From assembly GCA_903923395.1 (NCBI GenBank), contig CAIXXM010000146.1:1-64000 (forward strand): a stretch of 64,000 nucleotides of DNA, in the 5' to 3' direction. The stretch comes from an uncultured Acidobacteriia bacterium (GTDB lineage Bacteria > Acidobacteriota > Terriglobia > Bryobacterales > Bryobacteraceae). Every line of letters starts with the position of its first letter. Position 1 is the stretch's first letter. This document shows, one piece after another, positions 1 through 64,000 of the stretch. The notes under the pieces are model-generated. The model did not search any database. It saw only the letters and a program-made list of their open reading frames with translations, and was not told the DNA's origin. Both the position numbers and the translations under genes were made by a program.

Positions 1-236
1 CAGTCCGGGGTCGCTCGAACGCAAATCGTTCGAGCGCGATTCTGACGTGCGAACAAGCTGCACCGTCCGGGTCGTTGGAATGCCAGAGTTTTCCGGGGTA
101 CAGCCCGGGTGGTTCGAACGGTATGTTCGTGCGCCATTCTGACGTGCGAACAAGCTGCACAGTCCGGGTCGTTGGAATGCCAGAGTTTTTCCGGGGTACA
201 GACGTGCGAACAAGCTGCACAGCCCAGGTGGCTCGA
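1..236. repeat. Short degenerate tandem/interspersed repeat patch
   Basis: The 20-mer GACGTGCGAACAAGCTGCAC occurs exactly three times, at 44-63, 141-160 and 201-220. The first two copies are followed by a second shared block (65-102 and 162-200) that differs by one extra T, so copy 2 is a 60 bp unit abutting copy 3. Between copies 1 and 2 lies a 38 bp stretch resembling bases 1-43. The patch lies just past the lysC stop, outside any convincing gene, and is cut by the window edge. It looks like an intergenic repeat cluster. The spacing (97 and 60 bp) and imperfect units do not fit CRISPR. Confidence 0.75.
12..36. repeat. Perfect 10-bp inverted repeat
   Basis: CGCTCGAACG (12-21) and CGTTCGAGCG (27-36) are exact reverse complements around the loop CAAAT. 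A weaker version with 5-bp arms (CGAAC 115-119, GTTCG 125-129) and a five-base loop recurs in the related stretch at 101-140. The hairpin is therefore part of the repeat unit, as in REP-like intergenic elements. No run of T follows, so a classical terminator is unlikely. Confidence 0.6.
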
Positions 237-245
237 ATGACAACC

Positions 246-1652
246 CTAAGCCAGGTGACACTCCGCATGAACCGCGCGGACCGCTTTCTCCAGCCCGTCC
301 CGCCGCACCACGATTGAGATCGTCAACTCGCTGGAACCCTGGGCTATCGCGATGATATTCACCTTCTCCCGCGAAATTGCGGTGAAGATCCGGCCTGCGA
401 GCCCTGAGAAGCCACGCATCCCTTCCCCCACCACCGCCAGCAAGCCCACGTTCTGATCCACCTCGATCCCGTGCACGTAACCGTGCGCCAGTTCCAGTGC
501 AAGCGCCGTTTCGATCGCCTGCGTTGCTGCTTCCAGATCTTCCTTGCGAATCAACAGGCAGAAGCTCTGGCGGTAACTGGAACTGGAGAGTGCGAGCAAC
601 TCCACGCCAGCCGAATCCAGGGCATCAATGGCCCGCGCCATCACGTGAACACCGCCCACGCCCGTATTCGCAGGCTCCAGGGAAACCAGCGCCACATTCG
701 CCATGGACGTTACCGCGCGTGCACCGCCGTTCCCCGCGCCGAGAGCGGGGACAATCCGTGTGCCCGGTTTTTCGGGCGCGAAGCTGTTCTTGCTCCAAAC
801 CGGAATCTTCTTTTCGACCAGAGGCGCCAGGGTTCGCGGATGCAGCACCTTCGCACCGGCGTAGGCCAGTTCCGCGGCTTCGCTGTACGTGATCTCATCC
901 AGAATCTTCGCCCCTGGCACCAGGCGGGGGTCAGCGGTCATAATGCCGTCCACATCCGTCCAGATCCAGAGTTCGGCAGCATCCAGCACGGCGGCGACGA
1001 TCGCAGCCGAGAAATCAGAACCGCCGCGGCCAAGCGTGGTGGGGCGGCCATCTGCCGTTGCACCGTTAAAGCCGGTCACAACGGGAATCACGCCGCGGTC
1101 CAGCAACGGACGCAGCTTCGCCTCTGCCTTTTCCCGTGTCTCCCGAAGCATGGGCGACGCATTGCCGAAAACGGCATCCGTCACGATGACTTCCGAGGCA
1201 TTCACCGCCTCTGAAGCCAGGCCAATGGACTTCAAATACTCACTGACCAGCAGCGCGGAAAGGCGTTCCCCAACGGCGATGGCTTCATCCACCGCGCGCG
1301 GCGGACGGTACCCCAGCATCTGCATGCCACTTACGATCCGCCGGAAATCCCCCGTAATCTCCTCGATCTGCTCGTGTACCCGCAGCCTCTCCGTCGCCGG
1401 CAGCAATTCCTGCACCGCTTCGAAGTGCCTGGCTTCCAGCAGTTCAATGCCGCCGTCGATCGCAGTCTGGTCATCGGCCTCGGCATGTTTCGCAACGTCG
1501 AGCAGCAGATCCGTAATCTTCGACATCGCGGAAACCACCGCGACCACCGGACGCTTCGCTGCCTCCAGCGCGATCAAATCCCCCGCTGCCTTCATCCGCG
1601 CAGCCGAGCCAACGCTCGTGCCGCCGAACTTCATGGCCAATAAATTATTCAA
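246..1652 (-). CDS. lysC: Aspartate kinase (monofunctional)
   Basis: Phosphorylates L-aspartate to 4-phospho-L-aspartate, the first step to lysine, threonine, methionine and diaminopimelate. The kinase signature KFGGTSVG lies at residues 8-15, TLGRGGSDFSA at 206-216 and WTDVDGIMTADPR at 231-243. The C-terminal 150 residues look like the paired ACT domains that bind lysine or threonine. At 468 residues it has the length of monofunctional enzymes; no homoserine dehydrogenase part is present. I take the TTG at 1652 as start because AAGGA lies six bases upstream; it overlaps the cmk stop by four bases. The ATG at 1634 (directly at MKFGG) has no visible ribosome site but is the alternative. It is the last gene of the minus-strand run from 6575. 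Confidence 0.95.
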   Translation of the reverse strand: MNNLLAMKFGGTSVGSAARMKAAGDLIALEAAKRPVVAVVSAMSKITDLLLDVAKHAEADDQTAIDGGIELLEARHFEAVQELLPATERLRVHEQIEEITGDFRRIVSGMQMLGYRPPRAVDEAIAVGERLSALLVSEYLKSIGLASEAVNASEVIVTDAVFGNASPMLRETREKAEAKLRPLLDRGVIPVVTGFNGATADGRPTTLGRGGSDFSAAIVAAVLDAAELWIWTDVDGIMTADPRLVPGAKILDEITYSEAAELAYAGAKVLHPRTLAPLVEKKIPVWSKNSFAPEKPGTRIVPALGAGNGGARAVTSMANVALVSLEPANTGVGGVHVMARAIDALDSAGVELLALSSSSYRQSFCLLIRKEDLEAATQAIETALALELAHGYVHGIEVDQNVGLLAVVGEGMRGFSGLAGRIFTAISREKVNIIAIAQGSSELTISIVVRRDGLEKAVRAVHAECHLA

Positions 1653-2314
1653 TGTAATTCCTTTCCATTTGAAACACGGGCGCGGACCAACTGCAGGATC
1701 TTCTCCTCCACCTCCAGGGGAGCCAGCCCCGTGGAATCGAGATAAACCGCATCAGGTGCCTGTACCAGAGGCGATTCTGCCCGCTCCCTGTCCCTTGTAT
1801 CCCGTTCTGACATTTGCGCGGCGAGTTGTGCCGCCGCCACTTCCGGCAATTCCACTGACCTGCGTCTTACGCGCTCCTGCGGGTCAGCATCGAGAAATAT
1901 CTTCACCCGCGCCTGCGGGAATACCACCGTCCCGATGTCGCGGCCTTCCATCACCACGCTGGCTGTTTCCGCGATTTCCCTTTGCTTCTCCACCAGCGCG
2001 GACCGTACGGACTTCACTGCAGCCACCTTCGATGCGGCGGCCGTCACTTCCGGGGTTCGGATTTCGCTGGTGACATCCTCGCCATTGAGTTGCACGGAGC
2101 GATCCATCAAGAGTGAGATCTTTGCCGACCGGGCAAGTTGCTCCAGCTTGATGGCGTCTTGCAGATCGACTTCCAGGCGCAGAGCCCACAGAGCGATGGC
2201 GCGGTACATGGCACCGCTGTCAATGTATGTGTAGCCGAGACGGGCCGCCAGACTTCGTGCGATCGTACTCTTGCCGGCTCCTGCCGGCCCATCGATCGCT
2301 ATCACAACTCTCAT
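1649..2314 (-). CDS. cmk: Cytidylate kinase
   Basis: Transfers phosphate from ATP to CMP/dCMP in pyrimidine nucleotide recycling, in the cytoplasm. The P-loop GPAGAGKST is at residues 9-17, DSGAMYR (nucleotide site) at 32-38 and GRDIGT at 124-129, all diagnostic for bacterial Cmk. The 221-residue length is normal. The ATG at 2312-2314 is preceded by AGGG about 12 bases upstream. The stop overlaps the lysC start by four bases, so translation is probably coupled. Such pairing with lysC is not a pathway link; it is likely just a housekeeping operon arrangement. Confidence 0.95.
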   Translation of the reverse strand: MRVVIAIDGPAGAGKSTIARSLAARLGYTYIDSGAMYRAIALWALRLEVDLQDAIKLEQLARSAKISLLMDRSVQLNGEDVTSEIRTPEVTAAASKVAAVKSVRSALVEKQREIAETASVVMEGRDIGTVVFPQARVKIFLDADPQERVRRRSVELPEVAAAQLAAQMSERDTRDRERAESPLVQAPDAVYLDSTGLAPLEVEEKILQLVRARVSNGKELH

Positions 2315-2394
2315 GTGCTGTTTTTACCCTTACGAACGCGGGCCCGCCGTGACGGCGCATCCTGTTCCCAGTCTATCGAAGCGGCCTTACGGAA

Positions 2395-3309
2395 TCAGTC
2401 CAGCAGAGGCAGCAGCAGGTTGTCGAGCGCAGCGTCTGACCATTCCGGCACACCGCCCGCAACCTTCGAGAGAGACCACCGCTCAATGTGTTCAATCGCA
2501 GCGCCGGGAGCCACTTTGGTGACAGGCCCCAGGGTTTCAATCTCCAACATGTCATGCCGCGTAAAGGTCTCATAAGAGCAGCCCATATCCGGATAAGGCT
2601 TCGCTTTTTCCGCGCTGACCTGCTTTATAAAGAGGTCCGGGCCAAGCAGATAGGCTCCCCAGGTCTTTTCATTGAAGTGGCCCAGCTTGGTGGGTTTCGC
2701 GTTTGCGGGGTCCTGGCGCAGGACGAAGTACTTTTCGAGGAACGTGTACCGCTCATCCCGCAAATCGGTAAAGGCCCACATAATCAAAGGGTTGGTCGGT
2801 TCCAGCATCTCTGGATGCGTACCGCGCGGCGGGAAGCCTGTGATCCCATGTCCGTTTTGCGCCATCATGGTCAAGGCCCAGGCTGCGAATTCGAGATCCC
2901 ATGCCAGAGTGTTCCGCAGAGTGTGCCGGACGATTACCTTCGACCCGGACGGTTCCAGCGTGACTTCGATCTCTTTCTGAATGCCGGTCGATGGTTCCAC
3001 GGGTTGCACCGCGCGCAGCGTGCTGCCTTCCACGAAAACCTGCACGGGTTCGTTATCGGGTGCATAGGTCCGTGGAAAATGCTCGGGTGCCAGCCAGATA
3101 CGGTGTCCACCGCGCAGCTGCCACTCGGGCTCACCGCTTTTGCCAAGTTGGTCCGTGTATTCCTTGAACAGATTCTGGCCGCCAACAAAGCCATAGCGCA
3201 TGATTCGCGGACCCACATCGGAGGTCACAATCAATTCCACTTCGCCGTTGGTGATGCGCCAGCAGTTGGGCCAGCCGCCCCACGCTGTCTTTTCAATCGT
3301 CGTCGCCAT
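2395..3309 (-). CDS. DUF4380-like protein, aldose-epimerase-type fold
   Basis: A 304-residue soluble protein without signal peptide or membrane segment. The N-terminal part (WGGWPNCWRITNGEVELIV, then DVGPRIMRYGF near residue 32) and the later beta-rich pattern with WLAPEHFPRTY near residue 90 resemble DUF4380 proteins, which are predicted to have the galactose-mutarotase beta-sandwich. The substrate is unknown; a sugar or glycan role would agree with the polygalacturonase at the head of the same run. It starts five bases after the O-methyltransferase stop, so the two are surely co-transcribed. The family call is from pattern memory, not a search. Confidence 0.6.
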   Translation of the reverse strand: MATTIEKTAWGGWPNCWRITNGEVELIVTSDVGPRIMRYGFVGGQNLFKEYTDQLGKSGEPEWQLRGGHRIWLAPEHFPRTYAPDNEPVQVFVEGSTLRAVQPVEPSTGIQKEIEVTLEPSGSKVIVRHTLRNTLAWDLEFAAWALTMMAQNGHGITGFPPRGTHPEMLEPTNPLIMWAFTDLRDERYTFLEKYFVLRQDPANAKPTKLGHFNEKTWGAYLLGPDLFIKQVSAEKAKPYPDMGCSYETFTRHDMLEIETLGPVTKVAPGAAIEHIERWSLSKVAGGVPEWSDAALDNLLLPLLD

Positions 3310-3314
3310 CTCGC

Positions 3315-4328
3315 CTATTTTCTCCGCGCCAAAATCGCATCCACGGCTTTACCCGTGCGAACACCACGCACATCCTCAAACCCTGCTGCTTCCAGCAGGT
3401 CACGGTATTCCGAAAGCGTTCTCTCCCGGCCTTCCGTGCAAACCAGCATGTTCAAGCTCTGCATCTGCACGTGGATTGGTCCACGTTTGTCTTCGTCCAG
3501 AATCTTCTCGGCCAGCAAGAGTCCGCCGCCGGAGGGCAGACTGGCCGCGATCCGGTGCAGCAACAGGCGGATCTTTTCTTCGGTCCAGTCATGCAGAATC
3601 CGCCCCAGCGCGTAAAGGTCAGCGGGCGGCAGAGGGTCAGTAAAAAAATCCCCGGCCACGAAAGTGATGCGGTCCTGCGCGGGCGACTGCGCCACGATTT
3701 CGCGGGCCACCGGCAACACCTTTTCCATATCGAAAACCGCACCGCGCAATTGCGGCCAGGCTTCACAGGCGGCCACCGTCAAGTGTCCCGTGGCTGCGCC
3801 CAGATCCGCCATCGCATGGAATCCGCTCAAATCAAAGGCACGCACCACTGACGGGGAACTCAGAACGCCAAAACCGTGCATTCCCAGCACGAAGGTTCTC
3901 ATCTTTTCCGGCGTACTGAAGAAGTGGTCGAAGATCGGCCCGGGCCAGCCAAATGTCTCCGCCCAGCGCGGCGTTCCCTCCCGGACGGCATTTTCCAGAT
4001 TCGACCAGAGCGCGTAGAGCGCATCGTTCGAATACTGTATGTAGCCGGTCAAACTGTTCGGGCTGTTGGTCTGCAGATAAGCGGCCGCCAGAGGGGTGTT
4101 GGCGAAGATTCCGTCTTCGCTTTGCAGCAAACCAAGCCCGGTGCAGGCCTCGAGCAGCCGCGAGGTTGCTTCCGGATGACTGCCCAGGCTTTCCGCGACT
4201 GCCGCAGCGGTCATCGGGCCAGACCCCAGCAGGTCAAAGATGCCCAGGCTCACGGCGGCGAACATCGTCTTGGAGCGCCGGAACGCTTCAATCAAATCAG
4301 CAACAGGACCTGGATCGGGCAATGTCAT
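3315..4328 (-). CDS. SAM-dependent O-methyltransferase (ASMT/CrtF-type)
   Basis: 337 residues with the two-part layout of small-molecule O-methyltransferases. An N-terminal winged-helix dimerisation domain comes first (about 10-100, with SLGIFDLLGSGPMTAAAVAESLG). A Rossmann methyltransferase domain follows, with the SAM loop DLGAATGHLTVA, an acidic GDFF turn, and LGRILHDWTEEK, where the His-Asp pair matches the catalytic region of this class. The acceptor cannot be told; relatives methylate hydroxylated aromatics, quinone-like compounds or carotenoids. Its ATG overlaps the thiL stop as ATGA, so it is coupled to thiL. No biosynthetic cluster surrounds it. Confidence 0.75.
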   Translation of the reverse strand: MTLPDPGPVADLIEAFRRSKTMFAAVSLGIFDLLGSGPMTAAAVAESLGSHPEATSRLLEACTGLGLLQSEDGIFANTPLAAAYLQTNSPNSLTGYIQYSNDALYALWSNLENAVREGTPRWAETFGWPGPIFDHFFSTPEKMRTFVLGMHGFGVLSSPSVVRAFDLSGFHAMADLGAATGHLTVAACEAWPQLRGAVFDMEKVLPVAREIVAQSPAQDRITFVAGDFFTDPLPPADLYALGRILHDWTEEKIRLLLHRIAASLPSGGGLLLAEKILDEDKRGPIHVQMQSLNMLVCTEGRERTLSEYRDLLEAAGFEDVRGVRTGKAVDAILARRK

Positions 4329-5248
4329 TTAGCGGCGTCCCGCGACGCAAAATGATCATATCCAAGTGGCGCGAGAGGTTCACCCTCCAGTTGGATCAGT
4401 CCGGCTGGTCCGGCCACCGTCCGCCCGATTTTGGTCAACCGGACACCGCACAATGTCTCCGGCAGCTTCAAGCCCGCGCGCACGGTGAAGAGCAACTCAT
4501 AGTCCTCGCCGCCATGCAGTGCGTGCGCCAGGGTTGCTCCGGGGAACTGCGGCGGTGCGGAAATTTCCACGGCCAGGTTGGAGTCGAGGGCCATGCGCCG
4601 CAGGTCCAGCGAGAGCCCGTCGCTCAGATCCATCGCGGCCGTGGCGCGGTACTTCTCCCGCAGCGTCCGGGCCAGTTCGAGACGCGGCTCCGGGTGGATG
4701 TGCTTCTTCCAGGCCTTCCCTTTGCCGGTCTCCAAACCCAGTGCCGAACCACCCAGCGAACCGGAAACATAGACATCCTGGCCTGGCTTGGCGGTGCTGC
4801 GCAACATTGCGGTGCCTCTTGGCACGGAGCCCAGCACCAGCACGTCGCAACAAAACTCCGAACCACGCGAAAGGTCACCGCCGGCAAGGAGTGTTCCCGT
4901 AGCCTCCGCCAGTTCCAAAAGGCCTTTGTAGAAGCCGTCGATCCACTTGTCTGTTGTCCAGGGTGCGGCGCAAAGTGCCGTCAGGCAGAGCTTTGGTTCT
5001 CCGCCCATGGCTGCGATGTCACTCAGGCTGCGGGCGAGGGCTTTGTAGCCTGCGTCCTGTGGTTTATGTGTGTCCTGGCGAAAGTGTACGCCTTCCACAT
5101 ACAGATCCGTGGTCAGCAGCAAATCATCCGCGGAACCCCTCGGCCGGTAGATGGCGCAATCATCCCCAATGCCCAGGGCCAGTGCGGAACCCGCGGGAAT
5201 GCGCACTTTCGAACGAAGTTTCTCAGTGATCGATCTTTCGCTGGTCAT
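4325..5248 (-). CDS. thiL: Thiamine-monophosphate kinase
   Basis: Makes thiamine diphosphate from thiamine monophosphate and ATP. The AIR-synthase/ThiL superfamily motifs are present: GIGDDCA at residues 26-32 (Mg/ATP-binding aspartates), TTDLYVEGVHF around 46-56, and an ALARSLSDIAAMGG segment just after. The length of about 307 residues is normal. I start at the ATG at 5246-5248, giving the family-like opening TSERSITEKL. A GTG at 5278 would extend into the upstream gene without a ribosome site. It follows the polygalacturonase by ten bases and overlaps the O-methyltransferase by four. No other thiamine gene is nearby. Confidence 0.92.
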   Translation of the reverse strand: MTSERSITEKLRSKVRIPAGSALALGIGDDCAIYRPRGSADDLLLTTDLYVEGVHFRQDTHKPQDAGYKALARSLSDIAAMGGEPKLCLTALCAAPWTTDKWIDGFYKGLLELAEATGTLLAGGDLSRGSEFCCDVLVLGSVPRGTAMLRSTAKPGQDVYVSGSLGGSALGLETGKGKAWKKHIHPEPRLELARTLREKYRATAAMDLSDGLSLDLRRMALDSNLAVEISAPPQFPGATLAHALHGGEDYELLFTVRAGLKLPETLCGVRLTKIGRTVAGPAGLIQLEGEPLAPLGYDHFASRDAAK

Positions 5249-5258
5249 CAGAATTGAT

Positions 5259-6575
5259 TTAGCGCCGTCCTGTGACACCCGCCGCGTTCACGCGTTCGCT
5301 GCCCGTCACGGTCAGAGGCGGGCCGGACATCGCCCGGATCACCACATCCCGAAAATCAATATCCTTTGCATCAGTGACCTTCATGCCAGTTTCCGCATCA
5401 ATGTGGATATTGCTGAACGAGATGTTCTCCACCAGCATTTCCTTGAGACCGGTCACCTCACCGGCGGTCTTTGAACCGCGGGCGGTGATGTTGCTGAAGA
5501 CGAAATCGCGGAAGCGGGGCGTGCCTTCATCCACCGGGAATGCACCCTTCTCCTTCTCTGAGCCCGCATAGAACATGGTGATAGTGAACGCCGATTTGAC
5601 GTCTTGCATCACAATGTTCGTTGCCGCCAGACCTTCCACCACGCCGCCCCGCCCGCGCTGTGTCTTCACGCGGATGCCCACATCCGTACCCTGAAACACA
5701 CAGTTGCTGACGGTGACATTCCGCACGCCGCCGGACATCTCACTGCCAATCACCACGCCGCCGTGGCCCTTGAGCATCACGCAGTTGGTGATGGTGATGT
5801 TCTCATCGGGCTTGCCGACTTTGCGGCCTGCGGCATCCTTGCCGGATTTCAAAGTGATGCAGTCATCGCCCACGTCGATGCGGCAGTTGGAAATCTGCAC
5901 GTTGCGGCAGCTTTCCGGGTTAATGCCATCCGTGTTTGGGGAGGGCACCGGATTTTCGATTGTCACGCCATCCACGCGGACGAATTCACTCAATAAAGGG
6001 TGGATCGTCCACGAAGGGGAATTGATCAAGTGCAGTTGTTCCACCGCCGTGAACTTGCAGCGGATGAACTCCAGCAGGTGCGGCCGGCCATTCGCCAGCT
6101 TCTTGATATCTTCCAGTTCCTGTGCCGTCTTGTTTTCCGGCTTGACCTTCATGCGCGCGGGCCAGCCCATGAGCTTCCACCAGTTCGAACCCTGGCCGTC
6201 GACGGTGCCCCGCCCGCGAACCGTCACGTTCTCGGCATCGGTGGCGGAAATCAGCGCAGCAACGACTTTCTTGCCTGGATTCCAAACATCATCCCGCAGA
6301 GGATAATCGGCAACGTCCGGGCTGCCCAGCAGAGTCGCACCTCCATCGATTTCGAGCGTCATGTTGCTCTTGAGGACCACAGGACCAGTCAGATAACGTC
6401 CGGGAGGCAGGTAAACCGTGCCGCCTCCTGCTTTGGCGCAAGCTGCGATCGCCTTGGCGATGGGAGTTGTATCTTTGGTCTTTCCGTCCCCGGTCGCACC
6501 GTAATCGAGGACGTTGAACACCGCTCCCTGTAGAGCGCTAAATCCGCACAAGGCGAGCAAAACCAGTTGTTTCAT
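5259..6575 (-). CDS. Exported polygalacturonase (glycoside hydrolase family 28)
   Basis: Hydrolyses alpha-1,4-galacturonosyl bonds in pectin. The 438-residue protein begins with a Sec signal peptide (about residues 1-18, cleavage near FSALQGA). Repeated ITNC/VSNC rungs of a right-handed beta-helix follow. GH28 catalytic motifs are all visible: NTDG at 214-217, GDDC at 236-239 (two catalytic Asp), GHGG at 270-273 and IRVKT at 301-305. The ATG has AGGA six bases upstream. It heads the minus-strand run to lysC. Pectin degradation suits a soil or plant-litter acidobacterium; the MFS transporter near 40 kb resembles hexuronate carriers, but no link is shown. Confidence 0.93.
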   Translation of the reverse strand: MKQLVLLALCGFSALQGAVFNVLDYGATGDGKTKDTTPIAKAIAACAKAGGGTVYLPPGRYLTGPVVLKSNMTLEIDGGATLLGSPDVADYPLRDDVWNPGKKVVAALISATDAENVTVRGRGTVDGQGSNWWKLMGWPARMKVKPENKTAQELEDIKKLANGRPHLLEFIRCKFTAVEQLHLINSPSWTIHPLLSEFVRVDGVTIENPVPSPNTDGINPESCRNVQISNCRIDVGDDCITLKSGKDAAGRKVGKPDENITITNCVMLKGHGGVVIGSEMSGGVRNVTVSNCVFQGTDVGIRVKTQRGRGGVVEGLAATNIVMQDVKSAFTITMFYAGSEKEKGAFPVDEGTPRFRDFVFSNITARGSKTAGEVTGLKEMLVENISFSNIHIDAETGMKVTDAKDIDFRDVVIRAMSGPPLTVTGSERVNAAGVTGRR

Positions 6576-6601
6576 GTGGATTCCTATAGGGTACTTCCAA
6601 A

Positions 6602-6718
6602 TGTTCCAAACGGAACGCCGGTGATGCCTTTTGTTGTCCGCTTTCGAAACAGTCCCGCCGGGGCGAATGGGCTAACTCATTGAAAAGACGTAGTCAGTAC
6701 TTTGGTTAGGGGCGTGCA
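6602..6718 (+). promoter_or_regulatory. Putative sigma-54 promoter with TGTTCC upstream site
   Basis: An inverted repeat GTTCC-AAAC-GGAAC lies at 6603-6616. About 90 bases downstream is TTGGTTAGGGGCGTGCAC with GG at 6704-6705, ten bases, then GC at 6716-6717, the invariant spacing of -24/-12 elements. A transcript would start near 6729, leaving room for the GGAG at 6739-6742 before the ATG at 6752. The same layout precedes the response regulator at 7451. GG-N10-GC alone is common by chance in GC-rich DNA; the shared GCGTGCA and upstream half-sites are what make it worth noting. Confidence 0.45.
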
Positions 6719-6751
6719 CTACTGTCGACCGGAGATGTGGAGTCAACACCA

Positions 6752-7324
6752 ATGATTTGCGAAATATGCAACAAGGAAATGCGCAGGGCACACCGGGAGA
6801 CGGCCAAGGACTATCTCTTCGCTTGTCTATGTTTCTTCCCCTACCGCTGCCCCTGCTGCCAGCGCAGACGCCTGGGTATTCGCTGGGAGCAGGCCGCTCT
6901 CTTCTATGGCGCCTGCACCGTGTTGTTTTTCGCCTTCGTGGTGGGAGTGGTCTGGTACAAATCAAAGCACCGTCCGGCACCGGTTTCGGCTTTCTCCGCG
7001 CATCCCATGAAGCCGGGTCTGGTGGAAAGTGAGCCGCCAGCCGCGCCCCAAATCGGTCCCTTCGGCCAGGTTCTCACTCCGGTAAAGCAGGCGCTGAGCA
7101 ATGCGGATATTGCGGATCTCTCGCAGGCTCATCTGGCGGGGGATGTTGTGACCCGCTTGATCCGCACGTATCCGCATAACTTCCAAATCGACCCGAAATC
7201 CCTGATTGAGTTGAAAAAGGCCGGTACGCCGGATATGGTGATCAGTGCCATGATTGACAGCACGGTAACGACCGCGCCAGGGCAGCAGGTTATTCCGAGC
7301 GCGTTCCATACTGTTCCATATTGA
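6752..7324 (+). CDS. Zinc-ribbon, single-pass membrane protein of unknown function
   Basis: 190 residues. The N-terminus carries two cysteine pairs (CEIC at 3-6 and CPCC near 35), likely a zinc ribbon. One hydrophobic membrane segment follows (about 47-70, ALFYGACTVLFFAFVVGVVW), then a proline-rich linker. The C-terminal helical domain (LSNADIADLSQAHLAGDVV through LIELKKAGTPDMVISAMID) matches a module I recall from many Solibacter-like proteins (NxDI..L...GL..D.ii..I..... ..L...LKKAGvpd.vI.aM). Its function is unknown to me. The ATG at 6752 is chosen because GGAG sits nine bases upstream; a GTG at 6737 has its GGAG too close. It lies between the polygalacturonase and the sigma-54 regulator. 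Confidence 0.7.
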   Translation: MICEICNKEMRRAHRETAKDYLFACLCFFPYRCPCCQRRRLGIRWEQAALFYGACTVLFFAFVVGVVWYKSKHRPAPVSAFSAHPMKPGLVESEPPAAPQIGPFGQVLTPVKQALSNADIADLSQAHLAGDVVTRLIRTYPHNFQIDPKSLIELKKAGTPDMVISAMIDSTVTTAPGQQVIPSAFHTVPY

Positions 7325-7429
7325 AACATCCCAATTCCGGAACACTGTTCCGTTTTGAACATGTGCCATACGTAATAGCGGTCTCAAAAGCCTAAAATCA
7401 CCCTTTTTGCTGTTGGTCCTGTGCGTGCA
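7303..7429 (+). promoter_or_regulatory. Putative sigma-54 promoter and palindromic activator site for the response regulator
   Basis: Half-sites GTTCCATA at 7303 and 7313 repeat with a ten-base period, followed by the perfect palindrome CGGAACA-C-TGTTCCG at 7338-7352. About 65 bases further is TTGGTCCTGTGCGTGCAG with GG at 7415-7416 and GC at 7427-7428 (N10). This agrees at 12 of 16 positions with the candidate at 6703-6718. Transcription would begin near 7440, just before GGAGG (7441-7445) and the ATG at 7451. This suggests autoregulation by the NtrC-type activator encoded here. Inference only. Confidence 0.5.
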
Positions 7430-7450
7430 GTGCCATGTGCGGAGGCCTAA

Positions 7451-8935
7451 ATGACTGCCACAGTCACGGAGCGTGATAATAGGTTCGAATGTTTCAACGA
7501 ATGGTCATCCGCGCCGGGGCTGCCAATGCCCGCTGAACAGCCGCTCGTCTTTGTTGTTGATGACGATCCGATGGTCCGCACTTTGCTGGACCGCTGGCTG
7601 GATATCGGCGGTTTCGAAATCAGCTCGCTGAGCAGCGGTGACAGCTGCATGCAGGCTCTTACCGAGGAGCTGCCCTCCGTGATTCTTCTGGATGTCAACA
7701 TGCCCGGCACGGACGGCATGGAGATTCTGCGCCAGATCCGGGAACACAATCCTTTGATTCCGGTGGTGATGTTGACGGCCAATGATGGTGTGGAGACCGT
7801 CGTCCGCGCGATGAAGCTGGGCGCTTACGATTACCTCACCAAGCCGCTGGACCGCACCAAACTCCTCACCACTGTAAAGAATGCCGCTGAACACGGGCGC
7901 TTGTCGTTCCGGGTTGCGCAGCTTGAGCGCGAAGTGGAAGGCCGCGGCTATGCGGGGATTGTTGGCAATTCGCCCGAAATGCAAAGGATCTTCCGCCAGC
8001 TGGACCGACTTTCGAAGAGCGATGTTTCGGTGCTAATCCACGGCGAAAGCGGCACGGGGAAGGAGCTTGTGGCGCGGGCGCTGCATATGTCCGGCGGCCG
8101 GTCCCGCGGGCCTTTCGTAGCGGTGAATTCCGCGGCCATCCCGGAATCTCTGCTCGAAAGTGAACTCTTCGGCCATGAGAAAGGCGCATTCACCGGCGCT
8201 GTTGCCCGCCGCGCAGGCCGGTTTGAAGAAGCCAACAAGGGAACGATCTTTCTGGACGAAATCGGAGAGCTGTCTCCCGCAGTGCAGGCCAAGCTCCTGC
8301 GCGTTTTACAGGAGCGCAAGTTTCAGCGCCTGGGCGGTCAGGCAACCATCACGTCGGATTTCCGGTTGATCACCGCGACCCATCGCAATCTGGCGGAAGA
8401 TGTGGATACAGGCCGCTTCCGGCAGGATCTGTATTTCCGGCTCGCGGTGTTTGATCTCGAAATCCCGCCGCTGCGGCAGCGTCTGGAGGATATTCCAGCA
8501 CTGGCGCAGGCCTTCATTCAGCAGTTTGGCAGGGAATCCGGCGCGACTGCGGACGTCCTCTCGCCGGAAGCACTGCAGGTGCTGCTCGCATACAAGTGGC
8601 CGGGCAACGTTCGGGAACTGCAGAACGTAATCCAGCGCGCGCTGGTGGTGGCGGAAGGAAGTGAGATCCGGGTTGCGGATCTGCCCGCCCGTCTCCGTGG
8701 TACTTCGGAAATTGCATCGCCAACCCCGCAGAATGCCGTGGTTGACGATGGCGCGACACTCCTCGATGTCTCACGCAAACTTGTCCACACCACGCTGATC
8801 AAGCATGCTGGCAACGCGTCCGCTGTCATGCGCGAACTCGGCATTGGCAGAACGCGCTTTTACAGGATGCTGAAGTCCTTCGATCTCGAAGAGACCATGA
8901 ATCAGCTTCGCCAGAATTCGAAAACTCCCGAGTGA
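7451..8935 (+). CDS. Sigma-54-dependent response regulator (NtrC family)
   Basis: 494 residues in three parts. A receiver domain spans about 30-150, with the DDD acidic pocket, phospho-acceptor Asp near 81 (ILLDVNMPG) and the lysine of YLTKPL. An AAA+ domain follows, with Walker A GESGTGKE near 198-205, the sigma-54-contacting GAFTGA loop near 246, Walker B TIFLDEIGEL and the R-finger region. A C-terminal Fis-type helix-turn-helix contains NASAVMRELGIGRTRFYRML. It activates sigma-54 RNA polymerase after phosphorylation. GGAGG lies five bases before the ATG. The likely partner kinase is the HNOBA hybrid kinase two genes downstream, with the H-NOX gene between them. Confidence 0.95.
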   Translation: MTATVTERDNRFECFNEWSSAPGLPMPAEQPLVFVVDDDPMVRTLLDRWLDIGGFEISSLSSGDSCMQALTEELPSVILLDVNMPGTDGMEILRQIREHNPLIPVVMLTANDGVETVVRAMKLGAYDYLTKPLDRTKLLTTVKNAAEHGRLSFRVAQLEREVEGRGYAGIVGNSPEMQRIFRQLDRLSKSDVSVLIHGESGTGKELVARALHMSGGRSRGPFVAVNSAAIPESLLESELFGHEKGAFTGAVARRAGRFEEANKGTIFLDEIGELSPAVQAKLLRVLQERKFQRLGGQATITSDFRLITATHRNLAEDVDTGRFRQDLYFRLAVFDLEIPPLRQRLEDIPALAQAFIQQFGRESGATADVLSPEALQVLLAYKWPGNVRELQNVIQRALVVAEGSEIRVADLPARLRGTSEIASPTPQNAVVDDGATLLDVSRKLVHTTLIKHAGNASAVMRELGIGRTRFYRMLKSFDLEETMNQLRQNSKTPE

Positions 8936-8950
8936 AAAGGAACCTCTCCC

Positions 8951-9508
8951 ATGTACGGAATGGTGAATCAAGCGCTCGAAAATATGGTTCGTGAAGCTCA
9001 CGGGGAAGCCGTGTGGCTGGAGATCAAGGCCGCCGCTGGTGTGGATGTTGAGATGTTTCTCAGCACGGAAGCCTATCCAGATTCGCTGACATATGACCTT
9101 GTCGGCGCTGCCTGCAAAGTTTTGAATTCGCCCGCGGAACCGCTGCTTGGCGCCTTTGGCCGCTACTGGGTATTGAACACAGCGCGCAAGGGTTACGGGG
9201 ACATGATGCGTGCCGCCGGCCGCAACCTGAAAGAATTCCTGCTTCACTTGCCGGACTTTCACTCCCGTATAGCCTTGATTTTCCCCCACCTGGTGCCACC
9301 TCACTTTGCCTGTAGTGACATCCAGGAGTATTCTCTGCATCTCCACTACCGCTCTCACCGGGCGGGCCTGGAACCCTTTGTCGTCGGACTCATTGAGGGC
9401 CTGGGTGAAATGTACTCGACGCCGGTCACGATTGAGGCGCTGGGGCCGGCGACTCCGGCCGACCGCCAATCTTTTCTTGTGACCTGGGCGAATCCCGCTG
9501 CCGAATGA
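8951..9508 (+). CDS. H-NOX (heme nitric oxide/oxygen binding) sensor protein
   Basis: 185 residues, the full length of a stand-alone bacterial H-NOX. It begins MYGMVNQALENMV like known members. The proximal heme ligand is most likely His104 in LPDFHSRI, followed by the conserved proline region FPHLVPP (112-117). The heme-propionate-binding YxSxR signature is complete as YRSHR at 133-137. I see no distal tyrosine after it (AGLEPFV), which favours an NO-selective rather than O2-binding type. AAGGA lies nine bases before the ATG. Its stop overlaps the kinase start as ATGA, so the two proteins are made together and probably form a complex. Confidence 0.93.
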   Translation: MYGMVNQALENMVREAHGEAVWLEIKAAAGVDVEMFLSTEAYPDSLTYDLVGAACKVLNSPAEPLLGAFGRYWVLNTARKGYGDMMRAAGRNLKEFLLHLPDFHSRIALIFPHLVPPHFACSDIQEYSLHLHYRSHRAGLEPFVVGLIEGLGEMYSTPVTIEALGPATPADRQSFLVTWANPAAE

Positions 9509-12500
9509 ATCTCTCTCTCAGTCCGGAACAGTTCCGTCAGGCATTCCCATTCCATCTGGTCTTTGACCGCGGGATGGCGCTGATCCAGGCTGGCCCTGTG
9601 CTTTCGCGCATCTGCCCTGAGCTCAGCGCCGGCGTATTGCTGCTGGAGCATTTCCAAATTGAGCGGCCGGTTTTCGCGCAGAACTTTGACGCGCTGCTGG
9701 AAGCTCCCAACAAGCTGTTCATCCTGGCCCACCGAAGCCGTTCACTCAAGCTGCGCGGCCAAATGATGCCGGACCCGGGTGGCAGCAGGATCACGTTTCT
9801 ATGCTCACCCTGGATGGCGGATGCCTCTTCCGTCGTCTCTCTTGGTCTCACCCTCGACGATTTCGCTCTGCATGATTCCGTGCCGGATTTTCTGCACGCC
9901 ATGCAATCGCAAACGCAGGCGCTTTCCGAACTGCGCACCGTTGCATCGCAACTGGAGGCCGGCAAGAAAACTCTGGCTGCCACCAACCAGCAACTTGAAG
10001 AAGCCCTGGCTGTTTTGAACGCTACCCTCGAAGCGACCGAAGAAGGAATTCTGGTGGCGGACCTCAACCGCACCATGATCAGTTTCAACCGTCGCTTTCT
10101 CGAAATGTGGCGCATTCCGGAAGATCTGGCGTCTACCCGCGATTCCAATGCCATCCGCCAGCTCCAGCTCGACCAACTGGCGGATCCCGCTGCTTTTATG
10201 GACCGTCTCGCCGCTCTGTACGGCGATCCGCAGAAGGAGGGCCGGGACAGAATTGAGCTGCGCGACGGGCGCCGCTTTGAGCGGGATTCCAAGCCTCAGC
10301 TTCTGCGCGGGAAAATCATCGGGCGCGTTTGGTGCTACCGCGATGTCACGGCGGATTGGCAGGCCAGACAAGCCTTGCGTTTGAGTGAAGAGCGGTATCG
10401 CAGCGTCGCCCAGACGGCATCCGACGGCATTCTCACTGTCGGCGAAGATGGCCGCATCCTGTTCGCGAACAATGCCGCGGGAGTCATTTTCCAGCGGCAC
10501 CCCGAGCAGCTCAAAGGCTTTCCACTGACACGCCTCATGCCCGGGGCGCACTCTTTCCGAAAATCGAGCGCGATACAAACGGATGGGTACCGTCCCGATG
10601 GGTCGAGGGTGCCGCTGGAATTATCGCTCGGAGCCGCCGAGCTGGACGGTGAGCCCTGGTACACCGCAATCCTCCGCGATGTGACCGAGTGGCGCAGAAC
10701 GCTGCAAGCTCTCGGGGACAGCGAAAGCCGGTACCGTCTCCTCGTCGACAATCTGCAGGAAGCCGTTTTCCAAACCGACGTTTCCGGCCGCTGGACCTTT
10801 CTCAACCCGGCCTGGACCACGATCAGCGGCTACTCCATCGAAGAGAGCCTCGGCAGACCCTTTCTGGAGTTTGTTCATCCCGATGACCGCGCGGCCAACA
10901 TGGAACAATTCGTGCCGCTGCTGGAGAGGAAGAAGCCTTACTGCCGCCACACCATCCGGTATGTCCGCAAAGACGGCGGCATCCGTCATATTGAGGTCCA
11001 CGCGCGCCTGGTTTTAGGCGATGCCTCGGCCATCCTCGGCACTGCCGGACTCTTGACCGACGTCAGTGCGCGCCTCGATTTCGAAGCCGGTCTGGAACGC
11101 GCCAAAGAAGCGGCAGAGGCGGCCAATCTGGCGAAGACGCAATTCCTCGCCAATGTCAGCCATGAGATCCGAACTCCGCTCAACGCCATCATCGGGATGA
11201 CGGAACTTCTCGGGCAAACCCACCTCAGCCCGGAACAGCTGGATTGTCAACAGACCGTTCTTACCAGCGCGGAATCGCTCCTGCATTTGATCAATGAACT
11301 CCTCGACATTTCGAAAATCGAGGCGGGCCAGATGGATATCGAACAAGCCGAGTTCGATCCGGGCGAAATCTGCGAATCCGTAGCGGCCATGTTCAAGCCG
11401 CGTCTGCAGAACCGCGAGGTGCAGTTATTCTGCTGGGCGGAACCTGCCCTCGCCCCCAGAGTTCTGGGCGATGCGAACCGAACCCGCCAGATCCTCATCA
11501 ACCTGCTTGCCAATGCGCTCAAGTTCACGCGTCAAGGCCATGTTTCGTTGTCACTCAGCTGGCAGATCCTGCAGGGAGAGCAGGTGCGCCTGGTGTTTCG
11601 GGTTGCCGACACCGGCATTGGCATCGCCACGCAGGACCTTCACCGCGTCTTTGAAAAATTCGTCCAGCTGGACCCCTCGAATTCGCGCACGTTTTCAGGC
11701 ACCGGTTTGGGTCTGCACATCTCCCGCGCACTCGCTGAGGCTATGAACGGGAGTTTGACCGTACAGTCAGAACCCGGCAACGGCAGCACTTTCCAGCTGG
11801 AACTGGTTCTGCCGCGGTCTGGAACCAGAACGGCAGCCGAATTTCAATTGCTGCAGCGCTGCCGGGAACTCCCGGCCTTCCTGGTCTGGTCCGGCCCGGG
11901 TCCGATGCGCGAAGTATTCGCGGCCTGGAGCTTGCAACTTACCACCTGCGAAACCACATCTGAGGCGAAAGCCCTGCTGGCCACGACGACGGGTCAACAG
12001 GCGCCCGTGGTCTTTCAATTCCTCGCGCCAGAGTCCACAGACCCGCCGTCTTTTGTGACGCTGGATCTCCCTCTGCTGCCCTCCAAACTCGAAGAGACGC
12101 TGCGGAAGTTGCTGGGTGTGATGCAAGAGCCGGCATTGGTTCCGCAGGTGGGGCTCCCGCAACCGCATTCCAGGACGAAGTCCGTGAGTCCGGTCATCCT
12201 GATCATCGAAGACAACCCGGAAAATCAGAAGCTTGCGGCCCGTCATCTGAGTTCGGCGGGTTACCGTTATGAGATCGCGGCGGACGGCATGGCCGGTGTG
12301 GAACTCGCATCGCGCTTCGTGTATGACGTCATCCTGATGGATCTGCGGATGCCGGGCATGGATGGCTTCGAGACTGCTGCCCGCATTCGTGCCAACGAAA
12401 GTGCTTCCGGCAACGCGCGTGTTCCCATCGTCGCCGTTACGGCCCATGCGCTTGAAGAACACCGCGGCCTTGCCTTCCAGCGCGGTATGGATGATTACCT

Positions 12501-13230
12501 CACCAAGCCCTATCACCGCGATGATCTGTTGCAGACGGTTGCCACCTGGATCGACCCCAGGCCGCTGGTTCTGGTGGTGGACGATGCGCCCGAGATCATC
12601 CACTTAATGCAGGGTTACCTGAAGAAACAGTGCCGCATTGTGGCTGCGTCCGACAAGGCGCAGGCCGTGGCTGAATTTGCCCGCCGCAATGTCTCTTTGG
12701 TGCTGATGGATCTACAGGTCGGGATGGAGGATGGCCTGGAGATCGCCCGCACCCTGCTCAAGATGCCGCGCTCTGTCCCTGTCCCGATCGTCGCCATGAC
12801 AGGAGACACAGGGCGCAGCGTTCGCGAGCGTTGTCTCGCCGCAGGGCTCTCCGGGTATCTTGCCAAGCCGGTTCGCAGACAGACCCTGCTGGAGACCGTA
12901 GAGCGTTTTTGCAGTCTCACCGCGACTCCGGCACCGCTTTTGATTTCGATCGACCCCGAACTTGCGGACCTGATCCCCGAATATATCCGCAGTGTTCGCG
13001 AAAGAACCGCGGAGATGGCCAGCCTGGCGGCTTCCGGTGACCTTGCCGGAGTCCAGCGCCTTGCCCACCAGATCAAAGGGTCCGGCGGCGGCTACGGCTT
13101 TCCTCAAATCACGGAACTGGGACGCGATATCCTTCAGGCCGCGAAGGCCCGCGACCAAGCTACAACGGCCCGGGTGGTCGCTCTTCTGGAAAGCTATCTC
13201 GCCACGCTGCAGTGGGAAATTGCCACATAG
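9505..13230 (+). CDS. HNOBA-PAS hybrid histidine kinase with two receivers and HPt
   Basis: 1241 residues, no membrane segment. Residues 14-24 read FPFHLVFDRGM, the hallmark of HNOBA, the H-NOX-associated domain of soluble guanylate cyclases; a coiled-coil (about 130-175) follows. Then come three PAS-like domains (about 175-290, 300-400, 410-530), HisKA with phospho-His near 553 (NVSHEIRTPL), and HATPase with N box near 665 and GTGLGL near 731. Two receiver domains (Asp near 946 and 1067) and a C-terminal HPt with His near 1188 (HQIKGSGG) complete it. This is a complete internal phosphorelay, presumably gated by the coupled H-NOX protein through HNOBA and ending on the upstream NtrC-type regulator. 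Confidence 0.93.
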   Translation: MNLSLSPEQFRQAFPFHLVFDRGMALIQAGPVLSRICPELSAGVLLLEHFQIERPVFAQNFDALLEAPNKLFILAHRSRSLKLRGQMMPDPGGSRITFLCSPWMADASSVVSLGLTLDDFALHDSVPDFLHAMQSQTQALSELRTVASQLEAGKKTLAATNQQLEEALAVLNATLEATEEGILVADLNRTMISFNRRFLEMWRIPEDLASTRDSNAIRQLQLDQLADPAAFMDRLAALYGDPQKEGRDRIELRDGRRFERDSKPQLLRGKIIGRVWCYRDVTADWQARQALRLSEERYRSVAQTASDGILTVGEDGRILFANNAAGVIFQRHPEQLKGFPLTRLMPGAHSFRKSSAIQTDGYRPDGSRVPLELSLGAAELDGEPWYTAILRDVTEWRRTLQALGDSESRYRLLVDNLQEAVFQTDVSGRWTFLNPAWTTISGYSIEESLGRPFLEFVHPDDRAANMEQFVPLLERKKPYCRHTIRYVRKDGGIRHIEVHARLVLGDASAILGTAGLLTDVSARLDFEAGLERAKEAAEAANLAKTQFLANVSHEIRTPLNAIIGMTELLGQTHLSPEQLDCQQTVLTSAESLLHLINELLDISKIEAGQMDIEQAEFDPGEICESVAAMFKPRLQNREVQLFCWAEPALAPRVLGDANRTRQILINLLANALKFTRQGHVSLSLSWQILQGEQVRLVFRVADTGIGIATQDLHRVFEKFVQLDPSNSRTFSGTGLGLHISRALAEAMNGSLTVQSEPGNGSTFQLELVLPRSGTRTAAEFQLLQRCRELPAFLVWSGPGPMREVFAAWSLQLTTCETTSEAKALLATTTGQQAPVVFQFLAPESTDPPSFVTLDLPLLPSKLEETLRKLLGVMQEPALVPQVGLPQPHSRTKSVSPVILIIEDNPENQKLAARHLSSAGYRYEIAADGMAGVELASRFVYDVILMDLRMPGMDGFETAARIRANESASGNARVPIVAVTAHALEEHRGLAFQRGMDDYLTKPYHRDDLLQTVATWIDPRPLVLVVDDAPEIIHLMQGYLKKQCRIVAASDKAQAVAEFARRNVSLVLMDLQVGMEDGLEIARTLLKMPRSVPVPIVAMTGDTGRSVRERCLAAGLSGYLAKPVRRQTLLETVERFCSLTATPAPLLISIDPELADLIPEYIRSVRERTAEMASLAASGDLAGVQRLAHQIKGSGGGYGFPQITELGRDILQAAKARDQATTARVVALLESYLATLQWEIAT

Positions 13231-13271
13231 CTTGCGTCCGCACTCTGAATCCGAAACAATCGGAGGAGACC

Positions 13272-13841
13272 ATGGCATTTTCCCGCTGGCTTTCCAAACT
13301 CCGCGGTGAGCCCGAAGGAGATACGACAGATCATTCGTTCTCTCTCGTTCTCCTCCTCCGCATTCCACGCCACCTGACGGAAGAAGCCATTCAGGATGCC
13401 GCCGAGACTGCCTTCATCGATACCCTCGAACACAAGGGTCCGGATTCTATCCTCGCTCTGCAGTCTGATCACATTACCGTGATCCGTGCGGGCGAAGAGA
13501 TGATGCAGGTTGTCCAGTTCGATACGGCTTACTTTCAGGACCGCTACACCACCGCGGCGCTCAGTGACGACCCGCGCGTGCGCGATGCCATCCTCGAACA
13601 CACCGCCTGGATCTCAGTCGATTACCTCACCGGCACGCGCAAGAAGACAGAACGGAACCGGGTTGCCATCTACAGGCTACTGGCCGCTTTGGCTGCCGCG
13701 CTGTGCGGAATCGACACTCTCGCCGTCTATTTTGTCCACGAAGAAAAGGTCGTTCCGTGCGATGACGAACTGATTCAGCGCCTGGAATACTTCGATTCTC
13801 TGTCAGACCTGCTGCGCTGGCACGCCAATGTCCTACACTAG
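13272..13841 (+). CDS. Conserved-looking protein of unknown function in the H-NOX operon
   Basis: 189 residues. The ATG at 13272 follows GGAGGAG (13263-13269) with a short spacer and is preferred over an in-frame start at 13212 that overlaps the kinase end. The protein is soluble, acidic and alpha/beta-like. A hydrophobic stretch (AIYRLLAALAAALCGIDTLAVYFV, about 135-158) is more likely a buried helix than a membrane anchor. I do not recognise a family. Its position 41 bases behind the kinase, with its own strong ribosome site, suggests it belongs to the gas-sensing operon. Confidence 0.65.
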   Translation: MAFSRWLSKLRGEPEGDTTDHSFSLVLLLRIPRHLTEEAIQDAAETAFIDTLEHKGPDSILALQSDHITVIRAGEEMMQVVQFDTAYFQDRYTTAALSDDPRVRDAILEHTAWISVDYLTGTRKKTERNRVAIYRLLAALAAALCGIDTLAVYFVHEEKVVPCDDELIQRLEYFDSLSDLLRWHANVLH

Positions 13842-13848
13842 ACGCAAT

Positions 13849-15249
13849 ATGCGTCTTATTAAGTTCGCCGTACTTGCCGCGCTGGCCGTTGTTTGTATTT
13901 CCTTCGCCGCGAAGGAACCCGAAACGGATCCCCGTCTCAAAGGCTCTTACCGCAAACCAGTCCAGCAGGATGGCTGGACCGTTGTTCACCTGGAAGGCAC
14001 CCCCGCCAATATCGGCTTCCAGCACGGTTGGCTGCTTGGCGCGGAAATCGTTGATGCGCTGAACGTGCAGAAGGTGGAGTTCGAACACGATTCCGAGAAG
14101 AAGTGGGATTTCTACCGCGATGCTGCGGAACATATCCTCTGGCCGCATATTGAACAGGAGTACCGCGAAGAACTCCAGGGCATCGCCGATGGCCTGAAGG
14201 CGCGCAACATCAAGCTGGATCTCTGGGACATCGTCGCCCTCAACGCTGCCATGGAGTGGGAATACTACACCAAGCAGTACAACAAGCAGCACGACGTGAA
14301 GTCGCCGAAATCGCTCGTCGCGCCGGATCACTGCAGCGCCTTCGTCGCCACCGGCAGCTACACCAAAGACGGCAAGCCGGTGATCGGCCACAATAACTGG
14401 ACCAGCTACATGGAAGGCACCCGCTGGACCATCTCCTTCGATATCAAGCCCGTCAAAGGCCACCGCTTCGTGATGGACGGCTACCCCGGCCTCATCCACA
14501 GCGCCGATGACTTCGGCATCAATGACGCCGGCATTGTCATCACGGAGACCACTATCTCTGATTTCGAGGGCTTCGACACCAACGGCATCGCGGAATTCGT
14601 CCGCGCCCGCAAGGCCATGCAGTACTCGGAAAACGTGGATGACTTCGCCCGCATCATGAAGGAAGGCAACAACGGCGGCTATGCCAATGACTGGCTCGTC
14701 GCGGATATGCGGCACAATGAGATCGCAAGTCTGGAGCTCGGCCTCAAGAACGTGGAACTCAAGCGCACCAAAGACGGCTACTTCGTGAGTGCCAATTACC
14801 CCATCAATGAGAATCTGCTCAAAGAGGAAACCACGTTCAATCCCAAGGATCCGCAGGTCAGCAGCAACGCGCGCCGCATCCGTTGGGAGCAACTCATGGC
14901 GGAGTACAAGGGCAAGATCGATCTCGCAGCAGGCAAGAAGTTCCTGGGCGACCACTACGACGTGACCACCAAAACCGTGCAGCCCAATGAGCACACGCTC
15001 TGCGGCCACATTGACCTCTCCTCACGCGGCATGGGCAACTGGAAAAAGCCCTACGAACCCGCCGGAGCCGTACAGAACAAGATCACGGATTCAAAGATGG
15101 CGGCGAAGATGATGTATCAGGCACTCGCCGGACATGCGTGCGGGTTGGATTTCAAAGCGAAGCAGCACCTCGCCGAGCATCCTGAGTTTGCCTGGACCGC
15201 ACCGATCCTCAAAGACATGCCCGCCCACAAGTGGACAACCATCCAGTAA
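13849..15249 (+). CDS. Exported Ntn-type hydrolase, C45 peptidase / phospholipase B-like
   Basis: 466 residues with a signal peptide (about 1-21, LIKFAVLAALAVVCISFA). The segment near residue 155-175, APDHCSAFVATGSYTKDG, followed by GKPVIGHNNW, looks like the nucleophile region of acyltransferase/phospholipase-B-like Ntn hydrolases. Cys in HCSAF would become the N-terminal nucleophile after self-cleavage, and HNNW resembles the conserved downstream Asn. The substrate (an amide-linked acyl chain or phospholipid) cannot be read from sequence. I start at ATG 13849 so that the signal peptide is at the terminus; ATG 13828 overlaps the previous gene. Confidence 0.7.
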   Translation: MRLIKFAVLAALAVVCISFAAKEPETDPRLKGSYRKPVQQDGWTVVHLEGTPANIGFQHGWLLGAEIVDALNVQKVEFEHDSEKKWDFYRDAAEHILWPHIEQEYREELQGIADGLKARNIKLDLWDIVALNAAMEWEYYTKQYNKQHDVKSPKSLVAPDHCSAFVATGSYTKDGKPVIGHNNWTSYMEGTRWTISFDIKPVKGHRFVMDGYPGLIHSADDFGINDAGIVITETTISDFEGFDTNGIAEFVRARKAMQYSENVDDFARIMKEGNNGGYANDWLVADMRHNEIASLELGLKNVELKRTKDGYFVSANYPINENLLKEETTFNPKDPQVSSNARRIRWEQLMAEYKGKIDLAAGKKFLGDHYDVTTKTVQPNEHTLCGHIDLSSRGMGNWKKPYEPAGAVQNKITDSKMAAKMMYQALAGHACGLDFKAKQHLAEHPEFAWTAPILKDMPAHKWTTIQ

Positions 15250-15254
15250 TCCGT

Positions 15255-15800
15255 CTACAGCAAGCGCTCGAGCTCTCCGGCCAGGTAGTCCTCTGTGACT
15301 AAACCTGTCCGGTAGAGCCGGCGGTCTGAATAGTGCCACTGTCCGGCGCTGCCCTGCGTACAGAAAAAGATCTGCTGCTCATCCACCCGGCTGCTCTCCA
15401 GCAGTTCCTGGTTGAAACACCGCACAGCGCCCTCCAGAATGTAAGGCTTCGCGAAATCCTCAGTCGACTGCAGTTGATCCGTGGACCGGAATGCCATCTG
15501 TAGAAGCCTGCCGCGCAGATTGATCTGGAAAAGATGAACGGCACCATCTGTGAAACTCTCCATTGTCCAGCAGGGAGGGTCGAAGGTCACCGCGGGTTCC
15601 TTCAAACACGCGTTCAGTGCTTCCACGAACTGGCGGCAAAGGTCGTGCAGCATCAGCGCCCCTTGCGGACGCAGCCTGTCGACGCGCTCCGCCTCGCGCA
15701 ACAGTTGTTCATCCCGTTCCGCCAGCGCGTCAATCGCCTTCGCCAAACGCGAGAGACGGTCCTTGCGGTGTTTTCCCAAGTTCCCGGCTAATCCAAACAA
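15255..15800 (-). CDS. Hypothetical protein downstream of a HTH regulator
   Basis: 181 residues, no recognised family. The N-terminal third is charged and helical (HRKDRLSRLAKAIDALAERDEQLLREAERVD region, probably coiled coil). The rest looks like a mixed alpha/beta domain with scattered cysteines and aromatic residues. The start is a TTG at 15798-15800 with AAGGGG five bases upstream; it overlaps the end of the regulator gene by 71 bases in another frame, so the two are translationally linked. Its stop faces the preceding plus-strand gene with only five bases between. A partner or effector of the regulator is possible. Confidence 0.6.
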   Translation of the reverse strand: MFGLAGNLGKHRKDRLSRLAKAIDALAERDEQLLREAERVDRLRPQGALMLHDLCRQFVEALNACLKEPAVTFDPPCWTMESFTDGAVHLFQINLRGRLLQMAFRSTDQLQSTEDFAKPYILEGAVRCFNQELLESSRVDEQQIFFCTQGSAGQWHYSDRRLYRTGLVTEDYLAGELERLL

Positions 15801-16425
15801 CGCGGCCCCTTATGACTTCCAGAATATCCCGCTTCTGCAGCGGAATCTCATGCCATTCTTTGGGATCGGTCCGGGCAGGCGAATCTGTGAGGTAGATTCT
15901 GGTTCCCCCCAGCCTCACATAACGAAACAGAGCGGCGTTCCCGTTCGAAACCAAATAAGGGAAATCCGGCAGAGGAGAGCGGCGGAAGGTGGGGTTTTGG
16001 TCCACCAGAACAATATCGTTGGCCTGGAGTGAAACCGGCAGGCCCAAGTCGGGAGCCACCTGTGCCATGATTGGCTCAACCGCCGCCAAGGCAACCTTTG
16101 CGGGCACGGGGTAATACCCGCCGAATTCCCGGAATTGAGCTGCTATTCCCGGACCAATCCTGGTGTTCAAAGACGGCACCGAGCGCGTTCCCATATCCTC
16201 GCCATAAGGAAAACGGAGAATCAAATCTTCCACGCCGAAGTTCATGGCGAGTAATAATTGGTCCGCCGCCTCCAGGGACAAGGTCCGTACTTGCTTCAAA
16301 ACATTGTGTAAGTGCGGCTGTGACATGCCGCTGAGGCGTGCCAGTCCGCGCTCTGTGAATTGGCCGCATTGCACGCGCCTTTTCACGAGTTCCACCAGTC
16401 TGGTCCGCACATCGTCAAGGTACAT
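15730..16425 (-). CDS. HTH regulator with probable LexA/S24-like C-terminal domain
   Basis: About 231 residues from ATG 16423-16425. Residues 5-60 form a helix-turn-helix of XRE/Cro type (TERGLARLSGMSQPHLHNVLK). After a linker, the C-terminal half (QANDIVLVDQNPTFRRS, then FPYLVSNGNAALFRYVRLGGTRIYL) has the spacing of the S24/LexA peptidase-like fold used by CI-type repressors, although I cannot place the Ser-Lys dyad with certainty. An ATG at 16467 and a TTG at 16503 give longer versions. I prefer 16425 because a perfect palindrome lies 15 bases upstream of it. It is probably an autoregulated repressor coupled to the small gene behind it. Confidence 0.65.
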   Translation of the reverse strand: MYLDDVRTRLVELVKRRVQCGQFTERGLARLSGMSQPHLHNVLKQVRTLSLEAADQLLLAMNFGVEDLILRFPYGEDMGTRSVPSLNTRIGPGIAAQFREFGGYYPVPAKVALAAVEPIMAQVAPDLGLPVSLQANDIVLVDQNPTFRRSPLPDFPYLVSNGNAALFRYVRLGGTRIYLTDSPARTDPKEWHEIPLQKRDILEVIRGRVVWISRELGKTPQGPSLAFGEGD

Positions 16426-16439
16426 AGATCTATACAGGC

Positions 16440-16456
16440 TATTTCTCTGAGAAATA
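16440..16456. promoter_or_regulatory. Perfect 17-bp palindrome upstream of HTH regulator
   Basis: TATTTCTC-T-GAGAAATA has exact 8-base arms around one central base. It lies at the edge of a strikingly AT-rich stretch (about 16430-16600) that separates the divergent regulator and the gene at 16654. It is a natural candidate operator for the HTH protein. The same gap also holds a weaker inverted repeat, CCGTTTT (16573-16579) with AAAACGG (16592-16598). I could not place a convincing -35/-10 pair for either gene. Confidence 0.55.
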
Positions 16457-16653
16457 GGTATATTCATTACCGCACATTCGGACTTGTCTGAGGGGCAATT
16501 CAAAAATACTGAAACTGAACAAAAGCATACACTTAGCTCACTTCCGTGTTTTTCCTATTCTAAAAAATTGCACCGTTTTTGAAATTCCGAGAAAACGGAT
16601 ACAGACATCGGGCGCGGACAATCATCCGCAATCCGGAAGGACATTCGACCGTT

Positions 16654-17238
16654 ATGGAATGGAATCGCTCAGAAGCAATCGCTCTTGCGAAAGAATCGTG
16701 TGCGCACTGCCAAGGACTTGGATTGCGCGAAACCACAAGAAAAGGGCCTGCTCAGCCCTGCAACTGTGTGTTGCGCAGCATCTTTAAAGCCTGTTTTTCC
16801 CGCTTTCGGACCTGCGTTGCCAAGGAAAAACACATGAGCCGCGTCAGCGCTGAAAACGCAGGCGGCAGGAACCGGCGCCCGGTATGGGGCCGCAAGGACG
16901 AAGAATACATCGCGGATTTTTGTCTGACCGCCCGGAATACCCTGGATGAGTTCGACTACAAGGTCTTCCGTTTCCACTATCTGCTGGGTGCAGATTGGAA
17001 GCTCTGCTGCCGCCAGTTGAAGATCGAGCGTGGCAATTTTTTCCACGCTGTCTACCGCATCCAGCAAAGGCTCGGACGCCGGCTGCGGGAGTTGGAACCC
17101 TATGCTTTGTTCCCGCTCGATGAGTATTTCGGCGGCAGTGTCCGGGGACCGGTTTCGGCAGAGACGCGCAAGATTCTCATGATGCCGGCGCCGAAGAAGC
17201 GCCGCGCATTGCAACCGCCCGTTCGCAAGGCAGCCTGA
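16654..17238 (+). CDS. Zinc-finger protein with sigma-region-4-like segment, unknown function
   Basis: 194 residues from ATG 16654, with GGAAGG 13 bases upstream; an upstream TTG is less likely. Near residue 17 is CAHCQGLGLRE followed by a second cysteine pair, CNC, a spacing like one half of a DnaJ-type zinc finger. The second half (RKDEEYIADFCLTARNTL, then FRFHYLLGADWKLCCRQLKIERGNFFHAVYRIQQRLGRRL) is basic and helical. It resembles the DNA-binding region 4 of sigma factors or other phage-type HTH modules. The tail is rich in Lys/Arg/Pro. It is divergent from the LexA-like regulator and could be a nucleic-acid-binding partner. The function is not known to me. Confidence 0.6.
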   Translation: MEWNRSEAIALAKESCAHCQGLGLRETTRKGPAQPCNCVLRSIFKACFSRFRTCVAKEKHMSRVSAENAGGRNRRPVWGRKDEEYIADFCLTARNTLDEFDYKVFRFHYLLGADWKLCCRQLKIERGNFFHAVYRIQQRLGRRLRELEPYALFPLDEYFGGSVRGPVSAETRKILMMPAPKKRRALQPPVRKAA

Positions 17239-17244
17239 AGCAGG

Positions 17245-17292
17245 GTGCCTCCCGGGGGCGGAAGTTCCAACCGCCCGTCCCCGGGGAGGCAC
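17245..17292. terminator. Bidirectional terminator-like hairpin between convergent genes
   Basis: GTGCCTCCCGGGGGCGG (17245-17261) can pair with CCGCCCGTCCCCGGGGAGGCAC (17271-17292) around a nine-base loop, with small bulges on the right arm. It lies exactly between two convergent genes (ending at 17238 and 17312). No T-run follows, so it may stop polymerase by structure or protect 3' ends. Confidence 0.6.
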
Positions 17293-17311
17293 TCGTTCAA
17301 GAAGCGGCTAA

Positions 17312-17899
17312 CTACAGCCGGAAACCCAGCACTTCTTCCACATTCTTCGCCAGATCCGGCTTCGGCTGGGCGGAACTGACAAAGACCATATAGTGATCAT
17401 CTTCAAATCCGATCACTGCCTGCCCGTCGATTTCGCGTTCCTGCTGCACCGGCAACCACTCCAAACCAGCCTGTTCCGTGATCGAGACGCTGGTCAGGCC
17501 ATCACTTCCCTCAAACACAAAATGGATGTACTGCCGTTTCCCCACGAAGCACTTGTGCGCGGAGATCAGCCGCAGGCCGGAGGTCTTTTGCATCATCGGC
17601 TGCACCATTGGTCCGAACTCAGGCCCCAGCGCTGCCGCCATCTCGTTCGATTCCGCCTGCACAGGGAAGTTCCTGCCCAGCCCGCAGTGCACGTGGTCAT
17701 TCAGACCAACGCGCAGTACAGAAACGGTGTACACATTCAGCCCGGCCACCAGAAGAACACAGCACGCCGCCAAGCCTGCCAGCAAGCCCAGCCAGTTTCT
17801 GGACCGGTGGCCTTCCAGGCTGGTCCGCACCAGGGCACTTAAATCCGCGGGTACCGGCTCGGAATCCACGGCGCGCCGCAGCAAGTCGCGTTGATTCAT
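17312..17899 (-). CDS. Putative anti-sigma factor (membrane)
   Basis: 195 residues. A short cytoplasmic N-terminus (MNQRDLLRRAVDSEPVPADLSALVR...) precedes one strong membrane helix (about 37-58, GLLAGLAACCVLLVAGLNVYTV). The rest is an extracytoplasmic domain of about 130 residues with a few cysteines. It overlaps the ECF sigma gene by four bases, the usual arrangement for an anti-sigma regulator that releases its sigma factor on an envelope signal. I see no classical HxxxCxxC zinc anti-sigma motif at the N-terminus, so the assignment rests on topology and context. Confidence 0.65.
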   Translation of the reverse strand: MNQRDLLRRAVDSEPVPADLSALVRTSLEGHRSRNWLGLLAGLAACCVLLVAGLNVYTVSVLRVGLNDHVHCGLGRNFPVQAESNEMAAALGPEFGPMVQPMMQKTSGLRLISAHKCFVGKRQYIHFVFEGSDGLTSVSITEQAGLEWLPVQQEREIDGQAVIGFEDDHYMVFVSSAQPKPDLAKNVEEVLGFRL

Positions 17900-18423
17900 C
17901 CCAGTCCCCTTTCCCGGGCCACAGTGTCCAGCTCCTGCCGCAATTGTTTCCGCGCCCGGCTGAGTCTCGACATGACCGTTCCAATTGGTATTTCCAACAT
18001 TTCCGCGATCTCTTTATAAGCAAACTCACGCACATCCGAGAGCAGGATGACTTCCCGGTAGGGGGCCTGCAGTCTGCCCAACGCATCGTTCACCTGCCGG
18101 TCACTGAAATGGTCCGGCACAGTGATCTCTTCCGGTATATCCTGCGTCTCCTCTTCTTTATTCCCGAAGGGTTGTTCGCGGTAGAGTTTGCGCCGGAAGT
18201 GTGCCGCCCGGTGCACCAGAATCTTGTGCAGCCAGGCGCGGATGTTCGTACCCGGCTCGAACCGGTCATACGATTTCCATGCATTAAGGTATACATCCTG
18301 CGCCAGATCGGCGGCATGATCCCGGTTCCCGAGCAGTCCTGCCGCGGTGCGGTAAATTTCGTCGAGCCACGGCAGGGCTTCGCGGTCGAACTCGTCTCTC
18401 CGGTCTTTGCGTTGGAAGAACAA
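17896..18423 (-). CDS. ECF-type RNA polymerase sigma factor
   Basis: 175 residues with sigma region 2 (about 18-85: LDEIYRTAAGLLGNRDHAADLAQDVYLNAW, with the DLAQD and NIRAWLHKI blocks). A linker and sigma region 4 follow (about 118-165: LPGxx-like segment APYREVILLSDVREFAYKEIAEMLEIPIGTVMSRLSRARK). Directs transcription of its own regulon, typically envelope or oxidative stress. The only start available at the expected place is TTG 18421-18423, because an in-frame stop lies five codons upstream. It is coupled to the anti-sigma gene by a GTG/ATG-type four-base overlap. Confidence 0.92.
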   Translation of the reverse strand: MFFQRKDRRDEFDREALPWLDEIYRTAAGLLGNRDHAADLAQDVYLNAWKSYDRFEPGTNIRAWLHKILVHRAAHFRRKLYREQPFGNKEEETQDIPEEITVPDHFSDRQVNDALGRLQAPYREVILLSDVREFAYKEIAEMLEIPIGTVMSRLSRARKQLRQELDTVARERGLG

Positions 18424-18479
18424 AAGCCGATGTTAGCAGTTCAGGGAATAAACTTGCTGATTGGAGGATACATCCCGCT

Positions 18480-19154
18480 GTGAAGGTACTCGTAGAAAAA
18501 CACAAACTTGCCACGCGCTGGTTTCACTGGCTCAATTTCCCCATCCTCAGTCTGATGATTTACAGTGGCCTCCTCATCTATTGGGCCAATGATGTTTATA
18601 CGGTGGGGGTCGGCGGCTTGACCGTCTTCCACTTCTTCCCGGACTGGGTTTATGAGTCGCTGGGCCTGGGACGAAAGCTCTCGAAAGGCATGGCTCTGCA
18701 CTTCGCCTTCGGCTGGCTGTTCGCCTTCAACGGCATCGCTTATGTTCTCTACACCGCACTTTCCGGGGAATGGCGGGAACTGGTGCCGCAGAAGAAATCC
18801 TTCGCGGAGGCTCTCGAGGTGGTGAAGCATGATCTCGGACTCAAGGTTCCACTCCCGGCGCAGGGCAATTACAACGCCGCGCAGAGAATCACCTACAGCG
18901 CCATCATTGTCATGGGTGCGCTGAGCCTTATCAGTGGACTGGCGATCTACAAGCCCATCCAGCTGAACTGGCTGGCGGGGCTGCTCGGTGGCTACAAGGC
19001 AGCGCGCTTCGAGCATTTCTGGCTGACCATGGGTTATCTCGGGTTCTTCCTCATACATATTGGCCAGGTCATCAAGGCTGGATGGCCCAACTTCCGGTCC
19101 ATGGTGACCGGCTTTGATCTCGCGGATGCCGCGGAGGTGAAAAATGTCGAATAG
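18480..19154 (+). CDS. Membrane cytochrome b (b561/formate-dehydrogenase-gamma type)
   Basis: 224 residues with four or five membrane helices and several histidines placed for b-heme ligation (HKLATRWFHWLNF near the N-terminus, ALHFAFGWLFAFNG, and FEHFWLTMGYLGFFLIHIGQVIK at the end). This is the pattern of di-heme cytochromes b that pass electrons between quinones and periplasmic redox enzymes. The GTG at 18480 has GGAGG (18463-18467) twelve bases upstream. It overlaps the next gene by 11 bases and is surely the membrane electron partner of that molybdoenzyme. Confidence 0.85.
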   Translation: MKVLVEKHKLATRWFHWLNFPILSLMIYSGLLIYWANDVYTVGVGGLTVFHFFPDWVYESLGLGRKLSKGMALHFAFGWLFAFNGIAYVLYTALSGEWRELVPQKKSFAEALEVVKHDLGLKVPLPAQGNYNAAQRITYSAIIVMGALSLISGLAIYKPIQLNWLAGLLGGYKAARFEHFWLTMGYLGFFLIHIGQVIKAGWPNFRSMVTGFDLADAAEVKNVE

Positions 19155-19893
19155 CAAACTGACGCCCGAAGAGATCATGGCCCAGAAGACGCGCCGCTCC
19201 TTCCTGGCCCTTGGCGCGGGAGCCGCCGCGGCCATCGCCGGCTGGGAGTGGCTGGATCACCAGCCCGAGGAATACAGCACTCTTGCGCCTCTGCGGAAGG
19301 TCTTCGCCGCCAACGAAGGCGTGGTCCGCAACGTTCTGTACAGCAACTCTCATCTCGCCCCGGTTTTCCCGAAATCCGCCATTACGGAGCAGAAGGAAAA
19401 CGGTGCGGATGGCCTGGATGATGACCTCGATGACACCTGGCGCCTGGAAGTTGTACCGCGCGGCTCCGATGATCCCTCGCACACCCTGACCGTGGATGCC
19501 GTCAAAGCGCTGCCCAAATACGAGCAGATCATCGAGTTCAAATGCGTGGAAGGCTGGAGCGCGATTTCCCACTTCGCGGGTGCCCGCTTTTCTGACTTCA
19601 CCGCCAAATTCGCACCCGGTTCAGAGAATGCCGCTTATGCCGGCCTGCTCACCCCGGATGCCGAATACTATGTCGGCCTCGATATGCCCAGTGCTCTGCA
19701 TCCGCAGACGCTTCTCGCCTATGAGATGAACGGCCAGCCGCTCACCGAAGGCCATGGGGCACCGCTGCGTTTGGTGATCCCGGTGAAGTACGGCATCAAG
19801 AACATCAAGCGCATCGGCCGGATTGAATACACAGACACACGCCCGGATGATTTCTGGCACGAACGCGGTTACGACTATTACTCCGGCTTGTAG
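19144..19893 (+). CDS. Tat-exported sulfite-oxidase-family molybdenum enzyme
   Basis: 249 residues. The N-terminus has a twin-arginine signal (KTRRSFLALGAGAAAAIAG, residues 15-33). The core matches the oxidoreductase molybdopterin-binding domain, with the molybdenum-ligating cysteine expected at Cys134 in EFKCVEGWS. Later segments GHGAPLRLVIPVKYGIKNIKRI and WHERGYDYY are typical of the YedY/sulfite oxidase family ends. It probably oxidises or reduces a small sulfur compound in the periplasm with electrons through the cytochrome b encoded just upstream. It is smaller than sulfite oxidases proper (no dimerisation domain). The substrate is not predictable. Confidence 0.85.
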   Translation: MSNSKLTPEEIMAQKTRRSFLALGAGAAAAIAGWEWLDHQPEEYSTLAPLRKVFAANEGVVRNVLYSNSHLAPVFPKSAITEQKENGADGLDDDLDDTWRLEVVPRGSDDPSHTLTVDAVKALPKYEQIIEFKCVEGWSAISHFAGARFSDFTAKFAPGSENAAYAGLLTPDAEYYVGLDMPSALHPQTLLAYEMNGQPLTEGHGAPLRLVIPVKYGIKNIKRIGRIEYTDTRPDDFWHERGYDYYSGL

Positions 19894-19896
19894 ATC

Positions 19897-20556
19897 TTAC
19901 TTCGCCGCCTTCACCAACTCCGTGACATAAGGCGCGTACCCAAAGTCCGACGCCTTGTGTCCCGGCATGAAGTAATAAACGGTGCCCTTCTCCGTCTGCT
20001 TCTTCCAGGCCGCTGTCTTCTGGTCGAATACCTTGCCTGACTTCGGCTCAACGTAATGCAGGGACCACAGGAAAGTCCGCTGGTCATCATAAAGCTGATT
20101 CAGGTAGATCTCGGTCTCATGCAGAGCGATCGTCCTGCCTGGGTCAGCCACGCTTCGCAGTTCCCATTCCGCATCGTCAATGTACTTGTAACCGCCCTGC
20201 TCGAAGGGCTTGTCCGGTAGCGTTACTCCCAGAAATTCGAACCAGTACTTGTTCTTCCGCTTGCCTGAACTGATCGAATGGTGCAGCAGAATGAGCTTGC
20301 CGCCACCTTTCGCGTACTCAATGAAAGCCACTTCCGCCGGTTCCTGAATGTCCTGATGAATGTATACAAACACATTCCGATAGGCCTTCAAATCCTTCGG
20401 CATGTCCGCCTGCGTCACGATCTGGCTTGTCTGCCCGAGATGCTTTTCCAACTGCTTCGCCAGATTCTGCATGGCGGGGATCTCATCACAGACCATCAGG
20501 TTATCCGCGCCAAAACCCAGCCCGGCGCATGCCAGAAGTAGAAGAATTCGTTTCAC
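19897..20556 (-). CDS. Exported ThuA-like domain protein
   Basis: About 219 residues with a signal peptide (KRILLLLACAGLGFG). The body (LMVCDEIPAMQNLAKQLEKHL, VFVYIHQDIQEPAEVAFIEYAKGGGKLILLHHS and GTVYYFMPGHKASDF) fits the ThuA / class-I-glutamine-amidotransferase-like fold found in sugar-related operons. The catalytic Cys of true amidotransferases is not evident. I start at GTG 20554-20556, directly at the signal peptide, because an ATG at 20572-20574 lies inside a perfect palindrome. It is divergent from the Tat-exported isomerase-like gene at 20591, and a joint role in sugar modification is an inference. Confidence 0.7.
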   Translation of the reverse strand: MKRILLLLACAGLGFGADNLMVCDEIPAMQNLAKQLEKHLGQTSQIVTQADMPKDLKAYRNVFVYIHQDIQEPAEVAFIEYAKGGGKLILLHHSISSGKRKNKYWFEFLGVTLPDKPFEQGGYKYIDDAEWELRSVADPGRTIALHETEIYLNQLYDDQRTFLWSLHYVEPKSGKVFDQKTAAWKKQTEKGTVYYFMPGHKASDFGYAPYVTELVKAAK

Positions 20557-20561
20557 AGCAA

Positions 20562-20581
20562 GCAGTATACGCATATACTGC
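20562..20581. promoter_or_regulatory. 20-bp palindrome between divergent sugar genes
   Basis: GCAGTATA (20562-20569) and TATACTGC (20574-20581) are exact reverse complements around CGCA. It occupies most of the 34-base gap between the ThuA-like gene and the isomerase-like gene. It is placed to act as an operator controlling both directions. A hairpin in the leader mRNA is the alternative. Confidence 0.6.
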
Positions 20582-20590
20582 GGGAAGCGC

Positions 20591-21598
20591 ATGAACCGTC
20601 GAACCTTTGCCGCCAGCCTGGCCTCTGCCGCCCTGATGAAAGGCGCGGCCCCTCGCACCACCATGGGTGTCGCCGAAACCTCCTTCAACCTCTCCAACCC
20701 GAAGGACACGCTCGCCCTCCTCGAACTCGCCCACAAACTCGGTGCTGCCGGCTTGCAGGCCACACTCACGTCCAAAGACCCCGCCTATCTCCACAAGCTC
20801 CGCGACCGTGCCGGTCAGCTAGGCATGTATCTCGAAACCATCGCCCCGTTCCCGAAGACTCCCAAAGATCTTCCTGCTTTTGATGCTTCCCTGGCCGCCG
20901 CGAAAGAAGCCGGAGCCGTCGCCGTCCGCACCGCCACAGACGGTGGACGCCGTTACGAAAAGTGGACGACACCCGAAGCCTGGGCAGCGTTTCTCAAAGA
21001 CACCAGTGCCGGTGTGCAGGTGATCGCCAAGGCCGCGGAAACCGCGAAAATCCCGGTCGGACTCGAAAACCACAAGGACTACACGCTCGAAGAACTCCTC
21101 GGTGCCATGAAGCGTCTCGGCGGCGAATACTTCGGCGTCACACTCGATTTCGGCAACAACATCACCCTGCTCGATCCTTTGAGTCTGCTCTATGAACTGG
21201 CCCCTTACGCCAAGCTGACCCACGCGAAAGACAACTCCCTGGAACCTTATCCGCAAGGGTTTCTCTGTGGCGACGTGGTTCTGGGCGAAGGCATTCTTGA
21301 TCTGAAGAAGATTGTCGCCACCATTCGCGAAAAGCAGCCCAAGACCCGCATCACGCTCGAAATGATGACGCGTGACCCGCTCGCCGTCCCCTGCCTCACG
21401 GAAGAATATTGGGTCACCTTCCCCAACCGCAGCGGCCGCGCTGTCGCTTACGGCATGACCCTTGCGCGCAAGACTGCGGCGAGCCGTCCGCCGCTGGCCC
21501 GCTACAGCCACCTCGATCCTGCCAGCCTTGCCCGCATGGAGCAGGAAAACATCGTCAACTGCCTCTATTACGCCCGCGAAACGCTTGGATTAGTGTAA
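20591..21598 (+). CDS. Tat-exported sugar phosphate isomerase/epimerase-like TIM barrel
   Basis: 335 residues. The N-terminus MNRRTFAASLASAALMKGAAP is a twin-arginine signal. The remainder matches the xylose-isomerase-like TIM barrel (AP endonuclease 2 superfamily), with metal-site-type segments GLENHKDYTLEEL, GVTLDFGNN and HAKDN and a glutamate-containing TLEMMTRDPL near the end. Such proteins act on sugars or inositols; the exact substrate is unknown. The ATG at 20591 follows GGGAAG closely. It is divergent from the ThuA-like gene and abuts the radical SAM gene behind it (zero gap). Confidence 0.78.
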   Translation: MNRRTFAASLASAALMKGAAPRTTMGVAETSFNLSNPKDTLALLELAHKLGAAGLQATLTSKDPAYLHKLRDRAGQLGMYLETIAPFPKTPKDLPAFDASLAAAKEAGAVAVRTATDGGRRYEKWTTPEAWAAFLKDTSAGVQVIAKAAETAKIPVGLENHKDYTLEELLGAMKRLGGEYFGVTLDFGNNITLLDPLSLLYELAPYAKLTHAKDNSLEPYPQGFLCGDVVLGEGILDLKKIVATIREKQPKTRITLEMMTRDPLAVPCLTEEYWVTFPNRSGRAVAYGMTLARKTAASRPPLARYSHLDPASLARMEQENIVNCLYYARETLGLV

Positions 21599-22489
21599 GT
21601 GCCTTTCGAGATCCTGGCCGCCGAAGCGAAATCGATTCTCAGCCCGGTCTCCGGCTTTCTCGCCGACGCGGGCTTCACCCACTCCCTCACAACGGCGCGG
21701 AACTGCACTTTTGGGTGCAGTTACTGCTACGTTCCCACCATGCGCATCCAGGCGGGGCTCAAGCCCGAAGATTGGCAGCGCTGGGGGCAGCGCACCACCT
21801 TCAAGAGCAACGCAGCGCAACTGTTAGGGAAGTCTCTCCGCCCCGGCCAGGTGATTTACTGCTCTCCGCTCACTGATCCCTACCAGCCTGCCGAAGCAGG
21901 ACAAGCCCTGATGCCGGGCATCCTCGAAACTCTTGCGGCCAACCCTGTGCACCGGGCATTCGTGATCCAGACGCGCGGTCCGCTGATCCTGCGTGATCTT
22001 CCTCTGCTCCGCCGCATTCCCCGCCTTCGCGTCAGCTTCACCCTCACCACGGACCGCGACGAAATCCGCCGTATTTTCGAATCCGGCTGCGCGACCATCG
22101 AAACCCGCCTCGACACCATGGCGCAACTCACCGCAGCGGGCATCCCCACCAGTGCCGCTCTCGCGCCAATCCTGCCCTGCAATCCTGAAGTCCTGGTGGA
22201 GCGCGCGCTTGGAGTCACCAATGGACCCATCGTCGCCGACCCCTTCCACGTCCGCGCGGTCAAGCGCTCCGGCGCGCACACGCGGGCTGCCGCCCATAAA
22301 ATCTGCCAACATCATGGCTTCATGGAATGGCTCGAACCCGCGTTTCACCAGCGGATTCTGCAACGCATCGCTGCCGTCTGCCAGGAAGCCAACCGCCCTT
22401 TCGGCTATGGCCCGCCGGGTTTTGGTCTACTCGCTGGCGGCTTCCCACTGGAAACAGATCCCGTACCCGTCCGGGTCCTTGAGGTATAG
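21599..22489 (+). CDS. Radical SAM protein, SplB/Rv2578c-like
   Basis: 296 residues. The iron-sulfur motif CTFGCSYCYVP (CxxxCxxC, near residue 36-43) is intact and is followed by the SAM-binding GQVIYCSPLTDPYQP, as in spore-photoproduct-lyase-related radical SAM proteins often called Rv2578c family. The reaction is not known; a DNA-repair role is assumed for some relatives, not shown. It begins with GTG immediately after the previous stop. The last 63 bases overlap the end of the VOC gene on the other strand. Confidence 0.8.
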   Translation: MPFEILAAEAKSILSPVSGFLADAGFTHSLTTARNCTFGCSYCYVPTMRIQAGLKPEDWQRWGQRTTFKSNAAQLLGKSLRPGQVIYCSPLTDPYQPAEAGQALMPGILETLAANPVHRAFVIQTRGPLILRDLPLLRRIPRLRVSFTLTTDRDEIRRIFESGCATIETRLDTMAQLTAAGIPTSAALAPILPCNPEVLVERALGVTNGPIVADPFHVRAVKRSGAHTRAAAHKICQHHGFMEWLEPAFHQRILQRIAAVCQEANRPFGYGPPGFGLLAGGFPLETDPVPVRVLEV

Positions 22490-22834
22490 CTGCTTCATCC
22501 CGTAAGGAGCCACCTTGGGAGGCCTGGCCGCCACCCCGCACGCCTTCAAATACTCATAAGCAGCATCCACATCCGGGCAGCCAACGTACAAACAGGTATC
22601 GTCATGGGCCAACACCCGGTCCCGGTCCGGCGCTGCCGGGCGGTACTCCTTCTCATAAGCCGTATTCAGCATAAGCTCGATGTTGCCGCGCCGCAGCCAG
22701 ATCCAGTCGCAATCCGGCGGTGGTGCCGAGGAGCTGACAATCCCAAACTCCAGAACATCCCTATAGAACTGAAGCGACTTCGGCATGTCGAACACCTGCA
22801 GTAGCGTGCAAATCCCGTTGAGTTCCAGCGGCAT
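22427..22834 (-). CDS. VOC (glyoxalase/bleomycin-resistance) family protein
   Basis: 135 residues from ATG 22832-22834. The fold signature is clear: LNGICTLLQVFDMPKSLQFYRDVLEF at the start (beta-alpha-beta), WIWLRRGNIELML, a second module beginning DTCLYVGCPDVDAAYEYLKACGV, and the terminal KQLYLKDPDGYGICFQWE with the metal-site glutamate. These are small metalloenzymes or binding proteins; the substrate cannot be assigned. A TTG at 22882 would add 16 residues and is less likely. The 3' end overlaps the radical SAM gene by 63 bases tail to tail. Confidence 0.82.
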   Translation of the reverse strand: MPLELNGICTLLQVFDMPKSLQFYRDVLEFGIVSSSAPPPDCDWIWLRRGNIELMLNTAYEKEYRPAAPDRDRVLAHDDTCLYVGCPDVDAAYEYLKACGVAARPPKVAPYGMKQLYLKDPDGYGICFQWEAASE

Positions 22835-22885
22835 ACCGCCACAGGGTATCAGAGAATCTTCAGGCTGGTTCCTTAAGCTCAAGGC

Positions 22886-25498
22886 TTGAAGCTCATTTGG
22901 TCCATTCTTCTAGCCGCCGCTTCGCTGGCCGCGCAAACCACCGGTTCTCTCAGTGGTCTGGTGCTGGATCCCTCCGGCAGTCTGGTCCCCGGCGCTGCTG
23001 TTTCCCTCCGCCAGGGAGCTTCCAGCCGCACCGTGAAGACCGGTACTGCCGGCCATTACGAGTTCGCTGGACTCAAACCAGGCACGTACACAGTCTCCGC
23101 CGCAGCCGCAGGGTTCGCCCGGTTCGAATCGCAGCCACTGACCCTGGATGCCGGAGCCAGGCTCACTCTTGATCTCCAACTGCTCATCGCCGGCGGCAGC
23201 GAACAGGTCACCGTTTCCGATGTTGCGAAGCTCGACGTGGACCCCTCCAGCAACGCTGGCGCGCTGGTTCTCAGCGGACAGGACCTGGATGCTCTGCCTG
23301 ATGACCGTGACGACCTCGCCACGGATCTGCAGGCACTCGCCGGTCCGGCGGCAGGCCCGAATGGCGGACAGATCTTCATCGATGGCTTTACCGGCGGCCG
23401 CTTGCCCCCGAAGCAATCCATCCGCGAAATCCGCATCAATCAAAACCCCTTCTCTGCCCAATATGACAAGCCCGGCCAGGGGAGAATCGAGATCTTCACC
23501 AAACCCGGAGCAGAAGATCTGCACGGCGAGCTTGTCTTCATCTTCGGGGATGATCATCTGAACTCCCGCAACCCCTTCGTCACTGTGAAGCCGCCTTACC
23601 AGCGTCGCCAGTTTGAGGGTGAAGTTACCGGCCCCATCAATGACAAGACCTCTTATTTCGTTGACTTCGAACGCCGCGACATCACTGATGCCGCCTACAT
23701 CAACGCGGTTACGCTCACCGGTCCCCTGTCGGAAAGTATCCGCACTCCGCAGACCGGCTACGAGATGAACTTCAAGCTGGACCGCCAACTTTCGAAAGAC
23801 CACACACTGGCTCTCCGCTATGGTTTTCAAAGGGATTCGCACGACAACCAGGGTGTCGGCGGCTTCTCACTCCCGGGGCGCGCCTATTCCAGCAACGGGG
23901 CAGAAGATACCTTCCAGGCCACGGAAACAGGTGTATGGAATCTCCATACAGTCAACGAAACACGCTTCCGCTTCCGCCGCCAGAACTCTGACCAGAACGG
24001 CGGCACGGCTTCCCCCACCATCTCCGTGCTCGATTCCTTCACTGCGGGCGGTTCTCCGGTCGGCACCTCCTTCGACCACCAGAAGCGTTATGAGCTTCAG
24101 AACTTCACGTCCTGGTCGCATGGCACGCAGTTGATCCGTTGGGGTGGCCTGATGCGCGGTGTGGAACTGGAAAATCAGGCCATGCAGAACTATGCCGGTA
24201 CCTACACCTTCACCAGTTTGAACAACTACCGGCTCGGTATCCCCAGCCAGTTTTCTCTGACTGCTGGAAACCCGCTCGCCTCTTTGCATCAATTTGATTT
24301 CGGGTTCTTTGTGCAGGATGACTGGCGCATCAAACAAAACCTCACTCTGAGCGGAGGCCTGCGCTATGAAGTCCAAACCCATGCCGGAGATCTCTCTGCG
24401 TGGGGTCCACGCCTCGGCTTCGCCTGGGCACCGAAGGGCAAAGACGGCAAAGTGTCCCGCAACGTGATCCGCGGCGGCTTCGGACTCTTCTATGACCGGC
24501 TGTCCGAATCTCTTACGCTGGATGCACTCCGGCAGGACGGGCTCCGCCAGCAATCCTTTCTGATTCCCAACCCTGGCTTCTACCCCGCGATTCCCTCGAC
24601 CGCAAGCCTGCTCGGGAGCCAGCAACCTCAGACCATCCGCCAGACGGATCCAAACTGGCAGGCCCCCATGCTCCTGCAGGCTGCGATTGGTTTGGAACGT
24701 CAGCTCGACAAGGGCATCACCATGGCCAGCAACTATATACACTCCACCGGGACCCATGCTTTGCGCTCCCGTGTCCTGCCCTATAGCCAGCCCGGCAGCC
24801 TTTATTTCTACGAAACCAGTGGCGTCTACCGGCAGGACCAGTGGATCACCAACGTCAATGCCAAAGTCAGCGCCAAGCTCAGCCTGAATTCCTTCTACGC
24901 CTATGGCAATGCCCGCAGCAATACGGATGGCGCGGGCAGCTTCCCCGCAAACCCGGCCGATACATCCCAGGAATTCGGGCGCGCCGGTTTTGACATCCGC
25001 CACCGCTTCAACTTCAATGGCACCTGGAGTCCCAAATGGGGACTTCGCTTCAGCCCCTTCCTGACCATCACTTCCGGGAGGCCTTTCAATATCACCACGG
25101 GTACGGACCTCAACGGCGACGGGATCTATAACGACCGGCCCGCCTTCGCCACGGACCTGACCCGCTCCAGTGTCGTCCGCACGGCTTACGGCAACTTCGA
25201 CGTTTCGCCCCTCGCCGGGCAGCGCGTCATCCCCCGCAATTTTGCGGACGGTCCCGGCCAGATTGCCGCGAACATCCGCATCTACAAGGCCTTCAACCTC
25301 GGCCATCCCAAGCCCAAAGAAGACCCCAGGCAGATCACGGTCAGTATGAATGCGCGGAACATCCTGAACCATCCGAATCTGGCGCAACCGACGGGCAATC
25401 TGAGTTCGCTGCTCTTCGGCCAGTCCACTTCGTTGGCAGCCGGGCAGGGTGTTTCCGGTACCCGCCGGATCGACTTACAAGTGAAGTTCAGTTTCTAG
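22886..25498 (+). CDS. TonB-dependent receptor with carboxypeptidase-regulatory-like domain (870 aa)
   Basis: Outer-membrane beta-barrel transporter of the Oar-like type. A signal peptide (1-17) is followed by a carboxypeptidase-regulatory-like domain (about 20-100: GLVLDPSGSLVPGAAVSL, GHYEFAGLKPGTYTVSA). A plug segment (QIFIDGFTGGRLPPKQSIREIRINQNPFSAQYDKPGQGRIEI) and a long barrel follow, ending in the aromatic terminal strand VKFSF. The ligand is unknown; in acidobacteria these are numerous and thought to import glycans or metal complexes. It starts with TTG 22886 at the only signal peptide; no good ribosome site is seen. It overlaps arsC tail to tail by 11 bases. Confidence 0.88.
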   Translation: MKLIWSILLAAASLAAQTTGSLSGLVLDPSGSLVPGAAVSLRQGASSRTVKTGTAGHYEFAGLKPGTYTVSAAAAGFARFESQPLTLDAGARLTLDLQLLIAGGSEQVTVSDVAKLDVDPSSNAGALVLSGQDLDALPDDRDDLATDLQALAGPAAGPNGGQIFIDGFTGGRLPPKQSIREIRINQNPFSAQYDKPGQGRIEIFTKPGAEDLHGELVFIFGDDHLNSRNPFVTVKPPYQRRQFEGEVTGPINDKTSYFVDFERRDITDAAYINAVTLTGPLSESIRTPQTGYEMNFKLDRQLSKDHTLALRYGFQRDSHDNQGVGGFSLPGRAYSSNGAEDTFQATETGVWNLHTVNETRFRFRRQNSDQNGGTASPTISVLDSFTAGGSPVGTSFDHQKRYELQNFTSWSHGTQLIRWGGLMRGVELENQAMQNYAGTYTFTSLNNYRLGIPSQFSLTAGNPLASLHQFDFGFFVQDDWRIKQNLTLSGGLRYEVQTHAGDLSAWGPRLGFAWAPKGKDGKVSRNVIRGGFGLFYDRLSESLTLDALRQDGLRQQSFLIPNPGFYPAIPSTASLLGSQQPQTIRQTDPNWQAPMLLQAAIGLERQLDKGITMASNYIHSTGTHALRSRVLPYSQPGSLYFYETSGVYRQDQWITNVNAKVSAKLSLNSFYAYGNARSNTDGAGSFPANPADTSQEFGRAGFDIRHRFNFNGTWSPKWGLRFSPFLTITSGRPFNITTGTDLNGDGIYNDRPAFATDLTRSSVVRTAYGNFDVSPLAGQRVIPRNFADGPGQIAANIRIYKAFNLGHPKPKEDPRQITVSMNARNILNHPNLAQPTGNLSSLLFGQSTSLAAGQGVSGTRRIDLQVKFSF

Positions 25499-25877
25499 CC
25501 GCGAAATCAGCCAGATACACGCGGATCTCATCCCGCACACGCCGGAAAACATCCAGATCCGTTGGATCGTCAAAGCTGTGGTGCAGCCGTTCCGCTGTTC
25601 CAAAGAACACCGGGCAGGTTTCTTTCGCGCTGTCGCAAACCGTAATCACCGTGTCGAAATGCTGCCCGTCAAACTCCACCACGGACTTGGACCGGTGGCC
25701 GCTGATATCTATCCCGAGCTCCGCCATGACCGCGATTGCCTTCGGATTCACTACACCAGGCTTCGTCCCGGCGCTCTCTACTGCAAACTTCTCCCCCGCA
25801 TCATGCCGCAGCAGACCTTCCGCCATCTGGCTGCGCGCGGAATTCCCCGTGCAAAGAATCAAGACCCGTTTCTTCAT
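25488..25877 (-). CDS. arsC: Arsenate reductase, thioredoxin-coupled type
   Basis: 129 residues of the low-molecular-weight phosphatase fold. The P-loop CTGNSARSQMAE has catalytic Cys9 and Arg15. The redox relay cysteines Cys81 and Cys88 (VCDSAKETCP) match the Cys10-Cys82-Cys89 triad of the Staphylococcus plasmid enzyme, so reduction of As(V) to As(III) should use thioredoxin. The ATG at 25875-25877 has AGGAGG seven bases upstream and overlaps the aquaglyceroporin stop by four bases. It is the last gene of arsR-arsM-aqpS-arsC. Confidence 0.95.
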   Translation of the reverse strand: MKKRVLILCTGNSARSQMAEGLLRHDAGEKFAVESAGTKPGVVNPKAIAVMAELGIDISGHRSKSVVEFDGQHFDTVITVCDSAKETCPVFFGTAERLHHSFDDPTDLDVFRRVRDEIRVYLADFAARN

Positions 25878-26542
25878 GCTTTTCCCTCCTGCGCTGGCAC
25901 CAGCCAGCCGAACAAAACCGTTGCCACAGCCGCTCCCGCCAATTGCGCCGCAATGAACCCCGGCACATCCACCGGCCGGATTCCCGAAAACGTATCTGTC
26001 ATGGACCGCGCCAGCGTCACCGCCGGGTTCGCGAATGAGGTCGACGCCGTGAACCAGTACGCGCCGGTGATATACGCCGCCACCGCATAGGGCACAGCTT
26101 CCGGACGCCGCCGCGAACATCCCCAGATCACCGCCAGCAAACCAAAAGTGGCCACGAACTCGCTGAACATCTGCGCGCTGCCGCTCCTTACATGCCTGGA
26201 CGCCTGGAAAACCGGTTCCCCGAACATCAAATGCGCTGCAGCCACGCCCGCGAACGCCCCTGCAAACTGCGCTGCGAGATAGCCGGGTACAGCGCGCCAC
26301 TCCATACCGCCCGCCACGGCATCGGCCAGCGTCACCGCGGGGTTGAAATGCGCTCCGGAGACATGCCCGAATGTCAGAATCAGCGCGATGAGAGCCCCGG
26401 CCGTCGCCAGCGTATTGGCCAATAGCGCGATCGCCACATTCCCGCCCGCCAACTGGTCCGCCATTATGCCTGACCCCACCACGGCAGCCAGCAACATCGC
26501 GGTCCCAATGGCTTCCGCGGTCATCCGCCGGGCCAGGTTCAT
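25874..26542 (-). CDS. aqpS: Aquaglyceroporin (AqpS-like) of the arsenic cluster
   Basis: 222 residues, six membrane helices and the two half-helix NPA motifs of MIP channels (NPA at 67-69 after GAHF, and at 172-174 followed by VTLARS). In Sinorhizobium meliloti an aquaglyceroporin in the ars operon lets As(III) made by ArsC flow out down its gradient. The same partnership is implied here because arsC follows with a four-base overlap and no ArsB or Acr3 pump is visible. The ATG overlaps the arsM stop as ATGA. It could also admit arsenite or methylarsenicals. Confidence 0.9.
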   Translation of the reverse strand: MNLARRMTAEAIGTAMLLAAVVGSGIMADQLAGGNVAIALLANTLATAGALIALILTFGHVSGAHFNPAVTLADAVAGGMEWRAVPGYLAAQFAGAFAGVAAAHLMFGEPVFQASRHVRSGSAQMFSEFVATFGLLAVIWGCSRRRPEAVPYAVAAYITGAYWFTASTSFANPAVTLARSMTDTFSGIRPVDVPGFIAAQLAGAAVATVLFGWLVPAQEGKA

Positions 26543-27348
26543 GCTGGTTTCACCGCGCGGATGAAAGCACTCAGGAACTTCCCTTCCACCAGCGGTGCGA
26601 TCGCGTCCACATCCACACCCTGTCCGGTGAGAAAGGTTCGCGCATCTTCCACGCTGTAGACCCGCGTTGGTTCGATCTCAATCCCATGGAACCCCGCGGC
26701 GGCCAACTTCGCTTTGTAGTCACTTTCCTGCAAAGCCCCCGCGATGCAGCCCACCCAAAGCATCATGCTCTGCCGGATTTCCTCCGGCACCTCACCCCGC
26801 GTCACCACATCAGACACGGCGAACCGCCCGCCTGGCTTCAGCACACGGAACGCTTCCCGCAAGACTTGATCCTTGTCCGCGGAGAGATTGATCACGCAGT
26901 TGCTCAAGATCACATCCACGGATTCCGCCGGCAGAGGAATATGCTCCATCTCGCCCCGCAGGAACTCCACATTCTCCGCTCCGGCCTGCCTCTGGTTCTC
27001 AAGTGCCAGCGCCAGCATCTCGTCCGTCATATCGAGCCCGTAAGCCTTCCCCGACGGGCCCATCCGGCGCGCCGAAAGCAGCACATCAATTCCGCCGCCG
27101 GACCCCAAATCCAGCACCGTCTCTCCCGGCTTCAACTCCGCCAGCGCGGTGGGATTGCCGCACCCCAGCGATGCCAGCACAGCGGCTTCCGGCAAGACGC
27201 CGGTCTGCGACGGATCATAGAGGTTCGACGTGATGGGATCACAAGCCCCGTCCGTCAGCGGCGACGCTCCGCAGCATGAACTGCCGCCCGAAAACACCCG
27301 CAGCGCTGCCTGCCCGTACTTCTCCTGCACGATCTCTTTGATTGCCAT
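26539..27348 (-). CDS. arsM: Arsenite S-adenosylmethyltransferase
   Basis: Methylates As(III) stepwise to volatile or less retained methylarsenicals using SAM. 269 residues from ATG 27346-27348, with GGAAAGG ten bases upstream; an upstream TTG at 27387 is less likely. SAM-binding DLGSGGGIDVL is at about 80-90. The family cysteines are visible: a CC pair at 25-26, Cys63 in LGCGNP, Cys151 in SNCVINLS and Cys201 in WVGCIAG. The Cys151-Cys201 interval of 50 equals that of the algal enzyme's active pair. It lies between arsR and aqpS in one transcript. Confidence 0.95.
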   Translation of the reverse strand: MAIKEIVQEKYGQAALRVFSGGSSCCGASPLTDGACDPITSNLYDPSQTGVLPEAAVLASLGCGNPTALAELKPGETVLDLGSGGGIDVLLSARRMGPSGKAYGLDMTDEMLALALENQRQAGAENVEFLRGEMEHIPLPAESVDVILSNCVINLSADKDQVLREAFRVLKPGGRFAVSDVVTRGEVPEEIRQSMMLWVGCIAGALQESDYKAKLAAAGFHGIEIEPTRVYSVEDARTFLTGQGVDVDAIAPLVEGKFLSAFIRAVKPA

Positions 27349-27367
27349 ATATTCGCGGCCTTTCCGG

Positions 27368-27715
27368 CTAACAACAGACTTTTCCAATCGATTCCGGCTC
27401 TACTGCTCCACTGCGCGTGCAGCACTCGGCATACAGAAAACCCAGCAATTCCCGCAGTCCATCCGCATTCGCCGAGTACCACAGGAACGTCCCCTCACGC
27501 CGGACCTTCACCAGGCCCTCATGCTTCAACTTCTCCAAATGGTGCGAAAGAGTCGACGCCGTAATTCCCAGTTCCCCGCCAATCTCACCTACCACCATGC
27601 CCTTCGGATGCGCTGCCAGCAGCAGCCGCAGAATCCTCAGCCTTGGTGCTGTTCCCATCGCTGAGAACATATCCGCATAGCGCGCGACGAGATCTTCCTC
27701 CACTGCTGGACTCAT
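27368..27715 (-). CDS. arsR: ArsR-family arsenic repressor
   Basis: 115 residues from ATG 27713-27715. The winged helix includes LGITASTLSHHLEKLKHEGLVKVRREGTFLWY (about 49-80). The classical As-binding ELCVCDL in the recognition helix is absent. Instead the C-terminus carries two vicinal cysteine pairs, Cys98-Cys99 and Cys114-Cys115. This resembles repressors such as Acidithiobacillus ferrooxidans ArsR, which sense As(III) with C-terminal cysteines. It starts the arsRM-aqpS-arsC unit, and a palindrome overlapping the promoter directly upstream fits autorepression relieved by arsenite. Confidence 0.93.
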   Translation of the reverse strand: MSPAVEEDLVARYADMFSAMGTAPRLRILRLLLAAHPKGMVVGEIGGELGITASTLSHHLEKLKHEGLVKVRREGTFLWYSANADGLRELLGFLYAECCTRSGAVEPESIGKVCC

Positions 27716-27717
27716 AA

Positions 27718-27751
27718 TTCGATAATCATCGAAATACAGAATCAGTGTCAA
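27718..27751 (-). promoter_or_regulatory. arsR promoter with overlapping ArsR operator
   Basis: On the minus strand TTGACA (27746-27751) is followed after 18 bases by GATTAT (27722-27727), a fair sigma-70 pair. The palindrome TTCGAT-N4-ATCGAA (27718-27733) covers the -10 element and ends two bases before the arsR ATG. TTCGAT-type inverted repeats are usual for ArsR sites. Binding here would block polymerase, and the transcript would have almost no leader. Confidence 0.7.
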
Positions 27752-27778
27752 GCCCAATCTGCGATACACTCATCCCCT

Positions 27779-30700
27779 ATGAGCCGTCGTTTTGCCCTCA
27801 TCCTTTCCGCCCTGTTTGCTCTGGCTTCCACGTTGTCCGCCCAAACCATCACCGCCACCATCAACGGCATGGTCAAAGACCCCAAAGGCGGTGCCATTTC
27901 GAATGCAGTCATCACGGTCACTTCCCGCGAAACCACACAGAAGAAATCGGCAACCACAGACAGTGCCGGCCGCTACAGTCTCCCGTTCATCCCGCCCGGT
28001 GCGTATGATCTTTCCGCCACGGCACCCGGTTTCGGCAAGGCGGTGGAGAATGGGCTGACTCTCGATGCAGATCAGGTCTCCGAACTCAATCTCACGCTGC
28101 CGCTGGAATCCACCAAGGAAGTTGTCATCGTGCGCGCGGATTCGCCGCTGCTGGTCACGGAAGCCTCCAGCCTGGAAACCACGGTCGAAAACAAACTCAT
28201 TACCGAACTTCCCTCCGGCGAGCGCAGCACGCTCAGCTTCATCAACCTCATTCCGGGCATGATCGATGGCGGCTTCGCTCTGGGCCAGGGCGAGAATCTC
28301 AACACCAACGGCAATGCGCAAGGCCCCATCGGCACTGCGGGCAACCGGAACTTCTTCGACTCCAATTTTGCGGCGTCCGGCGGGCAGGTCTCCACGAATG
28401 ATGTCCTCATCGACGGCGTCTCTGACACCATTGGCGATTTCAACGGTGTCGCCGTCTCCCCGCCGCAGGATTCCATCCGCGAATTCAAAGTCGTCACCGG
28501 CGCCATCTCATCGCAGTACGGGCGCACCGGTGGCGCAGTCGTCAACTTCATCACGAAATCCGGCACGGACAAGTTCCACGGCGCTCTGTATGACTACTTC
28601 CAGAACGGTGCCCTGAATGCGAATGGCTGGCAGCGCAACCGCCGCGGCACGAATCCTGACGGCTCTCTGGTTCTGCCGCGCATCCCCTTGAAACGAAATC
28701 AGTTTGGTGCTTCCATCGGTGGACCCGTCGATATCCCCAAGCTCGGCAAACTGAAACAGACCTTCTTCTTCTTCAACTACGAAGGCCGCCGGGAAGCCAA
28801 TCCTTACAGCCGCATTCTCACCGTCCCCACCGATAAAATGCGCACCGGCGATCTCTCTGAACTGCTTACCGGCAGCGTTCGATCCGGCCAGACAGACGTC
28901 AACGGTTCCGCATCGCTCGTCGGCCAGATCTATGACCCGTTCGCGCCTCTCGCCGGCGGCAAGCGCCAGGCCATCCCCGGTAACCGGCTCGATCTTCTGC
29001 CCAAATGCCCTGCCACCGGCGACCGTACCCAGGCCTGCCTCGACCCCGGCGCCCTCGCGTTCATGAAGTATCTACCCTCGCCCAACCAGCCCGGCCTCAC
29101 CAACAATCTGCTCTACTCCGGCACCAGCGAATTCCGCAAAGACCTCTACGCGGCCCGTCTCGACAAGACCCTGAACGAGCGGCACAGCTTCTTCGGCCGC
29201 GTCAGTATCGAGCACCGTTTCCAGGCTGACCCCAACTTCCTCGGCTCCATCGCTGCCAACTCGCGCACCATCCAGGACAGTTTCTTCAACGGCACGTTCA
29301 ATGAAGTTTGGGTCGTTTCGCCCTCCATCATCAACAATGTCCGCTACGGCTACACCCGCGCCCACGCTCACCAGGTCCTCATCAGCGAAGGCACTGACCC
29401 CGCCACCAGCCTTGGCCTGCCTTCCTACATCGCAGCCTCCGGACCCGTTCCGGCGTTCCCGATCTTCAACTTCTCCTCCGCCGGTGCGGAAGGCAGCGGA
29501 CTTCCAGGCGAACTCACCAGCGGCATCATCAGCGGTGCTGGCAACAACCAGCCGCGTGACACGCAAACCGTCGCCGACTCTCTCACCTGGTCCAAAGGCC
29601 GCCAGACTATCTCTGTCGGTGCCGAATACCGTCTCTACCGCTTCTTCGCGTTCGCGTACTCCAGCCCGGATGGCACCTTCACTTTCAGCCGCACAGCCAC
29701 TCGTGGACCCGTCCCGTCGGCGACGCCCTCCAACGCCGCGGATACTGGCTCTTCTCTCGCGTCCCTGTTCCTCGGCCTACCTGGCACCATCACAAAGGAG
29801 AGCGACATTCCGCTCACCCTCTATCACCACTACGGTGCGCTGTACTTCCAGGACGATTTCCGCGTTTCTTCCCGGCTCACTCTGAATCTCGGCCTCCGCT
29901 GGGACGTGGAAACCAACACCGGTGAAGCCCACAACCAGGTCACCGCGTTTGACACCACGGCTCTTTCTCCGCTTAGCGGCAAGACTGCTGCCGTGACTGA
30001 CGCCGCCGTGCTTGCTCTTCGCGGCAACTACTCCACTCTGCCCGGCCTGCTTTCCTTCCCGCAGGGCGCACAGAGCCGCACACATATGGATCGTTTTGCC
30101 CCCCGCGTGGGGTTTGCGTACCGCTTGAACAACAAGATGGCTCTCCGTGGCGGCTATGCGCTTTTCTTTGTGCCCATCTCCGTGGAGCAATCTACTGCCA
30201 TCGGATCGGTCTACAGCATTACGCAATCTCAAAGTGATCTCACCACCCAGGTCATCCCGTCGGGTACAGGCGCGTCGCCCACGGTCTTCCTCTCGAACCC
30301 ATTCCCCGGCGGCATTCCCGCGGCCCCCGGCAACTCCCAGGGTGCGAACACTCTCATGGGCGGAGCCATCACCATCACCACGCCCGATAAGCCGAACCCC
30401 TACGTCCAGACCTGGAACCTGGTGGTGCAGCGTCAGCTTGCCGCCAACATGGTGCTGGATGTTGCCTACGTCGGTTCCCGCGGACTCCACCTTCCCGCCG
30501 CCTCTCTGAACCTCAACCAGCTTCCCGCTTCTGTTCTGGATTTTGCCAAGGCCAACTATTCGAAGTACGGCGCCACCACTGTCGGCGGCTTTTTCACCGC
30601 TCAGGTGCCGAACCCCTTCTTTGGTGTGATCACCAGTTCCAGTTCCTCCCTGCGCACAGCGACCGTCACACGGGCCCAGTTACTCACACCGTTCCCTGAA

Positions 30701-31480
30701 TATACGGGCGTGACTCTCTACCGCCCGAATATCGGCGAATCGAATTACAATGCGCTCCAGATATCTCTTCAAAAGCGCTTCAGCGGGACGGGTGTCTCGG
30801 CCACGGGTAACTATGTCTTCTCGAAGTCGATTGACACCGGCGGACCCGGCAATAACTCGGGCAATGGCACGTCCGTGGAAGATATCTATAACATCCGGCT
30901 CGATAAGTCGCTCTCCAACTTTGATGTGCCTCATCGTGTTACCGGCGGCGCGGTCTGGGAACTGCCTTTCTTCCGCAAGACCTCCAACAAACTTCTCAAG
31001 GCCTCACTGAGCGGCTGGCAATTTGCAGGTACGGCTTTCTGGCAGAAGGGCACGCCGCTGACCATCACGACGCCGAATAACATCGGCCTCGGCTTTGCGG
31101 TGATCCAGCCCAACCGCCTGCCTGATGTTACTGCCGGCTATGACGTGAGCGATGCGCAAAGCCGCGCGCGCCTCGGCCAGCCCTGGTTCAACACTTACGC
31201 CTTCACCCAGCCTGCTTCTTACACTCTCGGCAACGCGGCCCGTAACTACAATGACCTGCGGCGCGATAACTATAAGAACGCCAACTTATCCCTGACACGG
31301 AACTTCAAGGTCCGCGAGTATCTGAAGGGACAGTTCCGCGCGGAGTTCATCAACGCCTTCAACACGGTCGTCTTCGGCACCCCCGGCCGCGATGTCTCCA
31401 CGCCCTCGACCTTCGGTATCATCACCACGCAGGGCAACTCGCCCCGCACGGTGCAACTTGTGCTCCGCTTCACTTACTGA
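27779..31480 (+). CDS. TonB-dependent receptor with carboxypeptidase-regulatory-like domain (1233 aa)
   Basis: A second, larger Oar-like outer-membrane receptor. It has a signal peptide (1-22), then a carboxypeptidase-regulatory-like domain (about 24-110: TINGMVKDPKGGAISNAVI, AGRYSLPFIPPGAYDLSA). A plug follows with the group-typical ISSQYGRTGGAVVNFITKSG, and then a long barrel with motifs such as YFQDDFRVSSRLTLNLGLRWD and the final strand QLVLRFTY. The substrate is unknown. It is divergent from arsR with 63 bases between; no direct link to arsenic is shown. Its stop overlaps the HNH gene start by one base. Confidence 0.92.
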   Translation: MSRRFALILSALFALASTLSAQTITATINGMVKDPKGGAISNAVITVTSRETTQKKSATTDSAGRYSLPFIPPGAYDLSATAPGFGKAVENGLTLDADQVSELNLTLPLESTKEVVIVRADSPLLVTEASSLETTVENKLITELPSGERSTLSFINLIPGMIDGGFALGQGENLNTNGNAQGPIGTAGNRNFFDSNFAASGGQVSTNDVLIDGVSDTIGDFNGVAVSPPQDSIREFKVVTGAISSQYGRTGGAVVNFITKSGTDKFHGALYDYFQNGALNANGWQRNRRGTNPDGSLVLPRIPLKRNQFGASIGGPVDIPKLGKLKQTFFFFNYEGRREANPYSRILTVPTDKMRTGDLSELLTGSVRSGQTDVNGSASLVGQIYDPFAPLAGGKRQAIPGNRLDLLPKCPATGDRTQACLDPGALAFMKYLPSPNQPGLTNNLLYSGTSEFRKDLYAARLDKTLNERHSFFGRVSIEHRFQADPNFLGSIAANSRTIQDSFFNGTFNEVWVVSPSIINNVRYGYTRAHAHQVLISEGTDPATSLGLPSYIAASGPVPAFPIFNFSSAGAEGSGLPGELTSGIISGAGNNQPRDTQTVADSLTWSKGRQTISVGAEYRLYRFFAFAYSSPDGTFTFSRTATRGPVPSATPSNAADTGSSLASLFLGLPGTITKESDIPLTLYHHYGALYFQDDFRVSSRLTLNLGLRWDVETNTGEAHNQVTAFDTTALSPLSGKTAAVTDAAVLALRGNYSTLPGLLSFPQGAQSRTHMDRFAPRVGFAYRLNNKMALRGGYALFFVPISVEQSTAIGSVYSITQSQSDLTTQVIPSGTGASPTVFLSNPFPGGIPAAPGNSQGANTLMGGAITITTPDKPNPYVQTWNLVVQRQLAANMVLDVAYVGSRGLHLPAASLNLNQLPASVLDFAKANYSKYGATTVGGFFTAQVPNPFFGVITSSSSSLRTATVTRAQLLTPFPEYTGVTLYRPNIGESNYNALQISLQKRFSGTGVSATGNYVFSKSIDTGGPGNNSGNGTSVEDIYNIRLDKSLSNFDVPHRVTGGAVWELPFFRKTSNKLLKASLSGWQFAGTAFWQKGTPLTITTPNNIGLGFAVIQPNRLPDVTAGYDVSDAQSRARLGQPWFNTYAFTQPASYTLGNAARNYNDLRRDNYKNANLSLTRNFKVREYLKGQFRAEFINAFNTVVFGTPGRDVSTPSTFGIITTQGNSPRTVQLVLRFTY

Positions 31481-31944
31481 TGACGCGCCCAGCAAGAACC
31501 CAGCCCGGCGGTTTCATTCCACCTTCATCGCTGCCCCGTGATCCCGAAACAGGGCAGCCCCTCTGCCGGCGATGCAACAAGCCCGTACCCAAAGGCCGCC
31601 GGACCTTCTGCTCGCAGGCCTGCGTGCATGAATGGCGTCTACGCACGGACCCCGCTTATCTCCGTGACGCCGTCTTCGCCCGTGATAAAGGCATCTGCGC
31701 CCAGTGCGGCATAGATACCACCATCCTGCGCCGGGATATGAAGAAGCTCGATTACGCTGCCCGCAAGAAGTTCCTCAAAGACTATGGGTTGAAAGAAGGC
31801 TCCCGCAAATCGCTCTGGGATGCAGACCACATCCTGCCTGTCGCGGAGGGTGGCGGGCAATGCGACTTATCCAACATGCGCACTCTCTGCCTGCTCTGCC
31901 ACCGCAAAGTCACGGCTGCCCTTCTTCAACGCCTCCGCCCGTGA
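31480..31944 (+). CDS. HNH endonuclease-like protein
   Basis: 154 residues. An N-terminal zinc-finger-like part (CRRCNKPVPKGRRTFCSQAC, about 29-48) precedes a second cysteine pair (CAQC near 73). The HNH core reads WDADHILPVAEGGGQCDLSNMRTLCLLCHRKVT, where DADHI holds the catalytic histidine, N the central Asn and CxxC-H the metal site. Such small HNH proteins nick DNA in restriction, phage or repair settings; no restriction partner is adjacent. The ATG overlaps the receptor stop by one base (TGATG), so it is translated by termination-reinitiation. Confidence 0.8.
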   Translation: MTRPARTQPGGFIPPSSLPRDPETGQPLCRRCNKPVPKGRRTFCSQACVHEWRLRTDPAYLRDAVFARDKGICAQCGIDTTILRRDMKKLDYAARKKFLKDYGLKEGSRKSLWDADHILPVAEGGGQCDLSNMRTLCLLCHRKVTAALLQRLRP

Positions 31945-31950
31945 TGATGT

Positions 31951-32088
31951 TGTTCCGAATTGGAATGTTTTCTGTTCCATGACCTGTTCCGTTTCGGGAA
32001 TGCGTCATCAGCAGTCCGCAGCCAGAACCCCGCATTCAGGGGATTTATGGGTATTTTCCCGCTTGGCGAACTTGGCAACCAAGCTGCA
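31951..32088 (+). promoter_or_regulatory. Third TGTTCC half-site cluster with possible sigma-54 element
   Basis: TGTTCC occurs at 31951, 31973 and 31985, with GGAATG at 31962 and again near 31997. The block GTTCCGAATTGGAATGTTT closely matches the reverse complement of the site upstream of the response regulator (7320-7352). About 100 bases on is TTGGCAACCAAGCTGCAA with GG at 32074-32075 and GC at 32086-32087 (N10, TGGCA and TGCA both good). If real, the following gene would start near GTG 32102 rather than ATG 32000. Confidence 0.4.
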
Positions 32089-32545
32089 AGCCCCTGTTGC
32101 GGTGCCCGATCTTAAATCCGTCTCTGTTTCCGCGCTGCTCAATTCGCTGGGAACCAGGCTCTTTCTCAATCCACGCCGGGAGGACACCGCCGCAGCCGCA
32201 GCGCGCGATGAGTGCAGCCTCATTCCCGCCGAACTGCCCCCGGGCTCTCTGGTCCAAGTGCAAACCCGCAGCCGGACCTATACCATTGAATGCCTCAACG
32301 GCAGCACGATTCGCATCGCCGGTCATCCTGATTACTGCCCGTTCCCAACCTCCGCGGAGATGTTCGGCGCTCTCGATCTGGAGGGTGCATGCTCGACCGG
32401 GCGGATCATCACAGGCCAGAACATGGTGGTCTATCTCAGGAATCAAAAGCGCCCGATGATGACTTCCCGGGTTGTGAGTTTCCAGATTCTGAACCAAACG
32501 GCGGAGGATTTCTCCCGCAGGCAAGATCGCCCCGGCCCCGTATAG
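32000..32545 (+). CDS. Hypothetical protein; 3' end duplicated downstream
   Basis: 181 residues from ATG 32000; the start is uncertain (GTG 32102 is possible, see the candidate promoter). It is soluble with no signal. The clearest domain is central-to-C-terminal: CSLIPAELPPGSLVQVQTRSR, TYTIECLNGSTIRIAGHPDYCP and STGRIITGQNMVVYLRN. This is a beta-rich module I recall from other Solibacter-type hypothetical proteins but cannot name. Its last third, running into the vapB start, is present again at 33285-33427 with an internal deletion. Confidence 0.6.
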   Translation: MRHQQSAARTPHSGDLWVFSRLANLATKLQAPVAVPDLKSVSVSALLNSLGTRLFLNPRREDTAAAAARDECSLIPAELPPGSLVQVQTRSRTYTIECLNGSTIRIAGHPDYCPFPTSAEMFGALDLEGACSTGRIITGQNMVVYLRNQKRPMMTSRVVSFQILNQTAEDFSRRQDRPGPV

Positions 32546-32616
32546 CGGTTCCCGGTGCCGATGCTAGAATTCTAGACAAATGGCATTCAGCATCAAGAAT
32601 CCAGAGGCCGACCGTC
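32396..32616. repeat. Direct repeat, left copy (hypothetical 3' end to vapB start)
   Basis: Two blocks of this segment recur at 33285-33427: 32396-32448 (53 bp, two mismatches) and 32528-32616 (89 bp, five mismatches). The 79 bp between them (32449-32527) are missing from the right copy. The repeat carries the end of the hypothetical gene, the vapB promoter and operator, and the first 12 codons of vapB. The two copies flank vapBC. Confidence 0.9.
32562..32575 (+). promoter_or_regulatory. vapBC extended -10 promoter with palindromic operator
   Basis: TGC-TAGAAT (32562-32570) is an extended -10 element, overlapped by the perfect palindrome CTAGAATTCTAG (32564-32575). The vapB ATG starts four bases after the palindrome, so the mRNA would be nearly leaderless; no ribosome site is seen. 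VapB or the VapBC complex typically binds such a site to autorepress. The right repeat copy keeps it with one change (CTAGAATTCCAG). Confidence 0.6.
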
Positions 32617-32834
32617 TCGCCCGCGAACTCACTGCCATTACGGGTGAGACCATAACGCAGGCCGTAGTCGTTTCTTTGAAAGAACGGCTGGATCGCCAAC
32701 AGCCAGCGAACGGCAAGAAAAGGTTCGGTACAGCTCTTGCGGAACTTGCCGAAGAACTCACCAAATATCCTGTGCTTGATAACAGGACGCCGGAAGAGAT
32801 CATTGGCTACGACGAGAACGGACTTCCAACCTGA
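32580..32834 (+). CDS. vapB: VapB-type antitoxin
   Basis: 84 residues. The opening MAFSIKNPEADRLARELTAITGETITQAV is typical of the Rv0623-like VapB transcription-factor family. A DNA-binding N-terminus is followed by a tail (TPEEIIGYDENGLPT) that wraps the toxin. The ATG is four bases after the palindromic operator. Its stop overlaps the toxin ATG by one base (TGATG). It neutralises VapC and represses the operon. Confidence 0.93.
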   Translation: MAFSIKNPEADRLARELTAITGETITQAVVVSLKERLDRQQPANGKKRFGTALAELAEELTKYPVLDNRTPEEIIGYDENGLPT

Positions 32835-33226
32835 TGGTCGTCGACACCTCTGCGATTATCGCCATCCTGAATTATGAAAGTGCGTCGGGGGCAATTGCCA
32901 AGGCTATTGACCATGCTCCTGAACTCTTGCTCTCGACCGCAACACTGCTGGAAATAGGTATTGTTATCGAGTCGCGCTTCAATCTTGCAACCCGCAAGCG
33001 ATTCGAAGCAATGCTCGTCGATTACCGGGTACTTGTGGTTCCCCTCTCTACAGCTCACGCCGAAGCCGCCCTCAACGCTTTCATCAAGTACGGCAAAGGC
33101 CGCCACCCGGCCGCCCTCAACTTCGGTGACTGCTTCGCTTACGGTCTCGCGAAGTGTCTCAACCAGCCACTACTCTTCACCGGCAACGACTTCTCCCGGA
33201 CAGATATCATTCCTGCCCTCCTCTGA
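32834..33226 (+). CDS. vapC: VapC-type PIN-domain ribonuclease toxin
   Basis: 130 residues, a full PIN domain. The acidic metal site is complete: Asp4 (VVDTSAI), Glu40 (LLEIGIV), Asp99 (LNFGDCFAYGLA) and Asp119 (GNDFSRTDI). VapC toxins cut specific tRNAs or rRNA when freed from VapB. Nothing suggests inactivation. The module sits between two copies of a repeat that includes the operon's own promoter, in an accessory patch with an HNH gene and a TIGR03435 gene. Confidence 0.95.
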   Translation: MVVDTSAIIAILNYESASGAIAKAIDHAPELLLSTATLLEIGIVIESRFNLATRKRFEAMLVDYRVLVVPLSTAHAEAALNAFIKYGKGRHPAALNFGDCFAYGLAKCLNQPLLFTGNDFSRTDIIPALL

Positions 33227-33284
33227 GGAACACGCGCAAAACGGACTCGCCGTCCCCATTGAGCGCATATTCGATCGACGCCGC

Positions 33285-33427
33285 ACCGGGCGGATCATCA
33301 CAGGCCACAACATGGTGCTCTATCTCAGGAATCAAAACCGCCCCGGCCCCGTATAGAGGTTTCCGCTGCCGATGCTAGAATTCCAGACAAATGGCACTCA
33401 GCATCAAGAATCCAGAGGCCGACCGTC
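33285..33427. repeat. Direct repeat, right copy (deleted derivative)
   Basis: Matches 32396-32448 and 32528-32616 fused together without the intervening 79 bp. It retains the vapB -10 region, a one-mismatch operator and the ATG with 12 VapB codons. These run in frame into the TIGR03435 gene (ATG 33391), so a 330-residue fusion reading frame exists. It is probably the scar of a tandem duplication or of insertion of vapBC. Confidence 0.9.
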
Positions 33428-33480
33428 AGCCACCGCCGCGGCACCGCAAGTTCGGCACGGAACAGGGGAAGCAGGTCCTA

Positions 33481-34383
33481 ATGGCCCGAGAGATTTTTCG
33501 ATATTGGGGCTTGCCCGCCCTGTTCATGTTTTTTGCGTCGGGGATGTCCGGTCAAACTTCCAGTTGCCGGACTGTGTTTGAGGTTGCCTCAGTGCATCTT
33601 CACCGGCCGGACAAACTCGATCAGATTCCGCTCGCCGGGCCAATGGTGGATGCGATGCGGGTCCAGGGCGGGCCGGGCACAAGTGCCCCGGGCAGTATCC
33701 GCTATCGGGGTGTGACCTTGAAAATGCTGGCGTCGCGGGCCTACGGAATTCGGCCCGAACAGATCACCGGCCCTTCATGGGTTGGTTCCGACCAGTACGA
33801 CATTTCCGCGAACGTGCCGCCGGGCAGCACGAAAGAGGATCTCTCCTGTATGCTGAGGGACCTCTTGGCATCACGCTTTCACTTGGAAAGTCACATAGAG
33901 AAAAAGACTCTCGCCGTTTATGGCTTGACGGTAGCGCCCGATGGGCCGAAATTGGTCCCTTCCCCCGGCCCGCAAAAACTCTCACCGGAGGAAGTGCGCA
34001 CGAAGGTCGAAGAAATGCAGCGCCAACAGATGGCTAGAAACCGCGAGAGTACCGCACAAATTCTGGCTGGCAAGAGGCCAAGGAACTTCCGATCCTTTGG
34101 GATGCCAAACGCAACTCTGGAAGAATTCGCGGCGCGCTTGTCCTCTGAACTGGACCTGCCTGTAACGAATGAGACGGGATTGGATGGACGCTGGCAGTTC
34201 AATTTAGAGTGGGTTCCGGAGCGCGTAGCCGGCTCAGGACCTCCCCCGGAGGACGACACCAGCAATGGCGAATCCATCTTTGGCGCAGTGGAAAAGCAAT
34301 TTGGCCTGCGACTCCATCGCCACAAGCAGTCGATTGACGTCCTGGTCGTGGACAAGGCAGACCGGACACCGGTAGAAAATTGA
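33481..34383 (+). CDS. TIGR03435 family protein
   Basis: 300 residues from ATG 33481, which begins a signal peptide (REIFRYWGLPALFMFFASGMSG) and has AGG five bases upstream. The body shows the signature of the TIGR03435 family that is expanded in Solibacter-type acidobacteria: FEVASVHLH, SIRYRGVTLKMLASRAYGI, QITGPSWVGSDQYDI, LRDLLASRFHL, LAVYGLTV and, at the end, FGLRLHRHKQSIDVLVVDKADRTP. The function of the family is unknown; the proteins are exported. A longer in-frame version starts at ATG 33391 inside the duplicated vapB start; I regard it as secondary. Confidence 0.88.
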   Translation: MAREIFRYWGLPALFMFFASGMSGQTSSCRTVFEVASVHLHRPDKLDQIPLAGPMVDAMRVQGGPGTSAPGSIRYRGVTLKMLASRAYGIRPEQITGPSWVGSDQYDISANVPPGSTKEDLSCMLRDLLASRFHLESHIEKKTLAVYGLTVAPDGPKLVPSPGPQKLSPEEVRTKVEEMQRQQMARNRESTAQILAGKRPRNFRSFGMPNATLEEFAARLSSELDLPVTNETGLDGRWQFNLEWVPERVAGSGPPPEDDTSNGESIFGAVEKQFGLRLHRHKQSIDVLVVDKADRTPVEN

Positions 34384-34412
34384 CTTTCGTGAAACGGTTG
34401 GCAGATCCGCGG

Positions 34413-35342
34413 CTAACTCCTGGAATCCGCCCCGTAAGCCTTCCCGGCCACTTTGCGCGTAAACTCAAGATCCTTCGCCAGCGCCGCCACCTCAGATCCG
34501 CCGGTGTAATCCTTGGCAATCGAAACCGGTCCCAGATACTTCGCCTTCGCCAGAATATCGAAGACCTTCTGCCAATCCACCACGCCCTTCCCCATCGGGC
34601 ACGGCTTCATCTTGTCGTCTTCCCACGTGAAATCGGAAACACTTACCGTCTTCAACCGGGGCAATGCCAGCCGCAGAGACGCTTCCCAATCCCCCTTGGG
34701 GCCCACCTGCGCGACGGCCTGCGCCACGTCAAAGTAATACCCCACCAACTGCCCGGGCAGGTCACCAATCACGCTTTGCGTCTCCATCACGGACTCGCCA
34801 AAATTCCCCAGCTTGTTGGGAATTGCCGCCGCGATCTTATACTGCTGCCCGCCCATCAGCAACTGCAGAATGTCCCGCCGCACTTCTCCGCGCCGCTGCA
34901 TCATGTTCATGCCCGGTTTCCAGAACCCGGTCCGGTAGACGCGAACTTCCGCATTGCCGCTGAGAGCGATGATCCCGTACTGGTGCGGTTCATTCAGATT
35001 CGTAGCCATGGTGGTCACCACAGGCACACTGATTCCCGCCCCGCGGATCACCTCGAACGCACGAATAAGATCCACGGAGATGAGGTTCGGCTCCACGTGT
35101 CCGCCGTGATAACAGGTCAGGTCCACGCCGTCAAAGCCCATCTGCGCGGCGATGTTCCCCAGTTCTTCCCAAGGCACCTTGGCCATGTCAGAGGAAAGCA
35201 CGCACAGCAGTGGCGCGGTTCGTTCCGGCTCATTCGCCCCGCCGTAGTTCTTCACAATCGAAGTGGGCGGCGGCAGTTCCTGTGCACCGAGCAGCGGCAT
35301 CGCGCCCAGTGCGGAGAGAATTGTGCGGCGGGTGATCGGCAA
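34413..35342 (-). CDS. Tat-exported sugar isomerase/epimerase-like TIM barrel (second copy type)
   Basis: 309 residues, a xylose-isomerase-like TIM barrel with an N-terminal twin-arginine signal (ITRRTILSALGAMPLLGA). Landmarks are MGFDGVDLTCYHGGHVEP, the metal-ligand-like SVSDFTWE and a terminal VSIAKDYTGGSE. It starts with TTG 35340-35342; AGGAG lies nine bases upstream, which decides the start. It is distinct in sequence from the barrel at 20591. The substrate is unknown. It is divergent from the multiheme cytochrome with a 62-base gap. Confidence 0.72.
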   Translation of the reverse strand: MPITRRTILSALGAMPLLGAQELPPPTSIVKNYGGANEPERTAPLLCVLSSDMAKVPWEELGNIAAQMGFDGVDLTCYHGGHVEPNLISVDLIRAFEVIRGAGISVPVVTTMATNLNEPHQYGIIALSGNAEVRVYRTGFWKPGMNMMQRRGEVRRDILQLLMGGQQYKIAAAIPNKLGNFGESVMETQSVIGDLPGQLVGYYFDVAQAVAQVGPKGDWEASLRLALPRLKTVSVSDFTWEDDKMKPCPMGKGVVDWQKVFDILAKAKYLGPVSIAKDYTGGSEVAALAKDLEFTRKVAGKAYGADSRS

Positions 35343-35404
35343 GGCAGTGAACTCCTGTTACCATCCTAAGCTGAAATCGCGGCTTCGTATATTGTGGGGA
35401 AGTG

Positions 35405-36559
35405 ATGAAGCATGCGTTCCTTCTCAGTATCACCTTCGCCGCCACCGCCTTGGCGCAACAGCAGGCCTACAGCGGCTTGGCCAGTTGCCAGCCCTGCCAC
35501 GCGAAGACCTATGCCCGCTGGAGCAGGACCGCCATGGCCAATGTCGTCCGTGACGTCAAGACGCATCCCGACGCCATCATCCCGGATTTTTCCAAGGCAG
35601 ACCCTGCCATCGTCAGGTTCAAGAAGGAAGATATCGCCTTCGTCTACGGCAGCAAGTGGAAGCAGCGGTATTTCGCACGTGCAGGCAATACCTTCGTCCC
35701 GCTTGGGGCGCAGTGGGATATCCAACACGCCAAATGGCTGCCCTACAACGTCAAACCCGGCACGGATTGGTGGACTGCTTTCTACCCTGAAGACAATGCC
35801 CACCGTCCCACACTCACGACGTGCGATGGTTGCCACTCCGTCAACCTGGATCTCAACACCGGTGCCGTTACGGAATGGAATGTCGGCTGCGAACGCTGTC
35901 ACGGCCCCGGCGCGGCACACGTCAAGAGCCCTTCGAAGACCAACATCGTCAACCCCAACACGCTCACTTCGAAGGCTGCTGTGGATACCTGTGTCCAATG
36001 CCACTCCCAGGGCCGCCCGAAAACGCCGCAGGTTGCCGGCAAGGCCTATGATTTCCCGCACGGCTATGCACCGGGAAAGAACCTTGCGGACTTTTGGGCG
36101 CTCGAAGAACACAAGGCCGGCGAGACCACCTTCACCCACTTTGCGGATGGCACGGCGCACAAGAACCGCATGCAGGGCAATGACTTCGTCCAAAGCGTGA
36201 TGTATAGCAAGGGCGTCACCTGCACTGCCTGCCATGATCCCCACGGCACGGATTACAACGCTGATACGTTGAAACCCGGTCAGGCCGTCTGCCTCACCTG
36301 CCACGGGCCCAACTCGCCGAACGGCCCCCACACCGCGACGCTCGAAGCTCACTCAAGACACAAGGCCGGCAGCCCGGGCAATGACTGCCTGGCTTGTCAC
36401 ATGCCGAAGATCGAACAGACCACACCGGATGATTTCGTCCGCGCGCACACCTTCAAATTCATCGGCCCGGAAATGACGGAGAAGTACCAAATCCCCAACG
36501 CCTGCACTTCCTGTCACAAAGACAAGGCCATCGCTTGGGCGAAGGAGAACTTGAAATAA
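35405..36559 (+). CDS. Exported octaheme c-type cytochrome
   Basis: 384 residues with a signal peptide (KHAFLLSITFAATALAQ) and eight CxxCH heme sites, in order CQPCH, CDGCH, CERCH, CVQCH, CTACH, CLTCH, CLACH and CTSCH. The arrangement resembles cytochrome c554-type multiheme electron-transfer proteins. No additional catalytic domain is evident, so it is more likely a carrier or conduit than an enzyme; octaheme hydroxylamine- or tetrathionate-type activity is possible but unsupported. GGGGAAG precedes the adjacent GTG/ATG starts (35402/35405). No partner oxidoreductase gene is next to it. Confidence 0.88.
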   Translation: MKHAFLLSITFAATALAQQQAYSGLASCQPCHAKTYARWSRTAMANVVRDVKTHPDAIIPDFSKADPAIVRFKKEDIAFVYGSKWKQRYFARAGNTFVPLGAQWDIQHAKWLPYNVKPGTDWWTAFYPEDNAHRPTLTTCDGCHSVNLDLNTGAVTEWNVGCERCHGPGAAHVKSPSKTNIVNPNTLTSKAAVDTCVQCHSQGRPKTPQVAGKAYDFPHGYAPGKNLADFWALEEHKAGETTFTHFADGTAHKNRMQGNDFVQSVMYSKGVTCTACHDPHGTDYNADTLKPGQAVCLTCHGPNSPNGPHTATLEAHSRHKAGSPGNDCLACHMPKIEQTTPDDFVRAHTFKFIGPEMTEKYQIPNACTSCHKDKAIAWAKENLK

Positions 36560-36567
36560 CGGTTGCT

Positions 36568-37437
36568 CTACGCCAGACCCAGCCCTTGCAGCGCTGCCAG
36601 AATATTCCGCGTTGCCGTGCTCTTGTTCAGCGTGTAGAAGTGAATCCCGGGTACGCCGTTATGCAGTAGTTCCACGCACTGCGCCGTCGCGTGCGCCACG
36701 CCAAGCTCCAACACCGCATCCGGATGATCTCCCACGCGATCCAGTTGTGCTGCCAAACCCGCGGGCACCGTTGCCCCGAACCTCGCCACCTGGCTGGCAT
36801 TCAGAATCGGCATGATCCCCGGCACAATTGGAACAGTGATGCCCGCCATCCGCGCGCGCTCCACAAACTCCAGATACTTCCGGTTGTCGAAGAACAATTG
36901 CGTCACCAGGAAATCCACGCCCGTATCCACTTTGCGCTTGAGGTTCTCCAGGTCTGCTGCCGCGCTGCCGCATTCCACGTGGGTCTCCGGATAGGCCGCC
37001 GCACCGATGCAGAACTTTCTTCCGTAACGTTCCCGGATGAATCCAACAAGCTCATTCGCATAATGGAAGCCACCCTCCACCGCCACAAACTGGGTTTGGC
37101 CTTTGGGTGGATCGCCGCGCAGCGCGAGAATGTTCTCCACACCCGCGTCCAGCAGGCGGTCCAGGATATGACCAATCTCCTCCCTGGTTGACCCCACACA
37201 GGTCAGGTGCGCCATCGGTTCAATACCGGAATCCTGCTTGATCCGGGTGACGATATCGATCGTCTTCTCCCGCGTCGAGCCGCCCGCGCCATAGGTAACC
37301 GAAACATAGCTGGGGTGCAGGCCCCGCAAATCCGAGATCGTTTTCTCCAGCTGGATGGCTGCTTCTTCTGACTTCGGAGGGAAAAATTCAAAGGAAAATG
37401 TCGGCTTTCCCGGTACCAGCAACTCGCGGATCTGCAT
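36568..37437 (-). CDS. metF: 5,10-methylenetetrahydrofolate reductase
   Basis: 289 residues, full length for bacterial MetF. The opening segment with FSFEFFPPKSEEA holds the catalytic glutamate. VSVTYGAGGSTREKTI, ALRGDPPKG (folate site) and LVTQLFFDN follow in the family order of the FAD-binding TIM barrel. It makes 5-methyl-THF for methionine synthesis, feeding the SAM cycle whose SAH hydrolase is encoded at 56.7 kb. GAGGA lies four bases before the ATG. The preceding cytochrome ends only eight bases from its stop. I see no SAM riboswitch in the short upstream gap. Confidence 0.95.
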   Translation of the reverse strand: MQIRELLVPGKPTFSFEFFPPKSEEAAIQLEKTISDLRGLHPSYVSVTYGAGGSTREKTIDIVTRIKQDSGIEPMAHLTCVGSTREEIGHILDRLLDAGVENILALRGDPPKGQTQFVAVEGGFHYANELVGFIRERYGRKFCIGAAAYPETHVECGSAAADLENLKRKVDTGVDFLVTQLFFDNRKYLEFVERARMAGITVPIVPGIMPILNASQVARFGATVPAGLAAQLDRVGDHPDAVLELGVAHATAQCVELLHNGVPGIHFYTLNKSTATRNILAALQGLGLA

Positions 37438-37492
37438 TCGTCCTCATTGTACCGGCGTCACCAGGGTATCCGCCGCGACATAATATCCGTGC

Positions 37493-38905
37493 GTGCCACT
37501 TCGACAATTCCGAATCACCGCTTTTTACATTGGCAGCCTGGCCCTGCCTGTGGTCACTGGCGTCGTTGCAGAGGGGTTTGGTTTTACGCAGCGCGTCTCG
37601 ATTGCGATGGTGCTGCTGCTGGAAGTCCTTGGGATCGCCGCAGTGGGCCGTGCCGTACCAGCTCTTTTGGCGTCTTTAACAGCTGCCTTGACCTACAGCT
37701 ACGATTTTCTTCCTCCCATTGGCAGTTTCGCCGTCAGTGAACCGGAAAACGTTGCTGCTCTGATCGCCTTCGTGATCACCGCCATCACCGGGACGCAATT
37801 GTCGCTTCGGGCGCAAAACCGCGCGCAGGAAGCCAACCGGCGCCGCGATGAGATGGAGAGACTGCAGCGTTTTTCCAGCAGCCTGTTGATCTCCAGCTCT
37901 CTTGCGGACGCCGCCGCCGCGATTGCGCGCGAAGCCGTGGTCCAACTCGGTTTTGACAAGGTCGAGTTAGTCGTGCGCGCCGGCGAATCGGCAACGGCGC
38001 TGCATCACAGTTACGGTTTGCAATCCACCAACCCGCAAATCCTGCTCACTTTGGATTCCGAAGTCCCCGCTGAACTCCACTTGCAAACCCGCCCTCTATC
38101 GGAGGAATTCCAGCGCGCGTTCAGTAACGTGGTGAGTCTGATCCTTGACCGTGCGAAAGGGGCTGAAGACCGCATCCGCCTGGAATCAGAACAGCGCAGC
38201 GATGAACTTCACGGCACGGTTCTCAATGCACTGGCACACAACTTCCGGACACCTCTCACCTCCATCAAGATGGCCTCGTCCACGTTGCTGCGATGCCGCG
38301 AAGCAGAAGTCGACTTCTTTGCCGGACAGGAAAGAGACCTTGTCCAGGTGATAGATGAAGAAGCGGACCGCCTGCAGGCTTTGATCCGCGAGTCTCTGGA
38401 ATTCGCGCGCCTGGAATCACACCGTCTCCATCCCAGGAACGAACTATGTAACATGGAAGATATCGTTCGCGGCGCTTGTGCCAAGGTCAGCCACTATGTC
38501 TTTCCTGAGCGGCTGACATTGGTGTTTGATAAAGACATGCCCCCTCTGCGGGGTGACAGGTTGTTATTTCAGCAAATGTTGTTCCAGGTATTAGATAATG
38601 CTTGGAAATACTCCTCTCCATCGGCCAAAATCTGGATTTCGGTCCAGGTGGACTGGACTTATCTAATCCTTACGGTCGTAAACGAAGGGCCGCAGTTAGC
38701 GGAGCAGGAAAGGGAACGGATTTTTGAGCGGTTTGTGCGCGGTACGGCAACACGGAACAAAGTGGAAGGTACCGGTCTCGGTCTGGCAATCGCCAGAACC
38801 ATCGCACAAAGTTATGGCGGCAAACTCTGGCTTGAACATGATCCAAGAGGACCTGCCTTCCGCTTTGCGTTTCCGGTAGAGAATGGGAGATCGAAGAGTG
38901 ATTGA
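37493..38905 (+). CDS. KdpD-like sensor histidine kinase without the N-terminal KdpD domain
   Basis: 470 residues. Four membrane helices lie in residues 8-100, with the DUF4118 signature YDFLPPIGSFAVSEPENVAALIAF. A GAF-like cytoplasmic segment follows (about 120-230), then HisKA with LNALAHNFRTPLTSI (phospho-His; usual HDLRTPL changed to HNFRTPL). The HATPase has NAWKYSS and GTGLGLAIARTIA. The N-terminal KdpD/universal-stress-like region of true KdpD is missing and no kdpFABC genes are nearby, so it probably senses something else. It starts at GTG 37493 without a good ribosome site. It overlaps the regulator gene. Confidence 0.85.
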   Translation: MPLRQFRITAFYIGSLALPVVTGVVAEGFGFTQRVSIAMVLLLEVLGIAAVGRAVPALLASLTAALTYSYDFLPPIGSFAVSEPENVAALIAFVITAITGTQLSLRAQNRAQEANRRRDEMERLQRFSSSLLISSSLADAAAAIAREAVVQLGFDKVELVVRAGESATALHHSYGLQSTNPQILLTLDSEVPAELHLQTRPLSEEFQRAFSNVVSLILDRAKGAEDRIRLESEQRSDELHGTVLNALAHNFRTPLTSIKMASSTLLRCREAEVDFFAGQERDLVQVIDEEADRLQALIRESLEFARLESHRLHPRNELCNMEDIVRGACAKVSHYVFPERLTLVFDKDMPPLRGDRLLFQQMLFQVLDNAWKYSSPSAKIWISVQVDWTYLILTVVNEGPQLAEQERERIFERFVRGTATRNKVEGTGLGLAIARTIAQSYGGKLWLEHDPRGPAFRFAFPVENGRSKSD

Positions 38906-39593
38906 AAACAGCACAATACTTCTTGTGGACGATGAGCCCCAGATCCGCCGCGTCCTGCGTGCCAGCCTGCAGGGCCAGGGCGCGCGTGCCCTCGAAGCCC
39001 AAAGCGGCGAGGATGCATTGGAGTGCCTGCGCACTAATTCCGTCGATCTCATTTTGCTGGACATGAACATGCCCGGTCTCGGCGGCCTGGAAACGTGCCG
39101 GGCGATCCGCAATGCGTGGAACATGCCGATCATCGTTGTCTCGGTCAGGGAAAGTGACAAGGACAAGGTCGAGGCACTCGACGCCGGAGCGGATGACTAC
39201 GTCACCAAACCTTTCAGTTTCGATGAGTTGATGGCCCGCATCCGCGCCGCTCTGCGCCGCAGTGGAGCCGGTTCGGATCCCATGCCGAAACTGATCTCCC
39301 TGCCTGGTCTCGAAATAGATTTCGACAGACGCCGCGTGGTGGTCAACGGTCAACTGGTCCGGCTAACGCCTACGGAGTTTGATATCCTCCGGTTCCTTGT
39401 CTCCCAAAATAACCGGCCAGTGCCCCACAAGACTCTCTTACAAGCCATCTGGGGACCCGATTATGGCGACCAGGTGGAGTATCTCCGGGTCTTCATCAAC
39501 CAGCTCCGGAAGAAGATTGAGCCGAACAGCGAGAGGCCCACTTACATTGTGACGGAGCCCAGAATCGGTTACCGCTTCGCGCTACCGGAGTGA
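38898..39593 (+). CDS. OmpR/KdpE-type response regulator
   Basis: 231 residues. The receiver domain has LLVDDEPQIRRVL, phospho-Asp in LILLDMNMPG, and the lysine in YVTKPF. A winged-helix DNA-binding domain follows (RLTPTEFDILRFLVSQNNRPVPHKTLLQAIWG, then YLRVFINQLRKKIE and GYRFALPE), very close in wording to KdpE. I choose GTG 38898 because GGGAG lies seven bases upstream; it overlaps the kinase stop by eight bases. ATG 38883 is the alternative. The 3' end overlaps the MFS gene by 12 bases tail to tail. Confidence 0.9.
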   Translation: MIENSTILLVDDEPQIRRVLRASLQGQGARALEAQSGEDALECLRTNSVDLILLDMNMPGLGGLETCRAIRNAWNMPIIVVSVRESDKDKVEALDAGADDYVTKPFSFDELMARIRAALRRSGAGSDPMPKLISLPGLEIDFDRRRVVVNGQLVRLTPTEFDILRFLVSQNNRPVPHKTLLQAIWGPDYGDQVEYLRVFINQLRKKIEPNSERPTYIVTEPRIGYRFALPE

Positions 39594-40802
39594 GTGCCGG
39601 AAGCGTTCATTCGGCAGCATCTTCCAGATAATCACCATGCCCATGGGGTGCAGAATACCCGCCAGCAGGAAAACCGGCGAGTAAGAGAAGTGCTGCACCA
39701 CATATCCGGTACCAAGATTGGCAACCGCGCCCGCCAGTGCTCCACCCATGCCGGAGAAGCCGCTCACGGTGCCTACTTCATGACGCCGGAATAAGTCCGT
39801 GGGCAGGGTCTGTAAATTCGCCACCCAGAAGCCGTGGCCAAAGGTGATGAAACAGGTGGCTCCAATCGCAAGAGCAGCAGTGGGTACCAGCGGTGCGGCA
39901 ATCGCCACGGGCAGACATGCCGCGCCAATCAGCATAATCCGCTTCCGCGCAACCGGCATATCCACTCCGCGTTCCATCAGCCAGCCAGAGAGCCACCCGC
40001 CCAGCGTGTAACCTATCCCGCCAAACAAAAACGGCACCCAGGAATACTTACCCACCATGGCGAGGTCGAAATGACGTTCTTTCTGTAGATACTCCGGCAG
40101 CCAGAAGATCACGAAGTAAATCACCGGGTCAGTTAGTGTGCGGGCGAAAGTAATTGCCAGACAATCGTGAGACAAGACGAGTTTGGCCCAGTCGATCTTA
40201 GGCCGGGGCAGCACCTCTTCCGGCTCATCGGCATCCGGCTTCGGCGTGTAGTAAATCCCGAGCCAGAAGACCAGCCAGACCAGGCCGATGGCACCCACTG
40301 CCACGAAGGCAAACTTCCAGCCGTATTGATAAGTGAGCCAGGAAATCAGTGGCGGAGAAACCATGGAGCCCAGTGATGACCCCGCGTTGAACAGGCCAAC
40401 CCCAAGCGCTCTCTGTTTGGCGGGGAACCATTCCTGAATTGCTTTTGCCGCTGCGGGCCAGTTCCCCGGTTCGCCCAGTCCCAGAAAGAAGCGGCAGATT
40501 CCGAAGGTCCAGGTTCCCCGGGCCAAAGCATGGGACATCGCCGCCAGTGACCACAGTGAGATGAAGAATGCAAAGCCCTTCTTCGTGCCCAACCGGTCCA
40601 CGATGTAGCCCGAACCCGCGTACATAATTGCATAGGCCAGAAAGAACGTGGCCACCACGCGCGAGTAATCCACTTCGGTCATCCCGAACTCGCCGCGTAT
40701 GGTCTTGGAAACGATGGAGAGCGCCTGCCGGTCGGCGTAATTCACCGCAGTCGCCAGGAACAGCAAGAGAGCAATTACCCAGCGCATCTGCGATTTTGTC
40801 AT
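39582..40802 (-). CDS. MFS transporter of the anion:cation symporter (hexuronate/glucarate) type
   Basis: 406 residues with 12 membrane helices. The motif NYADRQALSIV in helix 1, DRLGTKKGF between helices 2 and 3, and FGICRFFLGLGEPGNWPAAAKAIQEWFP are typical of ACS-family carriers for galacturonate, glucarate or related sugar acids. That would suit an organism with the polygalacturonase at 5.3 kb. The ATG overlaps the stop of the next gene (40799) by four bases. Substrate by family resemblance only. Confidence 0.85.
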   Translation of the reverse strand: MTKSQMRWVIALLLFLATAVNYADRQALSIVSKTIRGEFGMTEVDYSRVVATFFLAYAIMYAGSGYIVDRLGTKKGFAFFISLWSLAAMSHALARGTWTFGICRFFLGLGEPGNWPAAAKAIQEWFPAKQRALGVGLFNAGSSLGSMVSPPLISWLTYQYGWKFAFVAVGAIGLVWLVFWLGIYYTPKPDADEPEEVLPRPKIDWAKLVLSHDCLAITFARTLTDPVIYFVIFWLPEYLQKERHFDLAMVGKYSWVPFLFGGIGYTLGGWLSGWLMERGVDMPVARKRIMLIGAACLPVAIAAPLVPTAALAIGATCFITFGHGFWVANLQTLPTDLFRRHEVGTVSGFSGMGGALAGAVANLGTGYVVQHFSYSPVFLLAGILHPMGMVIIWKMLPNERFRHSLR

Positions 40803-42067
40803 TGATCTTCCCGTATTGTGAGTGTTTTGGATGGACCATCCCAGTTTGCATAGGCCCGCGGATGCGCTTCATTCGCTTCCGGTGCCACGAAGTATATCGC
40901 TTTCAAGCCGGAAGCATTGTGCGCCAGATTCCAGGCACCCGTCACACCCCAGTGATTCAGCCCTGCCGGCACGCCGCTGTACACCAGAGTTCTCACGTTC
41001 GGATGCTTTGCGGACCACTGGACCAGTGGTGCTACGAAGGCGTAGTATTCGTCGTCCTGGTAGAGAATCCGCCGGCTTTCGCGCCGCAGTTGCTTCACAT
41101 TGAACGGCATCCAGACCAGCAGCGCAATCAATGCCCAGTACGGTTTGACTTTGCTCAGCGCTGCTGCCATCGCCACCGATGCAAACCCCAGCGGCACATA
41201 GAGATAGGCGTTGAAAATGCGACCCGGCAAGAACAACAGCGGTACACTTACAAGGACCATCGCGGAAAGCAGCAGCCAAATCCGGCGGTCCCGCAGAAAC
41301 ACCAGCAGGAACAACAACAGCCCGCCGAACGGGAAAAGGAAGATGCGGCCTGTGTAGTACGGCACCGTTTTCGCCAGCGACGCAAATTTGAACTGGAAGG
41401 CGTAATCGTTGTGGTGGTTCGGGTTGAAAATGATGCCCTGCAAGCCGAAGGACAGCGAAATCAGCAGGAACGGAATCAGCCGGACGAAGCGCTTTTTGCC
41501 GAGCCAGAACTCATAAAGCACCAGCACCGCGGGCAGCATCACGGCCAGCTCTTTTGACTTGTACGCCAGCCAAAAACAGAGCAGCGATGAGATGTACCAG
41601 TTGCACCGGTAACTCAGCAGTGACAGCAGGCACAGGGTGCAGCAGAAGAGATCAAATACGTACATGGGCTTCCAGTACGCATCGAGCGCCGCTCCGCTGA
41701 GGGTGAAAAATGCCGCTCCAGCCAGTGCAGGCCACTCCGGAATATCGAGTTTCCTGGCCAGCAGGAACACCAAAAGCCCGTTCAACAAGTGAAAGCCAAA
41801 CACCGGCGTGATGTAGGCCGGGAAGCTCCAATCCGCGATGGGCCACATCAAAATGAAGTAGGCATGCCCCACCGGCCGGAAGTTGTAAGTGCTGAAAAGC
41901 GGGCTCAGCAGGCCGCTGAAAAACTCCTGCGCTCCCACAAAATGGGCCCACGAGAGGTTGTCGAGTTCATCGTCCTGAAAGAAGCCGTCGTACGCCCTGT
42001 GGTTGAGGATGACGAAGAAGGCCGCGACCGCGAGCGCAGCCACGATAAGACGCCAGTGTTTCTTCAC
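40799..42067 (-). CDS. Polytopic membrane protein, glycosyltransferase-C-like or unknown
   Basis: About 422 residues. GTG 42065-42067 begins KKHWRLIVAALAVAAFFVIL, the first membrane helix; at least nine more helices follow. The first loop (DGFFQDDELDNLSW) has the acidic pair often seen in GT-C glycosyltransferases of the dolichyl-phosphate-mannose type, then FRPVGHAYFILMW. The C-terminal 100 residues are extramembrane. I cannot name the acceptor. The stop overlaps the MFS start by four bases, but in that order this gene is downstream of the transporter on the minus strand's opposite side, so the overlap couples the two reading frames. Confidence 0.6.
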   Translation of the reverse strand: MKKHWRLIVAALAVAAFFVILNHRAYDGFFQDDELDNLSWAHFVGAQEFFSGLLSPLFSTYNFRPVGHAYFILMWPIADWSFPAYITPVFGFHLLNGLLVFLLARKLDIPEWPALAGAAFFTLSGAALDAYWKPMYVFDLFCCTLCLLSLLSYRCNWYISSLLCFWLAYKSKELAVMLPAVLVLYEFWLGKKRFVRLIPFLLISLSFGLQGIIFNPNHHNDYAFQFKFASLAKTVPYYTGRIFLFPFGGLLLFLLVFLRDRRIWLLLSAMVLVSVPLLFLPGRIFNAYLYVPLGFASVAMAAALSKVKPYWALIALLVWMPFNVKQLRRESRRILYQDDEYYAFVAPLVQWSAKHPNVRTLVYSGVPAGLNHWGVTGAWNLAHNASGLKAIYFVAPEANEAHPRAYANWDGPSKTLTIREDQ

Positions 42068-42082
42068 ATTTAGAATTGTAGT

Positions 42083-42754
42083 TTGACCAAAGCAGTGTGT
42101 CTGTTGAGCGGTGGGCTGGACTCCACCACCTGTCTGGCGTGGGCGCGCCAGGAAGGCTTCGCCTGTTACGCTCTGTCGTTCGATTACGGCCAAAGGCATT
42201 CGATTGAACTCGAAGCAGCCAGACGGACCGCCGAAGCACTGGGCGCCGTGGAGCACCGCGTCGCGAAGATCGATCTCCGTGTCTTCGGCCACTCCGCGCT
42301 GACTGACGATATCGACGTTCCCAAGCACCGCGACGAAAGTGCGATGAACGCCGCGATTCCCATCACCTACGTGCCGGCCCGCAACACCATCTTTCTTTCG
42401 TTCGCTCTCGCCTGGGCGGAGGTTTTGGAAGCGGCCGACATCATCATCGGCGTCAACGCTCTGGATTATTCCGGCTACCCGGATTGCCGCCCGGAGTACA
42501 TTGCAGCCTACGAAGCGATGGCTAATCTGGCCACGCAAGTGGGTGTGGAGGGCCGCACAAAGCTCAAGATCCACACGCCTTTGCTGCATCTCTCGAAGGC
42601 GGATATTGTGAAGCTGGGCGCAGAACTCGGCGTTCCGTTCGGCCTGACCCACAGCTGTTACGATCCCACTCCTGCAGGCAAACCCTGCGGTGCGTGCGAT
42701 TCCTGTCTGCTGCGGGCCAAGGGTTTCCGTGAGGCCGGCATTGCGGATCTCTGA
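42083..42754 (+). CDS. queC: 7-cyano-7-deazaguanine synthase
   Basis: Converts 7-carboxy-7-deazaguanine with ammonia and ATP to preQ0, the precursor of queuosine in tRNA. 223 residues. The PP-loop SGGLDSTT is at 9-16. The zinc site is at the C-terminus: Cys in SCYDP, then [21 protein letters not shown] is family-typical. It starts at TTG 42083, with GTG 42095 as an alternative; no strong ribosome site is seen. It is divergent from the membrane-protein gene (16 bases). queE follows with a 14-base overlap. Confidence 0.94.
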
Positions 42755-43415
42755 GATCTTTTATTCCGTGCAGGGCGAAGGCTCCCTGATGGGAGTGCCT
42801 TCGATCTTTGTCCGCACCACCGGCTGCAATCTCCGCTGTTCCTGGTGCGATACGCCCTACACCAGCTGGCATCCGGAAGGCGAAGAGCTGAGCCTGGATT
42901 CCATTCTCGCGAAGACGGCGGAATACAGGGCGGCCCAACATGTGGTCATCACCGGCGGCGAGCCGATGATCGCCCCAGCGATTGTCGAATTGACGAAGCG
43001 CTACCGGGAACTCGGCATGCACATCACGCTGGAGACGGCCGGCACAGTCTTTGCGGATGTAGAGTGCGATCTGATGAGCATCTCCCCCAAGCTCTCGAAC
43101 TCCACGCCCGAAGGGCCTTTTCGCCAGCAACACGAACGCCTCCGCCTGCAAACGGAGGTCCTGCGCAGGCTCATGGAGAGGTATCCCTATCAGCTGAAGT
43201 TCGTGATCGCGAACCGCGCGGATCTGGAGGAAGTGCAGTCACTGACAGCCGAACTCCACGCGCCCGCGGCCAACGTGATTCTCATGCCGGAGGGCATCAC
43301 GACGGAAATCCAGAGTGAGCGCGGCGCATGGGTGGCAGAGCTTTGCAAGGAACACGGCTACCGCTTCAGCCCGCGTTTGCACTTATACCTGTATGGCAAC
43401 AAGCGCGGAACGTAA
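42741..43415 (+). CDS. queE: 7-carboxy-7-deazaguanine synthase (radical SAM)
   Basis: Makes 7-carboxy-7-deazaguanine from 6-carboxytetrahydropterin, the step before QueC. 224 residues. [22 protein letters not shown] is the classic QueE opening, and the iron-sulfur cluster motif is CNLRCSWC (Cys29, 33, 36). [10 protein letters not shown] follows as the SAM GGE motif. I start at TTG 42741, since GAGG lies six bases upstream and it begins exactly at the conserved terminus. The 3' end overlaps the convergent epimerase gene by 33 bases. queD and queF are not in the window. Confidence 0.94.
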
Positions 43416-44267
43416 ATCCGGGTATTGATTGGGAAGACCGGGGCGCGGGATCACTCTCGCGCTGTCGAGCATGTGCTGAGCCAGTTCCCCGAACATGATC
43501 TTCAAGGCGAAGGGCGGCACGGGCAGGAAGGTCCAGCGGCCACAGGCACGGGCCAGTTCCTTCGTGAACTCCGCGTTGGTCACCGGGTTTGGTGCGACGG
43601 CATTCCAGACGCCATGGACGGGATGCAGCGCGGCATGGACAAAGCTGTTGGCCACGTCATCCACGTGAATCCAGGGCATCCACTGTTTGCCAGAGCCGAG
43701 ATTGCCGCCCAGACCCAACTTGAAGACCGGCAGCATCTGGGCCAGAGCGCCGCTCTCCTTGCCCAACACGAAACCGATGCGCAGCTTGGCCACACGCAGG
43801 CCGAAGTCCGCCGCACGGTCGGCTTCCGCTTCCCAATCGAGGCAGGTTTCCACCAGAAAGCCCTGGCCGGGTTTGGAGTCTTCCGTGAGAATTTCATCGC
43901 CGCGGTCGCCGTAGATGCCGATGGCTGAGGCGGAGATCAGCGCCTTGGGCGGATGCGGCACGCGCGCGATGGCATCCACCAGGCGGCGGGTTCCCAGCAC
44001 ACGGCTGTCGCGGATGCGCTGCTTTACTGCTGCATTCCACCGCTGCGCCACGGGTTCGCCGGCCAGATGAATCACGGCATCCCAGTTGTTGAGGCTTTCG
44101 AGCGGCGGCTCTCCGGTGAGCGGGTCCCAATAGAAGCTGTGCACGGCGACGCGCTTCTCCTGCCCGGGGCGGCGGCTGTAAACGCCAACGGTGTGCCCGC
44201 CCTGCAGCAGTTGCTCCACAATGCGGGAGCCGATGAAACCTGTGCCGCCGGAGATGATGATCTTCAT
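43383..44267 (-). CDS. TIGR01777 family SDR epimerase (YfcH-like)
   Basis: 294 residues of the extended short-chain dehydrogenase fold. NAD(P)-binding SGGTGFIGSRIV lies near the N-terminus. VIHLAGEPVAQRWN and SASAIGIYGDRGDE, holding the Ser/Tyr active site, and WIHVDDV are exactly the TIGR01777 hallmarks. The physiological substrate of the family is uncertain (some members affect cell division or act as nucleoside-sugar epimerase homologues). It overlaps the photolyase gene by four bases and queE by 33 bases tail to tail. Confidence 0.9.
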   Translation of the reverse strand: MKIIISGGTGFIGSRIVEQLLQGGHTVGVYSRRPGQEKRVAVHSFYWDPLTGEPPLESLNNWDAVIHLAGEPVAQRWNAAVKQRIRDSRVLGTRRLVDAIARVPHPPKALISASAIGIYGDRGDEILTEDSKPGQGFLVETCLDWEAEADRAADFGLRVAKLRIGFVLGKESGALAQMLPVFKLGLGGNLGSGKQWMPWIHVDDVANSFVHAALHPVHGVWNAVAPNPVTNAEFTKELARACGRWTFLPVPPFALKIMFGELAQHMLDSARVIPRPGLPNQYPDLRSALVAIQV

Positions 44268-45691
44268 ACCGCTATCTTGAACGAATCTTTCCCCGAGCGT
44301 TCGAGGAAAGCAATTTCTTTGATGTAGGCCTCAGTGTCCGTCTTGCGTTTCATGCCGTCGCCGGACATGTAGCGGAGCTGGCCGAAAACAGGGCGCTCAC
44401 CCCAGGGACGGTCATGCAGGCCGAAGCACCAGAGGATGTTCGTGTAGGTGTTGGGGTCGCGGCCGTCCAGCGCATAGATGTCATGCAGGCGGATCATGAT
44501 CTCCAGTGCTTCGGCGTGCGTGCGCGACCATTCCATTACCTTCTTGCCCCAGTACATGCGGTAATAGCCGTGGATCTTGCCCCGCAGCAGCAACTCGCGC
44601 TGGCAGGCATTCCAGAGCCGGTCATGCGTTTCGGCGTTCTCGAATTGTTCGTATGTGTAGACCACTTCGCGCTCGTCTTCGGCATGCACGGCGAGGGTCT
44701 TCTTGCACCAGTCGGGCAGAACGTCGAGTGTCTCCGGGAACTCCGTGAAGCGGGCGAAGTTGAAGGCGAGTTCCCGGCGGACGATCAACTCTTCCAGAAA
44801 CTCATCCGCGGTGAAGCGGTTGCCCTTCGCGTAGTCGCGCGCGGCGAGTGCCACCTCCAGCGATGAAATATGCCCGAAGTGGAGCCACGGGCTGAGGTCA
44901 CTGGTGGCATGGCGGCTGGGCTCATTGCGGTCTTTGGCGTAACGGTTCAGCTTCTCTTCCACGAAGATATCGAGGTGCTTGCGGGCGGTCGCATAGCCGC
45001 CTGTGTAGCTGAGCGAGGGCTTCACCGAGTGGTCAATGGCGCATTCGGCGACGAGCGCAGGGATGTTTTCCGGGGTCACGCGGGTGCGTTGCGGCAGGCC
45101 CGCAGGCAACAGAGCATCGTCCCACTTGCGGTTGAGCGAGGGTTCCGGGCAGGGCACGAAGAAGCGTGGCAGGTCGCGGTGGATGCGCGGGCGGATGGTG
45201 TAGGCCCCGTAGTTGCGCTTGTCCTGCCGGCTCATGGGAACGACGCAGCTGGAATCGACGGCGATATAGGGGATATCGAGCTTGGCCGGCACGCTGCGGT
45301 TGTGGCCGGAGGCGATGAAGGTGGGGTAATCGTCCGTGACGACGCAGAGGGCCCTCGAGGCCAGGCGGTAGAGGACGTCATTGGCATCCTGCGGCGTGCG
45401 GCGCAGGTGGAAGAAGTATCCCGCGCCCAGCGCTTTCACCGCAGCTTCGAAGCCGGGAACGTTCTCCAGCATGAAGGTGTGGATGCGGTCATTGGCAGCT
45501 CTGTAAGTGCAGGTGAGGCCTTCATAGACGAGCAGGGGCAGCTTCGCCGCGGAGGCCAGTTCAGCCGCGTGGACCAGCGCGTGGTTGGAGGGCACACGGC
45601 GGTTCATCTGCGTCCAGTAGAGGACATAGGCGGCGTCCGCGCGGGGGGCGGCGGCGTTCAGCGGGAGGATGCGTTCCTGTTCGACGGGCAT
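44264..45691 (-). CDS. Deoxyribodipyrimidine photolyase, class II
   Basis: Repairs UV-made cyclobutane pyrimidine dimers using FADH- and light. 475 residues. Class II features are present: the N-terminal VLYWTQMNRRVPSNHAL, FHLRRTPQDANDVL, then the FAD domain with RHATSDLSPWLHFGHISSLEVA, ELIVRRELAFNFARF and HGYYRMYWGKKVMEW, and finally DGRDPNTYTNILWCFGLHDRPW. Class II enzymes occur in a minority of bacteria. The ATG lies at 45689-45691, and the gene shares four bases with the SDR epimerase behind it. Confidence 0.95.
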   Translation of the reverse strand: MPVEQERILPLNAAAPRADAAYVLYWTQMNRRVPSNHALVHAAELASAAKLPLLVYEGLTCTYRAANDRIHTFMLENVPGFEAAVKALGAGYFFHLRRTPQDANDVLYRLASRALCVVTDDYPTFIASGHNRSVPAKLDIPYIAVDSSCVVPMSRQDKRNYGAYTIRPRIHRDLPRFFVPCPEPSLNRKWDDALLPAGLPQRTRVTPENIPALVAECAIDHSVKPSLSYTGGYATARKHLDIFVEEKLNRYAKDRNEPSRHATSDLSPWLHFGHISSLEVALAARDYAKGNRFTADEFLEELIVRRELAFNFARFTEFPETLDVLPDWCKKTLAVHAEDEREVVYTYEQFENAETHDRLWNACQRELLLRGKIHGYYRMYWGKKVMEWSRTHAEALEIMIRLHDIYALDGRDPNTYTNILWCFGLHDRPWGERPVFGQLRYMSGDGMKRKTDTEAYIKEIAFLERSGKDSFKIAV

Positions 45692-45744
45692 GAATCACCA
45701 CATTGGATGCCCGTGGGTGGGCTTTCGACGGATATAATCCCCAC

Positions 45745-46170
45745 ATGCCGATTTCACGCCGTTCCCTCGCCGCTCTGCTCCCGCTGCTGGCTCCTGCGCA
45801 GACGAAACCCGCCGCTCCGAAGCCCACCATGGCTTCGAAGACGATCGTGTTCGAGGATCTGCCCGTGAAGCAGAACGGCACGAATTCCTCGCGGGCGATT
45901 ATGGACGTGGTCAACCACGAGAATTTCCCGTTTGAGATGCACTATACGGAACTGGGTCCGGGGAAGGCCCCGCATCCGCCGCACCAGCATCCGCATGAGG
46001 AGATTGTGATTGTGCGGGAGGGCGTGCTGGATGTGACGATCAACGGGAAGACAACGAAGGCTGGACCGGGGTCGATTGTGGTGGCAGGGTCAGGGGATAT
46101 GCACGGCTGGGTGAATAATACGGAGGGGAAGACGGCGTATTATGTGATGGCGATTGGGCACAAGGGGTGA
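45745..46170 (+). CDS. Small exported cupin-domain protein
   Basis: 141 residues. The N-terminus PISRRSLAALLPLLAPAQT looks like a Tat-type signal. A single cupin barrel follows, with metal-binding HPPHQHPHEEIVIVREG (HxH...E) and the second motif with GSGDMHGWVNN. The function is unspecified: metal-dependent enzyme or sensor of a small molecule. The start at ATG 45745 gives the signal; an internal ATG (ASKTIVFEDL) would make a cytoplasmic form. Confidence 0.75.
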   Translation: MPISRRSLAALLPLLAPAQTKPAAPKPTMASKTIVFEDLPVKQNGTNSSRAIMDVVNHENFPFEMHYTELGPGKAPHPPHQHPHEEIVIVREGVLDVTINGKTTKAGPGSIVVAGSGDMHGWVNNTEGKTAYYVMAIGHKG

Positions 46171-46272
46171 GGGTGGCGGGGTATCACTGGAGACTTCGGG
46201 GAATCTCAACACAAATGGATCATAACGCCTTAACTTGAATCCCCGCGCCACTTTTCAGCATCCCTGCGAACG

Positions 46273-47187
46273 ATGGCCCATTTGACTACCCGCCGAGACA
46301 TGTTCCGCGTTGCTGCCGCAGGCCTTGCTGCCTCCCGCTTCGCTTTCTCCCAGAACGCACCCGCGCCACTCACTGTCACCAAGCTCAGTTCCAGCGTGAG
46401 TGTCGTAATGGGCAACGGAGGCAATATCGCCGTCGTGCCGGGGGACGACAGCGTTCTCATCGTGGACGCCGGCCTGCCGGACCGCGCCAATGATCTGCTC
46501 GCCACCATCTCTGACAAGGTGAGCGCCAAGCCCATCACCACGCTCTTCAACACGCACTGGCACTTCGATCACACCGGTGCCAACGTTCTGCTGGGCGGCA
46601 AGGGGACGCGGATCATTTCGCATGAAAACACCCGCGCGCGTCTCTCCGCCAAGATCACCATGGAAGCGCTGAACCGCACCTTCGAGCCGATGGCCGCGCC
46701 GGGTTTGCCGGTGGTGACGTTCTCCGACGGCGGGTCGATCTATCAGGGCGCTGAGGTGTTGAACTATACACACGTTGCGGCTGCGCATACTGATACGGAT
46801 GCCTATGTTCTATTCCCGAAATCGAACATTCTCCACACGGGCGACTTATTCTTCAACGGCTTCTACCCGGTGATCGATTATTCGACCAACGGCTGGGTGG
46901 GTGGCATGGCCGCGGCCGCGGATAAGATGCTGACGGTTGTGGATAACAGCACGAAGATCATTCCGGGGCATGGTCCGATTGCCGATAAGGCGGCGCTGAA
47001 GGCCTACCGCGACATGCTGACGACGGTGACCGAACGCCTGACCAAGCTGAGCAAACAGAAGATGCCGGTGGAGAAAGTTGTTGCCTCCGCGCCAACGAAG
47101 GATCTGGACGCCAAGTGGGGCGGCGGCATGTTCAAGCCGGATGCCTGGGTGGCCATCGCCTACACCAGCATCCTCCGCCACGCATAA
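46273..47187 (+). CDS. Exported metallo-beta-lactamase-fold hydrolase
   Basis: 304 residues. A Tat signal (TTRRDMFRVAAAGLAASRFAF) precedes an MBL fold with the zinc motif THWHFDH (HxHxDH at 95-100). A later His of AAHTDTDAYV, the bridging Asp/His region HTGDLFF, and IIPGHGP complete the set. This places it near quinoprotein-relay/SoxH-like MBL hydrolases rather than antibiotic-degrading enzymes for certain; the substrate is not assignable. A strong hairpin follows the stop after nine bases. Confidence 0.85.
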   Translation: MAHLTTRRDMFRVAAAGLAASRFAFSQNAPAPLTVTKLSSSVSVVMGNGGNIAVVPGDDSVLIVDAGLPDRANDLLATISDKVSAKPITTLFNTHWHFDHTGANVLLGGKGTRIISHENTRARLSAKITMEALNRTFEPMAAPGLPVVTFSDGGSIYQGAEVLNYTHVAAAHTDTDAYVLFPKSNILHTGDLFFNGFYPVIDYSTNGWVGGMAAAADKMLTVVDNSTKIIPGHGPIADKAALKAYRDMLTTVTERLTKLSKQKMPVEKVVASAPTKDLDAKWGGGMFKPDAWVAIAYTSILRHA

Positions 47188-47196
47188 ACCGAACGT

Positions 47197-47225
47197 AAAG
47201 AATCGGTGCCTGGCACCGATTCTTT
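47197..47225. terminator. Bidirectional rho-independent terminator
   Basis: AAAGAATCGGTGCC (47197-47210) and GGCACCGATTCTTT (47212-47225) are perfect reverse complements around a single T, so the practical loop is CCTGG. A/T-rich ends on both sides give a U-rich tail in either direction. It sits between convergent genes ending at 47187 and 47227. Confidence 0.85.
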
Positions 47226-47226
47226 A

Positions 47227-48588
47227 TTATTCGATTAGGTAGGCGCTGGAGCTGCTGGACGCGAGACCGGTGTAAGTTCCAGTGCCATCCCACTTGAAGG
47301 TGGATTGCGCTTCGATATCGATGCGGCGGGCCACCAGGGCCACATATCCGTTCAAGCCCGCCTGGCCGGTGAGTTTGATATTGCCTTTGGGAAGATAGAA
47401 AGTCCCCGTAATCGTCGGCGTGGATTGCGCCTGGATCGCGTTGTAATTCCCTGAGCTATCCGCAGGCGCAGAGCGGTCCCCGTAGAAGAGAATGCCCTTG
47501 AACGGGCCAGTGCTGGGTGCGGAGAGAGTAATCGAGGCAGTATTCAGGGTAATCAGCGGGTCCGTGGTTGTGGCCGGGTTACTCGACGTCATGTAGAACA
47601 TCACGTTGGTCCCCGTGGTTGTCCCGTTATCGACCGTCAAGCCGCCATCTTTCATCTCGAAATAGCCGCCGGTCTGGAAAGTAACATTCCCGCCGCTGAT
47701 ATGTATCCCGCCGCAGTAGATGCCGGAGGGAATTGTGACTGTCCCTTGCGAGATGTTATAGGTCGAACTCTGTGTGCAACTGGTGGTCCCAAGGTCAGTG
47801 GATGGATTGAAGGCGCGCAGGCTGGCCAAAGGATCCGTGATCGCCGCGGCATGGCAGTTATAGGGAGGATTGGCGCAATAGACCTGCTGCCCGCTCGCTC
47901 CACCGCCAACCACGTTGATTGTCCCGCTAATCGTATTCTGTCCATTCGCGTTGGACGCCATGTTGCTGGGTTGCTTGTTGACGGAATCGTCAGCCGAAGA
48001 ATTTACCTGTGCACTGCAGCCGTTCAGGTTGAGTGTCACCTGCCCCGTGAGGAAGAATGCCTGGGCACCGGTTGGGTCCAGCGCGACGATGCAGTTATTT
48101 GTTCCGGAACCCCCGGTAATCGTCACGCCCGCTGTTGCTTCCGCATTAATCGAGGCGGTCTTGAAGCCCGCGAAGCCGAGGAAGAGATTACTTCTGCTGA
48201 GTGCCACTGTGGCCTTGATCCAATAACCACTGGTGGTACCCGGCGCTGAGGGCGCACTGCCTGTGTTGCCGGACATCGAGACAGCACTAAGTGCGACCCC
48301 GTTCTGATTCGCGTATTGACACCCGACGTAGAACACTCCGGTACTGATACTGGTGCATGCCGTGGGCGTGCTGTTACATGTGATGCCGTTGCTGCCACAC
48401 GTGGTCCCGTTGGTCTTTGCATACACCGCAGCCGCGAGCACGGCAGAATCCGCAGCAGCTTGCGCCTGCTGCTTCTGGTAATAGGACATGCCGAGATCCA
48501 CCGCCAACCCGAGGATTGAAAACAGGAACGTCAGGCTGATGCAGATCATGACCGCGGCCTGACCGCTGCGGCGGTTCCGGCGGCACAT
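47227..48588 (-). CDS. TadG-like pilus-assembly/pseudopilin protein
   Basis: 453 residues. The basic start RRNRRSGQAAVMICISLTFLFSILGLAVDLG is a Tad-type type-IV-pilin-like signal with a membrane helix and the conserved AVDLG. A long Ser/Thr/Gly-rich extracytoplasmic part (about 70-450) with several Cys and beta repeats follows. TadG-like proteins anchor or tip Flp pili. The last gene of a trio with two TadE genes, it overlaps the preceding TadE stop by one base. No pilin, ATPase or secretin gene of a complete tad locus is present. Confidence 0.8.
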   Translation of the reverse strand: MCRRNRRSGQAAVMICISLTFLFSILGLAVDLGMSYYQKQQAQAAADSAVLAAAVYAKTNGTTCGSNGITCNSTPTACTSISTGVFYVGCQYANQNGVALSAVSMSGNTGSAPSAPGTTSGYWIKATVALSRSNLFLGFAGFKTASINAEATAGVTITGGSGTNNCIVALDPTGAQAFFLTGQVTLNLNGCSAQVNSSADDSVNKQPSNMASNANGQNTISGTINVVGGGASGQQVYCANPPYNCHAAAITDPLASLRAFNPSTDLGTTSCTQSSTYNISQGTVTIPSGIYCGGIHISGGNVTFQTGGYFEMKDGGLTVDNGTTTGTNVMFYMTSSNPATTTDPLITLNTASITLSAPSTGPFKGILFYGDRSAPADSSGNYNAIQAQSTPTITGTFYLPKGNIKLTGQAGLNGYVALVARRIDIEAQSTFKWDGTGTYTGLASSSSSAYLIE

Positions 48589-49076
48589 CAGAAGACAATC
48601 CTTTGGCGGGATACAGCCTGCAAAGTGAGATTCTTTTCCATCATCGAAGCGGCCCCTGGCCAGAACATTGTGAAAGGGTTCGCTACTGTGTAACTCAGCG
48701 TCACGGTAATATCGTTCCCCGCAGTCGAATCGGCGGCGGGAGGAAAGGCCGTTGTACTGGTCAGGTAGCTGCTCACTGGCGAATAAGTATTGCTGCCGCT
48801 GGTGCTGGTCAATGTGACCGATAAGTTATTCGAGTTCAAGCCAACTCCCGTATTGGCGATCTTGGTGAGCACGTTGCCGACGTTGATGCCGCAGGTGCCA
48901 CTGCAGTCCGCTCCATGGGTGATGACATAGCGCGCCCCGGCTGCTGCGGATTCCGCCAGGGTGTGATACTGCCACATGCCCAGTGACATTTCCACCACGG
49001 AGAGGGTTAGGAACAGGCTTGGAATACCCAGCAGGAGAAACTCAAGCGCCCCGCTGCCCTTTCTTCCGAATCGCAT
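48588..49076 (-). CDS. TadE-like minor pseudopilin
   Basis: 162 residues. The N-terminus FGRKGSGALEFLLLGIPSLFLTLSVVEMSLG has the pilin-type G/xxxxE cleavage pattern (GALEF) before a hydrophobic helix, typical of TadE/TadF minor pseudopilins. The exported remainder is Thr/Ser-rich with a Cys pair (CSGTC). It lies three bases behind the first TadE gene and is fused by a one-base overlap to the TadG gene. Confidence 0.82.
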   Translation of the reverse strand: MRFGRKGSGALEFLLLGIPSLFLTLSVVEMSLGMWQYHTLAESAAAGARYVITHGADCSGTCGINVGNVLTKIANTGVGLNSNNLSVTLTSTSGSNTYSPVSSYLTSTTAFPPAADSTAGNDITVTLSYTVANPFTMFWPGAASMMEKNLTLQAVSRQRIVF

Positions 49077-49079
49077 CTG

Positions 49080-49505
49080 TTAACCCCGCAGCCTCATCGT
49101 CACGGTTCTGGTGGCGGTATAAGTGCCGGGCAGGATACCGGGGATCGGCACCAGGTTGGGAGTGGTATAACTTACGGAAACCTGGGCCGCTCCATTGGTG
49201 GCGCCGTCCGGGCCAGTGACATAACTCGCCGATACAGTAACCGGCGAACCGTTACACACCGTCGTGCCCGAGCCTACGTTGGGAAGGCCGCGCAAGCTAT
49301 CCAGCGCATAGCCACAGGGAATGGAGGCTGAAGTGCACGTACTGCTGCTGGTGGAACAAACAAGAGCTCCAACACGGGCGGCGCTCTGCACCCCAATCAG
49401 AGCGTAAGAATAAATGCCCATGTCGTAGGCGCCGGCAAACAGAAAGATATACCAGGGCACCAGGAAAGTGAATTCAATCAAATTATTCCCGCGACGACTC
49501 TTCAT
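49080..49505 (-). CDS. TadE-like minor pseudopilin (first gene)
   Basis: 141 residues. It starts SRRGNNLIEFTFLVPWYIFLFAGAYDMGIYSYALIG, with the same NLIEF prepilin-like site and hydrophobic helix. Four cysteines and small polar residues follow. It is the first gene of the trio; a perfect 12-base palindrome lies 11 bases upstream of the ATG (49503-49505). No clear ribosome site. It likely forms part of a Flp-pilus-like surface structure whose main genes lie elsewhere. Confidence 0.8.
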   Translation of the reverse strand: MKSRRGNNLIEFTFLVPWYIFLFAGAYDMGIYSYALIGVQSAARVGALVCSTSSSTCTSASIPCGYALDSLRGLPNVGSGTTVCNGSPVTVSASYVTGPDGATNGAAQVSVSYTTPNLVPIPGILPGTYTATRTVTMRLRG

Positions 49506-49516
49506 ACCCGAAGCTT

Positions 49517-49587
49517 AGTACCGGTACTTCGAACCGTCAAGACTGCGATGGTTAACGCTATCGTCGGTTAGGTTCCTGTTACTAACC
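49517..49587 (-). promoter_or_regulatory. Palindromes upstream of the TadE/TadG trio
   Basis: AGTACCGGTACT at 49517-49528 is a perfect 12-base palindrome. GGTTAG (49566-49571) and CTAACC (49582-49587) form a second inverted repeat with ten bases between. The 227-base gap 49506-49732 holds no gene that I can support. These may be operators for the pilus genes. I could not fix a -35/-10 pair. Confidence 0.4.
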
Positions 49588-49732
49588 TTCCGCGCGGAAA
49601 CTATTGATTCAGCCCAATTCTCCCCAGGATCGCCAGAGCAGGTGCCAGTGATCCGCTCCCTCTCGCTGGTCCCCGTTCCAGAACGTTAGCATCAGCAGTA
49701 CTACCTCGCAGAGAACAGTTACAACGCCTGAC

Positions 49733-50812
49733 TTACTTCACTGCGGTCGCGGGTGCCGCGGTTGCCGAAATCGCCCGGCCAATGGATTCCTGCACCAGCG
49801 GCGACATCACACGGTAGCCGGCGGCGTTCGGGTGCAGCCCGTCGTCCGCAAGATCCGCCTTCAACTGCCCGGTCTCATCTGCCATCGCGGTGTAATAGTC
49901 GAGATAGATCAAGTGCTTCCGGTCCGCAAAGGTCTTGATCCAGCGGTTGATCTCTTTGATGGTTTCGAGCGGGCGGGTCTTGGTCATCTCATAACTCGCC
50001 TTCACGTTTTTGTGATAATCACTGGTCGGCAGAATTGAGGACAGCACCACTTCGATCTTATTCGCGATCGCGATATCAGCCATCATGGCGATGTTATCTT
50101 CGATCACCTTGACCGGCACCCCGCGGGAGATATCATTGGTGCCGCCCAGGATCACAACCACTTTCGGCTTGAGCTCCACTACATCTGGCCGGAAGCGCAT
50201 CAGCATCTGGTCAGTCGTCTGGCCGCTGATGCCTCTGTTGATGAAATCGCGCGGTCCAAAGTATTCGTTCAGCCGCCAGAAATCTGTGATGGAATCCCCC
50301 ATGAAAATGACACGCGGCGCTTTGCCGGGCGCGGGCAGCTTGGAGTTAGCATCTGAATAGCGCTTCAGATTGTTGCGGTCGGCCTCACGGGCTGCCGCGG
50401 CCTGTGTCTGCGCATCGAGTATGGCCTGGAAGTGACGCTGCAGCCGCTGGATACCTTCGCGGATATCGCCGTATTGTTTATCCGCAACCTCCGGGAAAGG
50501 ATAACTGCGGGGGAAAGATTCCGAGACCGCAAGATAGGCCCTGGCTTCCGTCATGAATTGATAAATCAAGCCGGGGTTCTGCGGTGTCTTGCGCATGGCG
50601 GCATAAGTGGTCTGCGCGTTCTGCTGCACGGGTTCAGACGCTTTCACCAACCCCGGCGTGGCGAGCGCGGTGGATTCCATGGCCTGGATAATTTTCGTCG
50701 CAAGCGCCTCCACTTCCCTGGTGCTCATGACCGCTGCGGCGGGTCCGGGGGGCGGTGCGGGAGTCTGCGCGGCCAGCGTTCCCGCGATGATGATTGCTGC
50801 GATCCACTTCAC
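49733..50812 (-). CDS. Exported SGNH/GDSL-type esterase-like protein
   Basis: 359 residues with a signal peptide (KWIAAIIIAGTLAAQ). A helical N-terminal part (about 30-160) precedes an SGNH hydrolase domain: block I IFMGDSITDFW (Ser), block II GISGQTTDQML, block III GGTNDIS (Asn) and block V DGLHPNAAGY (Asp, His). All four catalytic blocks are present. Relatives deacetylate sugars or hydrolyse esters. GTG 50810-50812 has AAGGA about nine bases upstream, and it overlaps the preceding DUF3108 gene by four bases. Confidence 0.85.
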   Translation of the reverse strand: MKWIAAIIIAGTLAAQTPAPPPGPAAAVMSTREVEALATKIIQAMESTALATPGLVKASEPVQQNAQTTYAAMRKTPQNPGLIYQFMTEARAYLAVSESFPRSYPFPEVADKQYGDIREGIQRLQRHFQAILDAQTQAAAAREADRNNLKRYSDANSKLPAPGKAPRVIFMGDSITDFWRLNEYFGPRDFINRGISGQTTDQMLMRFRPDVVELKPKVVVILGGTNDISRGVPVKVIEDNIAMMADIAIANKIEVVLSSILPTSDYHKNVKASYEMTKTRPLETIKEINRWIKTFADRKHLIYLDYYTAMADETGQLKADLADDGLHPNAAGYRVMSPLVQESIGRAISATAAPATAVK

Positions 50813-51573
50813 AGTTTTTCTTCCTTTTCGAGCTTGAATGTCACGGTGCCGACGGTGAATTGCAAACGGATCTGCACCTGCAGCGGCACACGTCTTGCAT
50901 CATCACTCAACCAGACGTGCAGGTGTCCGGATTTGCGGTAAATCACGTTGTTGAAGAGGAAGATTTCATACACTACAGCCTTCTTTGGTCCGGTGACGGT
51001 CTTCAACTCCTCGCGGCGCAGGGCATCTACTTTCGCCCACGCCATCTTCTTGCCATCGCTGACCGGAATGGTGGTGCTCTTTCCCGGTTCCAGGTTCAGG
51101 TTGCGAAGAATCCAGAGCCCGCCCAGCACGTCGAACGCACAGGGCGGAATATCCACGGACTGGTTGGATGTGGTCTTCTTCACCAAATCCTTTTCCTGAT
51201 AGATTGCCTTCTTCGCCCTGGTGTCATATGTGACGCGGGTTTCCTTGTTCCGGCTGCCTTCGTGGGTGGAGAGGAAAGTGTTCTGGGCGCAGAGGTTGGT
51301 GCCCATGGTGGACGTATACTCATCACCCACGCGGATGAACTTCGAAACCAGGCCGGAGGATTCCAGGCGCAGCTTCAACTCCCCGGTGCGCGGCAGCGGT
51401 GTATAAGTCATCTTCGCTGTGCCGGCATTGATGAGCTTCCACTCAATGCCGTACGTGAATGACTCCTTCGGCAGCTGCGCGGGGTTGAGTTTCGGGAGGT
51501 TCGCGCCTGTTTGGGCAGGCAGCAGAGTCAGCGCTCCGCACAGTGCAACCAGTTGTTTGAGAACCTTGGTCAT
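50809..51573 (-). CDS. DUF3108 family exported protein
   Basis: 254 residues. A signal peptide (LKQLVALCGALTLLPAQ) is followed by the DUF3108 pattern FTYGIEWKLINAGTAKMTY near residue 40, FIRVGDEYTSTMG, and a C-terminal beta-rich segment ending VQIRLQFTVGTVTFKLEK. The role is unknown; DUF3108 proteins are periplasmic and often near lipoprotein or exopolysaccharide genes. It is coupled to the SGNH hydrolase by a four-base overlap, suggesting a shared envelope-related task. Confidence 0.72.
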   Translation of the reverse strand: MTKVLKQLVALCGALTLLPAQTGANLPKLNPAQLPKESFTYGIEWKLINAGTAKMTYTPLPRTGELKLRLESSGLVSKFIRVGDEYTSTMGTNLCAQNTFLSTHEGSRNKETRVTYDTRAKKAIYQEKDLVKKTTSNQSVDIPPCAFDVLGGLWILRNLNLEPGKSTTIPVSDGKKMAWAKVDALRREELKTVTGPKKAVVYEIFLFNNVIYRKSGHLHVWLSDDARRVPLQVQIRLQFTVGTVTFKLEKEEKL

Positions 51574-51631
51574 GAAACCGTCAGTTTCCCATACTGGAGC
51601 CGGGCGGAGCGCAGTGTGTGACAGGTCTGTA

Positions 51632-52558
51632 TTACTGATGCCCGCCGCGGTTCATAGCGGTGACACTCAGCATGCCGCCGAGCCCCATCGTTTCCACCGC
51701 GGAAGACGGCACGATCACCATGGACCCCTTCTCTTTCAGCGCTTCGTAAAGCATGTTCATCGCGCGGAGATGCAGTGCCGTGGGGTTGTTTTCGTACACA
51801 AGCGCGGCCTGGGCGAACTTCTCAGAGATCTCGGTTTCCGCCGTGCCGAGGATGATGCGCGCCTGCCGTTCGCGTTCGGCCTGCGCCTGGCGGGACATGG
51901 CGTCTTCCAGAGCCTGCGGAATATGGACGTCGCGGATCTCAACGGATTGCACGGTGATGCCCCACGGATTGGTCTTGGCGTCGAGAATCTTCTGCAATTC
52001 GCGGCCGAGGGTCTCCCGTTCCGTAATCATCTGCGCCAGTTCATGACGGCCAATCGATTCGCGGAGGGCAGTCTGGGCGCTCATATGAATCGCCTGCTGG
52101 AAGTTTTCGACTTCGAGGATGGCCTTTTCCGCATCCCAGACCAGCCAGAAAACAATGGCGTCGACGCCGACCGGGACAGTGTCTTTCGTAAGAGCAGACT
52201 CAGCGCTCACATCGCTGGTGCGGACGCGCTGGTCCACGTAAGTACTGAGCCGGTCAATGATCGGGATGATCAGGAACAGGCCGGGTCCTTTGAGGCCCTT
52301 GAAGCGCCCAAGGCGTAAAACAGCTGCTTTTTCCCACTGGTTTGCGACCTTCACGGCGAGCAGGAAATAAGCGCCGGTGAGGGCGAAGAACGGCATGAAA
52401 AGCGGCTGGTTGGTAATCGCTATCACGATGATTCCGATCAGGATGCAGAACAGAAATACGACAGCACCTTCCACGCAGACAGACTCGCGCCCAACCTGCT
52501 TCATCTGGACTCCTTTTCCAACCAACGAGGGGGAAAGTCCGGGCAACATGAGTGACAT
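51632..52558 (-). CDS. Slipin (SPFH/stomatin-like membrane scaffold)
   Basis: 308 residues. Two hydrophobic stretches lie near the N-terminus (about 31-50, 54-70). The SPFH domain follows (EKAAVLRLGRFKGLKGPGLFLIIPIIDRLSTYVDQRVRT, ALRESIGRHELAQMITERE, IRDVHIPQALEDAMSRQAQAERERQARII) with a helical tail. Slipins organise membrane microdomains; NfeD partners are common but none is here. ATG 52558 (AAGGA five bases upstream) and ATG 52504 (AAGGAG six bases upstream) both have good sites; I give the longer. It follows gntR by 18 bases. Confidence 0.9.
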   Translation of the reverse strand: MSLMLPGLSPSLVGKGVQMKQVGRESVCVEGAVVFLFCILIGIIVIAITNQPLFMPFFALTGAYFLLAVKVANQWEKAAVLRLGRFKGLKGPGLFLIIPIIDRLSTYVDQRVRTSDVSAESALTKDTVPVGVDAIVFWLVWDAEKAILEVENFQQAIHMSAQTALRESIGRHELAQMITERETLGRELQKILDAKTNPWGITVQSVEIRDVHIPQALEDAMSRQAQAERERQARIILGTAETEISEKFAQAALVYENNPTALHLRAMNMLYEALKEKGSMVIVPSSAVETMGLGGMLSVTAMNRGGHQ

Positions 52559-52576
52559 AACGATCCTTCTTTCTTC

Positions 52577-52951
52577 TTACTTGCTGATGAATTCTTTGAG
52601 ACGGGCGCGGAGTTCCTTCACGGTGAACCCTTCGCGTCCGGCGCGGGCGACCACTTCAGCTGCGAACTGGTCAAGCCGTTTTTCGCGGTCAGCGTCATTG
52701 GTTTCCACGGGTTTGTGGGAGACGAAAGTGCCGGTGCCCTGGTGTGTATTCAGAATGCCGGTGAGTTCGAGTTCCCTGTAGGCCCGCACCACAGTGTTCG
52801 GGTTGATGGAGAGATCAACGGCCAGTTGCCGCATGGTGGGCAGGCGTTCGCCGGGTTTGAGTTCTCCGGAGGCGCGTGCTGCGTGGACCTGGTCGATGAT
52901 CTGCCGGTAGACCGGAACGCCGCTTTGTAGGTCGAGGCGGAATGTGATCAC
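52577..52951 (-). CDS. GntR-family regulator, YtrA type
   Basis: 124 residues: a GntR winged helix (VPVYRQIIDQVHAARASGELKPGERLPTMRQLAVDLSINPNTVVRAYRELELTGIL) with only a short C-terminal helix region, the YtrA subfamily layout. Such regulators usually control membrane-transport operons and their own promoter. GTG 52949-52951 is the start; a TGTATTAATACA palindrome begins two bases upstream of it. It is probably co-transcribed with the slipin gene, an unusual partner. Confidence 0.88.
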   Translation of the reverse strand: MITFRLDLQSGVPVYRQIIDQVHAARASGELKPGERLPTMRQLAVDLSINPNTVVRAYRELELTGILNTHQGTGTFVSHKPVETNDADREKRLDQFAAEVVARAGREGFTVKELRARLKEFISK

Positions 52952-52953
52952 AA

Positions 52954-52965
52954 TGTATTAATACA
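52954..52965. promoter_or_regulatory. Palindromic operator at gntR
   Basis: TGTATTAATACA is a perfect 12-base palindrome ending two bases from the gntR GTG, in a locally AT-rich gap. A second half-site-like TTGTAC lies about seven bases further upstream. It fits autorepression by the GntR protein. Confidence 0.55.
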
Positions 52966-53087
52966 CTAGTACAATAGTTGATTGCAAGACTAAAGTTTGG
53001 GGTAATGCGGATCCGCTCGCCAACCTTCTCTCCTGCCGCCAACAGTGAAGCCTGAGCCGCGTTGGATATCATTTCTAGTGATCCGGC

Positions 53088-55058
53088 ATGCCCAACAATA
53101 CTGATCCAGCCCCCAGCAACGACATCATCTCTTCCCTGAACGAAAAGCGCCTCTTCCCGCCCTCGCAGGAATTCAGCGACGCCGCCCATGTGAAGAGCAT
53201 CGCCGAGTACGAAGCCCTCTGCGAGGAAGCCGACCGCGACCCCGAAGGTTTCTGGGGCAAAATCGCCAGCGAATTGCACTGGTTCGAACCCTGGTCCAAG
53301 GTCCTCGAATGGGAAGCCCCCCACGCCAAGTGGTTCACCGGCGGCAAACTCAACATCACCTACAACTGCCTGGACCGCCACTGCCAAACCTGGCGCAAGA
53401 ACAAGGCCGCTCTCATCTGGGAAGGCGAGCCGGGTGACATCCGCACCCTGACTTACCAGCAGCTGCTCAGCGAAGTGTCGAAGTGCGCCAACGTCCTGAA
53501 GAGCCTCGACGTCCAGAAGGGCGACCGCGTCGCGATCTATATGGGTATGGTGCCGGAACTCGCCATCGCCGTGCTGGCTTGCGCACGTCTCGGCGCACCC
53601 CACTCCGTTATCTTCGGCGGCTTCTCCTCCAACGCTCTCGTCGACCGCATCAATGATGCCCAGTGCACCGCCGTCATCACGCAGGATGGCTCCTTCCGCC
53701 GCGGTGTGGAAGTGAAACTCAAGCCCACCGTCGATGAGGCGCTCGCCAACTGCCCCACGGTGAAGAACGTGCTGGTCTACCAGCGCACCAACACTCCGCA
53801 GCACATGCTGCCCGGCCGCGATCACTGGTGGCACGAACTCATGGCCATCCAGAGCGATGACTGCCCCGCGGAACCCGTCGATTCCGAACACCCGCTCTAT
53901 CTGCTCTACACCTCCGGCACCACCGGCAAACCCAAGGGCATCCTCCACACCACCGGCGGCTACTCCGTCGGTACCTACATCACCAGCAAATGGGTCTTCG
54001 ATCTCAAAGATGACGATATCTACTGGTGCACTGCTGATATCGGCTGGGTCACCGGCCACAGCTACATCGTCTACGGACCCCTGCAAAACGGCGCCACCGC
54101 CCTCATGTATGAAGGCGGACCCATGCACCCCCAGCCCGACCGTTTCTGGGACATGATTGAGCGCCACAAGGTCACCGTCTTCTACACCGCCCCCACTGCC
54201 ATCCGCGCCTTCATGCGCATGGGCGAACGCTGGCCAGCGAAGCACCCCATGAAGACTCTGCGCCTGCTGGGCAGCGTCGGCGAACCCATCAACCCCGAAG
54301 CCTGGATGTGGTACCGCAGCAACATAGGCCATGACCGCTGCCCCATCGTAGACACTTGGTGGCAGACCGAAACCGGTGCCATCATGATCAGCCCCATCCC
54401 CGGCGCCACCCCCACCAAGCCCGGGTCCTGTACGCGGCCTTTGCCCGGCATCAAGCTCGAAGTGGTCACCAAGGAAGGCGAGCCCGTGCCGGCAGGTTCC
54501 GGTGGTTACCTCACCGTCCGCCGCCCCTGGCCCTCCATGCTCCGCACCATTTACGGCGACCCCGAACGCTACGTCTCCAGCTACTGGTCCCAAATCCCCG
54601 GTTCGTACTTCACCGGTGACGGTGCCCGCATGGACGAAGATGGCTACATCTGGGTCATGGGCCGCGTGGATGACGTCATCAACGTCTCGGGCCACCGCCT
54701 CAGCACCATGGAAGTGGAAAGCGCCCTCGTCGCCCATCCCAAGGTGACCGAAGCCGCTGTTGTCGGCCGTCCCGATGAGATCAAGGGCCAGGCCATCACC
54801 GCTTTCATCTCCCTCGGGGAGGGCGTGGAAGCAAATGATGATCTGAAGAACGAACTCCGTACCTGGGTCGGCAAGGAAATCGGCTCTCTTGCGAAGCCCG
54901 ATGACATCCGCTTCACCGATTCCCTGCCCAAGACCCGTTCCGGCAAGATCATGCGGCGTCTGCTGCGCGAACTCGCTGCCGGCGGCGAGGTCAAGGGCGA
55001 CGTCACCACGCTCGAAGACCTCGGCGTTCTCTCCAAACTCCGCCAGGACGAAGACTAG
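53088..55058 (+). CDS. acs: Acetyl-CoA synthetase
   Basis: Activates acetate with ATP and CoA to acetyl-CoA. 656 residues, full length. The AMP-binding motif [11 protein letters not shown] starts at 274. The DTWWQTETG block and [32 protein letters not shown] (hinge region) follow. The acetylation-regulated lysine lies in TRSGKIMRR near 618. Conserved opening: [11 protein letters not shown] and WFTGGKLN. The stop shares one base with the nitroreductase start, implying co-transcription. Confidence 0.96.
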
Positions 55059-55720
55059 TGGATCACCGGCATCTTCCGCTGCAATTTCAGCGTCTGGAGC
55101 CGGAACAACAACTGTCCGAATCGCGGCGCTTTGCCCAGCGCATGGCAGAGCGCCGCACCGTCCGTTTCTTCTCCGATGAGCACGTCCCCTTCGAGCTCAT
55201 CGCCAACGCCATCCAAACGGCCGCCCTGGCCCCCAGCGGCGCAAACCAGCAGCCCTGGCATTTCGTCATCGTCCAGGACCCCGAAATCAAACGCCAAATC
55301 CGCGCTGCCGCTGAAGCCGAAGAGAAACTCAGCTATGAGCACCGCATGCCGCAGGATTGGCTCGATGCGCTCGCACCCCTCGGCACGGACTGGCACAAGC
55401 CCTTTCTCGAAACCGCGCCCTATCTCATCGTGGTTTTCCGTCTCGATTACGGCTTGGCCAAAGACAACCGCAAGATCAAGCATTACTACGTGCAGGAATC
55501 GGTCGGAATCGCCTGCGGATTCCTCCTCGCCGCCCTCCACCTCGCCGGACTGGCCACCCTGACCCACACCCCCAGCCCCATGGGCTTCCTCACCGAAATC
55601 CTGGGCCGCCCGCAAAACGAACGCCCCTTCCTGTTGATTCCCGTCGGCTACCCCGCCGCGGACGCCACCGTGCCGGCCATCACCAAGAAGCCTCTCGAAG
55701 ACGTCATGACACGGCTATAG
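55058..55720 (+). CDS. Nitroreductase-family flavoprotein
   Basis: 220 residues. The FMN-site signatures are RRTVRFFSDEHVPFELI and TAALAPSGANQQPWHFVIV. VQESVGIACGFLLAALHLAGLATLTHTP, where the second FMN region lies, also matches. The closer resemblance is to the iodotyrosine-deiodinase/BluB-like branch, so the reaction may be reductive dehalogenation or nitro reduction. Starts at GTG 55058 overlapping the acs stop. The last six bases overlap the SahR-like gene on the other strand. Confidence 0.82.
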   Translation: MDHRHLPLQFQRLEPEQQLSESRRFAQRMAERRTVRFFSDEHVPFELIANAIQTAALAPSGANQQPWHFVIVQDPEIKRQIRAAAEAEEKLSYEHRMPQDWLDALAPLGTDWHKPFLETAPYLIVVFRLDYGLAKDNRKIKHYYVQESVGIACGFLLAALHLAGLATLTHTPSPMGFLTEILGRPQNERPFLLIPVGYPAADATVPAITKKPLEDVMTRL

Positions 55721-56644
55721 CTTCCCGCCAATCGCCATCAGGGTCTCAAAGTGCGGGGATTCCGCCTCGCGGTGCACCACGGCCGGATCAATACCCTGAA
55801 AGCCGGAGTGCTTCAGCATCTCCAGCAAGTCCACCTGCGTGAAGCCCAGCCACACATCGGCATACAACTCGCGCGCTTCTTCAAAATTGTGCGCGATCAG
55901 GTCCATCACCACCACCCGCCCGCCGGGCCGCAAGATCCGCCAGGCCTCCTCCAGCGCCTTCTGCGGATGCAGCGCATGGTGCAGACTTTGGTGCAGCAGG
56001 ACAAGGTCCACAGAGGCATCTTCAATGGGAAGCTCTTCCAGATCCCCCAGCCGGTATTCCAGGTTCGCGACGCCATTCGTCTTCGCCACGCCCGCGCCAT
56101 ATTCCACCATCTTCGGGGAACTGTCCACTGCAATCACATGCTTCGCACGCTGGGCAAGCAGCAGCGAAAGCGTTCCTTCGCCTGCTCCCAGATCGGCGAT
56201 TTCGAGCGGAGGCAGCAGACGCAGCAACATTTCCGCCAGCCCCTCCCAGCTGCGCCCCGGCACATAGTTCCGCCCAAAGCGCCCGGCAAGTTCATCGAAG
56301 TAATTCCGCAGCTTGTCCTTGCGCTTCTTCAGCACCAGCCGCAGCGCTTCGTTGTCTTTCGCCGCCGCGGGAATCTCCGCCGCCGCGCGCTGCAGCGTCT
56401 CCCGCAGCAGCTTCTCACTGCCCGCCGGCGCCGTCATCCGGTACAGGCTCTTTTGGCCCGCCTTGCGCAGTTCCACCAGTCCGCCAGTCTTCAATTGCGA
56501 AAGCTGCATGGAAATCCGGCTCTGCCCCATGCCCAGAATCTCCTGCAATTCGGCCACGCTCAGTTCCTCCCGCTCCAGCAGACTGAGAATGCGCAGGCGG
56601 CCTTCATCACTAAAAAGACGAATCGCCTTGAGAAAATCGGACAT
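55715..56644 (-). CDS. ArsR-type regulator fused to a SAM methyltransferase (SahR-like)
   Basis: 309 residues. The N-terminal ArsR-type winged helix (about 1-75: [43 protein letters not shown]) has no metal-binding cysteines. The C-terminal half is a class I methyltransferase fold ([15 protein letters not shown] near 150, [26 protein letters not shown]). SahR of Proteobacteria has this domain pair and senses S-adenosylhomocysteine to control ahcY and methionine genes. Here the gene is divergent from ahcY with repeated TATCA half-sites between them, which strongly supports the same role. ATG 56642-56644. Confidence 0.85.
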
Positions 56645-56648
56645 CGTT

Positions 56649-56676
56649 ATATCAAGCTATCATGATTCGTTGATAG
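56649..56676. promoter_or_regulatory. Candidate SahR operator between sahR-like gene and ahcY
   Basis: Nested inverted repeats lie in the 70-base divergent gap: TATCAA (56650-56655) with TTGATA (56670-56675), and CTATCA (56657-56662) with TGATAG (56671-56676). ATCATGAT at 56659-56666 is also palindromic. TATTCT at 56683-56688 could be the ahcY -10. The TATCA/TGATA composition fits an ArsR-type site. Confidence 0.6.
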
Positions 56677-56714
56677 ATGTGGTATTCTACTTTTCGGAGT
56701 TCAACCAAACTTTT

Positions 56715-58145
56715 ATGAGCACTGCCGTAATGTCAACCGTCGCCGCCGAGTACCGCGTTGCTGACCTGAGCCTCGCTGAATGGGGTCGCAAAGAAATCGC
56801 CATCGCTGAGCACGAAATGCCCGGTTTGATGAGCATCCGGAAGAAGTACGCCGCTGAGAAGCCTCTCGCGGGCGTTCGCATCACCGGTTCGCTGCACATG
56901 ACCATCCAGACCGCGGTCCTGATTGAGACCCTGGTCGACCTCGGCGCGGACGTGCGCTGGGCCAGCTGCAACATCTTCTCCACGCAGGACCACGCCGCTG
57001 CCGCCATCGCCGCTGCCGGTGTTCCCGTGTTCGCCTGGAAGGGTGAAACGCTCGAAGAATTCTGGGAATGCACCTGGAATGCACTGAGCTTCCCCGGCGG
57101 CCTCGGCCCCCAGATGGTCGTCGATGACGGTGGTGACGTCACCCTCATCCTCCACAAGGGCTATGAGATGGAACATGGTTCTGAGTGGGTCAACAGCCCC
57201 TCCGGCAACCACGAAGAACAGGTCATCAAGAACCTGCTCAAGAAGATCCACGCCGAAAGCCCCACCCGCTTCACCGATGTGGTGAAGGAATGGCGCGGCG
57301 TTTCCGAAGAAACCACCACCGGTGTGCACCGCCTCTACAAGATGCAGCGCGAAGGCAAGCTGCTCGTGCCCGCCATCAACGTGAATGACTCGGTGACGAA
57401 GTCGAAGTTCGACAACCTCTATGGCTGCCGCGAATCGCTCGGTGAAAGCATCAAGCGCGCCACGGACGTCATGATGGCCGGCAAGGTCGCAGTGGTTTGC
57501 GGCTACGGCGACGTCGGCAAGGGTTCCGCCCAGAGCCTGCGCGGCCTCGGCGCCCGCGTGATCGTCACGGAAATCGATCCCATCAATGCCCTCCAGGCCG
57601 CGATGGAAGGTTACCAGGTCACCACCATCGAAGAAACGCTTGGTATCGCGGATATCTATGTGACCACCACCGGTAACGTGGATATCATCACTCTCGAACA
57701 CCTGATGCACATGAAAGATCAGGCGATCGTTTGTAACATCGGCCACTTCGACAATGAAATCCAGATTGACCGTCTGAACAAGGCGGAAGGTGTGGTGAAG
57801 ACCAACATCAAGCCCCAGGTGGATAAGTACACCTTCCCCGGCGGCAACGAACTCTTCGTGCTGGCGGAAGGCCGCCTCGTGAACCTCGGCTGCGCCACTG
57901 GCCACCCGAGCTTCGTTATGTCCAACAGCTTCTCCAACCAGACTCTGGCACAGATTGATCTGTGGGCGAAGAAGGATGAGTACAAGGTTGGCGTTTACAC
58001 GCTGCCCAAGTATCTCGATGAAGAAGTAGCACGGTTGCATCTGGAGAAGATCGGCGTGAAGCTGACGACTCTGACGCCGAAGCAGGCCGATTACATCGGC
58101 GTGCCGGTGGAAGGTCCGTACAAGCCGGATACTTACCGCTACTAA
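56715..58145 (+). CDS. ahcY: Adenosylhomocysteinase
   Basis: Hydrolyses S-adenosylhomocysteine to homocysteine and adenosine, relieving product inhibition of methyltransferases. 476 residues. Motifs include [35 protein letters not shown], the NAD loop [21 protein letters not shown] (about 259-280), and the C-terminal NAD-site KPDTYRY with Lys and Tyr. ATG 56715 starts it; ATG 56730 is the alternative, since the CGGAG ribosome-like site is far upstream. It is probably repressed by the divergent SahR-like protein. A strong terminator follows. Confidence 0.97.
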
Positions 58146-58169
58146 GGTGTGGTTGAGTTAGGGTGAAAG

Positions 58170-58198
58170 GGCGGAGCCGTGAGGCTCCGCCTTTTTTT
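58170..58198 (+). terminator. Rho-independent terminator of ahcY
   Basis: GGCGGAGCC (58170-58178) pairs perfectly with GGCTCCGCC (58183-58191) around GTGA, followed by seven T (58192-58198). It lies 24 bases after the ahcY stop. Confidence 0.95.
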
Positions 58199-58203
58199 GT
58201 TTG

Positions 58204-58326
58204 AAAAATCCGCTTTAGAAGAACCTCGGCTACCCTCTGAGCGGCTGACGGATTCTCTTCGCGAATGTGTTCGAGGGCGGAGACAAACTGATCAGATGCC
58301 TCCGTGCTCCACCGGATGGGAATCAC
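58204..58326 (-). pseudogene. Truncated ParE/RelE-type toxin fragment
   Basis: GTG 58324-58326 begins IPIRWSTEASDQFVSALEHIREENPSAAQRVAEVLLKRI, about 40 residues that look like the first two helices and first strand of a ParE toxin (typical RWSxxA...DLxxIxxYIxxxNPxAAxRVAExI). The reading then runs into the ahcY terminator and the antisense of ahcY, with no toxin-like sequence, against a usual toxin length near 95. It overlaps the antitoxin stop by four bases as an intact pair would. The catalytic/C-terminal part is lost, so it should be inactive. Confidence 0.6.
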
Positions 58327-58547
58327 GGCTGAAACAAGCTGTCGATTTTTTGCCGGACCTCCTCATGCGAGATCGTCTCGCCCCGGTCTGCCTGTTCAAT
58401 GCCACGCTGGACTCCAGCTATAAACCGTGCGCGATCATCAAGCCAAAGAGCAACCGTCGTTTGGACGATCTGTTCTGCCTGCTGGCCGGTATCTGACGCG
58501 AGTTGTTCAAGGCGCGCCTGCGTCTCCGGACTGAAATGCACTTCCAT
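58323..58547 (-). CDS. Small antitoxin-like protein (ParD/DUF-type)
   Basis: 74 residues. EVHFSPETQARLEQLASDTGQQAEQIVQTTVALWLDD is a ribbon-helix-helix-like N-terminus. The acidic tail RGETISHEEVRQKIDSLF is a common toxin-binding tail (compare GExxxHEEVxxxIxxW in ParD/RelB-like antitoxins). It precedes and overlaps the truncated ParE by four bases. The gene seems intact although its toxin is broken, so it survives as an orphan antitoxin, possibly a regulator. Confidence 0.72.
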   Translation of the reverse strand: MEVHFSPETQARLEQLASDTGQQAEQIVQTTVALWLDDRARFIAGVQRGIEQADRGETISHEEVRQKIDSLFQP

Positions 58548-58570
58548 TCCTTCAGCCTACCGCAAATCCC

Positions 58571-59968
58571 CTACCACAACCCAATCAGCCGCCACCACCA
58601 AACGCCTAACCCGATCCACAACGTCAGGTGCATCAGAGACAACAGAAATCCCAACCGCCACCAATCTGTCTGCTTCACATAACCCGCATTGAAAAACACC
58701 GGAGCCGACCCTGTACCGTAATGCGTCAGGCTGGCATCGAGGTTCGAGAAGTATCCCAAAGACAATGCCGCGACTAAGGGTGGCACACCTCCAGCCAGTG
58801 CCGCGATGAAGAATGCGGTATAGAGCGCCGTAACATGCGCCGTCATGCTCGCGAAGGTGTAGTGAAGATATAAGTACACTGCCACCAGCACGATAAGCAC
58901 GATACCCCACGGCAAGCCATGTAACTGCGCGAAGAAGCCGCCGGTGAGTAACTTCAGTGTCCCGCCCTCGTTCAAAGCGTCAGACATCATCAGCAGTGGC
59001 GCAAACCAGATCAGCGCATCCCAGGCCTTCTGTTCCGCGAGTAACTCCTCCCACGGCAATACCTTGACCAGTAACATCGCCGAGATACCGGTGAAGGCCA
59101 CAAAGGAGTTCGGCAATCCATGCCAGGGCGATGTGATCCAACCTGCCATCACGCAGAGCATGATCGCGGAAAGCCACGACTCCTGCCGGCTGAGCGGTCC
59201 CGCCTCCTTCAACTTCTGCCGTGCCAACTCCCGTGCAGGTGCTGTATCTGTGACTTCCGGCGTAAACATACGGAAGATGATCCAGGGGGCGAGCAGCAGC
59301 GTCAGGAACCCGGGTAGACTCGCACCCAGGAACCACCGCATCCAGGTCAGCTCCACGTGCCCGAACTTCATCGCGAATTCCGCAATGAGTGGGTTTGCCG
59401 CCATACCTGTCAGGAACATGGCCGATGCCGTGTAAGTCGAGTGGAACGACGTCAGCATAAGGAAGGTCCCCATGCGGCGTGGAGTTGTCTCCGGTTCCGA
59501 TTGAAAAACCGTCGCGACGGCGCGCGAGATGGGGAAGATGACTCCGCCGCCTCGGGCTGTATCAGAAGGAATGAATGGTGCGAGCGCCACATCCGCCGCA
59601 GCCAGCGAATAACCCAGAGTAAGCGGTGTTTTCGCGAAGCGTGCGATGAAGAAGTAACCCACACGCATACCCAGCCCCGTGTAAGTCACGGCGCGTGCGA
59701 ATAGAAATGCAGAGAAGATCAGCCACAGCGTCACATTCCCGAAGCCGGAAAGAATCTTCGCGGGAGTCAGCGTATGTGTCAACGCCAACAGCGTCATGGA
59801 CGTAAATACACTGACACCCATCTTCACGGGCTGCACAGCGAGCGCAATGATCGTCGCGACAAAGATCGCGAGTAAGTGCGCCTGTGCCGGTTTAAATCCG
59901 GGCAGAGGGATGAAGTAAAGAGCCAGACCGGGAATCAGTACCCCGGCCCAGCGAAGATACGGAATCAC
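58571..59968 (-). CDS. DASS-family dicarboxylate transporter
   Basis: 465 residues and about 12 membrane helices. The pattern FIPSDTARGGGVIFPISRAVA and LTSFHSTYTASAMFLTGMAANPLIAEFA near the middle, and YTFASMTAHVTALYTAFFIAAL with LTHYGTGSAPVFFNAGYVKQTDWWRLGF near the end, are those of 2-oxoglutarate/malate-type DASS carriers (two SNT-like motifs). It likely takes up C4 or C5 dicarboxylates. GTG 59966-59968 directly adjoins the aldo/keto reductase stop, so it is the downstream gene of that pair. Confidence 0.88.
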   Translation of the reverse strand: MIPYLRWAGVLIPGLALYFIPLPGFKPAQAHLLAIFVATIIALAVQPVKMGVSVFTSMTLLALTHTLTPAKILSGFGNVTLWLIFSAFLFARAVTYTGLGMRVGYFFIARFAKTPLTLGYSLAAADVALAPFIPSDTARGGGVIFPISRAVATVFQSEPETTPRRMGTFLMLTSFHSTYTASAMFLTGMAANPLIAEFAMKFGHVELTWMRWFLGASLPGFLTLLLAPWIIFRMFTPEVTDTAPARELARQKLKEAGPLSRQESWLSAIMLCVMAGWITSPWHGLPNSFVAFTGISAMLLVKVLPWEELLAEQKAWDALIWFAPLLMMSDALNEGGTLKLLTGGFFAQLHGLPWGIVLIVLVAVYLYLHYTFASMTAHVTALYTAFFIAALAGGVPPLVAALSLGYFSNLDASLTHYGTGSAPVFFNAGYVKQTDWWRLGFLLSLMHLTLWIGLGVWWWRLIGLW

Positions 59969-60850
59969 TTAGCTATTGAGCGCCAGGCTGACGTTCGCGA
60001 TGGCTTCATCAATCTCAGCCGGGCTCTTGTACCCGATCGTCACCGCACCCACCGTACCCAGGTTCAGTGCGTACTTCAGCGCCGCGCGGCGGTCATCAAT
60101 GTTCGTGAAGCGGCCCTCCCCGATCAACTTCATCCCGATGATACCCGTGCCCTGCCCGTGAATCTTCTGCATATGCGCGGTTACCTTCGGCACATCGCCC
60201 GGCGCATTGGCTTCGCTCTGCAGGTTGTCCATCCGGGTCCCGTTGTGATTGATGCGCAGCAACGCCACATCCAGCCACTTCTGGCCGGGGAAATCACTCA
60301 GAGGCAACAGGCCATGCACGGACGCGCCCTTGGCAAGAATCTGCTTCTTGTCCTTCGCATTGTCATAGGCGTCGCGGATGAATTTGAAATCCTCCGCCCA
60401 GCCCTTCGTCCGGACGCAATGCAGCAGCAGAATATCGGCGTAATCCGTCTGCAGATCCGCCCGCACTTCATCGATCTTCGCCTTGATATCCATGCCGTTC
60501 TGCCCGCGGATCTTGGTCATCAAACGGTACGAATCGCGCGGCAGCCCCTTCAGCGCAATCCCCAGCATTTTCGGCATGCCTGTGTAGGATTCCGCCGTCT
60601 CAAAGAACCGGATCCCGCTGTCATATGCGTGGCGGACCAGGCGGTTAAAGCCCTCCTGCCCGAGTTCGCGCTGCACACGACCGCCATGCGTACCCGTGCC
60701 AAACGCCAGGCGCGTCACCTTTACGCCGGACTCACCGAGTTCCACCCAGTCCGTAGCTGCCCTTTTGGCCGGAGCGGCCATGACTTTGCCACCAGTGGCC
60801 GTAAGCAGCGCGGCGGCTGCCGTGGATTTCAGAAACTCGCGACGATTCAT
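59969..60850 (-). CDS. Tat-exported aldo/keto reductase
   Basis: 293 residues. The N-terminal signal NRREFLKSTAAAALLTATGGK is twin-arginine type. The barrel follows: VTRLAFGTGTHGG, FFETAESYTGMPKMLGIAL (catalytic Asp of the family appears as Glu here, Tyr kept as SYTG), LMTKIRGQ with the active Lys, ADILLLHCVRT with the His, and GAVTIGYKSPAEIDEAI. An NADP-type enzyme fold with export is odd and recurs in this group. It is followed immediately by the DASS carrier. Substrate unknown. Confidence 0.82.
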   Translation of the reverse strand: MNRREFLKSTAAAALLTATGGKVMAAPAKRAATDWVELGESGVKVTRLAFGTGTHGGRVQRELGQEGFNRLVRHAYDSGIRFFETAESYTGMPKMLGIALKGLPRDSYRLMTKIRGQNGMDIKAKIDEVRADLQTDYADILLLHCVRTKGWAEDFKFIRDAYDNAKDKKQILAKGASVHGLLPLSDFPGQKWLDVALLRINHNGTRMDNLQSEANAPGDVPKVTAHMQKIHGQGTGIIGMKLIGEGRFTNIDDRRAALKYALNLGTVGAVTIGYKSPAEIDEAIANVSLALNS

Positions 60851-60910
60851 GAGGGATAGGATATCGCGAAATCGGCTGGATTGCGTTCCCCTTCATTTTC
60901 CACCCCGGAA

Positions 60911-61567
60911 TCAGCGGGGACGATGCCTGCCTCGCAGCACCCCGGTGACCATCAGACCCGTGACTGCCGCGACCCAAGTTCCCGGTTCAGGGTTGGTAGT
61001 TACCAGGTCCAGGTTTCCAATGTAGATGTAGTTTCCGCTGAAGATGGTATTACTGACGACAACCTTCGCGATCTCGGCAGAGGTGTCAAGAATGCCCGTA
61101 TAATCCGCAAGTGACGCACTCGCACCTGCGTGTGTGACCTCACCAATCAAGTTGCCGTTGCGGTCGTATGCGTCAAAGATAGTGGTTTGATTCCCGTTGA
61201 ACGCACTGCGGGTGTATGTTCCAAAACCATAGATGTCTTCATCGAAAGTATAAGTCAGCGGTCCGGTATAACCGTTGTCATAGAGCCCCGTACCCGCAGG
61301 CCAGCCGAAGCCGTTGCCGGGCGTCTCAATAGAAACGGTCCCTGCTCCCGATGTCTGAGTGATTGTCACTGTGACCCCGCCGGTTGAGGTCATCACCAGC
61401 GGCGGGTGAGATGGACTCCCGCCGTATACCCCCGCGCTCATGGCGGCGTAATCGTTCGAATTGAGGATGGTGGAGCCTGTTACCGCGGTAAGTGTCCCGC
61501 CGAAGGCAGGGGTTACGAGACAGGCAGTAACTGCAGCAAATGTTAAGCCGTAGAAAACTGATCGCAT
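60911..61567 (-). CDS. PEP-CTERM sorting-domain protein
   Basis: 218 residues. Signal peptide RSVFYGLTFAAVTACLVTPAFG, then a beta-rich Gly/Thr/Ser body (residues 24-190) without known domain, and the C-terminal sorting signal NPEPGTWVAAVTGLMVTGVLRGRHRPR: PEP motif, membrane helix and basic tail. Such proteins are processed by an exosortase and join exopolysaccharide or biofilm matrix. No exosortase gene is in the window. A 6-base-arm inverted repeat lies directly before the ATG. Confidence 0.85.
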   Translation of the reverse strand: MRSVFYGLTFAAVTACLVTPAFGGTLTAVTGSTILNSNDYAAMSAGVYGGSPSHPPLVMTSTGGVTVTITQTSGAGTVSIETPGNGFGWPAGTGLYDNGYTGPLTYTFDEDIYGFGTYTRSAFNGNQTTIFDAYDRNGNLIGEVTHAGASASLADYTGILDTSAEIAKVVVSNTIFSGNYIYIGNLDLVTTNPEPGTWVAAVTGLMVTGVLRGRHRPR

Positions 61568-61572
61568 GTCAT

Positions 61573-61590
61573 AACGAACGGAGTTTCGTT
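61573..61590. promoter_or_regulatory. Inverted repeat at the PEP-CTERM gene start
   Basis: AACGAA (61573-61578) and TTCGTT (61585-61590) pair around CGGAGT, five bases upstream of the ATG. It could be an operator or a hairpin affecting translation; no ribosome site is seen. The gap to pheT (61568-61621) has no clear terminator. Confidence 0.35.
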
Positions 61591-61621
61591 TGGATATCGA
61601 TCAAGAATTTCAAGAAGGCGA

Positions 61622-63919
61622 TCACACCCGAAGGTCATAACCCGCACGGGCCAGCCCGGCGACAATCTTCTCGCGCTCGGCCTCAATATCAGCCGATGAC
61701 AAAGTCCGGTCTGCCGCGCCCACCACCACGCGGAACGAAACAGACTTCGTCCCCTCCGGCAGCGGAGCACCCTGATACTCCCGAACGTACTCGACGGCCT
61801 CAGTCAACACTCCCGCATTCGCGCGGATCGCGGCTTCCAAAGTCGCTGCAAGCTCACGGGTTCCCGTTACGATCGACAGATCGAACGCACTGGTCGGGAA
61901 GCGGCGGATGGGCTGATACTTCGTCGCCGCCGGCGTGATCTCCTGCAGCAAAGTCAGGTCCACATCTAAGACTGCGGCGCGGCCTGCATCCAGCAATGAC
62001 GGATGCAATTCGCAGAGCACACCCAGGCGCTGCCCCTGCCAGAACAATTCCGCCGAACGCGTGGGATGCTGCCAGGATTGTGTTTCCGCGAGGGGCTTCA
62101 CCACAACGCCGGAAGCCAGGCTTTCCACGGTCCGCTTCAACTCAAACAGCCCCGCGCGGCCATCATCCTTCGCGAAAACCGCAGCCATCAGATGCTGCCG
62201 TTCCACCGGTTTCTCTTCGCCGCGTTTATGAATTTCACGGCCAATTTCGAAGATCCGGAACTGGTCAAAATGTTTCGCATTCTCCGCGATATTGCGGTGC
62301 AGGCCGGGCAGCAGCGAAGTGCGCATCAGTTCCTGCCCGGCAGCAATCGGGTTCAGCACGCGGATATGGTCCGTTGCGGCGAAGCCGAACCGGGCAGCTT
62401 CCTGTTCACTGATGAATGAGTAATTCGAGACTTCGTTGAAGCCGCGGGACGTCATGAAGCGCCGCTTGGCGCGCAGGAACTCACGCTCCGGCGGATCAAA
62501 CGATGGCGCACAGGGTACCAACGGCGGCACGGGATCAATGGTGCTGTAGCCAATCATGCGGCCTACTTCTTCCACCAGATCATCGGGCATGGCAACATCT
62601 TTCGTCGCACGCCACGTCGGCACGGAAACGGTGAACTTGCCCGCTTGCGGTTCCGACACACCAAACTGCAGCGACTCCAGAATCCGCCGGACTTCCCCGG
62701 CTTCCAGAACACGGCCCAGCTTGCGCGCCAGCCAGTGTAGATCCAGATCAATTGACGGTGCCGTCTTCAGTTCCGCGGAAGCCTGGCACAAGCCACCCAC
62801 CAGACGAATCCCGGGCGACAAGACCGGCAGCAGTTCCAGAGCGCGGGCCAGAGCACGCGTTGTGTTCACGGGATCCAGCGCCTTTTCAAAGCGCATGGAG
62901 GCATCCGTCCGCAGCTTCAATGCGGAAGACGTCTTGCGCACGCTCGACGCATTGAAGTTCGCACTTTCCAGAACAATGCTGGTGGTGGTGGCAGAGATGG
63001 CAGAGTCCAAACCGCCGATCACGCCGGCAACGGCCACCGGTCCGGCAGCATCCGTGATGACTAGGTTCGCGGGGTTGAGTTCATACTCCTCATGGTTCAG
63101 CGCCATGAGCTTCTCGCCCGCTTTCGCGCGGCGCACAAAGATCGTCCCGCCCGCTAGCTTTTCGCGGTCAAACGCGTGCATCGGCTGCGGCAGTTCGGCC
63201 AGCAGCAGGTTCGTCAAATCGACGATGTTGTTGATGGGGTTGAGCCCAATCGCAGTCAAGCGGTGCTGCAGCCAAAGCGGGGAAGGCTGCACCGTGACGT
63301 TTTCAAACACCAGCGCACTGTAGCGCGGGCATAGAGTGAAGTCTTCAATCTCCACATTCACCGGACCACCCAGCGCGGGCAGCAGCTCCAGGTTCACGTG
63401 ATCGCGCAGGGTCTTGCCAGTGATGGCAGCCACTTCGCGCGCCATACCGTGATGACCCCAGAGATCCGGCCGGTGCGTGATGCTCTTGTTGTCGATCTCA
63501 ATGACCGTGTCTGCCACAGGCAGAACATCACCATCAGCAAGTTCCACAATGCCGCCGTGGTCTTTGTTGATGCCGAGTTCATTGGTGGACGCCAGCATGC
63601 CATCGCTGTCCACACCAGCCACGCGCTTGATGCCCAGCGGAACATAGACCGTGGTGATGCCTTCGCGGCAATTCGGCGCGCCGCAAACAACGGTGCGCTG
63701 GCCATATTTACCGGCATCCACAACAGCCTTGGAACAATGCGTGCCCTCGATGTGCACCGAAGACAGAACCTTCGCGGGAACGGCATCCTGCAACAGTTCG
63801 CCCGCAATTTCCACGCCTTCGCATTCGGCCGTCTTCATGGTGATGAGACGTTCCAGATCCTTGGCCTCAACGTCGAGACCTTCCACGAATTCACGAATCC
63901 AGGAGTAAGAGAATTTCAT
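61622..63919 (-). CDS. pheT: Phenylalanyl-tRNA synthetase beta subunit
   Basis: 765 residues, close to the usual length of bacterial PheT. It opens with KFSYSWIREFV, then a tRNA-binding (OB) domain with VSSVHIEGTHCSKAVVDAG-like and VVCGAPNCREG at about 78-88. B3/B4 and B5 core segments follow (THRPDLWGHHGMAREVAAI, NIVDLTNLLLAELPQPMHAFD). The C-terminal FDX-ACB anticodon-binding domain includes RRFPTSAFDLSIV and SVSFRVVVGAADRTLSSADI. It pairs with PheS, whose last codons lie just upstream. ATG 63917-63919. Confidence 0.96.
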   Translation of the reverse strand: MKFSYSWIREFVEGLDVEAKDLERLITMKTAECEGVEIAGELLQDAVPAKVLSSVHIEGTHCSKAVVDAGKYGQRTVVCGAPNCREGITTVYVPLGIKRVAGVDSDGMLASTNELGINKDHGGIVELADGDVLPVADTVIEIDNKSITHRPDLWGHHGMAREVAAITGKTLRDHVNLELLPALGGPVNVEIEDFTLCPRYSALVFENVTVQPSPLWLQHRLTAIGLNPINNIVDLTNLLLAELPQPMHAFDREKLAGGTIFVRRAKAGEKLMALNHEEYELNPANLVITDAAGPVAVAGVIGGLDSAISATTTSIVLESANFNASSVRKTSSALKLRTDASMRFEKALDPVNTTRALARALELLPVLSPGIRLVGGLCQASAELKTAPSIDLDLHWLARKLGRVLEAGEVRRILESLQFGVSEPQAGKFTVSVPTWRATKDVAMPDDLVEEVGRMIGYSTIDPVPPLVPCAPSFDPPEREFLRAKRRFMTSRGFNEVSNYSFISEQEAARFGFAATDHIRVLNPIAAGQELMRTSLLPGLHRNIAENAKHFDQFRIFEIGREIHKRGEEKPVERQHLMAAVFAKDDGRAGLFELKRTVESLASGVVVKPLAETQSWQHPTRSAELFWQGQRLGVLCELHPSLLDAGRAAVLDVDLTLLQEITPAATKYQPIRRFPTSAFDLSIVTGTRELAATLEAAIRANAGVLTEAVEYVREYQGAPLPEGTKSVSFRVVVGAADRTLSSADIEAEREKIVAGLARAGYDLRV

Positions 63920-63921
63920 GG

Positions 63922-64000
63922 TTAGAATTGCTCCAGGAAGCGCAGGTCGCCGCTCTGCAGCCAGCGGATATCGTCAATCGCGTAGCGCATCATCACCAGG
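63922..64000 (-). CDS. pheS: Phenylalanyl-tRNA synthetase alpha subunit, C-terminal end (partial)
   Basis: The reading frame ending at TAA 63922-63924 translates to LVMMRYAIDDIRWLQSGDLRFLEQF. It matches the conserved PheS C-terminus (typically [26 protein letters not shown]). Only 25 residues lie in the window; the gene continues beyond its end. Two bases separate its stop from the pheT ATG, the usual pheS-pheT operon. Confidence 0.9.
   Translation of the reverse strand, partial: LVMMRYAIDDIRWLQSGDLRFLEQF

Follow-up and report, generated by a model that had tools for sequence, protein, structure and literature searches.

A candidate NO-responsive phosphorelay with a sigma54-type output encoded beside H-NOX in an uncultured Acidobacteriia bacterium

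The stretch of DNA analyzed here (the window, 64,000 nucleotides) comes from a 6.15-Mb genome of an uncultured Acidobacteriia bacterium. It contains a cluster of three genes on the forward strand that encode an NtrC-family response regulator (RR, 7451–8935), a stand-alone H-NOX protein (8951–9508) and a hybrid histidine kinase headed by an HNOBA domain (9505–13230). All three are intact by motif, and the kinase ATG at 9505 overlaps the H-NOX stop codon (TGA, 9506–9508), as an earlier note on this DNA had stated. That note missed a gene on the same strand at 6752–7324 and the dyad and -24/-12 elements at 6602–6718 and 7312–7429.

The H-NOX protein matches the HNOB profile with 167.4 bits over profile positions 1–162 of 163 (cut-off 25.5). 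It has the proximal ligand His104 and the sequence Y133-R-S135-H-R137, and His104, Tyr133 and Arg137 are invariant in 16 aligned H-NOX proteins, across which the Y-x-S/T-x-R pattern and Trp73 are also kept. Y-x-S-x-R is the haem propionate motif of H-NOX proteins, and Phe143 lies at what is presumably the distal position. The best match of known structure is Nostoc Alr2278 (E 1.6e-49) and the next is guanylate cyclase beta1. The protein would be expected to bind NO at a ferrous haem.

The kinase starts with an HNOBA PAS domain (residues ~2–117) that is followed by a long helix (126–180), PAS repeats, HisKA (543–608), HATPase_c (655–769), two receivers (REC1 and REC2) and an HPt domain (1157–1236; 40.0 bits). 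The earlier note recognized HNOBA from the sequence FPFHLVFDRGM, which occupies residues 14–24, and a Pfam scan of the kinase detects the domain (93.4 bits, cut-off 23.4), with two matching stretches of which the best covers residues 76–166. The scan agrees with the note on the PAS domains, two receivers and an HPt; the third PAS (PAS_7, residues 175–287) falls slightly below cut-off at 25.2 versus 27. The motifs SHEIRTP, N-box, DTGIG, GTGLGL, both receiver Asp motifs and the HPt motif AHQIKG are present, and His553 of HisKA and His1188 of HPt are the predicted phosphorylatable histidines. Judged by these motifs, a full HisKA–receiver–HPt relay is encoded in one kinase.

The HNOBA model (pLDDT 90) has a PAS-type fold. 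Its best sequence matches are 2P04 (E 1.4e-27; rmsd 1.8 Å), which is the HNOBA (H-NOXA) domain of a Nostoc punctiforme histidine kinase, and guanylate cyclase, and the same two are found by fold. The model of HNOBA plus helix aligns with the guanylate cyclase beta chain over ~170 columns. In Foldseek the straight-helix model superimposes on the beta chains of NO-activated cyclases (8hbf, 8hbh and 6jt2) with rmsd values of 5.0–5.7 Å versus 12.6–14.7 Å for inactive or unliganded cyclases (8hbe, 6jt0 and 7d9t), a closer fit that is given no weight because the model is a monomer prediction. The earlier note overstated the novelty in this respect. Since 2P04 and 2P08 come from the N. punctiforme kinase and profile matches place HNOBA kinases in several phyla, the architecture is not new, and H-NOX adjoining an HNOBA kinase is an already known arrangement.

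The RR was correctly described as an output protein of the NtrC type. It has a receiver (Response_reg, 109.7 bits), a sigma54-interacting AAA+ domain (Sigma54_activat, 235.6 bits), AAA_lid_14 and a short Fis-type HTH that is weak by profile (HTH_8, 15.6 bits, cut-off 22). The receiver Asp, Walker A, GAFTGA and Walker B motifs were all found. Translation could start at 7451 or at 7526. The latter is suggested by relatives, but 7451 is favoured because of a GGAGG at 7441–7445 ahead of its ATG and a candidate promoter at 7413. The genome encodes rpoN (189 bits), and a search with the RR at E<=1e-60 gave 12 matches, one of them the RR; the best paralogues are 41–42% identical.

Does the RR belong with its neighbors? 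These genomes contain many related regulators, and the RR might serve another kinase and lie upstream by chance. The gene order makes this very improbable. Fifteen distinct cassettes share it (that of the window, those of 10 of the 44 named loci, a second locus in G007, and G014, G017 and G033), where overlapping named and unnamed cassettes were counted once. The ten named loci are all from Acidobacteriota. Ten of 61 relatives, counting the own genome, have a close RR homologue (58–75% identity), and all ten fall within the 11 of these genomes that have H-NOX. In G259 a sigma54 regulator adjoins the H-NOX/HNOBA kinase pair at two loci in differing arrangements, downstream in L064 and divergent in L065. 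By hand count, all 14 complete kinases that have an upstream RR carry an HPt versus 13 of 37 other HNOBA proteins (Fisher p 2e-5, uncorrected for kinship). Placing the RR on the HNOBA tree requires seven changes, and RR relatives at 47–56% identity occur in four of 297 phylum genomes with no HNOBA among the matches listed. Weak HNOBA matches in G006, G010, G016 and G176 cover the C-terminal helix only and were excluded from HNOBA counts. What is new by gene content is the conservation of the regulator as a third gene in some acidobacterial H-NOX/HNOBA-kinase loci. The earlier note's distinct layout stands in this respect and not in the kinase architecture. Conservation in other genomes likewise supports, at the level of sequence, the coupling of H-NOX to the kinase and the predicted relay to an NtrC-type output that the note had proposed.

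In 36 of the 45 HNOBA occurrences in the 44 named loci, an H-NOX scoring more than 60 bits lies upstream and ends no more than 400 nt away. Other loci have kept only parts of the set. L087 and L089 have H-NOX and an HNOBA kinase with no local RR. In L088/L061 the H-NOX is a 90-residue remnant, no RR is adjacent and the HPt His is replaced by Gln. G018 retains an HNOBA kinase although neither an H-NOX match nor a close RR was found there, which shows that the kinase can persist in the absence of both. Such loci raise the question of whether H-NOX is an optional addition to a kinase that mainly serves other inputs, with HNOBA and the PAS repeats sensing redox or other ligands. The G018/L053 kinase has the HisKA and HPt His motifs and a core 65% identical to that of the window, although the N- and G-box patterns searched for did not match in it. 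In G009/L055 the kinase lies apart from H-NOX, HNOBA occurs without H-NOX in L098, L103 and L114, and the window kinase carries several PAS domains with no assigned ligand. Against this stand the frequent close upstream placement of H-NOX and the gene overlap in the window. Furthermore, in the acidobacterial loci where H-NOX is missing or degenerate (L053, L055 and L088), there is no adjacent RR either. A mainly H-NOX-independent kinase is thus considered improbable.

The earlier note included a fourth protein downstream of the kinase (13272–13841; forward strand, ATG at 13269) in the layout. This open reading frame was rejected as a component: searches at E<=1e-4 found no counterpart in the 23 loci fetched, of which 19 contain HNOBA proper, and at E<=0.001 the 60 other genomes likewise gave nothing. 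One weak second match is present in its own genome (E 7.8e-4). No family was found in Pfam or NCBIfam, and an AlphaFold model built without an alignment is uninformative (pLDDT 39). From the comparison of loci, the conserved fourth gene lies upstream instead, at 6752–7324. Its frame opens at GTG 6737, and from ATG 6752 it encodes 190 residues with a CxxC...CxxC pattern, one apparent membrane helix and a conserved C-terminal region; the helix and first CxxC were read by eye. It matched no Pfam or NCBIfam family.

Candidate regulatory elements on the forward strand precede both this gene and the RR. Upstream of the membrane-protein gene, tandem dyads at 6602–6651, TGTTCCAAACGGAACG (6602–6617, imperfect) and TGTCCGCTTTCGAAACA (6635–6651), lie 84 and 50 nt ahead of the -24 element of a candidate sigma54 site at 6702–6718, TTGGTTAGGGGCGTGCA, which keeps GG-N10-GC and is otherwise far from the strict consensus. 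A second pair of dyads at 7312–7361, TGTTCCATATTGAAACA (7312–7328) and TGTTCCGTTTTGAACA (7346–7361), lies 84 and 51 nt ahead of the -24 element of a candidate site for the RR operon at 7413–7429, TTGGTCCTGTGCGTGCA. The dyads are of the TGT-N10/11-ACA type and are candidate enhancers.

The individual elements do not stand out in the window. Both -24/-12 sites differ from TGGCAC-N5-TTGCW by more than two mismatches, and a consensus scan of the window allowing two gave 32 matches versus 38 expected, with neither site among them. The strict consensus occurs once in the genome, away from the cluster. Dyads alone are not enriched in the window (10 versus 8.7 expected), and TTGG-N9-TGCA occurs there three times, the third time at 32072 and with no dyad. 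A comparison of ten RR upstream regions revealed no common -24/-12 site, though the window has one, and a shared site emerged only once the upstream gene was included. TTGG-N9-TGCA then precedes this gene in all six loci examined that hold a homologue. The composite of dyads and -24/-12 element is kept in these six loci, two of which are close relatives, while identity in the flanking 300 nt is no higher, or hardly higher, than random except in one close pair. Its presence in these loci is partly by construction because the pattern was drawn from them. Fairer support comes from its reappearance in diverged loci, from a second copy ahead of the RR, from L083 and L085 and from its rarity elsewhere. 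Among 15 RR upstream regions of usable length, a site directly precedes the RR only in the window, L083 and L085, on which the weight matrix for these sites was itself trained. The strict composite has two matches in the 6.15-Mb genome, both at the cluster. It was not found in the cassette genomes G002, G009, G012 and G033, and among the genomes covered there are 14 matches outside RR-bearing ones; G020, with no cassette, has three matches. The pair at 765 in L083 was attributed to another kinase/regulator pair and left out, and both an L103 pair with a gap of 133 and a C93 match in G015 were regarded as chance.

This distribution suggests that the RR may switch on its own cluster and the neighboring membrane-protein gene. 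The composite promoters could instead serve another sigma54 activator, for example of the PrsR type acting on surface-protein genes, with the H-NOX, kinase and RR functioning as proposed and no autoregulation. Haft 2006 describes proteobacterial PEP-CTERM genes preceded by a 17-nt motif that is sometimes repeated, a spacer of ~63 nt and a -24/-12 motif, which are assigned to PrsR. In G007, one further composite site lies before a lectin-like gene whose PEPxxWA-CTERM score does not reach the threshold (17.4 versus 35), and the own genome has other sigma54 regulators. However, a separate regulon should yield more than the two own-genome matches at the cassette, composite sites stand before the RR itself in three loci, and the RR falls below the PrsR equivalog cut-off (TIGR02915; 409.7 versus 502.6). 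Control by another activator is therefore regarded as unlikely.

The reading we prefer, with a probability of roughly 0.6, is an NO-responsive phosphorelay that drives a sigma54-dependent autoregulatory switch. The stand-alone H-NOX would take up NO at its ferrous haem and dock on the N-terminal HNOBA PAS of the kinase, as the same domains may do within one guanylate cyclase chain. The signal would reach HisKA by way of the long helix and the PAS repeats, and phosphate would pass from His553 to a receiver Asp, then to His1188 of HPt and finally to the RR receiver Asp, residues that are all present. The phosphorylated RR would bind the tandem dyads, and sigma54 polymerase would then transcribe the membrane-protein gene and the operon of the RR. 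The outcome would be a small, self-reinforcing switch.

Parts of this scheme resemble known systems. Soluble guanylate cyclase beta1 shares H-NOX, HNOBA/PAS and the following helix; in the window H-NOX is a separate protein, and a phosphorelay is predicted in place of cyclase output. No sigma54 domain was found at E<=1e-10 in the two cyanobacterial loci fetched (L084 and L090), and in L084 HNOBA is carried by a GGDEF-EAL protein. Vibrio fischeri co-encodes HnoX and the kinase HahK, which relays through the HPt of SypF/LuxU to SypG, described as a sigma54-dependent regulator. A pathway from H-NOX through a kinase to a sigma54 regulator is thus already known, and by sequence the gene content of the window fits a pathway of this type. 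In V. fischeri, the HPt domain resides on separate proteins and the pathway acts on a polysaccharide locus. In Shewanella, H-NOX also controls a kinase that feeds response regulators (HnoX–HnoK–HnoB/HnoC), but there the signal ends at a c-di-GMP phosphodiesterase and at the repressor HnoC. PrsK–PrsR resembles the window in its NtrC-type regulator, its 17-nt enhancer motif (sometimes repeated), spacer and -24/-12 motif, but its kinase is transmembrane and the available text mentions no H-NOX. NorR is an NO-linked sigma54 activator; it is governed by its own GAF domain, whereas the window RR has a receiver and scores below the NorR equivalog cut-off (NF003451; 336.2 versus 476). NO is reported to inhibit signaling in HnoX–HahK. 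For the window kinase we lean slightly toward activation because of the guanylate cyclase analogy.

More tentatively, the cluster could be a self-contained bacterial sensor of the guanylate cyclase type, in which the haem signal, passed on by HNOBA and the helix, activates a sigma54 regulator. Across the genome this regulator would control almost nothing beyond its own operon and a single conserved CxxC membrane protein. Such a cluster would act as an NO switch or memory device with positive feedback, and its tandem enhancer, with dyads spaced 50/51 and 84/85 nt from -24, would be new; we consider this possible but doubtful in this full form. If autoregulation is true, the cluster would mediate a response to NO whose regulon is small and nameable, and the membrane protein would gain a context. 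Signal transfer from H-NOX to HNOBA and a coiled coil is of central importance for guanylate cyclase. Here H-NOX and HNOBA are on separate proteins with kinase and predicted promoter read-outs, and therefore each step could be assayed alone. The natural losses in G018, G009 and L088 provide comparison kinases that lack a working neighbor H-NOX.

The cassette carried on the forward strand of the window, in contig C146 of an assembly of 6.15 Mb that is 98.5% complete, is real and conserved. Pfam identifies a REC-sigma54-AAA+ regulator (RR, 7451-8935), a stand-alone H-NOX (8951-9508) and an HNOBA-headed hybrid kinase (9505-13230), matching the domain calls of an earlier note. The start of the kinase gene overlaps the H-NOX stop, and a motif check found active-site motifs in the cassette proteins. 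The profile search that the note had proposed for HNOBA found the domain, scoring 93.4 bits where 23.4 is the cut-off. Kinase residues ~785-890 (11857-12174), between the HATPase and REC1, have no Pfam match and by eye resemble a degenerate receiver.

The nearest solved match of the window H-NOX is Nostoc Alr2278, followed by guanylate cyclase beta1. The proximal His, the Y-x-S/T-x-R motif and Trp73 are kept across 16 aligned H-NOX proteins (the window and 15 fetched loci). By guanylate cyclase numbering, Phe143 occupies the presumed distal position, so the protein is not expected to hold O2 stably by way of a Tyr there. By sequence, the window HNOBA is nearest to the domain crystallised from a kinase of Nostoc punctiforme. 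Its predicted model (pLDDT 90) includes a 55-residue helix, and structure comparison matches the fold to guanylate cyclase and to the N. punctiforme domain.

HNOB and HNOBA were reportedly first described by Iyer in 2003. The counts of HNOBA/H-NOX pairs, together with other HNOBA fusions, indicate that an H-NOX with an HNOBA kinase is a known and widespread kind of system. Counting the own genome, 15 of 61 relatives have an HNOBA match at E<=0.001 (in 3 of these the helix end alone was matched), and H-NOX is present in 11 of the 61. A phylum sample gave HNOBA in 6 of 297 genomes, one of them helix only. A scan of named genomes, biased by its query of one peptide pattern built from eight acidobacterial sequences, returned 44 loci carrying 45 HNOBA occurrences. 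For 36 of the 45, the end of an H-NOX scoring more than 60 bits lies no more than 400 nt upstream of HNOBA. The remaining nine are locus L086, cut at the contig edge, L088, with a degenerate H-NOX, L111, where the distance is 966 nt, and six without a close H-NOX. HNOBA is fused to GGDEF-EAL in L046, L084, L093 and L111, and to a SpoIIE phosphatase in L107. In the L107 locus (7431-9722, Candidatus Uabimicrobium amorphum) the gene after H-NOX encodes an HNOBA-SpoIIE phosphatase-HATPase protein, a different HNOBA output, and a sigma54-domain protein without a REC match lies upstream of this H-NOX. A Betaproteobacteria MAG (L101, 4117-11483) has two HNOBA proteins, one a kinase directly after H-NOX and the other without a kinase-core match.

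A same-strand sigma54 domain lies within 1.3 kb upstream of HNOBA and ahead of H-NOX in 11 of the 44 named loci. It belongs to a REC-sigma54 regulator in ten (partial at a contig end in L081), all from records titled Acidobacteriota; L107, the remaining locus, lacks a REC and was left out of the RR count. Distinct cassettes with RR number 15, window included, each counted once since several unnamed loci have the same sequences as named ones. Close homologues of the window RR (58-75% identity) occur in exactly 10 of the 61 relatives, own genome included, all among the 11 with H-NOX; the closest paralogues of this RR within its genome reach 41-42%. The sole H-NOX genome without a close RR (G008) has a divergent H-NOX adjoining an HNOBA-GGDEF-EAL protein. 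The Fisher p of 1e-10 for this co-occurrence overstates the association because the genomes share ancestry. RR matches at E<=1e-120 were found in 6 of 297 genomes of the phylum sample, four of them (47-56% identity) without a listed HNOBA match. A tree was built from 56 HNOBA domains, after eight duplicates and a fragment of 79 residues had been taken out of 65 rows. The RR label clusters on it, with 7 changes versus a shuffled mean of 13.3 and 0 of 500 shuffles as low; it does not form a single clade, and the tree has a weak backbone and a bootstrap that had not settled.

Genome G018 (98% complete) has kept an HNOBA kinase in which the HisKA and HPt His motifs are found and whose core is 65% identical to that of the window kinase. 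The N- and G-box patterns used gave no match in this kinase, and searches of the genome found neither an H-NOX nor a close RR. A transglycosylase/LysM gene lies upstream of the kinase (L053, contig C126 of G018). In G009 an HNOBA kinase lies on one contig and an RR of 62% identity on another, each without an adjacent H-NOX, and the genome also holds an RR/H-NOX pair that is interrupted by the end of its contig. At L061/L088 a 90-aa divergent H-NOX remnant (L061, 7223-7495) precedes a kinase that has Gln at the HPt His position and no adjacent RR. All three kinases group with RR-bearing kinases on the HNOBA tree. L087 and L089 keep H-NOX and have no local RR. All 14 complete kinases with an upstream RR have an HPt, versus 13 of the 37 remaining HNOBA proteins (the His is kept in 12), by a hand count that left out eight duplicates and truncated proteins; the 37 include L107, some proteins that are not kinases, L065 with a divergent RR, and L086 and L047, both cut upstream.

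The layout put forward in the earlier note holds as a real and conserved arrangement of an H-NOX, an HNOBA kinase and a sigma54 regulator, the H-NOX/HNOBA-kinase pairing is not new, and the fourth protein (13272-13841), which the note included in the layout, is an orphan, with no match in 23 fetched loci (E<=1e-4) or in the 60 other genomes (E<=0.001). The product of the gene overlapping this ORF (13828-15249) belongs to the C45 family of autoproteolytic acyltransferases/hydrolases (177.7 bits; the cut-off is 85), and relatives have no match to it beside the cassette at E<1e-8. The conserved neighbour is instead the upstream gene at 6752-7324. Of its five best outside matches, four span most of the gene at 45, 43, 42 and 40% identity, the last containing one TAA, and the fifth is a split match in G015. 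These matches sit upstream of RR in G017, G003, G007 and G015; in G014 the match is at the end of contig C66 and RR at the end of C13. The product has a CxxC...CxxC motif, what looks by eye like a single membrane helix, and a conserved C-terminal region to which many proteins show weak similarity. Nothing scored above cut-off in Pfam or NCBIfam, solved structures gave a chance-level match alone (E 0.69), and no match was found beside the cassettes of L044, L048, L054, L056 and L062.

In 6 of 6 loci examined that hold this gene, it is preceded by TTGG-N9-TGCA (a -24/-12 pattern), with a dyad (TGT-N10/11-ACA type) 50-51 nt further upstream. The 300-nt upstream regions are otherwise near chance, with pairwise identities of 0.58-0.64 versus 0.586 (sd 0.018) for random sequence, at most ~3 sd above it, except for the close pair L052/L129 (0.83). 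The window has a second copy of this composite element before RR (7312-7429). Among ten elements listed, and tolerating one odd outer letter, a dyad lies at 49-52 nt in eight (shuffle rate 0.019) and at 82-86 nt in six (0.033), the latter being the fairer figure because the ten were chosen for carrying a dyad. A site directly before RR occurs in 3 of 15 RR upstream regions of usable length, only those of the window, L083 and L085 (dyads at 80 and 86 nt in the last two), scored with a weight matrix whose training sites included those of these three. In other loci with the upstream gene, its site could drive the whole operon. A comparison is offered by the enhancer motif and -24/-12 site that Haft 2006 (PMC1569441) describes ahead of proteobacterial PEP-CTERM genes and assigns to PrsR.

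Parts, order, active-site residues, conservation and element can all be read from sequence. On this basis H-NOX would bind haem and NO and dock on HNOBA, phosphate would flow via REC and HPt to RR, and RR may bind the dyads, resulting in autoregulation. The HnoX-HahK study of Vibrio fischeri (PMC12369376) already connects H-NOX with the sigma54 regulator SypG by way of a kinase and HPt proteins. The H-NOX/sigma54 principle is therefore not new. The cassette differs in having an HNOBA kinase with its own HPt, a co-encoded regulator and the element, and this combination is what is new here. Open-access listings and abstract openings on H-NOX/HNOBA with histidine kinases, sigma54/NtrC or Acidobacteria contained no description of the cassette; related work includes Anantharaman 2006 (PMC1592074), Ma 2010 (PMC2828450), PMC2904703 and PMC9850573, and reviews of c-di-GMP (PMC8846402) and H-NOX (PMC8738867).

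A strict search pattern for the composite element gave two matches in the own genome, both at the cassette, and one in the backwards control. G003, G014 and G017 have one match each, at the 6752-7324 homologue, and G015 has two, one of them at this homologue. No match was found in RR-bearing G002, G009, G012 and G033. The other 51 genomes gave 14 matches, of which G020 accounts for three; with the backwards control, all 61 genomes together gave 11. G007 has three matches, two beside the cassette, one of these before a lectin-like gene. The third (L135, contig C139 of G007) precedes a gene labelled by eye as REC plus PP2C-like phosphatase, which is a possible extra target in this genome.
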